NCBI GenBank assembly: GCA_003222055.1
Contig: QHUT01000086.1
Span: 1-39,682 of the forward strand
Length of the DNA: 39,682 bases
Direction: 5' to 3'
Source: Gemmatimonadota bacterium
GTDB lineage: Bacteria > Gemmatimonadota > Gemmatimonadetes > Gemmatimonadales > GWC2-71-9
Shown here: positions 1 through 39,682 of the stretch, piece after piece
Layout of the letters: every line of letters begins with the position of its first letter
How positions within the stretch are numbered: the first letter of the stretch is position 1
The notes under the pieces: model-generated
What the model was told of the DNA's origin: nothing
What the model saw: the letters and a program-made list of their open reading frames with translations, nothing else
Databases searched by the model: none
Made by a program: the position numbers and the translations under genes

Positions 1-601
1 CCCCGACCGCCGGCAGCGTGACGCCGCCTGGAATGATCACGCCGGGGAGCTCTCCGCATCCGGCGAGCGCGAGCATAGTCGCGGGCAGACCCTTGTCGCA
101 CGTGGCGACGCCCAGCACACCCGACGCGGTGGGGAGGGAGCGGATCAGCCGACGCATGACAACGGCCGCGTCGTTGCGGTACGGAAGGCTGTCGAACATC
201 CCGGTGGTCCCCTGGGTGCGGCCGTCGCAAGGGTCGCTGCAGTACGCCGCAAACGGGATCGCTCCCGCCGCGCGCAGCGTCTCCGCCGCCGCGCGCACGA
301 GCAGTCCGATCTCCCAATGTCCGGTGTGGTATCCCAGTGCCACCGGCCTGCCGTCCTCGCCCCGCAGGCCGCCGTGGGTGCTGACGATGACGTACTGCGG
401 ACCGTCCAGGGACGCGGGGCTCCACCCCATGCCCACGTTCTGGGTCAGGCCGAACAGGTTACCGCTCGGCTCCTCGCGCAGCATGTCGGCGGTGAGGGGG
501 AGCCGGCCCGCGGGCCCGTCACCGGCGAGGCGGCCGGCGGCGACGGCGCCGGCCGTGCCGAGCACCGCGTCGAGCGGCGGCGCGTCGGGCCGCCTGGGCA
601 T
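1..601 (-). CDS. yjhG: D-xylonate dehydratase, YjhG/YagF type (partial, C-terminus beyond window)
   Basis: The visible 200 residues are the N-terminal part of an IlvD/Edd-family dehydratase, which removes water from sugar acids using an Fe-S cluster. The segment [11 protein letters not shown] (residues 50-60) is typical of the YjhG/YagF D-xylonate dehydratase subgroup. The family motifs [11 protein letters not shown] (125-135) and ATCDKGLPA (167-175) carry the conserved cysteines and the CDK triplet. The start ATG at 601 lies 2 nt after the stop of the preceding small gene, so the two are probably co-transcribed. A GntP permease lies upstream on the same strand; E. coli likewise has yjhF (GntP family) next to yjhG. 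Known from family: D-xylonate to 2-keto-3-deoxy-D-xylonate. Inferred: this cluster imports and dehydrates xylonate or a related aldonate. Another aldonate as substrate cannot be excluded. The missing part runs off the left edge. Confidence 0.9.
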
Positions 602-603
602 GC

Positions 604-990
604 TTACGCCGCCGCCGCGGCCGGCGCGGGCCCGGCGTCCACCAATTGCTTGGTGACGGGCTCGATCCGGAAGTTGAGCCCTTCCAGAGTGCGCGATCCG
701 AGTATTACGAGATCACCAGGCTCTCCGAACACGACGTCGTCAGTGGTGCGCTTGCCGGCCACGTGAATGAACGCGGCACCGGTCCGACGCTCGAGGATCG
801 TTCCGTCGGCCTGCCGGAAGCGCCAGGTGGCGTACCGCTCGATGCCGAGGGATTCAAGAACCTCGGCCGGAACCCACGACAGCTCCGCTCCGGTGTCGAC
901 CAGAACCGATCTCAAAGTGCGTCGCTCACCCGGGTGGGCCGGGTTCTCGATCTCGACGTCTACGCGGAAGGTTCCCATGTCGTCGGGCAT
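604..990 (-). CDS. Retropepsin-like (clan AA) aspartic protease domain protein
   Basis: A 128-residue protein that is essentially one retropepsin-like domain. The active-site motif is VDTGAEL (residues 31-37, catalytic Asp32), followed by a segment [12 protein letters not shown] that resembles the post-motif region of bacterial clan AA proteases. The C-terminal [15 protein letters not shown] segment matches the usual closing strand and psi-loop. There is no signal peptide, so it is probably cytosolic. Retropepsins work as dimers of single-Asp units, and this protein has exactly one. A strong AGGAG lies just upstream of the ATG at 990. It sits between the permease gene and the dehydratase gene in the same orientation, 59 nt after the former and 2 nt before the latter. 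Its target is unknown. The Ala-rich tail (last six residues) is low complexity. Confidence 0.8.
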
Positions 991-1049
991 AGTAGCTCCT
1001 CAGGTCATGCCGAGTAGTACCATCTCGTTGCGGAGCGTGTCAATCCTCG

Positions 1050-2429
1050 CTACCGCAGGGGCACGAGCAGCGCGAGCACGACGGTCGTCACCATGCTCGT
1101 AAGGCCGACGACCGCGAGCACAGGCGTCCACGACTTGAAGGTCTCGAGCTCCGTCACTCCTCCCATCTTCGAAAACAGCCAGAACCCGCTGTCGTTCATC
1201 CACGTCCCGACGAGCGACCCGCTCGCGATCGCGGTCGCGACATACACGGTGTGAAACGGCAGGCCGCGACCGCTCGCCGGCAGCATGGCCGCCAGCATCG
1301 CGGCAGTCGTGATCATCGCGACGGTGCTCGAGCCCTGGGCGATTTTGATCAGGCTTGCGACCCCGAACCCGAGGAACAGGAAGATCAGGCCGGAGCCCAT
1401 GCCCGCCGCGGCCGCCTCCCCGACGAAGGCCCGCTCGATCACGGGTCCGATCCCTGTGGCCTGCAGGGCGACCCCGAACGCGCCGCTCGCCGCGATGATG
1501 AGAATGATGAACCCCGCCCCCATCAGGGATGTGTCAACCATCTCCGCCAGGGCGGCCCGGCTCACACCGCGTTGCCGCGCATACACCCACATGGCGACAG
1601 CGGCGGCTACGAGCATCGCCAGATTCGGGTTCCCGACGATCGCCGTGTAGGGCGCCAGAGCCGACCAGAGCGCGAAGTGCCCTCCCGGGCGGGCCGTCAT
1701 GGACTGGACCACCGTGTTCGACGAAATCAAGAGCACGGGCAGGACAATAGGCAGCAGTGACGCAACGAGACCGGGGAGCGGCTCGGTCGCAGGCGGCGCC
1801 GCGGCCGACGCGTGTGGCACGACGGGCATGCGGCGGTCCACCCATCCCGCGAACAGCAACCCTGCCGCGGCCGCGGGCAGCGCCACGACCAGGCCGACCA
1901 GGACCATGGTTCCCAAGTCCACGCCCAGCGTGCCGGCGACGGCCAGCGGTCCGGGGGTGGGCGGCACCAGCGTGTGCGTCGCCCCCGCGCCCGCCGCAAT
2001 CGCCAGGAGGTACTTGAGATAGTAACGGTTGGTGCGGGCGTACCCCGAGCGGGCCAGGGGGACCAGCAGATAGAACACCGTGTCGAAGAACACGGGAATT
2101 GACAGCACGTAGCCCGTGGCGCACAGGGCCGTCGCGCTGCGCTGCTCGCCCAGCAGCGCGATGAACGCCCTCACGATCCGGTCCGCCGCCCCGCTGCCCA
2201 ACATCGCCTGGCCGGCGATCGCGGCCAGCGCGATGACGATCCCGATGGTGCCGGCCGTGCGACCGAAGCCCTCCGCCACGCGCGCGATCTTTACCGCGGG
2301 GTCGCCGGGCGCGAGCAGGCTGACCACGATCGCGGCGGTGACGAGGGCCAGGAACGCGTTGAGACGGAGCCCGAGGATCCCGCCCAGGATCGTGGCCATT
2401 CCCAAGAACAGGATCAGCAGCGGATGCAT
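1050..2429 (-). CDS. GntP-family sugar-acid:H+ symporter
   Basis: A 459-residue, very hydrophobic protein with about a dozen membrane segments, the usual length for the GntP family (about 440-460). Recognisable family segments include the N-terminal MHPLLILFLGM, SIPVFFDTVFYLLVPLAR (about residues 109-126), the GAGATHTLVPPTPGPLAVA stretch (about 146-164) and a C-terminal GTWMNDSGFWLFSKMGG block. GntP transporters import gluconate and related aldonates with protons across the inner membrane. The neighbouring xylonate-type dehydratase makes xylonate or a similar acid the likely substrate (inference). It lies 24 nt after the citrate synthase family gene. No good Shine-Dalgarno is visible before the ATG at 2429, which may mean translation depends on the gene upstream. 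Confidence 0.9.
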   Translation of the reverse strand: MHPLLILFLGMATILGGILGLRLNAFLALVTAAIVVSLLAPGDPAVKIARVAEGFGRTAGTIGIVIALAAIAGQAMLGSGAADRIVRAFIALLGEQRSATALCATGYVLSIPVFFDTVFYLLVPLARSGYARTNRYYLKYLLAIAAGAGATHTLVPPTPGPLAVAGTLGVDLGTMVLVGLVVALPAAAAGLLFAGWVDRRMPVVPHASAAAPPATEPLPGLVASLLPIVLPVLLISSNTVVQSMTARPGGHFALWSALAPYTAIVGNPNLAMLVAAAVAMWVYARQRGVSRAALAEMVDTSLMGAGFIILIIAASGAFGVALQATGIGPVIERAFVGEAAAAGMGSGLIFLFLGFGVASLIKIAQGSSTVAMITTAAMLAAMLPASGRGLPFHTVYVATAIASGSLVGTWMNDSGFWLFSKMGGVTELETFKSWTPVLAVVGLTSMVTTVVLALLVPLR

Positions 2430-2453
2430 GGGCGCAGTGCAGGAATGAGGAGG

Positions 2454-3593
2454 TCAGTTCACCTTCAGGCCACGCGGCCCGACGTACTCGGACTGCGGAC
2501 GGATGAGATGGTCCTGGGCGTGCTGCTCGATGACGTGCGCGCACCAGCCCGCCACCCGGCCGCAGGCGAAGGTCGCGACGAACGAGCGGGGTTTCAAGCC
2601 GAGGGACTGGAGCACGAGCGCGGTGTAGAACTCAACGTTCGTCCGCAGGTTGCGACCGGGCTTCACCTCGTCGAGGACCTTCAAGCTGGTCGACTCGACG
2701 GCGCGCGCCAGATGGAACAGGGTCCGGTCCTCGAGGCGCGCCGCCGCCATCGCGTCCACCACTTGGGCGAGCACTTCGGCGCGCGGGTCGCGCACCTTGT
2801 AGACGCGGTGACCGAAGCCCATGATGCGCCGACCGGCCGCGAGCTCGTGCCGCACCCACGCTTCGGCTCGGTCGGCCGAGCCGATCTCCCGGAGCATGTC
2901 GAGCACCGGGCCGGGCGCGCCGCCGTGGAGCGGGCCCTTGAGGGCGCCGATCGACCCCGTGACGGCACTCACCATGTCCGAGCGCGTACTTGCGATCACG
3001 CGGCCGGCGAACGTCGACGCATTCATGCCGTGGTCGATCACCGTCACCCAGTAGGTATCGAGCGCGCGCGCCGCGATGGGATCGGGCTCCGTGCCGTGCA
3101 GCATGTAGAGGAAGTTCGCGGCATGCGGAAGATCCGTGCGCGGCGCGATCGGCTCCTTGCCCTCGCTGATTCGCGCGTGCGCCGCGACCACGGTCGGAAA
3201 GCGCGCCGTGAGACGCTTGGCCGCCTCGAGGTCCGCGGTCGGCGAGATGTCGTCGGGGTCGGCGAGGTCGAGCGACGAGGTGGCGCACCCCATGCGGAGC
3301 GCGTCGATCGGAGGCGCCGCAACCGCGGCCCGCACCACCTCGAGCGTCTGCTCCGGCAGCGCGCGGACCGCCGCAAACTCGCGCCGCAGTCGCCCCAGTT
3401 CGTCCCTGGTGGGCAGAGCCCCCCGCCAGAGGAGATGGGCCGCCTCTTCGAAGCTCACGCGCCCGGCCAGCTGCTTGAGCTCGTACCCGCCGATGATCAA
3501 CTCGCCCCTGTCCCCATCGACGTGGCTCAGGCGAGTCCGGGCGGCCACCACGCCATCCAGCCCGCGTGCCACTGAGGTGCTGGTCCCGGGCAT
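2454..3593 (-). CDS. Citrate synthase family protein (citrate or 2-methylcitrate synthase)
   Basis: A 379-residue protein of the short (type I) citrate synthase form, which condenses acetyl-CoA or propionyl-CoA with oxaloacetate. The two catalytic histidines are in GPLHGGA (His223) and GFGHRVYK (His262). A DHGMNASTFAGR helix lies around 187-198. The position of the third catalytic residue, normally Asp in NVDFY, is Glu321 here (NVEFYTA). A good GAAGGAG ribosome site precedes the ATG at 3593. It follows the zinc-ribbon gene by 47 nt and is followed by the permease gene 24 nt later. Whether this is the housekeeping citrate synthase or a pathway-specific paralogue (2-methylcitrate cycle) cannot be decided from sequence; no prpB or prpD lies nearby. 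Confidence 0.9.
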   Translation of the reverse strand: MPGTSTSVARGLDGVVAARTRLSHVDGDRGELIIGGYELKQLAGRVSFEEAAHLLWRGALPTRDELGRLRREFAAVRALPEQTLEVVRAAVAAPPIDALRMGCATSSLDLADPDDISPTADLEAAKRLTARFPTVVAAHARISEGKEPIAPRTDLPHAANFLYMLHGTEPDPIAARALDTYWVTVIDHGMNASTFAGRVIASTRSDMVSAVTGSIGALKGPLHGGAPGPVLDMLREIGSADRAEAWVRHELAAGRRIMGFGHRVYKVRDPRAEVLAQVVDAMAAARLEDRTLFHLARAVESTSLKVLDEVKPGRNLRTNVEFYTALVLQSLGLKPRSFVATFACGRVAGWCAHVIEQHAQDHLIRPQSEYVGPRGLKVN

Positions 3594-3640
3594 GCGACTC
3601 TCCTTCTATTCCGCGGGGGGTTCGGCTGCGGCCTTCAATA

Positions 3641-3982
3641 CTAGGCGGCGTGCAGGGGAAAGACGCGGTTGCATGCCGGGCACTGCATCTCGACGGCCCG
3701 CTCGGGCAACGCCGCGCGGCGGCTGCAGCGCGGGCACACGGCGTAGTGCGATCCCCACTTGAACGGCAGGTCGACCGCGTCGTAGGGACGGGCGACGACC
3801 GACCATACATCGGGGCGCACCGTGACGATCTCCAGCGAGTCGCGTGGCACGCTGCGGGTACGCTGGAACACGTCGAGCCAGGCGGCGTCCGGCGTGAGCC
3901 GCACGACTTGGTACCAGGCGCCGCGCCGCACGCCCACGTTCACGTCGCCCGCCACGCGGGCCCAGGGGGGCACGTCCGGCAT
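3641..3982 (-). CDS. Small protein with C-terminal zinc ribbon
   Basis: A 113-residue protein whose function I do not recognise. Residues 1-75 form a mixed beta-like region rich in Trp and Val. The C-terminus carries two CxxC pairs, C83-x2-C86 and C101-x2-C104, spaced as in a rubredoxin-like or zinc-ribbon knuckle that would bind one metal ion. No signal peptide or membrane segment is seen. AAGGGAG sits just before the ATG at 3982. It lies between the oxidoreductase and citrate synthase genes on the same strand, with gaps of 90 and 47 nt, so co-transcription is plausible. The ribbon could serve in protein or nucleic-acid contacts; this is a guess from the fold only. Confidence 0.7.
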   Translation of the reverse strand: MPDVPPWARVAGDVNVGVRRGAWYQVVRLTPDAAWLDVFQRTRSVPRDSLEIVTVRPDVWSVVARPYDAVDLPFKWGSHYAVCPRCSRRAALPERAVEMQCPACNRVFPLHAA

Positions 3983-4072
3983 AGTCTCCCTTCGAGGCAG
4001 TCGGGGAGGGCGCGCCCCTCACCACTACTTTGCGTCGCGACGCTCCGCGGCGCCCGTGACCCTGATCACCCG

Positions 4073-5104
4073 CTACGCCGCGGCGGACCACGGCAGCACG
4101 CAGCGCTGTTGGCTGCTCGCGACTGCTAATTCCAAGCCGCGCATGACGTTGACTGCATGTTCGGGCGTGACCGCCAGCTGGGCCTTCCCCAGCACGGCGT
4201 CGCGCACGTTCTCGTAATAGTGCGTGAAGCTCGAGGAGATGGTGGGGATCGTGCGCGTGCCCTCGGACGTGGTGAGTTTGCCGTGCATCTCCGCTGGCTC
4301 AACGTCCCAGTCGGGCTCGTCGGGTGTGTGACCGGCTTTGAGTGCCGCTTCCTGCGGATCGAGGCCGTACTTGATGAACGAGCCCTTCGTGCCATGCACC
4401 GCAAAGGACGGCGCCATTGGTGCCGTCAGCATCGACGCGCGCAAGACCGCGCGCATCCGCGCGTAGTGAAGCGTGACGTCGAAGGCGTCGTTCGTCTGGG
4501 CGTCGTCGCGCTCAATGCGGATGTCGGCGCCGATCGCCTGCGGAAGCCCGAAGAGCACCACGGCCTGGTCGAAGAGGTGCGGGCCCAAATCGAACCACAC
4601 GCCCGAGCCGGGCAGCGGCTGCTCCCGCCAAGCGCCCGGTCTCAGCTCGGGCCGGAACCGGTCGAAATGCGCCTCGTAGCTCACCACTCGGCCGAGGACA
4701 CCGTCCGACAGCACGTTCTGCGTCGTGACAAAGTCGCCGGTGTAGCGGCGCTCCTGATAGACCGATAGGACGCGTCGAGTCTCGCGCGCGAGCTCAACGA
4801 GGTCTCGGGCCTCTGCGAGGGTTGTGGTAAACGGCTTGTCGACCACGACGTGGCGCCCGGCCAGCAGACATTGCTTGGCGATGGGATGATGCGACGTGTT
4901 GGGTGTGGCGACGACGACCACGTCGAGCGGCCTGATGAGCAGATCCTCGACGCTCGAGACGAAGTCGACATCCGGATAGCTCGGGTCCGGCGCGCCGTGG
5001 CGCTGGACGATGGTCGTCAGCCGGAGGCCCTGGACCGCGCGAATGACCGGTGCGTGGAACACTTTGCCGGCGAAGCCGAAGCCGACCAGTCCGACGTTGA
5101 GCAT
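4073..5104 (-). CDS. Gfo/Idh/MocA family NAD(P)-dependent oxidoreductase
   Basis: A 343-residue protein with the two-domain layout of the family. An N-terminal Rossmann fold starts at residue 2 (NVGLVGFGFAGKVFHAPVI, GxGxxG-type), followed by the VVATPNTSHHPIA segment and the conserved VVVDKPFT lysine motif near residue 90. The C-terminal alpha/beta domain carries DLGPHLFDQAV with the conserved Asp/His pair. The length and the FHAPVI segment resemble the YdgJ/scyllo-inositol dehydrogenase branch. Such enzymes oxidise or reduce cyclic polyols, sugars or sugar derivatives. The sugar-acid genes downstream fit a sugar substrate, but the exact one is unknown. The start codon lies inside the 3' end of the regulator gene (88-nt overlap), and there is no clear ribosome site, so translational coupling is possible. 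Confidence 0.88.
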   Translation of the reverse strand: MLNVGLVGFGFAGKVFHAPVIRAVQGLRLTTIVQRHGAPDPSYPDVDFVSSVEDLLIRPLDVVVVATPNTSHHPIAKQCLLAGRHVVVDKPFTTTLAEARDLVELARETRRVLSVYQERRYTGDFVTTQNVLSDGVLGRVVSYEAHFDRFRPELRPGAWREQPLPGSGVWFDLGPHLFDQAVVLFGLPQAIGADIRIERDDAQTNDAFDVTLHYARMRAVLRASMLTAPMAPSFAVHGTKGSFIKYGLDPQEAALKAGHTPDEPDWDVEPAEMHGKLTTSEGTRTIPTISSSFTHYYENVRDAVLGKAQLAVTPEHAVNVMRGLELAVASSQQRCVLPWSAAA

Positions 5105-5664
5105 GAGGGGTGAATGTACACGGACGGAGACCGTTTGCCCCTGTCACTCGTCCTCGCGCTGTTCAACACCTCGCACCTGTGGAGCAAGAGGCGCAGAATC
5201 CCGCGGGATCCCAGCGATCTCGATTCCAGCCACGTCAGTCCCGTTATCCGTTTCACAGTCCGGTAACACACGGCGGGACTCTTGCCCGAATGCGTCGCGA
5301 TGGCGAACAGCGACCCCGTGCCTTGTTCCGCGCGAGTGACCCATCCGAACAACCTGACCCAGGCCGCGAGCTCATGGAGGGCGGGGAGCCCCGCTCGCCG
5401 CATCATTCGGCCGAGCGCGAAGCGACTCGACACACCGGTCGAGCGCGCCACCTTCGTCGCGCCAGTTATCGTGCCACCACTCAGCACCAGCGCATGCACG
5501 ACGCCCCGCACCCGGTCGGAGAGGTGCGGGAGCGCGGCGAGAAGGTGGTGCTCGAGGCCGGTCACACCAAACGCTGCATGCCGCGGGCAGCGGGTGCAAG
5601 GGTCGCATCTTCGCGCAGCCGCGCCGCTCAATCGATCATAGCGTCCCCCCCCGGTCAGTAGCAT
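5017..5664 (-). CDS. Probable AraC-like HTH transcriptional regulator
   Basis: A 215-residue protein. Residues 20-30 hold a cysteine cluster (CDPCTRCPRH). The central part, about 60-165, reads as two helix-turn-helix units of AraC-like type. The first contains TGVSSRFALGRMMRRAGLPALHELAAWVRLFGW and the second SGKSPAVCYRTVKRITGLTW. I recall similar proteins in Gemmatimonadota genomes, but this is memory, not a search. The last 50 or so residues overlap the start of the oxidoreductase gene by 88 nt in another frame and look unstructured, so the functional protein may end near residue 165. The gene is divergent from the phosphodiesterase operon at 5761, with a dyad at 5669-5707 between them. It may control one or both clusters. 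A run of eight G lies at codons 5-7. Confidence 0.65.
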   Translation of the reverse strand: MLLTGGGRYDRLSGAAARRCDPCTRCPRHAAFGVTGLEHHLLAALPHLSDRVRGVVHALVLSGGTITGATKVARSTGVSSRFALGRMMRRAGLPALHELAAWVRLFGWVTRAEQGTGSLFAIATHSGKSPAVCYRTVKRITGLTWLESRSLGSRGILRLLLHRCEVLNSARTSDRGKRSPSVYIHPSCSTSDWSASASPAKCSTHRSFARSRASG

Positions 5665-5668
5665 CGTA

Positions 5669-5707
5669 GGTCACTGTCCATGTTGGACTTGACAGCGGCT
5701 TGTGACC
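5669..5707. promoter_or_regulatory. Nested inverted repeats between divergent genes (operator candidate)
   Basis: The 96-bp space between the HTH regulator gene (start 5664, minus) and the phosphodiesterase gene (start 5761, plus) contains a perfect dyad GTCCA-TGT-TGGAC at 5676-5688. It is nested within outer arms GGTCAC (5669-5674) and GTGACC (5702-5707). A TTGACA hexamer (5689-5694) lies within the same block, but no convincing -10 follows at the right distance on the plus strand. The position suits autoregulation by the divergent regulator. Function is inferred from position and symmetry only. Confidence 0.4.
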
Positions 5708-5760
5708 GGCTCGCCATCCTCCGTCCACACTGACATTCACCCGCTTCGCCGGGAGTCCTG

Positions 5761-7233
5761 ATGCGCCGTGCAGCCCCCGTCCGTGCGATTGCCGATGTCC
5801 CTGCGCGCGAGGCGCGTAGGGTGGTGTGCATTCTGGTAGACGGCGCGCGTCACGACGTCCTGCGTGATCTGCTCGGGCAAGGCGATTTGCCGAACCTGGC
5901 CCGTTGGGTCATCGAACCAGGAGGGATGGCCGTCGGCACCACCGTCTTTCCCTCGACGACCGGCGTGGCCTATATCCCGATCTTGTTCGGGCGATACCCC
6001 GGCCTCGCGAACGTCCCGGGCATCCGGTGGCTCGACCGGGCGGGCATCTCCGGCGGTGCGGCAGCCCGGTGGCGAGCGGCGCGAAGCTACTGCGGCCCCC
6101 AGGCGCCGTGGATCAACCGCGACATCGACTGCGGCCCGTCTCTCTTCGAGCTCGTCCCGCAGAGCCTGGCGATCTGCACGCCGATCACCCGTGGTCTGGC
6201 CCGCGGTGCGCACCTGATGCCCGTCCGCCGGGCGATCCTCGGCGCCGCGGCGCACTACCTCGGCAGCTATGGCGCGCTCGACCGCGCGGTCGCGAACTCG
6301 TGGCTGGCCGTTGCCGCGCGGCCGTGGCAGTTCCTGTTCGTGGTCTTTCCGGGCCCGGACGGCCTCACGCATCTCCACCACCCCACCCACCCATCGGTCC
6401 TCGACGCGTACCGCCAGATCGATCGGGCCCTGGGGGAGTTTGTCCGGCGCGTTCGCCGGAGTGGGGATCTCCCCGCGTTCTTCGTGGTCGCCGACCACGG
6501 CGCGAGCGCCGTCCACGAGCACAAGGACATCGCACTCGAGCTCGAGGCCTGGGGGATTCGGACCCTGCGCCATCCGCTGCATGTGTGGCGACGCCACCCG
6601 CGGGCCTCGGTGATGGTGTCCGGGAACGGATGCGCCCATGTCTACTTTCCCGCCTCCTCCGGTGGCCGGACGCCGCGCACCGAAGCCCAGCTGCCCGCCG
6701 AGCTCCTGGCGCGGCTCCTCTTGCTCCCCGGCGTTGGGGTGGGCGCTTATCGCGATGACCGGGGAGGCGTGATGGTCGCGCGAGGACACTCCCGGGCGCG
6801 GCTGCGAGAAGACGCCGCGGGCGTCACCTACGAGCCGCTCCTGGGCGACCCGCTGGGGCTGGGCGCGCTCCCGCTCTCGCTCCCCGACCGGGAGCTGCTC
6901 GAGTCGTCGCGCGCGACACAGTTCCCGGACGCTCCGCGCCAGCTATTGCAGCTCTTGTCGTGTGCGCGCAGCGGTGACCTCGTGCTCGCGGCCGATCCGG
7001 GTGTCGACTTCCGCGGGCCGTGGGAGCTCCCGGAGCACCGATCGGGACACGGGAGCCTCTTCGCCGAGCACATGCTGGTGCCCATCGCGGCGAGCGTGCC
7101 GCTGCCCGACGCGGCGCTTCGCACCGTCGACCTGATGCCCACCATGCTGGAGATCCTGGGCGCACCCGTTCCCGACGGGTTGGATGGCGTGCCGTTTTCC
7201 CGCCTCGCGACGCTAGAAGGAGCACTCGCCTGA
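5761..7233 (+). CDS. Type I phosphodiesterase / nucleotide pyrophosphatase-like protein (alkaline phosphatase superfamily)
   Basis: A 490-residue hydrolase of the alkaline phosphatase superfamily. The metal-binding Asp is in CILVDGAR (Asp27), and the probable nucleophile is Thr67 in FPSTTGVAY. A second metal site is in VVADHGAS (Asp245, His246). A further SGHGSLFAEHMLVP block near the C-terminus supplies the last conserved histidine. No signal peptide is evident, so it is probably cytosolic or loosely membrane-associated. The family splits phosphodiester or phosphomonoester bonds in nucleotides and lipids. The stop overlaps the CTG start of the next gene, a VTT membrane protein, and an alpha/beta hydrolase follows, so the three probably form one operon. 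Involvement in lipid or head-group turnover is inferred from these neighbours. Confidence 0.85.
   Translation: MRRAAPVRAIADVPAREARRVVCILVDGARHDVLRDLLGQGDLPNLARWVIEPGGMAVGTTVFPSTTGVAYIPILFGRYPGLANVPGIRWLDRAGISGGAAARWRAARSYCGPQAPWINRDIDCGPSLFELVPQSLAICTPITRGLARGAHLMPVRRAILGAAAHYLGSYGALDRAVANSWLAVAARPWQFLFVVFPGPDGLTHLHHPTHPSVLDAYRQIDRALGEFVRRVRRSGDLPAFFVVADHGASAVHEHKDIALELEAWGIRTLRHPLHVWRRHPRASVMVSGNGCAHVYFPASSGGRTPRTEAQLPAELLARLLLLPGVGVGAYRDDRGGVMVARGHSRARLREDAAGVTYEPLLGDPLGLGALPLSLPDRELLESSRATQFPDAPRQLLQLLSCARSGDLVLAADPGVDFRGPWELPEHRSGHGSLFAEHMLVPIAASVPLPDAALRTVDLMPTMLEILGAPVPDGLDGVPFSRLATLEGALA
7215..7222 (+). promoter_or_regulatory. Strong ribosome binding site ahead of a CTG start
   Basis: AGAAGGAG at 7215-7222, inside the end of the phosphodiesterase gene, is followed after 7 nt by CTG at 7230, which opens the reading frame of the VTT protein. 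No ATG, GTG or TTG exists in that frame near this site. This is the main reason for choosing CTG as the start. Confidence 0.6.
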
Positions 7234-7925
7234 GACGACTGCTCGCCGTACTGTGCCGGCGCCGCGGCAACGCCGAGTGGGACGCGGTCCTACGGGGGAC
7301 CGGGCTCGTGGCCCTCCTGGCACTCTATCCCTCGGCGCACTGGCCATGGGTCGCCGGCCTGACCGGGCTGCTGTGCCTGACCGTCTTTGTGAGCGGACCG
7401 ATTTCCGTGTTGGTGCCGGCAATGCTCGAGCCGATGCTGATGGTGGCCGGCAGAGCGTATCCACCGTTGCTGGTGGCGTTGGTCGCCGTCGCGGGCAACC
7501 TCTACATGGACTACATCAACTATCACGTGTTCGGAGCGGCGATCCACCACCCCCGCCTGGAAAAGGCCAAGAACTCGAGGGTCGTCCAGGGCGCGCTCAT
7601 GCTGTTCCAACGCAGTCCGTTCTTCGCCGTCTGGCTCTGCTCGTGGAGTCCGATCCCCTATTGGATCGTCTCGACGCTCGCCCCCCTGTCGCGGTACTCG
7701 ATGCGGAAATACCTCTTGGCCACGTTCCTGGGTCGCGGACCGCGGGTCTGGTTTTTCGCTTCGCTCGGGCTCGTCATCCCCGTGCCGACCCAAGTGCTCG
7801 TCACGTACGTGGCCTGCGCGATCTCCGCGGGAGTGATCGTGCTCGTGTGGAAGCGGAGGGCGGTGGCGGGCAGGGCTCGCTCGGGAGCTCCCGCCTTGTC
7901 CGCGCCGATGCCCGCCTCACCGTAG
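7230..7925 (+). CDS. VTT/DedA-like integral membrane protein, apparent CTG start
   Basis: A 231-residue membrane protein with about five or six hydrophobic segments. The central part resembles VTT (SNARE-associated/DedA) domains: PFFAVWLCSWSPIPYWIVSTLAPLSRYS at about residues 130-157, then a KYLLATFLGRGPRVWFFASLG block with the conserved Gly-Arg. DedA-type proteins handle lipid-linked substrates or scramble lipids in the inner membrane. The frame is clearly coding from about residue 1 but lacks ATG, GTG or TTG there. CTG at 7230 overlaps the upstream TGA (CTGA) and has an ideal AGAAGGAG 7 nt before it. A much later GTG inside the first membrane segment (GLVALL) would remove conserved hydrophobic sequence. 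It is part of the phosphodiesterase-VTT-hydrolase operon. Confidence 0.8.
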   Translation: MRRLLAVLCRRRGNAEWDAVLRGTGLVALLALYPSAHWPWVAGLTGLLCLTVFVSGPISVLVPAMLEPMLMVAGRAYPPLLVALVAVAGNLYMDYINYHVFGAAIHHPRLEKAKNSRVVQGALMLFQRSPFFAVWLCSWSPIPYWIVSTLAPLSRYSMRKYLLATFLGRGPRVWFFASLGLVIPVPTQVLVTYVACAISAGVIVLVWKRRAVAGRARSGAPALSAPMPASP

Positions 7926-7942
7926 TCCAGGAGGACGATTCC

Positions 7943-8908
7943 ATGTGGCCTCTCGTACTCCTCTTGCTCGGCGACTCGACGGGTGTCTTTCGCGTCCCGG
8001 TCGCCGCCGGGGAATCGCTGCAGGTGAGCGTGACGGGGACCGGAGCGCCGGTCGTCCTCATTCCCGGCCTGTTCGGGTCGGCCTTCGGGTTTCGGCATGT
8101 GGCCCCGCGCCTCGCGGCGGCGGGATACCAGGTGATCGTCGTCGAGCCATTGGGAATTGGGGCCTCGGCGCGCCCGGAGCGCGCCGACTACTCGCTCACG
8201 GCTCAGGCCGCCCGCATCGCCGCGGTGCTGGATACGCTCGCCGTCCACGACGCCATTCTCGTCGCCCACTCCCTCGGCGCCTCGATGGCGTTCCGGCTCG
8301 CCTACCGGCGGCCCGACCTTGCGCGAGCGGTCGTGTCGCTCGAAGGCGGCCCGGCAGAAGCCGCCGCGACCCCCAGCTTCCGCCGCGCAATGCGCTTCGC
8401 CCCCTGGATCAAGTGGTTCGGCGGCGTTCGGCGGATTCGCGGGAAGGTGCGAAGTGGTCTGATTGCCGCCTCCGGGGACTCGCACTGGGTCACGGATTCG
8501 GTGGTGGACGCCTACACCGCCGGCGCGGCGGCGGACCTCGACGCCACCCTCAAAGCGTTCCTCCGCATGACGGCAGTCTCGGAGCCCGAGCGGCTCGTTC
8601 CCCATCTGAGGGAAGTGCGCTGCCCAGTGTGGCTGCTCTTGGGCACCGCACCGCACGACGGGCGTGTGCCGCCCGGCGACGTGGAATTGCTGCGGCAGGG
8701 GCTGTCCTTCCTCACGATCGACAGTGTGCCCGGAAGTGGGCATTACATCCATGAGGAACAGCCCGGCGCGGTGGTCGCCGCCGTCGCGCGGGCCCGCGCC
8801 GCGCCCGTCCTCGGACATGTGGGCGAGGGAAAACCTGTTCCCATCGCGCGCCGACGTCGGGGCGATCAATCGCTCGTCATGATGAACAGCGGAGCACCAT
8901 CGAACTGA
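7943..8908 (+). CDS. Alpha/beta-fold hydrolase
   Basis: A 321-residue protein with a short hydrophobic N-terminus (MWPLVLLLLG), possibly a signal or anchor. The fold is shown by VVLIPGLFGSAFGF (oxyanion strand-loop, about 37-50), the nucleophile elbow AHSLGAS (Ser110) and the late histidine in GSGHYIHEE (His267). The acid residue probably lies in the LLLGTAPHDGRVPPGD segment. It may be an esterase, lipase or similar; no substrate can be named. CAGGAGG precedes the ATG at 7943, 17 nt after the membrane protein's stop. The C-terminal 30-40 residues look like non-conserved extension and run 43 nt over the convergent phosphofructokinase gene. Confidence 0.85.
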   Translation: MWPLVLLLLGDSTGVFRVPVAAGESLQVSVTGTGAPVVLIPGLFGSAFGFRHVAPRLAAAGYQVIVVEPLGIGASARPERADYSLTAQAARIAAVLDTLAVHDAILVAHSLGASMAFRLAYRRPDLARAVVSLEGGPAEAAATPSFRRAMRFAPWIKWFGGVRRIRGKVRSGLIAASGDSHWVTDSVVDAYTAGAAADLDATLKAFLRMTAVSEPERLVPHLREVRCPVWLLLGTAPHDGRVPPGDVELLRQGLSFLTIDSVPGSGHYIHEEQPGAVVAAVARARAAPVLGHVGEGKPVPIARRRRGDQSLVMMNSGAPSN

Positions 8909-10050
8909 TAGATCGGCCGCAGCCGGGCCGTGTTGTAGTACTTCGCGACGTTCACGACCTTCTTCTCCGACGTTACGCTGGCGATCGACACGCTGTCGTA
9001 GAACCCGCGGTGGATGCTGACCAGGCGGCCGTACTCCTTCCGCGCGACCAGATCGAGGGCGAGGTTGCCGAAGGCCATCGGGACGATGGAATCGAGCGCG
9101 TCGGGATCGCCCGAGCGCACGAGATACCCGAGCCGCTGGTTCACGACGTCGATGCGGCGACCGTTGTTGTATTTGGGCGACGATTCCTTCAGCGCCGCTC
9201 CGACCTGGTCCCCGATCCCCCCCAGCTTCTTGTGCCCGAACATGTCGGTCTCTTCGCTTTCGAAGCTCATGCCTGCATGCGAGGTGAGGCGCGCCCCTTC
9301 CGACACCAGCACGACCGCATAGCGGCTCGGGTTGCGGTTGCGGTCTTGCGTGAGCAGCTCCGCCAGCTGCTCGATGTCGACCGGGTGCTCGGGGATGACG
9401 CAGCGGTCCGCCGCGCCGGCCATCGTGGGCAGCAGCGCCGTGAACCCGGCGTACCGACCGAACACCTCGATGACCAGGAAGCGCTCGTGCGAGCCCGCCG
9501 ACGTGCGCAGCCGGTGCGTCAGCTCGATCGTGCGCGTCACGCAGGTGCTGAAGCCGATGCAGTAGTCGGTGCCGTAGACGTCGTTGTCCATCGTCTTGGG
9601 TATGGCGACGACGTTCATCCCTTCGTCGTGCAGGCGCTTGCCGTAGCTGAGCGTGTCGTCGCCACCGATGGGGATCAGCACGTCCACACCGATGTGCTCG
9701 AGGTTCTTGAGCACGTCCTTGGTGATGTCGTTGATCGGCTCCTCATAGCCGGTGACATGCGGCGGCACCCGCCCGCGCGGCAGGTGACTGGGCCGCACGC
9801 GCGACGTATGGAGGAACGTGCCGCCGGTGCGCCCGGCACGGTTGACGATGGCTTCCGAGAGCGGCTGGACGTTCTCGCTGTTGTCGGCTTTCGCGTCGCG
9901 CACATAGTCCACGAGCCCCGCCCAGCCGCGTCGGATGCCCACGACCTGATAGCCGTCGCGCAGCGCGCGAATGGTGATCGCGCGGATGGCGGGGTTCAGA
10001 CCGGGAACGTCCCCGCCACCGGTCAGAATCGCGATCGTGCCTTTTCCCAT
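8866..10050 (-). CDS. pfp: 6-phosphofructokinase, probably pyrophosphate-dependent
   Basis: A 394-residue PfkA-family enzyme that phosphorylates fructose 6-phosphate. It starts MGKGTIAILTGGGDVPG, the usual N-terminal strand and glycine loop. At the phosphate-donor site it has GGDDT (129-133) and PKTMDND (151-157). In the family, Asp at the second acidic position of GGDD and Lys in PKT are the hallmarks of PPi-dependent enzymes, whereas ATP enzymes have GGDGS and PGT. A FGRYAGF block holds the substrate-binding region. I chose the ATG at 10050 because residues from there match the family; an upstream in-frame start would only add an unconserved tail. The gene converges on the alpha/beta hydrolase gene (43-nt overlap) and diverges from the aldo/keto reductase gene. 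The PPi preference is inferred from these two motifs. Confidence 0.88.
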   Translation of the reverse strand: MGKGTIAILTGGGDVPGLNPAIRAITIRALRDGYQVVGIRRGWAGLVDYVRDAKADNSENVQPLSEAIVNRAGRTGGTFLHTSRVRPSHLPRGRVPPHVTGYEEPINDITKDVLKNLEHIGVDVLIPIGGDDTLSYGKRLHDEGMNVVAIPKTMDNDVYGTDYCIGFSTCVTRTIELTHRLRTSAGSHERFLVIEVFGRYAGFTALLPTMAGAADRCVIPEHPVDIEQLAELLTQDRNRNPSRYAVVLVSEGARLTSHAGMSFESEETDMFGHKKLGGIGDQVGAALKESSPKYNNGRRIDVVNQRLGYLVRSGDPDALDSIVPMAFGNLALDLVARKEYGRLVSIHRGFYDSVSIASVTSEKKVVNVAKYYNTARLRPIYQFDGAPLFIMTSD

Positions 10051-10142
10051 GTCACGAAACGTGCTCGTCTGCGGTCGAGATCGTAAGTGGCCTTGCGTGG
10101 GCCCGCAGGCCATTGTTAGAGCCCTACACGAGAGGAGCGGCG

Positions 10143-11129
10143 GTGAGACTTCGACCTCTGGGCCCCACGGGCTACTCCGTCAGCGAGATCGGATTCGGCG
10201 GCTGGGGGCTCGGCGCCGATATGTGGCGCGGCGCCGACGACGCCCTGGCACGTGATGCGCTGGGTGCGGCGGTCGACCAGGGCGTCACGTTCTTCGATAC
10301 CGCGCTGGCGTACGGCAGCGGACACAGCGAGCGCCTGATCGGCGAGGTGCTAAGAGACCCAATCCACGCCGGTCGCGTCCAGATCGCCACCAAGGTGCCG
10401 CCGCTCAACGAGGAATGGCCCGGCAGGGCGAATCGGTCCCTCGCGGCCGTGTTTCCCGCCCGGCACATCGCTGCGAGCACGGAGACCTCGCTCAAGAATC
10501 TCGGCGTCGACGCCCTGTCGCTGCAACAGCTCCATGTGTGGCACGACGCCTGGCTGGACGATCCGGACTGGGAGGCGTGCTACGACCGGATGGCTCGCCT
10601 GAAGAGGGAAGGGAAGGTGCTGCATTGGGGTATCTCGATCAACGACCACGCGCCCGAGACGGCGCTTCGTGTGCTCGAGGACCCGCTGTTCGAGACCGCC
10701 CAGGTCATTTACAACATCTACGATCGTTCCCCCGAGGCGGCGTTGTTCGGCCTCGCACGGACCAAGCCGCTCGGGATCATCGTACGCGTCCCCTTCGACG
10801 AAGGCGCGCTCACCGGCCAGATTCGATCCACCACGGTGTTTCCTCCCGGCGACTGGCGCGAGGAGTACTTCAAGGGCGACCGTCGCGCCGAGGCGGAGCG
10901 GAGGGGCGAGGCGCTGGCGGGGCTGCTCGATGAGGACGTCGAGACGCTGCCCGAGCTGGCCCTGCGGTTTTGTCTGTCATCGCCCGCGGTGTCGACAGTG
11001 ATCCCCGGGATGCGCCGCCCGGCGCACGTGCGTCAGAACGCGGCGGCGTCGGCCAAAGGGCCCTTGTCGCCTCGGCTGCTTTCCCAGCTCAAGGGGCATG
11101 CCTGGGACAAGAACTGGTACCCTGACTAG
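10143..11129 (+). CDS. Aldo/keto reductase
   Basis: A 328-residue TIM-barrel oxidoreductase using NAD(P)H. The tetrad is visible: Asp52 and Tyr57 in FFDTALAYGSG, Lys84 in IATKVP, and His131 in LQQLHVWHD. The start is taken as GTG at 10143, preceded by AGAGGAG at 10131-10137. An upstream in-frame TTG at 10113 would add ten unlikely residues. The C-terminal STVIPGMRRPAHVRQNAAA block is the usual cofactor-binding end of the family. It stands alone, divergent from the phosphofructokinase gene, so the substrate (aldehyde, ketone or sugar) is unknown. A second, distinct member lies at 32765. Confidence 0.9.
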   Translation: MRLRPLGPTGYSVSEIGFGGWGLGADMWRGADDALARDALGAAVDQGVTFFDTALAYGSGHSERLIGEVLRDPIHAGRVQIATKVPPLNEEWPGRANRSLAAVFPARHIAASTETSLKNLGVDALSLQQLHVWHDAWLDDPDWEACYDRMARLKREGKVLHWGISINDHAPETALRVLEDPLFETAQVIYNIYDRSPEAALFGLARTKPLGIIVRVPFDEGALTGQIRSTTVFPPGDWREEYFKGDRRAEAERRGEALAGLLDEDVETLPELALRFCLSSPAVSTVIPGMRRPAHVRQNAAASAKGPLSPRLLSQLKGHAWDKNWYPD

Positions 11130-11134
11130 CAGGG

Positions 11135-11836
11135 CTACGGCCGAGTCACCGTAAGCCCCGTCACCAGGCCCTCGGTGTTGTGCGCGAAGCGGATCCCGTA
11201 GACGCCGTCGGTGGACTTGAGCTTAGCCGGTGCTACCACGTCGGCCCTGGCGTAGGTGGCGACGACCGTGCCGTTGATGAGGCAGGCCACCTTGTCCCCT
11301 TTCACCGACAGCGCGATTTCCTGCGTGACGGGCTGGCCCGGCGCCGCCGCCCGGCGCACGGCGGCGTTCGACTCGCCCTCGCGCCCATTCATCCTGAAGG
11401 GCGCAGGTCCGAACCCCCGCACGATGAAGGTCCCGTTTCCATACGCCTCACAGTACAACAGGCTCTGGTGGTCGGTGCCCAAGTCCGTCCCGCCGATGAA
11501 GATGCCGTAGGGGTGCGGGTGATCGTTCAGGTTCATGTACTTGGGCTCGGTGAAGGTCGCCTTGACCGTGTAGTCCCCCTGAGCCGTGTTGGCCGGGTTC
11601 CAGTAGATGGCAGCCGGGCCGGTGATCACGTGGAGCGCGTCGCCCTCTTTCGCGAGTTTCGTGTCCTTGATTGCGTGTCCTTGCGTTGCGTCCCGGGCGT
11701 CCACCGCACCCTGCCAGCCTGGAGCCGAGATCCCGCCGCCGCCGACGGCGCGCACGGGCTCCTCCTGTGCCAAGGCCAGCGCGGGAAGGCCCAGGATCGC
11801 AGGTATCAAGACGGCGACTGCGGAGATTCGACGCAT
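11135..11836 (-). CDS. Exported protein with lectin/glucanase-like (LamG/DUF1080-type) fold
   Basis: A 233-residue protein with a clear signal peptide (MRRISAVAVLIPAILG then ALALA before Gln24). The mature part has alternating beta strands: YWNPANTAQGDYTVKATF, a central YGIFIGGTDL segment and the final DGVYGIRFAHNTEGLVTGLTV. This pattern is typical of concanavalin A-like sandwich domains found in DUF1080 and LamG proteins. These bind or hydrolyse carbohydrates outside the cell, but no catalytic residues can be assigned. The start at 11836 is fixed by GGAGG five nt upstream and by the signal peptide; frame extension further upstream is non-coding in character. The start lies 53 nt after the stop of the small unknown gene at 11890. 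It converges on the aldo/keto reductase gene (5-nt gap). Confidence 0.8.
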   Translation of the reverse strand: MRRISAVAVLIPAILGLPALALAQEEPVRAVGGGGISAPGWQGAVDARDATQGHAIKDTKLAKEGDALHVITGPAAIYWNPANTAQGDYTVKATFTEPKYMNLNDHPHPYGIFIGGTDLGTDHQSLLYCEAYGNGTFIVRGFGPAPFRMNGREGESNAAVRRAAAPGQPVTQEIALSVKGDKVACLINGTVVATYARADVVAPAKLKSTDGVYGIRFAHNTEGLVTGLTVTRP

Positions 11837-11889
11837 AATGTCCTCCCGGGGGTGGAGCGGATTGTAGAGAGACGATTCTGCGCTGGGGT

Positions 11890-12162
11890 TCAGTACGGAT
11901 GTAGCGCCTTCACGCGCGCCTCCAGATCGGCCGGCTCGGTGCTCACCACCTGCCCGAGCGGCGTCACGTAGATGCGTACCGTCGGCGCACCCGGGATCCG
12001 GGTGGGTCCGAACGCAAAGCGCCACACGCGCGGGTGTCCCGGCAGTTGGGGCATACCCTGCCAGAGAAAGGTGGTGCGCGCTGCACAACCTTTGTGGTTC
12101 TGACACGTTCCTAACTCCTGCCGGTGCCCGTCTGAGGGCTCCGCAGCCATAATATCACCCAT
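11890..12162 (-). CDS. Small hypothetical protein
   Basis: About 90 residues, not recognised. The C-terminal half (from VWRFAFGP onward) reads like a folded protein, with alternating polar and hydrophobic residues and a final ADLEARVKAL helix, and its codons are strongly GC at the third position, as in neighbouring genes. The N-terminal part contains CQNHKGC. Start is uncertain: GTG 12171, ATG 12162 or ATG 12150. The 5' end overlaps or abuts the divergent DUF5916 gene at 12161, which is unusual and argues for the shortest start. It precedes the exported lectin-like gene on the same strand. It could be a false call. Confidence 0.45.
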   Translation of the reverse strand: MGDIMAAEPSDGHRQELGTCQNHKGCAARTTFLWQGMPQLPGHPRVWRFAFGPTRIPGAPTVRIYVTPLGQVVSTEPADLEARVKALHPY

Positions 12163-14479
12163 GCTCCTCACGCTGTGTGCCCTGCTGCATTGCTGCGACT
12201 CGGCGCCGACCTACTCGGGCCGCGCCCGGCAGCTCGACGTGCCGATTCCGCGGTTTGAAGCCGATGTCGCGATCGACGGCGACCTCGCCGACTCGGTCTG
12301 GACTCATGCCGCGCGGTTGACCGGGTTTTCGCAGTACGCCCCCAACGACGGCCTGGCGGCGACGGACTCGACGCAAGTGCTGGTCTGGTATTCGGCGACG
12401 GCGATCTACTTCGGCATTCGGGCGTTCGAGCTGCACGGCCGCCCCACCATGACGTTGGCCAATCGCGACCAGATGTTCGACGACGACAACGTGCAGATCC
12501 TGCTCGGCACGTTTCCCGACGGGAAGCAGGTCTTGATGTTCGCCGTGAATCCCGTCGGCGTCCAAGGCGATGGCTCCCTGGTCGAGGGCGCCAACGTGAC
12601 CGCCAGCGGCTTCATCGGAGGCGCGGTGGTGGGACGGGAGCAACCCGACCTGAGCCCCGACTTCGTGTTTCAATCGCGCGGGCACGTGACCGCTTGGGGA
12701 TACGAAGTCGAGGTGCGCATTCCGTTCAAGAGCATCCGGTATCAACCGCGCCAGCCGCAGGACTGGCGGTTGAACATCGTGCGCCAGGTCAAGCACTCCG
12801 GCGTCGAGGATTCCTGGTACCCGGCGCGCCGCGCCAGCGCGACGTTCATCGGGCAAGCGGGTACCCTGGTCGGCCTCAGCGGCATGCATCGCGGTCTCGT
12901 CATGGACCTGAATCCGGAGGCGACCGGGAGGGCGAGCGGTGGTCCGACTCCCGGCGGAGCCTATCGGTACGACGTGGGAGACCCCCAGGTGGGCGGCAAC
13001 GTCCGGTGGGGGGTCTCGGACAACCTCACGCTCAACGGCACGATCAAGCCGGACTTTTCGCAGGTCGAGTCGGACGCGGGGCAGCTGGTGTTCGACCCGC
13101 GCCAGGCGCTGTTCTTTCCGGAGAAGCGGCCCTTCTTTTTGGAAGGCAGCGAGCTGTTTCAGGCGCCGCAGAACCTGATCTATACGCGTCGCATCGTCCA
13201 GCCGGTCGCGGCGGTCAAGCTCACCGGGACGACCTTCGGCACCGACATCGGTCTGCTCTCGGCGGTCGACCAGAAGTTCGCGTCGGCAACGGGCACAGAC
13301 AATCCCATTTTCACGATCCTGCGGGCGCAAAGGAGCCTTGGCCGAGCCTCGCGCCTCGGCCTCGCGTACACCGACTGGATCGAGGGCGGCGATTATAACC
13401 GCGTCGCGGAGCTCGACAGCCGGCTCGTCTTCAAGGAGATCTACGGCCTCAACCTCCAGCTCGCCGGCAGCCGCACGCGGGTTGGAGGCGTGACCACGAC
13501 CGCGCCGCTGTGGCTGAGCCAGTTCACGGTGCAGCATCGCATCTGGGGTCTGCGCAGCCTGTTTGCCGGCATCTCGGACGACTTTCGCGACGCGAGTGGA
13601 TTCATCGGCCGGGCAGGGATCGTGCATTCGTATGTCGATCCGAGCTACACGACCTATGGGGGGGCCGGGGCGCTGTTGCAGCGGTTCACGGGCGACATCG
13701 TGGTGGACGGCATCTGGCAGTATCAGAACTTCATCCACGGGCGTCACCTGCAGGATAAGAAGCTGCACTTCAACGGCAACGCGGCGTTACGCGGTGGCTG
13801 GAACGTCGGCGCGGGATATTTCGTGGAATCGTTCGGCTACGATTCCGCCCTCTACGCGGCCTACCGTCTCGGCCGCGACACGGTGCGGTTCAAGGGACAG
13901 CCCACGATCGTGAATGGCGAATACATCGTCCAGATTGGGACGCCCCAGTGGAAGCATTTCAGCGGCAACGGCTACTTCCTGCAGGGCCACGATGAAAACT
14001 TTTTCGAGTGGGCCTCGGCCGACTTGCGGTTGCTGAGTCTGGACCTGTCCTACCGCCCCACGGAGCGGCTTCGCAACACGGTCAGCTATTTCTGGCAGCA
14101 GGTGAATCGCCGCACCGACGGCAGTCTGGTGAATGTGGGTCGTGTGCTCCGAGCCAAGCTCGAATACCAGCTGTCGCGTCCGCTGTTCGTGCGGGTGGTG
14201 GGCCAGTACATCCAGGACAAGACGGACTCGCTGCGGGATGACTCGCGCACCGGCGCGCCGATTTTCATCCAGGGGCCTGACAGCCTGACGCGCGCCGCCG
14301 CTTCGCACAGCAATCTCTTCCACGCCGATGTGCTGCTCAGCTATCAGCCGGTCCCGGGGACGGTCGTGTTCGCCGGGTACGGCAGCGACATGGTGGACGA
14401 GGAGGCGTTCCGGTTCCGTGGACTCACGCGGTCGGGCGACGCCTTCTTCCTCAAGGTGAGCTATTTGTTCAGGCTCTGA
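12161..14479 (+). CDS. CBM9-like / DUF5916 outer-membrane protein
   Basis: A 772-residue protein. After a short signal-like N-terminus comes a carbohydrate-binding module family 9-like domain (about 30-200), with IDGDLADSVWTHAARLTGF and VLVWYSATAIYFGIRAFE. Then follow the conserved DUF5916 features: MFDDDNVQILLGTF, IPFKSIRYQP, WRLNIVRQVK, and around residue 310-345 FDPRQALFFPEKRPFFLEGSELF. The rest is long beta-rich sequence ending in FLKVSYLFRL with an aromatic-containing terminal strand, consistent with an outer-membrane barrel. The family is common in Bacteroidota, Acidobacteriota and Gemmatimonadota, with no proven role; glycan binding or uptake is a guess from the first domain. It is converged upon by the tandem lipoprotein genes (13-nt gap). 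Confidence 0.87.
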   Translation: MLLTLCALLHCCDSAPTYSGRARQLDVPIPRFEADVAIDGDLADSVWTHAARLTGFSQYAPNDGLAATDSTQVLVWYSATAIYFGIRAFELHGRPTMTLANRDQMFDDDNVQILLGTFPDGKQVLMFAVNPVGVQGDGSLVEGANVTASGFIGGAVVGREQPDLSPDFVFQSRGHVTAWGYEVEVRIPFKSIRYQPRQPQDWRLNIVRQVKHSGVEDSWYPARRASATFIGQAGTLVGLSGMHRGLVMDLNPEATGRASGGPTPGGAYRYDVGDPQVGGNVRWGVSDNLTLNGTIKPDFSQVESDAGQLVFDPRQALFFPEKRPFFLEGSELFQAPQNLIYTRRIVQPVAAVKLTGTTFGTDIGLLSAVDQKFASATGTDNPIFTILRAQRSLGRASRLGLAYTDWIEGGDYNRVAELDSRLVFKEIYGLNLQLAGSRTRVGGVTTTAPLWLSQFTVQHRIWGLRSLFAGISDDFRDASGFIGRAGIVHSYVDPSYTTYGGAGALLQRFTGDIVVDGIWQYQNFIHGRHLQDKKLHFNGNAALRGGWNVGAGYFVESFGYDSALYAAYRLGRDTVRFKGQPTIVNGEYIVQIGTPQWKHFSGNGYFLQGHDENFFEWASADLRLLSLDLSYRPTERLRNTVSYFWQQVNRRTDGSLVNVGRVLRAKLEYQLSRPLFVRVVGQYIQDKTDSLRDDSRTGAPIFIQGPDSLTRAAASHSNLFHADVLLSYQPVPGTVVFAGYGSDMVDEEAFRFRGLTRSGDAFFLKVSYLFRL

Positions 14480-14492
14480 GCCGCGCGCGCTC

Positions 14493-16478
14493 CTATGGAA
14501 AAGGCGGACACAGCGGTGGCCCAGAAACATCGATGAAAGCGTTTCCGAACGTGGGATCCGCGTAGTTGTCGGTCCATTGCGGGCTGCCGGACAAATCGAA
14601 CAAGATGATGCCACAGCTCGCCGAGCGCCGGATGGTCGAGTTCCGCAGCACGCCTCCGGGGTCGGCCGACAGCCGTAGGGCTCCCGCGTATCCGTCAGGC
14701 CCGGCGCCGGCGTCCCGGATCTCGACGTACTCGAGCTGTGCCCGAGCCTCGCCCCCCAGGGCAATACCGGTCCACGACCCCGCCACGCCGGGCGTCACGG
14801 AGGTGAAGACGATGGGGTCCGTGGGTGTCCCCACCGCCCGCAGCGCGCCGTTCCCCACACTCAGCTGCGTGCCGAGTCCCATCTCCAGTACGGTGCCGGG
14901 GGCGAGCGTGAGACTGGCCGAGTCAGGCGAGACGATCGAGCTGATGCTCAGCCCTTCGCTCAGCAGGTAGGGCACGCCGGGGTTTGGCCAGGTCGCGTGC
15001 TGCAAGACTTCCGCCCAACGGACGCGGATCGCGTCGGTGGCGTTGAAGCGGTAATCACCGGTCGGGAGGGAGGGAACCCCTTCGGCTCGCGTATCGAGCG
15101 GCACATCGCCGGCTTCGGTGATCGTGAGGTTACGCGAGGTCGGGCTGAGCTTGGCGCCGACCCCGAGGAACATCCCCACGGAACGGGCGCCGCGGATCGT
15201 GACATCCTCGACGACGAGTCCCGTGTCGCCGACCTGGACACACGCCTCCGTGGCCGAGCCGCAGTCGCGCAGCACCACGTTCCGGAGCGCGCTGCCGTTC
15301 CCGAGCGCGATGCCGCCCCAGCCGTTGCCCGTGGACTGCAGCACGATGGGTGCACCCCCGGTGGCTCCCGCAACCAGGCGGTCCGCGAAAATAGACCCGC
15401 CTGGGTCCGACCGGATGACCAGCCCCGCCGGGAGCGTGAGGCGCGGGCGGGCCGATCCCGAGAAGGTCACCCCACCGATCAGCCTCCATGGCGCGCCGAC
15501 ATCTTCCCAGGTGGCCGAGCGCTCGACGAGGCCGTTGGTGATGCGGATGTCGTTCTCCACGTTGCCGCTGAAGTGTCCGCCGCGGGGGAACGTGCCCGCC
15601 ACCTGGGGAGAGATCGTCGCCATGTGGCCGGTGGTGTTCTCGATACTCAGGTCGCGTGAGCCGGGGGCGAAGGTCACCCAGTGCCCGATGTCCACCCCGT
15701 CGATCGCCTCGGTGACCGTCACGCCGTCGATCAGAAGTTCTGGCCCCAGCGAGGAGGGCCGGGCGGAGGCCGCGAGACAGGCGAGCGTGGCGCCGGTAGG
15801 GGTGGGGGCGCCGCAATGACGCAGCGTCAGGTTGTGGAGCTCCGACCGCCCGGGCCCCGCGAACCAGACGCCCACCCACGACCCGCGGGCGGCCGAGTCT
15901 CCCTCCATCACCACAGGGGCGCCGCCCCCCGCGATGACCAGCGCACCGGGGTCGATGTCGCCGAAGTACAGCCCCGCGCCCGGCCGGAAGCGGACGGTGC
16001 TGCCCGGCTCGATCGTCAGGACCGTCGTGTCCGTTCCACCGAGCCCGCCGACCCCAAGGTGGCGCTGTACCACGTGGGGGGTGTCGGCCACGCGCCACGT
16101 CTCGTTCCGATCGATGGTGTAGGCCGAGTGCAGGATTCCCCGGACTGGGATCGCCCGCTGAGCGGTTACGCCGTCAACTTCGACTTCGATGGTCGCCTCC
16201 CCTCGGGAGACCGTGTGGATCAGGCCCGACGCGTCGATGTCGGCGATCGTAGGATGAAGCGACCGCCAGCGCGCCGCGGGCACGGGAACCGGGGTGCCCT
16301 TCCGCGAGAACGCCAGGACGGTTGCCCGTACGGTGTCGGGGATGGGAAAGGAGGGCCGGGACGGCGCCAGTCGGATCTCCAGGTGGTCGATCGCCTGACG
16401 GGGGCCGGTGCCACTGTCACACGACCCCGCGGCGGCGGCAGCAGCCGCGCAGAGGAATGCGCAGGTTACGGCCCGCAT
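14493..16478 (-). CDS. Beta-helix lipoprotein with N-terminal Ig-like domain (paralogue B)
   Basis: A 661-residue exported protein. The start MRAVTCAFLCAAAAAAAGSC gives a signal with a lipobox (AAAGSC), followed by a Big2-like Ig domain around residues 60-115 (WRSLHPTIADIDASGLIHTVSRGEATIEV). The remainder is made of right-handed beta-helix repeats, recognised by recurrent LTIEPGSTVRF, LTLPAGLVIRS and LTLAPGTVLEM units and small-residue turns (GNGWGGIALGNGS). It ends with RRSASCGIILF and a Cys-containing tail. The frame remains open upstream into the next gene, but the lipobox marks the true start, which overlaps the upstream stop by 13 nt. It is closely related to the preceding gene product. 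A surface-attached adhesive or glycan-contacting role is inferred. Confidence 0.82.
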   Translation of the reverse strand: MRAVTCAFLCAAAAAAAGSCDSGTGPRQAIDHLEIRLAPSRPSFPIPDTVRATVLAFSRKGTPVPVPAARWRSLHPTIADIDASGLIHTVSRGEATIEVEVDGVTAQRAIPVRGILHSAYTIDRNETWRVADTPHVVQRHLGVGGLGGTDTTVLTIEPGSTVRFRPGAGLYFGDIDPGALVIAGGGAPVVMEGDSAARGSWVGVWFAGPGRSELHNLTLRHCGAPTPTGATLACLAASARPSSLGPELLIDGVTVTEAIDGVDIGHWVTFAPGSRDLSIENTTGHMATISPQVAGTFPRGGHFSGNVENDIRITNGLVERSATWEDVGAPWRLIGGVTFSGSARPRLTLPAGLVIRSDPGGSIFADRLVAGATGGAPIVLQSTGNGWGGIALGNGSALRNVVLRDCGSATEACVQVGDTGLVVEDVTIRGARSVGMFLGVGAKLSPTSRNLTITEAGDVPLDTRAEGVPSLPTGDYRFNATDAIRVRWAEVLQHATWPNPGVPYLLSEGLSISSIVSPDSASLTLAPGTVLEMGLGTQLSVGNGALRAVGTPTDPIVFTSVTPGVAGSWTGIALGGEARAQLEYVEIRDAGAGPDGYAGALRLSADPGGVLRNSTIRRSASCGIILFDLSGSPQWTDNYADPTFGNAFIDVSGPPLCPPFP

Positions 16479-18511
16479 TGGCTCGGCCCCGTGTTGTCCT
16501 GGAAGGTGTTGCCGAGCTGTAGCGCCGTGAAATCCGTGGTCCACGGCTCCACACCCTGTCGGGCAATGCCGCAATCGCCGGACCGGCGGATGAGGGAATT
16601 CCGGATGATCTCGCCGTAGTCCCGCGCGATCTTGATGGCCGCCTGCGACACGCCGTCGAACGCGCCCGCATCGTCCACCGTTACATGGTCGAGCAGGGTG
16701 CTCGCATCGGCCATCGGCCCGATCACGAGGCCGTTCCAGAACCCGGGGTACGCCACTGGACTGTAGCTCGTGAAGGTCACAGGCGCCTGGTCGGTCCCCA
16801 ACGCGCGCAGCCCGCCCGGTGACCCGACGCCCACCTGGAGGTCGCCGTACTGATTGAACTTCAGGACCACGCCGGGCTGGAGCGTGAGCACGGGGTTGTT
16901 TTGGTGCGCCACCAGCAAGTGCACGATGCCGTAGGGCACTCCTGGGTTCGACCACGTCATGCTGTCGAGGACGTCTTCGGCGGTGATCAGAATGACGTCC
17001 TGCGCGTTGCCCGTGAACGACCCGGACGGGATCGTCGCCGCGGCGCCCGTCCACAACATCATGGGATAGCCGCTCCCGCCGGTGATGCGTAACGCCCGCG
17101 ACCCGGCGCCGAAGCGACCGTAGCGCAGCGCTACTACGCCTAACCCGTCAGGGGAGAGGATCGTGACGCTGTCCAGGACCGGTGCTGGGGCACCTTGCCC
17201 GACGTCGGTGGTCATGAACACACAGCCGCCGTTCCCGGATCCGCAGCGTCGCAGCTCTGTTCTCGTCACCGAGCTGGGAAGCGCCTGGGACCAGAACTGG
17301 AGTCCGCCCCACGAGTACTGTGCTTCACTCTTGAGCACCACCCAGGCACCCGCGGCCCCGCCGATCTGGAGGCCACCTGGAGCCCCCTTGCCCACGACGA
17401 AGCCCGTGGCGTACTCGAAGATGAGCGTCGATCCCGCGGCGATCGTGAGGATGGGCGCCTGCGGGCCTTCGATGAAGACCGTCTTGTACAGGTGCCACGG
17501 CACGCCCGGATTGCCCCACGTCGTCGAGACCGCGAGCATGTCACCCGATGTGTGAAGAGTATCGCGGAGCCAGATCTCGTTCGTGCCGTTGCCGCCGATC
17601 GAGCCGCCCAACGGGAACCCTGCGGCGGCGGACACGGGAACGGTCGCCACCACGCCCAGCATGTTCTCGACCGATAGCCCCTGCGACCCCGCGGCGAAGC
17701 GCGCCTGCCCCTCCAGGGCGACGCCCGACCCGTCGCCACCGCGAATGAGCACCTCGTCAATCAAAATGGTCGGGGCGGGCCCGCCCCCGGAGTCGCGCAG
17801 GGTCACGCACGCCAGCGGCATGCCGAACGTGCCACCACAGTCCCGCAAGGTGGTGTGCCGTACCTCCGCCTGTCCCGGCCCCCGAAACGTCAGGCCGTCC
17901 CAGTGCGAGCCAACGTCGGTCATGCCTCGGAGCACGATCGGCGCCGAGGTACCGTTCGCGACCAGCGTGCCGGCGCCTCCGAGGCCGAAGTCGAGCCCGC
18001 TGTTCGGTCGGAACAGCACGGTCACGCCGGGTTCGAACGTCAGCGTTACGCCGCCGGGCCCGCCGACAGGTAGCCGGCCCTCCACGACGTGCGGTGCCCC
18101 TGTGGCCGCCCAGACCTCGCTCGCCCGGATGGCCTCTCGGTGCAGCGTCCCCGCTACGACGAGCGCGAGCGACGCGGACAGTCCATCCGCAGAGCCAACG
18201 ATGCTCGTGGACCCTTGGGAGCGACCGCGCACGAGGCCGTCGCCGGTGATGGCGGCGATCGAGGAGTCGTTCGAATGCCATGTGACGGCGCCGATGGGAT
18301 GGGGATTGTGAAACTGATCATAGCCGAGCAGGTGGGCCCGCGCGGTGTCGCTTTGCAGCAGAGGGCCGGCCGGCGCCAGCGAGGTCTCCAGGCGATCCAG
18401 CCTTGGGGGTTCGGGGGCCGGGCCCGCCTCGCTGCACGTGGAGAGGAGAAAGAGGCAGGTCGCCGTGTACGCGACAACGATCAAAGGGTGCGTGGAGGAT
18501 TCGCGTCGCAT
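16466..18511 (-). CDS. Beta-helix lipoprotein with N-terminal Ig-like domain (paralogue A)
   Basis: A 681-residue exported lipoprotein. From ATG 18511 there is a hydrophobic segment with lipobox LSTC (TCLFLLSTCSEAG); an upstream in-frame start at 18598 would put 29 extra residues before it and is less likely. A Big2-like domain follows (VTWHSNDSSIAAITGDGLV and GSTSIVGSADG), then beta-helix coils with the recurring forms LTFEPGVTVLF, LTIAAGSTLIF and LTLQPGVVLKF, each followed by a GG turn and a TxF/LKS strand. It ends QLGNTFQDNTGPSQCGP. The same order of segments appears in the next gene, so the two arose by duplication. They probably form a two-gene operon divergent from glpF. Confidence 0.82.
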   Translation of the reverse strand: MRRESSTHPLIVVAYTATCLFLLSTCSEAGPAPEPPRLDRLETSLAPAGPLLQSDTARAHLLGYDQFHNPHPIGAVTWHSNDSSIAAITGDGLVRGRSQGSTSIVGSADGLSASLALVVAGTLHREAIRASEVWAATGAPHVVEGRLPVGGPGGVTLTFEPGVTVLFRPNSGLDFGLGGAGTLVANGTSAPIVLRGMTDVGSHWDGLTFRGPGQAEVRHTTLRDCGGTFGMPLACVTLRDSGGGPAPTILIDEVLIRGGDGSGVALEGQARFAAGSQGLSVENMLGVVATVPVSAAAGFPLGGSIGGNGTNEIWLRDTLHTSGDMLAVSTTWGNPGVPWHLYKTVFIEGPQAPILTIAAGSTLIFEYATGFVVGKGAPGGLQIGGAAGAWVVLKSEAQYSWGGLQFWSQALPSSVTRTELRRCGSGNGGCVFMTTDVGQGAPAPVLDSVTILSPDGLGVVALRYGRFGAGSRALRITGGSGYPMMLWTGAAATIPSGSFTGNAQDVILITAEDVLDSMTWSNPGVPYGIVHLLVAHQNNPVLTLQPGVVLKFNQYGDLQVGVGSPGGLRALGTDQAPVTFTSYSPVAYPGFWNGLVIGPMADASTLLDHVTVDDAGAFDGVSQAAIKIARDYGEIIRNSLIRRSGDCGIARQGVEPWTTDFTALQLGNTFQDNTGPSQCGP

Positions 18512-18608
18512 AGCCCAGTGGCTCCAAAGAGCAAGAATGGTGCCTGTGTCGCAGGGACGCAACACTACAGGTCCATGTCGCTCGCATGCGACGCTCATCC
18601 CACAGTCG

Positions 18609-18637
18609 TAGACAAGGCGCTCCCCCGCTGGTAGCTT
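18609..18637 (+). promoter_or_regulatory. Possible promoter for the glpF operon
   Basis: TAGACA (18609-18614) and TAGCTT (18632-18637) are separated by 17 nt, an acceptable sigma-70-like match. A start point about 7 nt downstream would leave a leader of only about 17 nt before the glpF ATG at 18661, where no Shine-Dalgarno is seen. It lies in the 149-bp space divergent from the lipoprotein operon. Weak evidence. Confidence 0.3.
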
Positions 18638-18660
18638 CGCCGCTTCCCCAATCGACCTAT

Positions 18661-19392
18661 ATGCCGCCTTTTGTCGCAGAGCTGCTGGGGACCATGCTGT
18701 TGATCATCCTGGGCGATGGCGTGGTCGCCAACGTGGTGCTTAACAAGACCAAGGGCCAGAACGCCGGGTGGATCGTCATCACCGCGGGCTGGGCGTTCGG
18801 CGTGGCGGTCGCCGTGTATGCCGTGGGCAGCTTCAGCGGCGCCCACTTGAATCCCGCGGTGACGATCGGCCTCGCGGCCATCGGCAAGTTCGCGTGGGGC
18901 TCCGTGCCCGGCTACGTCGCCGCCCAACTGCTCGGCGCGCTGCTCGGCGCCACGATCGTGTGGCTCGCCTACCTGCCGCACTGGCCCGTGACGGAGAGCC
19001 AGGCAGGGAAGCTGGCCGTGTTTTGCACCGCCCCCGCCGTCCGCAACAAGAGCGCGAATCTCGTGACCGAGATCGTCGGCACCTTCGTGCTGGTGCTGGG
19101 TGTCCTGGCCATCCTGACACCGAAGAATCTCAACCCGGTGCACGGCTGGGACGCCGGATTCGGCCCGTTCCTGGTCGGGATCCTCGTGTGGGCCATCGGC
19201 CTGTCGTTGGGCGGGCCCACCGGTTACGCGATCAATCCGGCGCGCGACCTGGGTCCCAGGCTCGCGCATGCGCTGCTGCCGATCGCGGGCAAGGGGAACT
19301 CGGATTGGGACTATGCGTGGATACCCGTGGCCGGGCCGATCATCGGTGGCGTGCTCGCGGCGTTCCTTTATAAGACCGTATGGCCGGCATGA
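18661..19392 (+). CDS. glpF: Aquaglyceroporin (glycerol uptake facilitator)
   Basis: A 243-residue MIP-family channel with six membrane segments and the two half-helix motifs, HLNPAVT (Asn64) and AINPARD (Asn192). Asp after Pro-Ala-Arg is the mark of glycerol-conducting members rather than strict water channels. It lets glycerol cross the inner membrane by diffusion. The start at 18661 gives the usual [12 protein letters not shown]-terminus; an upstream in-frame ATG at 18586 would add a basic, unconserved stretch. The 3' end overlaps glpK by 13 nt (or by an ATGA if glpK starts at 19389), so glycerol is trapped as glycerol 3-phosphate by the next product. Confidence 0.93.
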
Positions 19393-20876
19393 AGTACATC
19401 CTGGCCCTGGACCAGGGAACCACCAGCTCGCGCGCCATGGTGTTCGACCACAGCGGCAGCGTCGTTGCCTTGGCGCAGAAGGAGTTCCGCCAGATTTTCC
19501 CCAAGCCCGGCTGGGTGGAACACGATGCGACGGAGATCTGGGCCACGCAGCGGCATACGGCGACGGAGGCCCTCGCCAAGGCCGGACTGACCGCCGCCGA
19601 CATCGCCGGGATCGGGATCACGAATCAGCGGGAAACCACCGTGGCCTGGGATCGCGAGACGGGCGAGCCGGTGCATCACGCCATCGTATGGCAGGATCGC
19701 CGCACGGCCGCCCGGTGCGACCAGTTGAAGGCCCGCGGGCTCGCGCCGTCGATCAAGCGAAAAACCGGTCTCGTGGTGGACGCGTATTTCTCCGGCACCA
19801 AGCTCGAGTGGCTGCTGCGCAACGTCCCGGGCGCGCGCGCCAAAGCGAAGGCCGGCAAACTCGCGTTCGGCACCGTGGACTCGTGGCTGGTGTGGAATCT
19901 CACCGGCGGCCGGGTGCACGTGACCGATCCGAGCAACGCGTCGCGCACGATGCTCTACGATCTGCGGAGCGGCGACTGGGACGACGAACTGCTGCGACTG
20001 TTCGGCGTCCCGCGCTCGGTGCTGCCGGCCGTCGGCTCGTCGAGTGAGGTGTACGGCGAAACGACGCTGTTCGGTGGTGCGATTCCGATCGCCGGCATTG
20101 CGGGCGACCAGCAGGCGGCGCTGTTCGGCCAGGCGTGCACCCAGCCCGGCATGGTGAAGAACACCTACGGGACCGGGTGCTTCATGCTCATGAACACCGG
20201 CACGAAACCGATTGCCTCCAAGAACAATCTCCTGACGACGGTGGCGTGGCGCATCGGGAACCGGACCGAATACGCGCTGGAAGGCAGCATCTTCATCGCC
20301 GGCGCGGTGGTGCAATGGCTGCGGGACGGCCTGGGGATCATCGAGTCGTCGTCCGAGGTCGAAGCCCTGGCCTCGCAGGTGGATGATACGGGTGGCGTGT
20401 ATCTTGTCCCCGCGTTCGCCGGGCTGGGCGCACCGCACTGGGATCAGTACGCGCGCGGCGTTCTTGCCGGCGTCACGCGCGGCACGACGGCGGCGCATGT
20501 CGCGCGCGCGGCGCTCGAGGGAATCGCGTTTCAGGTGGCGGACGTGCTGCGGGCGATGGAGGCCGACGCCAAGATCAAGCTGAAAGAGCTGCGTGTGGAT
20601 GGCGGCGCGTCCGCCAACAACCTGCTGATGCAATTTCAGTCGCACCTGCTCGCTGTTCCCGTGGTGCGGCCGAAGGTCACCGAGACCACGGCGCTGGGGG
20701 CGGCGTATCTCGCGGGCTTGGCGGTCGGCTACTGGAAGGACCAAAAACAGATCGCCGCGCAGTGGCAAGTGGACCGCCGCTTCACGCACGCGATGAAGCC
20801 GGGGCAGCGCAAGCAGCTCGAGGCCGGCTGGCGGAAAGCGCTCGAGCGGGCAAAGCGTTGGGAGGAGACGGAGTGA
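19380..20876 (+). CDS. glpK: Glycerol kinase
   Basis: A 498-residue FGGY-family kinase that converts glycerol to glycerol 3-phosphate with ATP. The N-terminal [18 protein letters not shown] is the phosphate-loop signature, followed by [22 protein letters not shown] and the substrate site (W-Q-D-R-R). The C-terminal half carries [27 protein letters not shown] and [14 protein letters not shown]. The length is typical for GlpK (about 495-505). Two starts are possible: ATG 19380 and ATG 19389; the latter forms an ATGA overlap with the glpF stop. No glycerol-3-phosphate dehydrogenase or glpR is present in the window. The end overlaps the following lipoprotein gene in a GTGA. Confidence 0.95.
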
Positions 20877-22021
20877 GGGTAGTGGGACGAACGTTGCTGG
20901 GCATCGCGCTCGCCGCTTGCGGTGGTGACGTCGTCGGACCGAAGCCGCTCCCGCTCGCAAGCGTGAGCGCCGGGAGCGGTCATGCTTGCGGCCTCACGCC
21001 GGCGGGAGCAGCCTATTGTTGGGGTTACAACGGCTACGGCGACCTCGGCAATGGCGCCAACACCAGCACCACGACTGCGGTCCCGGTGTCCGGTGGGCTC
21101 ACATTCGCTACGGTGAGCGTGGGGGACGGGGTGGCCACCCTGGGCCAGCACACCTGCGGGCTCACGGGCGCGGGGGCGGCGCGCTGCTGGGGCTACAACG
21201 CTTTTGGACAGCTTGGCAACGGCACGACGAGCCCCAGCGCCACGCCGATCGCCGTCTCGGGCGGTCTCACCTTCGTTGCCGTGAGTGCTGGAGGCACCCA
21301 CACGTGCGCACTCACATCGGCGGGGGCGGCGTATTGTTGGGGAGCCAATGCTTCCGGCAACCTGGGCGACAGCACAAGAACTGACAGCAAGACCCCTGTC
21401 TTGGTGTCTGGCGGCCTCACCTTTGGAACCGTGAGCAGCGGCGAGGCTCACACGTGTGCCGTGACGGCTGCCGGTGCGGCCTACTGCTGGGGCTTCAATT
21501 TCGACGGTGAACTCGGCGACGGAACCACGACCAACCGATCCACACCGGTCGCAGTCTCGGGCGGACTCAGCTTCGCCGCTGTGAGCAGCGGGGGCCAGCA
21601 TACTTGCGGCATTACGCCCGCAGGTGCCGCCTACTGCTGGGGCAATAACGGCTATGGCCAGCTCGGCAGCGGAACGACAAGCTATGCCGACACCGCGAAT
21701 CCAGTGCTTGTGTCAGGTGCGCTCACCTTCGCGGCTGTGAGCAGTGGAGCCTTCCACACTTGTGGCGTCACAAGGGCGGGTGCGGTCTACTGCTGGGGCC
21801 ACAACAGCGTCGGCGAGCTTGGCAACGGGACGATGACTGACAGCGCGACCCCGGTCGCGGTGTCCGGCGGACTTACCGTCTCTGCGGTGAGCGGCGGGTA
21901 CTCATCTACGTGCGCTCTGACCGCCGCAGGCACGGCGTACTGCTGGGGCTACAACGGCTACGGACAGCTCGGCAACGGTACCACACGTAGCAGCTCTGTG
22001 CCCGTGCGCGTGGGCCAGTGA
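20873..22021 (+). CDS. RCC1-repeat lipoprotein, seven-bladed propeller
   Basis: A 382-residue exported protein. From GTG 20873 (GTGA overlap with the glpK stop, GGAGGAG just before) it has a short signal with lipobox LAAC. The rest is seven RCC1 repeats of about 51 residues. Each has the form [26 protein letters not shown] followed by [17 protein letters not shown], shown here in consensus pieces. Each repeat has a conserved pair of cysteines (TC and CWG) about eleven apart, so up to seven disulphides could form. Seven repeats suit a closed beta-propeller. Bacterial RCC1 proteins are often secreted binding scaffolds; the ligand is unknown. Coupling to glycerol kinase is unexpected. Confidence 0.88.
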
Positions 22022-22053
22022 TCTGAGGAATCGAGAGAAGTGGAGAAGAGTCC

Positions 22054-22836
22054 ATGGAAGTCGTCATCAAGCGGGACTACGACCAGATGAGCAAGGCGGC
22101 GGCGCAGCTCGTCGTCGACGTCCTCAACACCAAGCCGAACGCCGTGCTCGGCATGGCGACGGGGTCCACGCCGCTCGGCCTGTATCAGGAGCTGGTGCGG
22201 CTGCACCAGGCGGGGCAGGTCGACTTTTCGCGCGTCACGACGTTCAACCTCGACGAATACGTCGGCTTGCCCGCGAATCACCCGCAGAGCTACCACTACT
22301 TCATGGACGAGCACTTCTTCCGACACGTGAACATCCCCCGGCACAACATCAACATTCCCTCCGGCACGACCAGCAACTACCCGGCCTTCTGCCAGTGGTA
22401 CGAGGGGCGAATTGCGGAATGCGGCGGGATCGACCTGCAGATCCTGGGCATCGGCTCGGACGGCCACATTGCGTTCAACGAGCCGGGGAGCTCCCTGAGC
22501 TCGCGGACGCGGCTCAAGACGTTGTCCAAGCAGACCATCGACGACAACGCCCGGTTCTTCGAGCGCCGGGAGGATGTCCCGGTGTATGCCATCACGATGG
22601 GGGTCGGGACCATCCTCGATGCGCGCAAGCTCGTCCTGGTGGCGAGCGGCAAGACGAAGGCGAAAGCGATCGCGCAGGCCGTGGAGGGGCCGGTCACGAG
22701 CATGGTGACGGCGAGCGCGCTGCAGCTGCACCGCGATGCGACCGTCATCGTCGACGCAGACGCGGCTGCGGGCCTGACCATGCGCGACTACTACGAGTTC
22801 ATCTACGCGGCCAAGCCTGCGGCGCCGAAGTCGTGA
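22054..22836 (+). CDS. nagB: Glucosamine-6-phosphate deaminase
   Basis: A 260-residue enzyme that turns glucosamine 6-phosphate into fructose 6-phosphate and ammonia. The catalytic residues of NagB are visible: Asp67 in FNLDEYVGL and the Asp136-His138-Glu143 set in GIGSDGHIAFNEPGSS. Phosphate-binding residues lie in MATGSTPLGLY (about 34-44). GGAGAAG precedes the ATG at 22054, and the gene lies 32 nt after the RCC1 gene. Its stop overlaps the ABC ATPase start as GTGA. No nagA or sugar transporter is beside it, so glucosamine 6-phosphate may come from an unlinked system or from the glycosidase of the same run (inference). Confidence 0.95.
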   Translation: MEVVIKRDYDQMSKAAAQLVVDVLNTKPNAVLGMATGSTPLGLYQELVRLHQAGQVDFSRVTTFNLDEYVGLPANHPQSYHYFMDEHFFRHVNIPRHNINIPSGTTSNYPAFCQWYEGRIAECGGIDLQILGIGSDGHIAFNEPGSSLSSRTRLKTLSKQTIDDNARFFERREDVPVYAITMGVGTILDARKLVLVASGKTKAKAIAQAVEGPVTSMVTASALQLHRDATVIVDADAAAGLTMRDYYEFIYAAKPAAPKS

Positions 22837-23633
22837 GCGATCGTCCGATCATTCGGGTCCAGCACGTCGTGAAGGCGTTCGGGAAGGTCACGGCGGTCAA
22901 CGACGTCTCCTTCGACGTCCGGGCCGGCGAGATCTTCGCGTTCCTGGGCCCGAACGGCGCCGGCAAGACTACCACCATCAAGATGCTCACCACGCTGTTG
23001 CGCCCGACGACGGGCTCGCTCGAGCTGGACGGACTCGACGTCACCGCGCATCCGATGGACGTCCGCAAGCGGTTCGGCGTCGTCTTCCAGGATCCCAGTC
23101 TCGACAGCGACCTCACGGCGTGGGAGAACATGGACATCCACGGGGTGCTGTACCACGTGCCACGGCACCCCCGACGGGAGCGGTGTGAAATCCTCTTGCG
23201 GATGTTCGAGCTGTGGGACCGGCGCGACGATCTCGTGAAGACGTTTTCGGGCGGCATGAAACGCCGCCTCGAGATCGCCCGCGGGTTGCTGCACACGCCG
23301 AAGGTGCTGTTTCTGGACGAGCCGACGCTGGGCCTCGATCCGCAGAGCCGCAATCAGATGTGGACCCACGTCCGCAGTCTCAATCAGACCGAGCGGGTCA
23401 CCGTGTTCCTCACGACGCACTACATGGACGAAGCCGACCGCGTGGCGGATCGCATCGCGGTGATCGACCACGGGCGCATCGTCGCTACGGGCTCGGCGGC
23501 GGAGCTGAAAGACCAGACCGGCACCGATTCGCTGGAAGCGGCGTTCCTGGCGCTCACCGGCACGACGATCCGGGACGAGAGCGCCACGGCCGCCGACCAG
23601 ATGCGGCAGGTCGCTCGCGTGTGGAGGAGATAG
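22833..23633 (+). CDS. ABC transporter ATP-binding protein (DrrA/CcmA type)
   Basis: A 266-residue ATPase. Motifs in order: Walker A GPNGAGKTT (about 39-47), Q-loop in VVFQDPSLD, signature FSGGMKRRLEIARG, Walker B VLFLDEPTLGLDP and the switch histidine in FLTTHYMDEADR. The C-terminal extension (about 220-266) with LEAAFLALTG is typical of DrrA-like exporters. The start is GTG 22833, overlapping nagB's stop (GTGA). The permease gene follows after 4 nt, so the two form an exporter of unknown substrate (drug, lipid or polysaccharide). Confidence 0.93.
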   Translation: MSDRPIIRVQHVVKAFGKVTAVNDVSFDVRAGEIFAFLGPNGAGKTTTIKMLTTLLRPTTGSLELDGLDVTAHPMDVRKRFGVVFQDPSLDSDLTAWENMDIHGVLYHVPRHPRRERCEILLRMFELWDRRDDLVKTFSGGMKRRLEIARGLLHTPKVLFLDEPTLGLDPQSRNQMWTHVRSLNQTERVTVFLTTHYMDEADRVADRIAVIDHGRIVATGSAAELKDQTGTDSLEAAFLALTGTTIRDESATAADQMRQVARVWRR

Positions 23634-23637
23634 GCGC

Positions 23638-24384
23638 ATGGCCGTGATCTTCGTGCTGTGGCTGCGGGAGGTGAAGAAATACCTGCGCTCGCGCGTCCAG
23701 ATCGTGGCGTCGCTCGGCGGCCCGCTCATGTACCTGGGCGTGCTCGGCTTCGGCCTGGGCCCCGTGTTCCGGCGTGCCGGCGAGGGCAGCTACCTCCAGT
23801 TCATGGCGCCCGGCGTGATCGGCATGGCCGTCCTGTTCACCGCCATGTTCTCGGGGATCGCCATGCTGTGGGACCGCCAGTTCGGATTCTTGAAAGAGAC
23901 CTTGGTCGCCCCGGTGCCGCGCCTGGCGATCATGATCGGCCGCACGCTCGGCGGGGCCACGGTGGCCGTACTCCAGGGCGCGCTGATCTTCGCGGTGACG
24001 CTCATCGCGGGCTTCCGTCCCGAGAGCGTCCTCGCGGTGCCGCTCGCGTTCCTCGTGATCGTGTTGATCGCCGTGGTGTTCGCGGCGCTCGCAACCGCCA
24101 TCGGATCGACCATCAAGGAAATGCAGGGCTTCCAGATGGTGATGAACTTCCTCGTGATGCCGATTTTCTTTCTCTCCGGCGCGATCTACCCGCTGCAGGG
24201 GCTCCCGCGCGTGCTCGCGGCACTCACGCGCATCGATCCCCTCACCTATGGCGTGGACGGCGTGCGCGGTCTGCTGACCGGGTCGGCGTACTTCGGCGTC
24301 GGGCTCGACCTCGCGGTGTTGTTCGGCGTAGGCGTCCTGTTCGTCGCCGCCGGGGCGTGGCGGTTTTCGAGAATCGAGGCGTAG
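23638..24384 (+). CDS. ABC-2 type permease (DrrB-like)
   Basis: A 248-residue membrane protein with about six hydrophobic segments and the ABC-2 family signatures. FGFLKETLVAPVPR occurs near residue 82, and the closing block has FLVMPIFFLSGAIYPLQGLPRVLAALTRIDPLTYGVDGVR. The length and motifs match DrrB/NodJ-like exporters, which work as dimers with the ATPase encoded 4 nt upstream. The ATG at 23638 opens MAVIFVLWLREVKKYLRSR with the usual basic amphipathic start. Five nt separate it from the GH30 gene, so the exporter lies inside the same transcription unit as nagB and the glycosidase; whether this reflects shared function is not known. Confidence 0.9.
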   Translation: MAVIFVLWLREVKKYLRSRVQIVASLGGPLMYLGVLGFGLGPVFRRAGEGSYLQFMAPGVIGMAVLFTAMFSGIAMLWDRQFGFLKETLVAPVPRLAIMIGRTLGGATVAVLQGALIFAVTLIAGFRPESVLAVPLAFLVIVLIAVVFAALATAIGSTIKEMQGFQMVMNFLVMPIFFLSGAIYPLQGLPRVLAALTRIDPLTYGVDGVRGLLTGSAYFGVGLDLAVLFGVGVLFVAAGAWRFSRIEA

Positions 24385-24389
24385 CGGGC

Positions 24390-25814
24390 ATGCGGATCAT
24401 CGCACGCGTTGTCGTTCTGGTGCTGCTGGCGCGGACCGTCGCCGCGCAGCGCGCGGTCGTCTATACCACCGCCGAGAGCACTACCTTCCGGCTGACGCCC
24501 ACCGACACCCTGGTGTTCAAGCCGTCGGACGCGACCTCGGAGGGAAAGGTCTACGTCTTCGTCGATCCGCGGAAAACGTTCCAACCCTTGGTGGGAATCG
24601 GCGGAGCCCTGACCGATGCCGCGGCCGAGACCTTTGCCAAACTGCCCGCCGCGCGGCAGGATGAAGTGATCGCGGCGTATTACGGCAGCGACAGCGGGAT
24701 CGGGTACACCCTGGGTCGGACCAACATCAACAGCTGCGACTTCTCGAGCGAGAGCTACACGTACGTCACGGAGGGCGATTCGGCCCTGACGTCCTTTTCG
24801 ATCGCACACGATCTGCGCTACAAGGTCCCCTTGATCAAGCGGGCGATGGCCGCGAGCGGCAACCGGCTGAAGCTGTTCGCCAGTCCCTGGAGCCCGCCGG
24901 CGTTCATGAAGGACAACAACGACATGCTGCATGGCGGTCATCTGCGCCCCGAATACGCTCACGCGTGGGCTCGCTATTACACGAAGTTCATCGAGCAGTA
25001 CCGCAGGGCGGGCGTGCCGGTGTGGGGCATCACGATCCAGAACGAGCCGATGGCGACGCAGACGTGGGAATCGTGTGTCTTTCAGGCGTCAGACGAGCGG
25101 GACTTTCTCAAGAACCACCTCGGCCCCGCGATGTGGCGGCAGAGACTGCGTGATGTCAACATCATGGTGTGGGACCACAATCGCGATCTCATCCTTCAGC
25201 GGGCGCTGGCGATTTTCGACGATTCCGCGGCCGCGAAATACGCCTGGGGGATGGCGTTCCACTGGTACGAAGACTGGTCGGGGGGGACGCAGCTGTACGG
25301 CAACGTCGCGCTGGTGAACCGGCTCTACCCCAACAAGCACCTCCTGTTTACCGAGGGCACGCCGGCGAGCTTCGACTCCACGGCGTACGGCCGCTGGAGC
25401 CTCGGCGAGGCGTACGGGCGATCGATGATCAATGATTTCAATTCGGGGGCCGAAGGGTGGACGGACTGGAATATTCTGCTGGATGAACGGGGCGGTCCCA
25501 ATCATGTCGGGAACTTCTGCTTCGCCCCGATCCATGCCGACACGCGGACCGGGAAGCTCATCTACACCAATTCGTACTATTACATAGGGCACTTTTCGAA
25601 GTTCATCCATCCCGGCGCGCGACGAATCCTCGCGTCCCCCAGCCGCAGCATGTTGCTCACCACGGCGTTCGTCAACCTGGATGGCACGGTGGCGGTCGTG
25701 GTCATGAACCCGACAGCGCGCGGCGGGCAATACTTCCTCGTTCTCGGCCCTGGGTCGGTGGAGATCAGCTCCCGGCCACACTCCATCCAGACGGTGGTTT
25801 TCCAGGCTCGGTGA
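24390..25814 (+). CDS. Exported glycoside hydrolase family 30 (glucosylceramidase-like)
   Basis: A 474-residue protein with a signal peptide ending VAA before Gln20. The GH30 catalytic barrel starts with VGIGGALTDAAAETFAKL (about 70-87); the glutamates are Glu219 (acid/base, in ITIQNEPMATQTWESC) and Glu322 (nucleophile, in LLFTEGTP). Also present are LFASPWSPPAFMKDN and SEGWTDWNILLDE-like family blocks. A C-terminal beta domain (about 400-474) with VNLDGTVAVVVMNP is normal in the family. The family hydrolyses beta-linked glucosyl lipids, beta-1,6-glucans or xylans; the substrate is not predictable. The ATG at 24390 lies 5 nt after the permease stop. The next gene starts with GTGA at its stop. 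Confidence 0.93.
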   Translation: MRIIARVVVLVLLARTVAAQRAVVYTTAESTTFRLTPTDTLVFKPSDATSEGKVYVFVDPRKTFQPLVGIGGALTDAAAETFAKLPAARQDEVIAAYYGSDSGIGYTLGRTNINSCDFSSESYTYVTEGDSALTSFSIAHDLRYKVPLIKRAMAASGNRLKLFASPWSPPAFMKDNNDMLHGGHLRPEYAHAWARYYTKFIEQYRRAGVPVWGITIQNEPMATQTWESCVFQASDERDFLKNHLGPAMWRQRLRDVNIMVWDHNRDLILQRALAIFDDSAAAKYAWGMAFHWYEDWSGGTQLYGNVALVNRLYPNKHLLFTEGTPASFDSTAYGRWSLGEAYGRSMINDFNSGAEGWTDWNILLDERGGPNHVGNFCFAPIHADTRTGKLIYTNSYYYIGHFSKFIHPGARRILASPSRSMLLTTAFVNLDGTVAVVVMNPTARGGQYFLVLGPGSVEISSRPHSIQTVVFQAR

Positions 25815-27373
25815 ATCGTCTCGCGCGTGCTGTGCCGTGGGCGCTGACCCTCCTCGCCGTCCTGCCGTCGGCACGGCTCGCCGCCCAGACGATCGATACG
25901 ATCGTCGTCGTCCGACATAACGTGTACGATCGCAAGCGCGACGCCCCCAAGGTCGTCGCGGCCGTGGGGAATGCGCTGCACATCACCACGCACGCGTGGG
26001 TGGTCCGCCGAGCGCTGCTGGTCAGGGCGGGCGATCGCTACGACTCGGCCAAAGTCGTGGAGAGCGAGCGCGCGCTCCGAGCGCTCACCATTTTTCGTGC
26101 GGTCCGCATCGACACCGTCCGCGTCGCGGGACGTCTCGCCCTGCGGGTGGAAACGGACGATGCGTGGAGCACTATCCCGGACTTCGATTACGCGTCGGTG
26201 GCGGGGGACGTGTTGTGGGCCGTGGCGTTCACGGAGGGGAATCTGCTGGGCACCGGCACGGCGCTGACGGGGCGCTACGAGAAGACTCCGGATCGCCACA
26301 GCGTCAGCGTCGGCTACAACAGCACGGGCGTGCTCGGTCGGCGAACCGTGCTCGCGACGCAGTACAAGACCATTTCGGACGGGCGGAGCGGAACGTGGTC
26401 CATCGGCGTTCCCTTCTACGAAACCGTGGCTCCCCGTTCCCTCACGACGGACGGGACCGCGGCGAAAGAGCGAGTGCTCCGGTTTAAGGACGGGCTGTTG
26501 CTCGACAGCTTACAGCACCGGGAGCTCCGCGTCGGCGTCTCGGGGGGGGTGGCACTCCGCGCAAGTGCGGCGGGCTACCTGCGCCTGTGGGCTGGAGCGG
26601 CCTGGCGCCGCGAGGATTTCGCTGCGGCGACGACCGTGCCATTCCCGCGTTCGCGCTTCGGCACGCTAGGGGCCGGGCTGGAACTGAAGCGCGTGCGCTT
26701 CCAGGTGCTCGAGAACTTCAATTCCTTCGCGCGGCAGGAGGATGTGGACCTGTCGCAGACGCTGCACCTTGGTCTCTGGGCAGCGCCCCGGGCCTGGGGA
26801 TACGGGCCCGGCCGGGCGGGCGTCGGTCCGGAAGTGAGCGGGCAGCTCAGTGGCGCATGGAATCGGGGGTTCGCCGTGCTGCGGGGTCAAGCGGCGGGTG
26901 TGTTGACAGGGGTGGGGGTCGACTCGGGGCGCGTGATCGGCAGCGTCACGGTTGCGAGCCAAGATCTGCCGCGTCAGTCTCTCATCCTCCATGTGGAGGG
27001 CGGCGCGCTGCGCGGGCCGAAGCAAGGGGACGAATTCGACTTGTGGCGCGACAGCAAGGGTCCCCGCCTGTTCGGGGCCCACGCATTCACCGGCACTCGG
27101 ATGGCGTGGGTCGCGCTCGAGGATCGCGCGGTGGTGAAGGACGAGGTGTGGGGGCTGTTCGGCATAGGACTGGCGCCGTTCCTCGACTACGGCGGCGCCT
27201 GGTACGACAACGAGCCGACGCGGCTCGGTGGGGACGCGGGGCTCGCCCTCCGGCTCGGCCCCACCCGGTTAACGATCACGGACGTCGGGCAATTCGCGCT
27301 CGGGTATCGCTTCGGCAAGGGTTTCAGCGGGCGGCACTGGGCGTTCACCGCGGCGGGGAACATTGCCTATTGA
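25811..27373 (+). CDS. Omp85/BamA-like outer-membrane protein with one POTRA-like segment
   Basis: A 520-residue exported protein, GTG start overlapping the GH30 stop. The signal peptide ends RLAA before Gln. The mature N-terminus (about 35-125) has a POTRA-like beta-alpha-alpha-beta unit: RRALLVRAGDRYDSAKVVESERALRAL, then FRAVRIDTVRVAGRLALRVETDD. The remainder is a beta-rich barrel with alternating residues and a final GRHWAFTAAGNIAY strand. It resembles single-POTRA members of the Omp85 superfamily rather than five-POTRA BamA. Possible role in moving a protein or glycan product through the outer membrane for the neighbouring enzymes (inference). A G8 run occurs at 26542-26549. Confidence 0.78.
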   Translation: MNRLARAVPWALTLLAVLPSARLAAQTIDTIVVVRHNVYDRKRDAPKVVAAVGNALHITTHAWVVRRALLVRAGDRYDSAKVVESERALRALTIFRAVRIDTVRVAGRLALRVETDDAWSTIPDFDYASVAGDVLWAVAFTEGNLLGTGTALTGRYEKTPDRHSVSVGYNSTGVLGRRTVLATQYKTISDGRSGTWSIGVPFYETVAPRSLTTDGTAAKERVLRFKDGLLLDSLQHRELRVGVSGGVALRASAAGYLRLWAGAAWRREDFAAATTVPFPRSRFGTLGAGLELKRVRFQVLENFNSFARQEDVDLSQTLHLGLWAAPRAWGYGPGRAGVGPEVSGQLSGAWNRGFAVLRGQAAGVLTGVGVDSGRVIGSVTVASQDLPRQSLILHVEGGALRGPKQGDEFDLWRDSKGPRLFGAHAFTGTRMAWVALEDRAVVKDEVWGLFGIGLAPFLDYGGAWYDNEPTRLGGDAGLALRLGPTRLTITDVGQFALGYRFGKGFSGRHWAFTAAGNIAY

Positions 27374-27382
27374 GGTTTGCCC

Positions 27383-28576
27383 GTGAACTGTGTCATCGCC
27401 GGCGGCGGTCCGGCGGGCATGATGCTCGGGTTTCTCCTCGCTCGCGCGGGCGTCGGGGTCACCGTGCTCGAAAAGCACGCGGACTTTTTCCGTGACTTCC
27501 GCGGCGACACGGTCCACCCGTCGACGCTGGAGATTCTGTACGAGCTCGGCGTGCTGGACGAGTTCCTGCGGCTGCCGCACTCGAAGGTACGCACACTCAC
27601 GGGTCAGATCGGCGAGACCACGCTCAGGCTGGCCGACTTCAGTCACCTGCCGGTGCACTGCAAGTTCCTGGTGTTCATGCCGCAGTGGGATTTCCTGAAC
27701 TTCCTGGCCGAGCAGGCGCGGGCGTACGGGTCGTTCAGTTTGGAGATGCGGGCGGAAGTGACGGGACTGCTGTTCGATGGGGAAAGCGTCGGGGGCGTGC
27801 GCGTGCGAACGCCCGGGGGAGAGCGGGAGCGGCGGGCGGAGCTGGTCGTCGCCGCCGATGGGCGCGATTCCCAGGTGCGAGCGGCGGCCGGTCTTCAGTC
27901 GATCGACTTCGGCGCGCCCATGGATGTGCTGTGGATGCGGCTATCCAAGAAGCCCGGCGATCCCGAGCAGCTGTTCGGCCGTATCGATTTCGGTCGGATC
28001 TTCGTGATGCTCGATCGCGGCGACTACTGGCAGTGTGGGCTGGTGATCCGGAAAGGCGGATTGGCGGAGATCCAGCAGCGCGGTATCGATGCGCTCCGCG
28101 CCGATATCGTGGAGCTGAACCCGTTCGTGTGCGATCGAGTTACCGAGCTGCGGGATTGGAGCGACATCAAGTTGCTCACGGTGCAGGTCAATCGGTTACG
28201 TGAATGGTATCGGGCCGGCCTGCTCTGCATCGGCGACGCCGCCCACGCCATGTCGCCGATCGGCGGCGTGGGGATCAATCTCGCCGTCCAGGACGCGGTG
28301 GCCGCCGCGGACATCCTGATTCCCGAGTTACGGCGTGGCTCGAGGATCCCGATCGATGCGCTGCGACGGGTGCAGCGGCGGCGCGAGCTGCCGACGCGCG
28401 TCACCCAGCGGGCGCAGCTCATCATCCAGAACAACGTGATCAAGCGGGTGCTGGGCCGACGCGGACGGATGAAGCCCCCGCTGGTCGTTCGCGCGCTGGG
28501 GGCGATTCCGGTGCTGCAGAGAATACCGGCGAGGCTCATAGGGTTGGGGTTCCGGCGCGAGCACGTAACCCGATAG
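27383..28576 (+). CDS. FAD-dependent monooxygenase (UbiH/PHBH-like)
   Basis: A 397-residue flavoprotein. The N-terminal dinucleotide motif is CVIAGGGPAGMMLGFLLARAG (GxGxxG, residues 3-23) followed by VLEKH; the DG motif appears as VVAADGRDSQVR (about 155-166) and the GD motif as CIGDAAHAMSPIGGVGINLAVQDA (about 282-305). These are the three hallmarks of the group A aromatic or lipid hydroxylases. The start is taken as GTG 27383 with GAGG 7 nt before it; TTG 27377 is an alternative. It is the last gene of the run that begins at glpF, 9 nt after the Omp85-like gene. Substrate unknown; the family works on phenols, quinones, isoprenoids and antibiotics. Confidence 0.9.
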   Translation: MNCVIAGGGPAGMMLGFLLARAGVGVTVLEKHADFFRDFRGDTVHPSTLEILYELGVLDEFLRLPHSKVRTLTGQIGETTLRLADFSHLPVHCKFLVFMPQWDFLNFLAEQARAYGSFSLEMRAEVTGLLFDGESVGGVRVRTPGGERERRAELVVAADGRDSQVRAAAGLQSIDFGAPMDVLWMRLSKKPGDPEQLFGRIDFGRIFVMLDRGDYWQCGLVIRKGGLAEIQQRGIDALRADIVELNPFVCDRVTELRDWSDIKLLTVQVNRLREWYRAGLLCIGDAAHAMSPIGGVGINLAVQDAVAAADILIPELRRGSRIPIDALRRVQRRRELPTRVTQRAQLIIQNNVIKRVLGRRGRMKPPLVVRALGAIPVLQRIPARLIGLGFRREHVTR

Positions 28577-28590
28577 CGTTCTAGTCGTCG

Positions 28591-28604
28591 AGCCCGAGCG
28601 GGCT
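28591..28604. terminator. Short hairpin between convergent genes
   Basis: AGCCCG-AG-CGGGCT at 28591-28604 is a perfect 6-bp stem located between the FAD monooxygenase stop (28576) and the creatininase stop (28603). It has no U-run on either strand, so it could be only a weak terminator or an mRNA-end stabiliser. Positional evidence only. Confidence 0.3.
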
Positions 28605-29499
28605 ACTGCGGTGTGTCCAGGGGATGCTTGCTCCGCTCGTAGAACTCATTTTGTAAGCGCAGGCTCTCCTGGTCGGCCTTGACCGCGCGGATCGCCTGCA
28701 CGATGCCGTTGATCCACGTCCGCGCCTCGAACTCGCCGAGTTCGCGCGACGCCGCGGCGCCCTCGCCGGCATAGTGATTCGGGAACCGCGCGTACCACCA
28801 GATGCCGGTGTAGAGGCCTTCCGGCAGCTTCACGCGCGCCTGATCGGCGCCCGATTCCTGCGGCGCGCGATCCAGGTGCACGAGGTCGGGCCGGGCAATC
28901 ATGCTCATCGACGTTTCGCTCTCGCCCGCGTGCATGTCAGTCGCCGGGTTCGATTTGTGTTTCGGCTCGCCCTGCGCGCTGCGCGTGATTCCCTGGACGT
29001 ACACGACGTAATCGTGCGGCGTCTCGAGCTGCGATTGCGCGAAGTAGGGAAGCAGGCTGTTGTTGCCGCCGTGACCGTTCACGATGATGATCTTCTTGCA
29101 GCCGTTCCGGGCCATCTCGTCGGTCGTCTCCTGGAGCAATTGGAGCTCCAGTCCCCGGCTGTAGGCCACTGTGCCTGGTTGATGTTTCGCTTCAAAAATT
29201 TGCCCGAAATAATACTCGGGAAAGACGACGGCGTATTCCTGCTGGGCGGCATTGAGCGCAACGTATCGCACGTTGAGCAGATCGTTGCCCAACGGCAGAT
29301 GCGGCCCATGCTTCTCCAGGATGCCGAATGGCAGCAGGCATGCGCCCTGCGCGCGGGCGATGGCGTCGCGGAAGTCGGCCCCCGTCAGTTCCTCCCAGTG
29401 CACCGACAGCTTGCCTTGTGCCGGCGCGGGTGCAGGTGACTGCGCCGACACGATCGAGGCGCACAGGGCGGTGATGGCAAGCAGCAGTGATTTGTGCAA
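28603..29499 (-). CDS. Exported creatininase-family amidohydrolase
   Basis: A 298-residue protein with a signal peptide ending IVSA before Gln20. The catalytic part begins around 33. Metal-binding residues of the family are visible in LEKHGPHLPLGNDL (Glu62, His64, His67, Asp73), VNGHGGNNSLL and HAGESETSMSM. The family includes creatininase and mycofactocin- or riboflavin-related amidases, nearly all cytoplasmic and about 240-260 residues; this one is extended at both ends and exported. It would hydrolyse a cyclic or linear amide in the periplasm. It diverges from the TfoX-N gene (start 29631) and is separated by that gene from the M28 peptidase operon. Confidence 0.87.
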   Translation of the reverse strand: MHKSLLLAITALCASIVSAQSPAPAPAQGKLSVHWEELTGADFRDAIARAQGACLLPFGILEKHGPHLPLGNDLLNVRYVALNAAQQEYAVVFPEYYFGQIFEAKHQPGTVAYSRGLELQLLQETTDEMARNGCKKIIIVNGHGGNNSLLPYFAQSQLETPHDYVVYVQGITRSAQGEPKHKSNPATDMHAGESETSMSMIARPDLVHLDRAPQESGADQARVKLPEGLYTGIWWYARFPNHYAGEGAAASRELGEFEARTWINGIVQAIRAVKADQESLRLQNEFYERSKHPLDTPQ

Positions 29500-29630
29500 G
29501 GGTCCTCCCGCGATGGTTGTGAGCCGATGGTAGACGTTACGCCGACTTCGGCGGCTCGGAAAGGCAGCGCAGTGGCCGTGGATTGGCCGCTCCTGGACGG
29601 TGCGTGTGGAGCAGGCGTAAGATCATCATC

Positions 29631-29963
29631 ATGCCACCCACCGACCCACTCGTCCAGCGAGTGAAGGCTTCCCTGGCACGTGCCCCCCGGCTCGAAGAGA
29701 AGCGGATGTTCGGCGGCGTGACCTTCATGGTCCGCGGGAAGATGTGCGTCAGCGTCGGTAAGGGTCGAATTATGTGCCGGATCGATCCGGCGCTCCACGA
29801 TGCTGCGCTGAAGCGGAAAGGGGCCCGAACCGTGGTCATGAAAGGGCGTGAGTACCGCGGGTGGGTGTACGTCGCTGCCGCGGCGGTCAAGACGAAGCGC
29901 GAGCTCGACTACTGGGTCCGTCTCTCGCTCGACTTCAACAAACAAGCCAAAGCCTCAGGGTGA
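29631..29963 (+). CDS. TfoX N-terminal domain protein
   Basis: A 110-residue protein that is one TfoX-N domain. The MFGGVTFMVRGKMCVSVGKG segment, about residues 26-45, is the strong signature, with CRIDPALHDAAL following. In Gammaproteobacteria the full-length TfoX/Sxy activates competence genes, but stand-alone TfoX-N proteins are widespread and of uncertain role. It ends with a YYWVRL-like region (DYWVRLSLDFNKQ). The start at 29631 is preferred because upstream in-frame residues (from 29583) are not family-like. No strong ribosome site is seen. It stands alone on the plus strand between minus-strand amidohydrolase genes. Confidence 0.85.
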   Translation: MPPTDPLVQRVKASLARAPRLEEKRMFGGVTFMVRGKMCVSVGKGRIMCRIDPALHDAALKRKGARTVVMKGREYRGWVYVAAAAVKTKRELDYWVRLSLDFNKQAKASG

Positions 29964-29978
29964 GCTCCAGGTTGCATG

Positions 29979-31148
29979 CTACTGCGTCGTCGCTCCGACG
30001 AGTCCGGCGAGCGCCGCCAGGGTGGTTTGGGCCGCATTCAGGCCGAGCCGGAAGTCCTTGTCGCTGTAGCTAGAGTACAAGTCGGTCGGCTGATGCCAGT
30101 TCGGGTCCCACCCCGCTCCGATCTGGGTGCCGCGCTCGTTTTCGCGCAGACTGATCGCCGCCACGAGATCCTGGAACGGCGCCGAGTCGGTGTTGGTCAT
30201 GTGAGCGCCGACGGATGCCGGATAATCAGTCGCATACTTCTCGTTGGCCGTCTGAAACGTCCACGCCAGCTGCTGGGCCTGCGCCGCAAACTTGGCGCTC
30301 GACTGGAACTCGATGTTCACATCCGCTTCGGGCCGCTGCTCGGGCGCGAGCGTCCCATCGGCGCGGGGCATGCCGTGGTCGAAGAGCATCATGTCGTGCT
30401 GGATCATCCCCAGCCACGTGGGTTCCGGATACCTGCCGGAGCCGGGGGGATCTTCCTTGCCTTGCAGCCCCTGGCGCTGCTCGACGTACGCCCTGGCGCC
30501 GTTGAGACCCGTCTCTTCGTTGTTCCAGAGAATGAAGCGGATCGAGCGGTCGGTCCGGACTCCCGGGGCGGAGAAGACGCGCGCGAGCTGCATGACGAGC
30601 GCGGTGCCGGAGCCGTCGTCGTTCGCCGCCTCACCCCACCCGTGCCCGTCCATGTGGGCGCCCACGATGTACATCTCCCCGGGGTGACCGGCGCCGACCT
30701 TGGTGCAATACACCTCTTCGCGCGCGCCCGGCGTCGTGGCTTGCGCGTCCAGTGCGCGCACCCGCAGGTCGGGCTGCCGCAGGGAGTCGGTGTTGACGCC
30801 AGTGCGGGCGCGAATGCCGCGGTAGCGGCCTCCGCCCGCAGCGGGCCTCACCCCCTGTCCCCCTCTCCCTTCGGGAGAGGGGGAACTCGGCGGCTGATAC
30901 TCGTACTTGAGGCGGGCGATGTCGGCACAGCCGTAGCTCCGCAGCTGAGCCTCGATCCAGTTCACCGCGGCGCGGTTTCGGTCCGTGCCCTGGCGGCGGT
31001 CACCGAATTGGGTGAGACCCTTGATCGCCGACTTGTATTGCTCGAGGTCGAGCCGCGCGACGAGCTGGGCAATGGGATCCGCGCCCTGTGCGGCGGCGAC
31101 GGTGGGGGCGAAGCACGCAGCGAGCAGCACGACCACGGGTCTGCACAT
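29979..31148 (-). CDS. Exported M28-family zinc peptidase
   Basis: A 389-residue aminopeptidase-like protein with a signal peptide ending VAAA before Gln21. The zinc ligands of M28 are seen: His165 and Asp167 in VGAHMDGHGWGE, Asp178 in ANDDGSGTA, Glu211-Glu212 in WNNEETGLNGA, and a late His in WDPNWHQPTDLYSS. The segment around residues 87-106 (PPSSPSPEGRGGQGVRP and following) does not look like protease and is encoded by a double-hairpin repeat (see separate entry). It probably forms a loop between the N-terminal helices and the catalytic core. The family removes N-terminal residues from peptides. The start lies 3 nt after the acetamidase/formamidase stop, giving a two-gene unit. Confidence 0.9.
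   Translation of the reverse strand: MCRPVVVLLAACFAPTVAAAQGADPIAQLVARLDLEQYKSAIKGLTQFGDRRQGTDRNRAAVNWIEAQLRSYGCADIARLKYEYQPPSSPSPEGRGGQGVRPAAGGGRYRGIRARTGVNTDSLRQPDLRVRALDAQATTPGAREEVYCTKVGAGHPGEMYIVGAHMDGHGWGEAANDDGSGTALVMQLARVFSAPGVRTDRSIRFILWNNEETGLNGARAYVEQRQGLQGKEDPPGSGRYPEPTWLGMIQHDMMLFDHGMPRADGTLAPEQRPEADVNIEFQSSAKFAAQAQQLAWTFQTANEKYATDYPASVGAHMTNTDSAPFQDLVAAISLRENERGTQIGAGWDPNWHQPTDLYSSYSDKDFRLGLNAAQTTLAALAGLVGATTQ
30834..30883. repeat. REP-like double hairpin inserted in-frame in the M28 peptidase gene
   Basis: Two adjacent palindromes: GCCCGC-A-GCGGGC at 30834-30846, and an 11-bp perfect stem CCCCCTCTCCC / GGGAGAGGGGG at 30859-30883 with the loop TTC. The spacer between them reads CTCACCCCCTGT. 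The pattern CTCACCCCCTG..CCCTCTCCC..GGGAGAGGG is one I recognise as a common intergenic palindromic repeat of soil bacteria. Here it lies inside a coding frame and leaves it open, adding about 15-20 residues (around 88-106). Confidence 0.7.
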
Positions 31149-31151
31149 GAG

Positions 31152-32198
31152 TTACCTCTCGACTCCAGGATGTGGGACGATCAGTGACTTCGGAATCATG
31201 ACGTGTACGCCGACGTTGCCGTCCACCAACTCGGTGATGCGGACATCGCAGGCGACGCTCACTAGTCGATAGGCTTCCATCTTTGACCAGGCGCGGTAGG
31301 CGGCGATGAAGTCGATCGCCTGCTGCACGGCGATCTGGGTGGCCGTGGTGAGATCCTTATCCATGCCCATCGTGATGAAGTGCGCTCTGGTCTCGGCGCG
31401 TGGCCAGGTGAGGTGCATGTCCTTGCGGACGATGAGCTGCAGGCGGCCGGTGAGCGAGGTCTCGATGGCGGTCTGGTCCACCTCCCCGTCCCCCTGCGCC
31501 GCGTGACCATCGCCCACTTCGAACAAGGCCCCCGTGGTGTGGATCGGAATGAACAACGTGGTCCCCGCGACCAGCTCTTTGTTGTCCATGTTCCCCGCGT
31601 GGATGCCGGGCGGGTTGCTGCTCACGCGACCCGAATCCCGCGGCGGCGCCACGCCCATGCTTCCGAAGAACGGACGCAGGGGAATCTCGACTCCCGGCGC
31701 GAAGTGGGCGACCATGCGGTGCCGGTCGAGCGGAATGATGCGGGTGGTGTTCGTGCTGTCGCAGTTGCCCGGCAGGAACCCGCGGCATCCGTTGTAGCCG
31801 TAGGAGATTGCGAGATTGATGCGGAGGATTTTCACCTCGAGCACGTCCCCCGAATCGGCTCCTTCCACATAGACCGGCCCGGTGAGAATGTGCCCGCCGG
31901 GGCCGCGGTCGGTGACCTGGGTGACGATGTCGCGCAGGGACTGTTGCACGTCGGCCGGCGCGACACCCGCGGCCTCCAAGCGATCGGGCCGGTTGGTGAT
32001 GAGGGTCTCGACTTCGATGGTGTCTCCAGACGCGATCCGCAGCACCGGTGTCGCGGCGGCGTTGTACCAGCCGTAGGCGACCGTCCGGGGCGTGGCGGGG
32101 AGACGGTGGAAATGCTGGGCCCCGAGGCGGGCCGGCAGGAGAGCGAGCAGCAATGTGGCGAGGGCCAGCCGGCGGTCCCCCGTGATGAATGAGATCAT
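31152..32198 (-). CDS. Exported acetamidase/formamidase-family protein
   Basis: A 348-residue FmdA/AmdA-family protein with a signal peptide ending RLGA before Gln28. Family segments: SGDTIEVETL, GHILTGPVYVEGADSGDVLEVKILRI, APGVEIPLRPFFGSMGVAPP, HAGNMDNKELVAGTTLFIPIHTTGALFEVGDGHAAQGDGEV and the C-terminal DFIAAYRAWSKMEAYRLVSVACDVRITELVD. The family hydrolyses formamide or acetamide to ammonia and the acid. Most known members are cytoplasmic, so the signal peptide is unusual. The gene leads the unit containing the M28 peptidase. A role in releasing ammonia from amides outside the inner membrane is inferred. Confidence 0.9.
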   Translation of the reverse strand: MISFITGDRRLALATLLLALLPARLGAQHFHRLPATPRTVAYGWYNAAATPVLRIASGDTIEVETLITNRPDRLEAAGVAPADVQQSLRDIVTQVTDRGPGGHILTGPVYVEGADSGDVLEVKILRINLAISYGYNGCRGFLPGNCDSTNTTRIIPLDRHRMVAHFAPGVEIPLRPFFGSMGVAPPRDSGRVSSNPPGIHAGNMDNKELVAGTTLFIPIHTTGALFEVGDGHAAQGDGEVDQTAIETSLTGRLQLIVRKDMHLTWPRAETRAHFITMGMDKDLTTATQIAVQQAIDFIAAYRAWSKMEAYRLVSVACDVRITELVDGNVGVHVMIPKSLIVPHPGVER

Positions 32199-32355
32199 GG
32201 GGGGAAAGCTTACGGTGCGGCCGCGGATTCCGTGAGCCTAGAAGGCCGTACCCGACCGGTGTGGTGGGTCTGCATTACGTGCGTCCGGGAGCTGGATAGA
32301 GCTTCTCGCTTTTATGGGCTACTCCGGCGCGCACCGTCCCGTTACGATTGCCCAA

Positions 32356-33751
<1,396 letters not shown>

Positions 33752-33752
33752 G

Positions 33753-34397
33753 ATGCGCATCGGCATTCTGGGTTCGGGATTGATGGGCGCCAAGCTGGGA
33801 ACGATCTGGGCGCGCGCCGGACATGAAGTGGTATTCAGCTATGCGCGCAGCAAGGAGAAACTGAACAAGCTGGCGCGGGACGCCCAGGGGAAGGCTCGGG
33901 CGGGCACACCGAGTGATGCCGCGCAGGATGCGGACGCACTCCTGCTTGCCGTGCACTGGTCCCGGGTGGACGATGTGTTGAAGCAAGCAGGCGACGTGTC
34001 GGGCAAGGTCATCCTGAGCTGCTCGCTCCCGATGAACGCCGACGATACCGGCCTGGTGATCGCCCACACCTCCTCGGGTGCGGAGGAGCTTGCAAAGAAG
34101 GTTTCCAAGGCTCGGATCGTCTCTGCTTTTAACACCGTGCCGAGTGAGGTGCTGTTTGGTGTCTTCGAGGCTCGGCGCAAAACCGGTAAGCCTAGCCTCG
34201 TCTATTGCGGGGACGATGCCGGCAGCAAGAAGATTGCCGCTCAGCTGATCCGGGACGTGGGTTTCGCTCCTATTGACGCCGGCCCGTTACGGATCGCCCG
34301 TTACACCGAGCCGTTCGCCCTGCTCGTCGCCCAGCTGGCGTACGAGGGGGACGGAGGTCCCGAGCTCGCGTACCGGTTCGAGCGGTTCGGGAAGTAA
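33753..34397 (+). CDS. NADPH-dependent F420 reductase-like / NAD(P)-binding protein
   Basis: A 214-residue Rossmann-fold protein. The N-terminal RIGILGSGLMGAKLGTIWARAGHEVVFSYAR (residues 2-32) has GxGxMG and a basic Arg after the beta-2 strand, suggesting NADP. The rest follows the F420:NADP oxidoreductase / NpdG-like family, with KVILSCSLPMNAD, VSAFNTVPSEVLFGVFEA and a final YTEPFALLVAQLAYEG. It is shorter than ketol-acid reductoisomerase and lacks its C-terminal knot. It follows the aldo/keto reductase by one nt and is followed by the DUF1697 gene after two. Use of F420 cannot be shown from the window; many members of this family use only NADP. Confidence 0.85.
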   Translation: MRIGILGSGLMGAKLGTIWARAGHEVVFSYARSKEKLNKLARDAQGKARAGTPSDAAQDADALLLAVHWSRVDDVLKQAGDVSGKVILSCSLPMNADDTGLVIAHTSSGAEELAKKVSKARIVSAFNTVPSEVLFGVFEARRKTGKPSLVYCGDDAGSKKIAAQLIRDVGFAPIDAGPLRIARYTEPFALLVAQLAYEGDGGPELAYRFERFGK

Positions 34398-34399
34398 AG

Positions 34400-34939
34400 G
34401 TGGCTCTCGTTGTTTTCCTCCGTGGTGTCAATGTTGGCGGGCACAGGACGTTTCGCCCAAGCATCCTCGCAAGAGAACTGAGCGACTATGATGTCATGAA
34501 TGTGGGAGCTGCAGGCACGTTTGTGGTTCGCAAACCGGGATCTCGAGCAACGTTCCGTGCCGCATTGCGCCGGAGGCTGCCATTCGAAACGGAAGTCGTG
34601 CTCCGCGACGGCCGCGATCTTGTCCGTCTCGAAGCGGAGAATCCGTTTGGAACTGAGTCTTCACGCCCTGATGTCGTTCGCTTCGTGAGCATCCTGTCGA
34701 AAGCCGGCCGCGTGCACGCTTCCTTTCCAATCACACTTCCGCCAAGTGGAAAGTGGTTGTTGCGCGTGATCGGATTGAAAAACCGATTCGTCTTCGGGAT
34801 GTACCGTCGTCACATGAAAACGATCGGCTATCTTGGCCAGATCGACAAACTGGTCGGCGTACCGGTGACGACACGGAATTGGAACACCATAGTCACGATC
34901 GTGCGGATTTTGAAAGGCCACGGGAAGCAAGGCCGCTGA
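34400..34939 (+). CDS. DUF1697 family protein
   Basis: A 179-residue protein matching the DUF1697 pattern: ALVVFLRGVNVGGHRTFRPSILARELSDYDVMNVGAAGTFVVRK (residues 2-45 in pieces), a domain seen in many bacteria without assigned function. Position-specific variation: the usual SGN before VVF is replaced by AGTFVV. GTG start at 34400, two nt after the preceding stop, with no strong ribosome site, so it is probably coupled. GC content is visibly lower than that of the neighbours (more A/T at codon third positions), suggesting recent transfer or weak codon selection. Confidence 0.75.
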   Translation: MALVVFLRGVNVGGHRTFRPSILARELSDYDVMNVGAAGTFVVRKPGSRATFRAALRRRLPFETEVVLRDGRDLVRLEAENPFGTESSRPDVVRFVSILSKAGRVHASFPITLPPSGKWLLRVIGLKNRFVFGMYRRHMKTIGYLGQIDKLVGVPVTTRNWNTIVTIVRILKGHGKQGR

Positions 34940-35084
34940 TCAGGGCATAGAAGTGTGGCGTGGCTGCAGCGGGACCCCCAGCCCGAGCGTGAACCACAGC
35001 GTGCACGCGTGAACAACTCGCCCTCCTCCGATGTAAGACAACTCGTTGCCCGTCGCAACGCCGTGCACCAGCTGAAAGAGGGGG
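34940..35084 (-). pseudogene. Possible C-terminal remnant of an outer-membrane protein gene
   Basis: On the minus strand an open stretch of about 45 codons reads LVHGVATGNELSYIGG and then GRVVHACTLWFTLGLGVPLQ before a TGA at 34942-34940. The alternating hydrophobic pattern and the GLGVPL end look like the last strand of a barrel protein. No start or upstream part exists, as the M56-PAP2 gene begins at 35092. It may be a gene remnant or chance. No other gene was seen in this 152-bp space. Confidence 0.2.
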
Positions 35085-35091
35085 GGATGGC

Positions 35092-37047
35092 ATGACAGCG
35101 ACCCAGGCGCTGGGGTGGGCGCTCGTGCACTCGCTGTGGCAGTGCGCGCTCGCCGCCGCGGGCCTCGCCTCCCTCTTGGGCATCCTTCCGTCGCGCGCGG
35201 CGCGCATCCGCTATGCGTTCGCTACCGCCACGCTGATCTTGATGGTCGCTCTACCGCTGGGCACCGCGTTGTCGCTGTACGGGGCGTCGCCGTGGCGGCC
35301 CGACGCGACTGCGGCGATGCTCGCTCCGGCCCAGACACCGGCGGATCTGGCCGTCATCGCCTTGAAGCTCGCGGCTCGGGTCCGCACGGCGCTCGAGCTC
35401 GCGCTGCCGCAGATTGTCGTGCTGTGGGCCGCCGGTGTGGTCGGGTTCTCCCTGCGGCTGGCGTCGGCGTGGATGGCGGCGCGACGTCTTGCGGTGATGG
35501 GCACGCGCCCCGCGCCCCCCGCCCGCGCCGCGGCGCTGGAACGCCTGGCGGCAAGGCTGCGCGTGACGCGGCCGGTGCGCGTCCTCGAGTCGACCCTGGT
35601 CCAGGTACCCGCCGTCATCGGGTGGCTGCGCCCGGTGATCCTCGTCCCTGCGACCGCGCTCACGGGGCTCACGCCGCTCCAGCTCGACGCGCTGCTGGCC
35701 CACGAGCTCGCGCACATCCGGCGGTACGACTACCTCGTCCGCGTCCTCCAGTCCGTGATCGAGACCCTGCTGTTTTACCACCCGGCGGCGTGGTGGGTGT
35801 CGCGGCGCGTGGGGGAGGAGCGCGAGCATTGCTGCGACGACGTGGCCGTCGCCGTGTGCGGTGACGCGCGCTTGTACGCGCAGGCGCTGGTGGGCATGGA
35901 GCGGCTTCGAGGCGCGCAGCCGGCATTCGTGTTCACCGCGGCACGTGGCTCCCTCGTACACCGCATCCGGCGTCTCGTGGCGCCCGCGCCGGCGGACACC
36001 CCACCGCCCTGGGTCGCTGGCATGGCCGTCACGACCCTCCTCCTGGTGGCGGGCGCCGGGTCTTGGCTCGCGCGCACGGCACCGGACACGTTGCTCCGCC
36101 CGCACGAGTCAGCCGCCCGTCCCGCTGCTCGGCTTGCGCGAGGCGAAAGCGAGCTCCGCGCGCGAACCGGGCGCTCGGGCGTTACGCCTGCCAATCCGCA
36201 GTTGTTGAGCCGGGGACTCGCTCCGGTCGACATCCGGCGCTCGTCGCCAACGGGTCCTCAGGAAATCGCTCCGCACGCCGACTCGCGGGAGTTCTCAACC
36301 GAGCGCCGTCGCGAGGCGCAGGCTGACGCGCCAGCACCCCCGACGCTCGATGCAGCGACCAGCCGTGTCGGCACGTCGGGTGGGCGGCCCCTGTGGCAGC
36401 GGCCGCTGTTGCTCGGGTCCGTGGGCGTAATTCTCACCGGATTCGCCGACCAGCAAATCCGGCTCGACGTGCAAGAGGAAGTGCAGGAGGACGACGGAGG
36501 CGAACCCCGAGCGGCTGGATCGGCGGTCGGTCACTGGAGTACGCCCGTCGTCCTTGGTATCAGCGCGGGCCTTCTGGGTGCGGGACTCGGCACACACCGC
36601 CCCGGCCTCACGCGGACGGGGCGCGATGCACTCGTCGCGGTGGGCGTCGCCTCGCTTCTCGCGACGACGACGGACATCGCTATTGGTCGCGCGCATCCGG
36701 AAGCGAATCGCGGGACGGACTATTTCGCGCCCTTCCACGTTCCCAGCCAGAACAACTCGTTTCCGTCTGGACACACCTCGCGCGCGTTCGCCCTCGCCGC
36801 GGTGGTCGCCGCGCACACGCGGCAACCGGCGATACGCGTCATCGTCTACGGTGCGGCCGCGGCGGTAGGGATCGCTGAAGTCGTCGCCGACCGGCACTTC
36901 GCCTCGGATGTCGTCGGCGGGGCCGTGCTCGGGACGTTGGTCGGACAGGGGGTGGTTCGCCACTTCGCGACCGCGTCCGCACCCGTAGGACTGGCGGTGA
37001 CGATGCTTCCCGGACGCGTCGGGATCGGGCTCCATCGGCAGCTCTAG
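35092..37047 (+). CDS. M56 (BlaR1-type) membrane metallopeptidase fused to a PAP2-phosphatase-like domain
   Basis: A 651-residue protein with two parts. Residues 1-310 are an M56 peptidase: hydrophobic N-terminal helices, zinc motif HELAHIRRYDYL (His204, Glu205, His208), FYHPAAWWVSRRVGEEREHCCDD with a third metal ligand region (about 230-250), and a final membrane helix WVAGMAVTTLLLVAGAG. About 330-440 is a low-complexity linker. Residues about 445-640 resemble PAP2: PSGH at 558-561, a histidine at 602 and an Asp at 606 in VVADRHFASDVVGG. Phosphate-binding positions are changed: Asp528 and His535 stand where KxxxxxxRP has Lys and Arg, and Ala595-Glu596 where SR is expected. BlaR1 proteins sense cell-wall stress and usually pair with a BlaI repressor; none lies here. 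Sensing or processing linked to lipid pyrophosphates is inferred. GAGGGGGGG precedes the start. Confidence 0.8.
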   Translation: MTATQALGWALVHSLWQCALAAAGLASLLGILPSRAARIRYAFATATLILMVALPLGTALSLYGASPWRPDATAAMLAPAQTPADLAVIALKLAARVRTALELALPQIVVLWAAGVVGFSLRLASAWMAARRLAVMGTRPAPPARAAALERLAARLRVTRPVRVLESTLVQVPAVIGWLRPVILVPATALTGLTPLQLDALLAHELAHIRRYDYLVRVLQSVIETLLFYHPAAWWVSRRVGEEREHCCDDVAVAVCGDARLYAQALVGMERLRGAQPAFVFTAARGSLVHRIRRLVAPAPADTPPPWVAGMAVTTLLLVAGAGSWLARTAPDTLLRPHESAARPAARLARGESELRARTGRSGVTPANPQLLSRGLAPVDIRRSSPTGPQEIAPHADSREFSTERRREAQADAPAPPTLDAATSRVGTSGGRPLWQRPLLLGSVGVILTGFADQQIRLDVQEEVQEDDGGEPRAAGSAVGHWSTPVVLGISAGLLGAGLGTHRPGLTRTGRDALVAVGVASLLATTTDIAIGRAHPEANRGTDYFAPFHVPSQNNSFPSGHTSRAFALAAVVAAHTRQPAIRVIVYGAAAAVGIAEVVADRHFASDVVGGAVLGTLVGQGVVRHFATASAPVGLAVTMLPGRVGIGLHRQL

Positions 37048-37067
37048 CCTCCGATACCGTTAGTGTG

Positions 37068-37424
37068 TCATTCTTCATCCTCGACGAACATCCTCAAGCG
37101 TTCGGCCGCGTCGTCCCATTGTGCCGCGATCTGGTCGAGGTACCGCTTTGCCCTCTCCAAGCGCTTGGGGTTCAGGTCCCAGACCTGCTCACGCCCCCGG
37201 CGGGCGTGGCGCACGAGCCCCGCACGCCCGAGTGCGTGGAGGTGGCGCGTAATCGCCTGACGCGTCACCCCGGTCCCTTCACTGAGACGAGTAATCGAAA
37301 GTGGCCCGCCCGCAGAGAGGCGTCCCAGCAGGCGGAGTCGCGTCGCATCCCCCAACGCGGCGAACAGCGGCACCGCGTCGGGGGGGGGCAGCTGCAGCGC
37401 GGCAGAGCCGCGGCTACGCGACAT
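37068..37424 (-). CDS. ArsR-family winged-helix repressor
   Basis: A 118-residue repressor-type protein. The DNA-binding unit is FAALGDATRLRLLGRLSAGG (about 21-40), then ITRLSEGTGVTRQAITRHLHALGRAGLVRHARRGREQVWDLN, with the recognition helix TRQAITRHLHAL. No Cys pair for metal binding is seen, so it is not an arsenic or zinc sensor of the usual type. The C-terminal WDDAAERLRMFVEDEE tail is common in ArsR proteins paired with SRPBCC genes. It is the second gene of the operon; its ATG at 37424 overlaps the SRPBCC stop by 11 nt. The 5' coding part carries a run of nine C on this strand's complement (G9 at 37380-37388), at codons 12-15. Confidence 0.92.
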   Translation of the reverse strand: MSRSRGSAALQLPPPDAVPLFAALGDATRLRLLGRLSAGGPLSITRLSEGTGVTRQAITRHLHALGRAGLVRHARRGREQVWDLNPKRLERAKRYLDQIAAQWDDAAERLRMFVEDEE

Positions 37425-37893
37425 ACCGCGCGAGGTGCTTGATCTGCCCGGTCCACCCGTTGTCGTTCATGCGGAACGCTTCGGCGCGACGCGTGAGCGG
37501 GATGCGATCAAACCCGGACTCGACAATCGTGAGCGCGGTGCCGCCTTCTGTTTCCTCGAGCTTGAACTCGACCAGGGTGGTGGGCTCGGCCGAGTAGTCC
37601 TGCTTGGGGTCGATCGCGTAGGGGTGCCAGCGATAGGAGAAGTACCGCTCGGGGTCGATGCGCTCGACCAGCATTTCCAGCGTCACATGCTCGTAGCCCG
37701 GTATGGCCATCCTGCCCCGGATCGGCCTGCCCTCGGCAAACGCGCCCTCGAGGTTGACCCGGAACCAGGTGCCAAACTCTGCCGCGTTCGTGAGGGCGCG
37801 CCACACACGCGTGCGTGGGGCGCGGAGCACGACCTGTTTTTCGATCCGATCGGTGCTCACCGTGTCGTCGGGCGCTTCGGTCTTGACTGCCAT
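37414..37893 (-). CDS. SRPBCC/AHSA1-domain protein
   Basis: A 159-residue protein of the Bet v1-like START superfamily (AHSA1 group). It begins with the IEKQVVLRAPRTRVWRALTNAAEFGTWFRVNLEG block, with YFSYRWHPYAIDP and TLVEFKLEETEGGTALTIVESGFD following. The fold is a hydrophobic cavity for a lipid-like ligand; in AHSA1-ArsR pairs the exact role is unknown. GGAGGG precedes the ATG at 37893. It is the first gene of the SRPBCC-arsR operon. An alternative in-frame ATG at 37944 would lie within the proposed operator and is unlikely. Confidence 0.9.
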   Translation of the reverse strand: MAVKTEAPDDTVSTDRIEKQVVLRAPRTRVWRALTNAAEFGTWFRVNLEGAFAEGRPIRGRMAIPGYEHVTLEMLVERIDPERYFSYRWHPYAIDPKQDYSAEPTTLVEFKLEETEGGTALTIVESGFDRIPLTRRAEAFRMNDNGWTGQIKHLARYVA

Positions 37894-37937
37894 GGGTGAT
37901 CCCTCCGCAACCAGGTAAAAAGGCCGTTGCTTTATAT

Positions 37938-37953
37938 GCAACATTCGTGTTGC
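37938..37953. promoter_or_regulatory. Operator-like dyad 1 (GCAAC-N6-GTTGC)
   Basis: Perfect inverted repeat with arms GCAAC and GTTGC and spacer ATTCGT; the arms extend one base (A/T) inward. It sits immediately downstream of the TATAAT on the minus strand, where a bound ArsR protein would block initiation. Same arm and spacing as dyad 2, 43 bp away. Confidence 0.65.
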
Positions 37954-37955
37954 GT

Positions 37956-37984
37956 ATTATATCAGCCACTCCTTTTAAATGCAA
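37956..37984 (-). promoter_or_regulatory. Sigma-70-like promoter of the SRPBCC-arsR operon
   Basis: On the minus strand TTGCAT (37984-37979) and TATAAT (37961-37956) are separated by 17 nt, a near-consensus promoter in a very GC-rich genome. Transcription would begin near 37949 and give a leader of about 55 nt before the ATG at 37893. Two dyads flank it: one at 37981-37996 covers the -35, the other at 37938-37953 covers the start point. Confidence 0.65.
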
Positions 37985-37996
37985 CCCCCATGTTGC
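37981..37996. promoter_or_regulatory. Operator-like dyad 2 (GCAAC-N6-GTTGC)
   Basis: Inverted repeat with arms GCAAC and GTTGC and spacer CCCCAT, identical in arms and spacing to dyad 1. It overlaps the TTGCAT -35 element of the minus-strand promoter. Centre-to-centre distance to dyad 1 is 43 bp, close to four helical turns, which would put the two sites on one face of the DNA. Confidence 0.6.
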
Positions 37997-38098
37997 GCTT
38001 TACAGCCCCCTGAATCTCGTTGTGGTTGCACAACATCGCGGGTTGCCGCACCTTCCTACGTCGAACTTGGTTCATGTTCGCCAGTGAGGATTCAATTG

Positions 38099-38986
38099 AT
38101 GCATTCACGGAGACCTTTTCGGTTCCTCGGCAGTGTGATCGTCGCAGTTGCCGCGACACTGTGTGCTCCGCGGTCGCGGGCGCAGGTTCCCCCGCGCCCG
38201 GCTCAAGCGACACCGGCTGGCCGCGACGGCGAACGTGCTCCGGACTATCCGGTGCGTCCTCCCGCTCCTCCCGAACAGGTCGCGCACGGCCAGCAGGTCT
38301 TCCAGAGCAATTGCGGCTTCTGCCATGGCTCGGACGGCAGGGGCGGAGAAGCCGGCCCGAACCTGGTCCGGGACGAGGTGGTGCTCCGCGATCACAACGG
38401 TGAGCTGATCACGCCCATCGTGCAGAACGGCATCCCTGCCCAGGGAATGCCAAAGTTCGGGCTTAGCGGGGCGGAGATCACCGATATCGCCGCCTGGTTG
38501 CACAACCAGCCGCTTTCCGATCGTGGCGCGCCCAGCACACTCGATATCCTGGTGGGCGACGCCAAGCACGGCGAGGCCTACTTCAACGGCGCCGGGCGCT
38601 GCACGCAATGCCACTCGGCCACCGGAGATCTCACCGGGATCGGCAGCCGCTACGAACCCAAGACGATTCAAAACCTGATCGTCTCCGGTGGCGGCGGGCG
38701 CGGGCGTCGCCGGTCGGCCGGTGCGGCGCCGCCGGTGAAGCCGCCGCCCACGACGGTGACCGTGACGCTCCCCTCGGGGCGGCGCGTCCAGGGAGAGCTC
38801 GATCACCTCTCCGCCTTCGTCGTGGCGCTGAGAGACTCGGCCGGGACGTACCACAGCTTCGCCAGGCATGATTCGATCCCCAAGGTCGTCGTGACCAATC
38901 CCTTGCAATGGCACATGGACATGCTGCCGAAGTGGCGCGACGCGGACATCCATGACCTGACGGCGTATCTCGTCACACTGAAATGA
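38099..38986 (+). CDS. Exported diheme cytochrome c
   Basis: A 295-residue periplasmic electron carrier with a signal peptide ending SRA before Gln29. It has two heme c attachment sites: C72-GF-C75-H76 in FQSNCGFCHGSDG and C168-TQ-C171-H172 in GRCTQCHSATG. Domain 1 has the usual NLVRDEVV and IPAQGMPKFGLSGAEITDIAAWL pattern with a candidate Met ligand (Met117); the C-terminal part ends in LPKWRDADIHDLTAYLVTLK, which probably closes domain 2. An internal Gly/Arg- and Pro-rich segment lies about 199-222. GAGG precedes the ATG at 38099. The stop overlaps the start of the quinoprotein gene (ATGA), so the cytochrome is its likely electron acceptor. Confidence 0.9.
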   Translation: MHSRRPFRFLGSVIVAVAATLCAPRSRAQVPPRPAQATPAGRDGERAPDYPVRPPAPPEQVAHGQQVFQSNCGFCHGSDGRGGEAGPNLVRDEVVLRDHNGELITPIVQNGIPAQGMPKFGLSGAEITDIAAWLHNQPLSDRGAPSTLDILVGDAKHGEAYFNGAGRCTQCHSATGDLTGIGSRYEPKTIQNLIVSGGGGRGRRRSAGAAPPVKPPPTTVTVTLPSGRRVQGELDHLSAFVVALRDSAGTYHSFARHDSIPKVVVTNPLQWHMDMLPKWRDADIHDLTAYLVTLK

Positions 38987-39682
38987 TGAAGACAGCTACG
39001 CTGCTGCTCTCGATTGCGCTCTGTCTGCCGACCGGGCCGCTGGTGGGCCAGGGGGGGGCGACGGACGCGTGGCCGACCTACGCGGGCGACTATTCCCAGC
39101 GTCGTTACAGCCCGCTCAGACAGATCGACCAGACCAACGTTCGGCACCTCACGCTCGCCTGGCTGCGGCGCCTGACGGCCGGCCCGGGCGGCGGCGAAGG
39201 CGCGTGGTTCGGACCGCCTCCGGGGCCTCCCGCCATCACCGGCGGTGTGGCCGAGGAGCCGATGACGATGCCGGGAGCGACGAGCGGATCGCCGCGGCTG
39301 GCGGGATCGATTCTGCAGGTGAACGGCATCCTCTACATCTCGTCGCCCGACAACGCGTGGGCGGTGGACGCGCTCGACGGACACGTGCTCTGGCACTACT
39401 GGTGGAAGTCGCGCGGCGGCATTCACATCGGCAACCGCGGCATGGCGATGTACGGTGACTGGCTGTATTTCGAGACGCCGGACGACTATCTCGTGTCGCT
39501 GGACGCGAAGACGGGCCAGGAGCGCTGGCACAAGGAGATCGCCGATTTCAGCCAGCAGTACTTCTCCACCACGGCACCCATGGTCGTCGGGGATCACGTG
39601 CTGGTGGGTACGGGCGACGATCTCGACGCGCCGGGCTTTCTGCAATCGTTCGATCCGAAGACCGGCGACCTGCAGTGGAAGT
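38983..39682 (+). CDS. PQQ-type dehydrogenase beta-propeller protein (partial, runs off right edge)
   Basis: The first 233 residues of a quinoprotein dehydrogenase. A signal peptide ends LVG before Gln23. The propeller begins with DAWPTYAGDYSQRRYSPLRQID (about 27-48, in two pieces), NVRHLTLAW and typical PQQ-repeat blades: VNGILYISSPDNAWAVDALDG, WLYFETPDDYLVSLDAKTGQERWH and VLVGTGDDLDAPGFLQSFDPKTGDLQW. The family oxidises alcohols or sugars in the periplasm and passes electrons to cytochrome c, which the preceding coupled gene supplies. The N-terminal pattern resembles acidobacterial quinoproteins that occur in genomes without PQQ synthesis (recalled, not verified). The catalytic half is beyond the window, so activity cannot be judged. 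G8 occurs at codons 23-25. Confidence 0.85.
   Translation, partial: MMKTATLLLSIALCLPTGPLVGQGGATDAWPTYAGDYSQRRYSPLRQIDQTNVRHLTLAWLRRLTAGPGGGEGAWFGPPPGPPAITGGVAEEPMTMPGATSGSPRLAGSILQVNGILYISSPDNAWAVDALDGHVLWHYWWKSRGGIHIGNRGMAMYGDWLYFETPDDYLVSLDAKTGQERWHKEIADFSQQYFSTTAPMVVGDHVLVGTGDDLDAPGFLQSFDPKTGDLQWK

Follow-up and report, generated by a model that had tools for sequence, protein, structure and literature searches.

A BlaR1-type M56 metalloprotease joined to a PAP2-derived domain with altered phosphate contacts in a soil Gemmatimonadota bacterium

The M56-PAP2 gene and its recurrence

The window, a stretch of 39,682 nucleotides from the MAG-like assembly (3.69 Mb) of a soil Gemmatimonadota bacterium, contains a single ORF without internal stops whose product joins an M56 peptidase part to a PAP2-derived part (Table 1). 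In a Pfam profile search of the 651-aa protein, both domains score above their cut-offs, with Peptidase_M56 matching residues 78-292 (E 2.9e-26, 92.8 bits; gathering cut-off 31 bits) and PAP2 matching residues 513-625 (E 7.6e-16, 58.5 bits; cut-off 27.2 bits). An earlier note had recognised both domains by their motifs, and this assignment is borne out, as are all of its residue positions (HELAH 204-208, D528, H535-P536, PSGH 558-561, A595-E596, H602 and D606). The gene is flanked by a DUF1697 gene and by a divergent ArsR/AHSA1 pair (37068-37944, minus strand), in which the genes for the ArsR-type regulator and the AHSA1-domain protein overlap and adjoin the fusion.

Table 1. Features of the M56-PAP2 gene, by position in the window
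Feature	Position	Strand	Basis
M56-PAP2 fusion gene, 651 aa	35092..37047	+	ORF and Pfam; 77% identical full-length protein in the AG20 MAG
M56 (BlaR1-type) membrane metalloprotease part, residues 1-331	35092..36084	+	Pfam M56 78-292, hydropathy, AlphaFold, fold match
Zinc motif HELAH, residues 204-208	35701..35715	+	H204, E205, L206 and H208 invariant in 33 aligned M56 proteins
EHCCD, residues 245-249, equivalent to the BlaR1 E242xxxD gluzincin motif	35824..35838	+	E245 and D249 invariant; motif per PMC9834060
Linker, residues 332-432, poorly conserved	36085..36387	+	55% identity to AG20, dN/dS 0.62, pLDDT mostly <60
PAP2-derived part, residues 433-651 (Pfam core 513-625)	36388..37044	+	Pfam; tree groups it with AG20 and AG12
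C1 motif DIAIGRAHP, residues 528-536; family KxxxGRxRP	36673..36699	+	Stand-alone relatives: K 27/27, R 26/27
C2 motif PSGH, residues 558-561, intact; PSGQ in AG20	36763..36774	+	Alignment
C3 motif AEVVADRHFASD, residues 595-606; Arg596 to Glu, His602 and Asp606 kept	36874..36909	+	R in 27/27 stand-alone relatives

The same architecture recurs in a second MAG of the same genus (QHUU01000010.1, handle G009; here AG20), whose protein is 77% identical over residues 1-650 and reaches 52.7 bits against Pfam PAP2. As the genes flanking the two fusions are unrelated to each other, the joining of two separate genes by an assembly or sequencing error, which the earlier note had named as a possible flaw, is ruled out and the fusion is genuine. 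At the DNA level the two genes are about 84% identical; in blastn, similarity extends from 14 bp ahead of the start codon to the stop codon, with patches farther upstream appearing in a forced alignment. As a reference, a syntenic 13-kb segment that carries a blaI-M56-HEAT operon shows 93.3% identity between the two genomes; the HEAT-tailed M56 gene in it has a dS of about 0.12, whereas that of the fusion gene is 0.34. The two fusion genes were therefore not accepted as simple positional orthologues, and the confinement of similarity to the gene, together with a divergence above that of the syntenic segment, points to a gene that moved or was transferred between loci or else is an old duplicate. 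Between the two copies, dN/dS is 0.36 for the M56 part and 0.34 for the PAP2 part, falling to 0.25 in the PAP2 core, the most constrained part of the fusion; the linker is given in Table 1. On these ratios, each half is under purifying selection.

The distribution of the fusion is narrow. Within 288 genomes of the order, the complete fusion occurs in the window and in AG20, and the genome AG12 adds a truncated, candidate member, whose PAP2 gene is cut by a contig end; no others were found in these genomes at comparable PAP2 similarity. A survey of 53 M56 proteins related to the fusion, drawn from several phyla, gave no further case. Nor did ten of the longest PAP2 ORFs among the matches listed for 121 genomes of the phylum, whose extra length, so far as it can be read, is frame that runs open beyond the gene, and a plasmid search returned M56 matches only. 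A search of an open-access paper library yielded neither a described M56-PAP2 fusion, in keeping with the earlier note, to which none was known, nor a paper on a PAP2 pseudoenzyme. M56 receptors with exchanged tails are already widespread, and it is the PAP2 tail on an M56 protein that is newly seen.

The M56 part and its BlaR1-like relatives

An alignment of 33 M56 proteins has 29 invariant columns, and the fusion retains all of them. The zinc site of S. aureus BlaR1 and its supporting residues comprise His201, Glu202, His205, Asp210, Glu242xxxD, Tyr261 and Arg294 (PMC9834060), and these correspond, by motif and spacing, to H204, E205, H208, D213, E245, D249, Y262 and R294 of the fusion. The zinc motif previously described as intact is thus present with the BlaR1 catalytic set around it. 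The profile match and zinc-site motifs place the protein in peptidase family M56, for which proteolysis is predicted. In an AlphaFold model of the full protein, pLDDT is mostly >90 over the M56 part, whose best fold match in the PDB is S. aureus BlaR1. Hydropathy marks strongly hydrophobic segments at residues 14-32, 42-60, 103-121 and 308-326; these four are compatible with the N-out/C-out plan of BlaR1 (PMC9834060), a correspondence that would place the tail outside the cytoplasm.

In common with BlaR1/MecR1 (e.g. S. aureus BlaR1, PDB 8exp-8ext; PMC9834060), the fusion is a membrane gluzincin of the M56 type, with HEXXH, ExxxD, Asp, Tyr and Arg, in which four transmembrane segments are followed by a C-terminal domain. 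In BlaR1, however, that domain is a penicillin-binding sensor, whereas the fusion carries the PAP2-derived tail. The fusion scores 68.4 bits against the NCBIfam BlaR1 model, below its cut-off of 400, and is not a BlaR1-BlaI beta-lactam system: it has no penicillin-binding tail and no adjacent BlaI/MecI repressor or operator. Its closest M56 kin are HEAT-tailed. The M56 tree places the fusion within the HEAT-tailed M56 proteins of its bacterial family, as sister to a protein of genome AG45 (L047; support 100/95). The M56 parts of these proteins (G000:C75, L047 of AG45 and L049 of AG12) are roughly 55-68% identical to that of the fusion (61% for the own-genome paralogue on contig C75), but they bear HEAT repeats instead of PAP2. 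Across 53 M56 relatives the tails vary greatly between phyla, so tail exchange appears to be normal in this family. Four M56 proteins (L052, L064, L094 and L096) carry a long tail that resembles, by eye, a polysaccharide deacetylase and may represent another M56-enzyme fusion.

The earlier remark that no BlaI gene is adjacent also holds, the genome's BlaI genes lying on other contigs, namely C75, C36, C47 and C8. There are four M56 and four BlaI genes, three pairs of which are adjacent on shared contigs, leaving the fusion without a BlaI and one BlaI, on contig C8, without an M56. This orphan (G000:C8:11641-11979; L104:5618-6022, minus strand) encodes a BlaI-family repressor and is divergent from a Vgb_lyase-family gene. 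A role as obligate partner of the fusion is not supported, since AG20 has no comparable unpaired BlaI. The HEAT-tailed paralogue on C75, unlike the fusion, lies behind blaI at a locus that bears the operator CTACGAACGCCTTCGTA (CTACGAA-N4-TTCGTA), the only perfect copy in the genome; no such site occurs in the window with up to 3 mismatches allowed, and a CTACGAA upstream of the AG20 fusion gene resembles a half-operator only weakly. The same palindrome, a likely BlaI operator, was observed near M56/BlaI loci upstream of L050, L053, L056, L057, L059, L075, L076, L094 and L098, spanning Gemmatimonadota, Acidobacteriota, Planctomycetota and Ignavibacteriota. Since the sister protein L047 also lacks an adjacent blaI, the loss of blaI linkage may predate the tail swap. 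In AG45 and AG12, the HEAT-tailed M56 genes that lack a blaI neighbour (L047:4974-5984 and L049:4242-5273, minus strand) both lie divergently beside an M23 peptidase gene, a neighbour that hints at a cell-wall link.

Ancestry and residue losses of the PAP2 part

Elsewhere in the order, the relatives of the PAP2 part stand alone as separate proteins, most of which have canonical motifs and begin with a hydrophobic, signal-like segment. Judged by alignment and tree, the PAP2 part is derived from this Gemmatimonadota secreted family, and the domains from the window, AG20 and AG12 group as a single clade (support 99/98). The scaffold, the GR and PSG elements, the nucleophile His and the Asp are common to the fusion, to secreted family members (L032, L024 and L123) and to PgpB, LpxE and the class A acid phosphatases. 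What sets the fusion apart from these is the lack of the C1 Lys and of the Arg residues that contact phosphate and, in comparison with the secreted proteins, its junction to M56, whose helices stand in place of the signal peptide. The AlphaFold prediction is poor for this part (pLDDT 39.8 alone, mostly <60 within the full model). An apparent beta segment ending in a terminal Phe, resembling the ends of outer-membrane proteins, was seen at the C-termini of the stand-alone relatives L020, L023, L024, L027, L031, L032 and L035 and of the AG20 and AG12 proteins.

For reference, 21 alignment columns were taken in which at least 90% of the 27 stand-alone relatives agree. The whole clade departs from them at two sites away from the pocket, G483S and W603F; apart from these, changes fall only at positions 528, 535 and 596, and additionally at 561 in AG20. 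Position 528, Lys in all 27 stand-alone proteins, is Asp in the window, Asn in AG20 and Arg in AG12; position 535, Arg in 26, is His, Gln and Arg, respectively; and position 596, Arg in all 27, is Glu in both window and AG20 and remains Arg in AG12. His561 is kept in the window protein and AG12 and replaced by Gln in AG20. With the clade-wide columns left out and six pocket positions (528, 535, 559, 561, 596 and 602) among 21, the chance that all three window changes would hit the pocket is 20/1330, about 0.015; for the four changes of AG20 it is 15/5985, about 0.0025, a value that is not independent of the first. Because AG12, with its near-intact motif residues, still has R535, H561 and R596, the pocket decay is placed by this alignment within the window/AG20/AG12 clade.

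Read against the motifs of active phosphatases, C1 (KxxxxxxRP) is lost in both complete fusions (D...HP in the window, N...QP in AG20), C2 (PSGH) is present in the window protein and is PSGQ in AG20, and C3 (SRxxxxxHxxxD) is broken in the window protein, where SR reads AE and His602 and Asp606 are kept. The altered phosphate contacts proposed earlier are confirmed for K528D, R535H and R596E, positions that are essentially invariant in the 27 relatives. S595A proved uninformative: Ala occupies this site in about one third of the relatives that are otherwise canonical in their motifs, and the corresponding PgpB mutant S200A is active (55% on C55-PP, 162% on PGP; PMC7413402), leaving Arg to Glu as the only meaningful change at C3. 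Among other E. coli PgpB mutants, K97A, at the C1 Lys, is active and harmless, R104A retains 2.0% on C55-PP and 0.4% on PGP, R201A about 25% and 0.3%, and H163A 27% and 0.09%, while the activity of H207A is virtually nil (PMC7413402). In the window protein the equivalents of K97, R104 and R201 are Asp, His and Glu, with the nucleophile kept. By comparison with these mutants, the PAP2 part would be inactive or nearly so and its former pocket a poor phosphate binder, although weak phosphatase activity is conceivable given that His602, Asp606, Ser559 and His561 are intact.

A receptor with a phosphatase-derived input domain

Several models could account for such a protein. The earlier note proposed that the PAP2 domain may be a sensor that reads a lipid-phosphate signal and triggers proteolysis; in such a model, undecaprenyl pyrophosphate or a different lipid phosphate would be bound where the active site used to be. 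PAP2 ancestry, the retention of His602, Asp606, Ser559 and His561, and a position equal to that of the BlaR1 sensor are all consistent with this. However, it was precisely the would-be phosphate holders that changed while the remainder stayed: with C1-Lys, C1-Arg and C3-Arg replaced by Asp, His and Glu (K528D, R535H, R596E), the canonical pocket becomes the least likely phosphate binder, the C2 His is also lost in AG20, and lipid-phosphate sensing through the old active site is now improbable. It is similarly doubtful that the PAP2 part is an active phosphatase of altered substrate preference tethered to the M56 protease. Such a bifunctional enzyme would suit the intact nucleophile and C2 residues of the window protein, the near-complete residue set of AG12 and the tolerance of PgpB for K97A, S200A and, on C55-PP, R201A, but R104A alone costs PgpB at least 98% of its activity (PMC7413402), the fusion adds a charge reversal at the second Arg, and AG20 has PSGQ.

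A pocket that retains no ligand signature, in a family whose tails are freely exchanged, could also belong to a passive unit, in which the PAP2 domain serves after a domain swap as a membrane or envelope anchor or for dimerisation, the M56 part receiving no input or acting through another partner. This model is unlikely, as no other part of the fusion is under tighter constraint than the PAP2 core. Decay of the whole gene would fit its patchy distribution and the active-site residues that differ even between the window and AG20, yet the frame is open in both MAGs, the M56 catalytic residues are all kept and dN/dS is 0.34-0.36 at a dS of about 0.3, and a decaying or non-functional gene is very improbable.

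The preferred reading, with a probability of roughly 55%, is a BlaR1-type signalling protease that uses a dead or nearly dead PAP2 phosphatase as its C-terminal input domain. Sequence and trees support a scenario in which, in an M56 protein of the HEAT-tailed type frequent in this family of bacteria, the tail gave way to a PAP2 domain from the secreted family of Gemmatimonadota, after which the phosphate contacts would have decayed while the scaffold was held under purifying selection. By analogy with BlaR1 topology, the last M56 transmembrane helix would replace the lost signal peptide and set the PAP2 domain on the outer face. There, it may sense or dock a periplasmic partner, whether a lipid of the membrane, a protein of the envelope or some other ligand; a phosphate bound in the former pocket is an improbable candidate. 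This input would alter how the intact zinc site cleaves a target in the cytoplasm. The gene for that target would be unlinked and might encode a BlaI-type repressor or some other protein. The idea of a phosphatase-derived domain in the sensor position, put forward previously, agrees with the PAP2 tail following the M56 part, and it is this position, together with the conservation of the scaffold, that suggests a sensor role.

More tentatively, recruitment of a PAP2 pseudophosphatase as a periplasmic input might define a new class of BlaR1-like receptor, one that watches the envelope through a dead lipid-phosphatase fold. Most M56 proteins outside beta-lactam systems have tails whose ligand is not known, whereas the tail of the fusion has a clear enzyme ancestry. 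Its active site appears to have been lost in stages, from 27 canonical or near-canonical stand-alone proteins, through the almost intact AG12, to the broken window and AG20 forms. This staged series would offer a handle on how a phosphatase is converted into a receptor and on what the non-beta-lactam relatives of BlaR1 sense.
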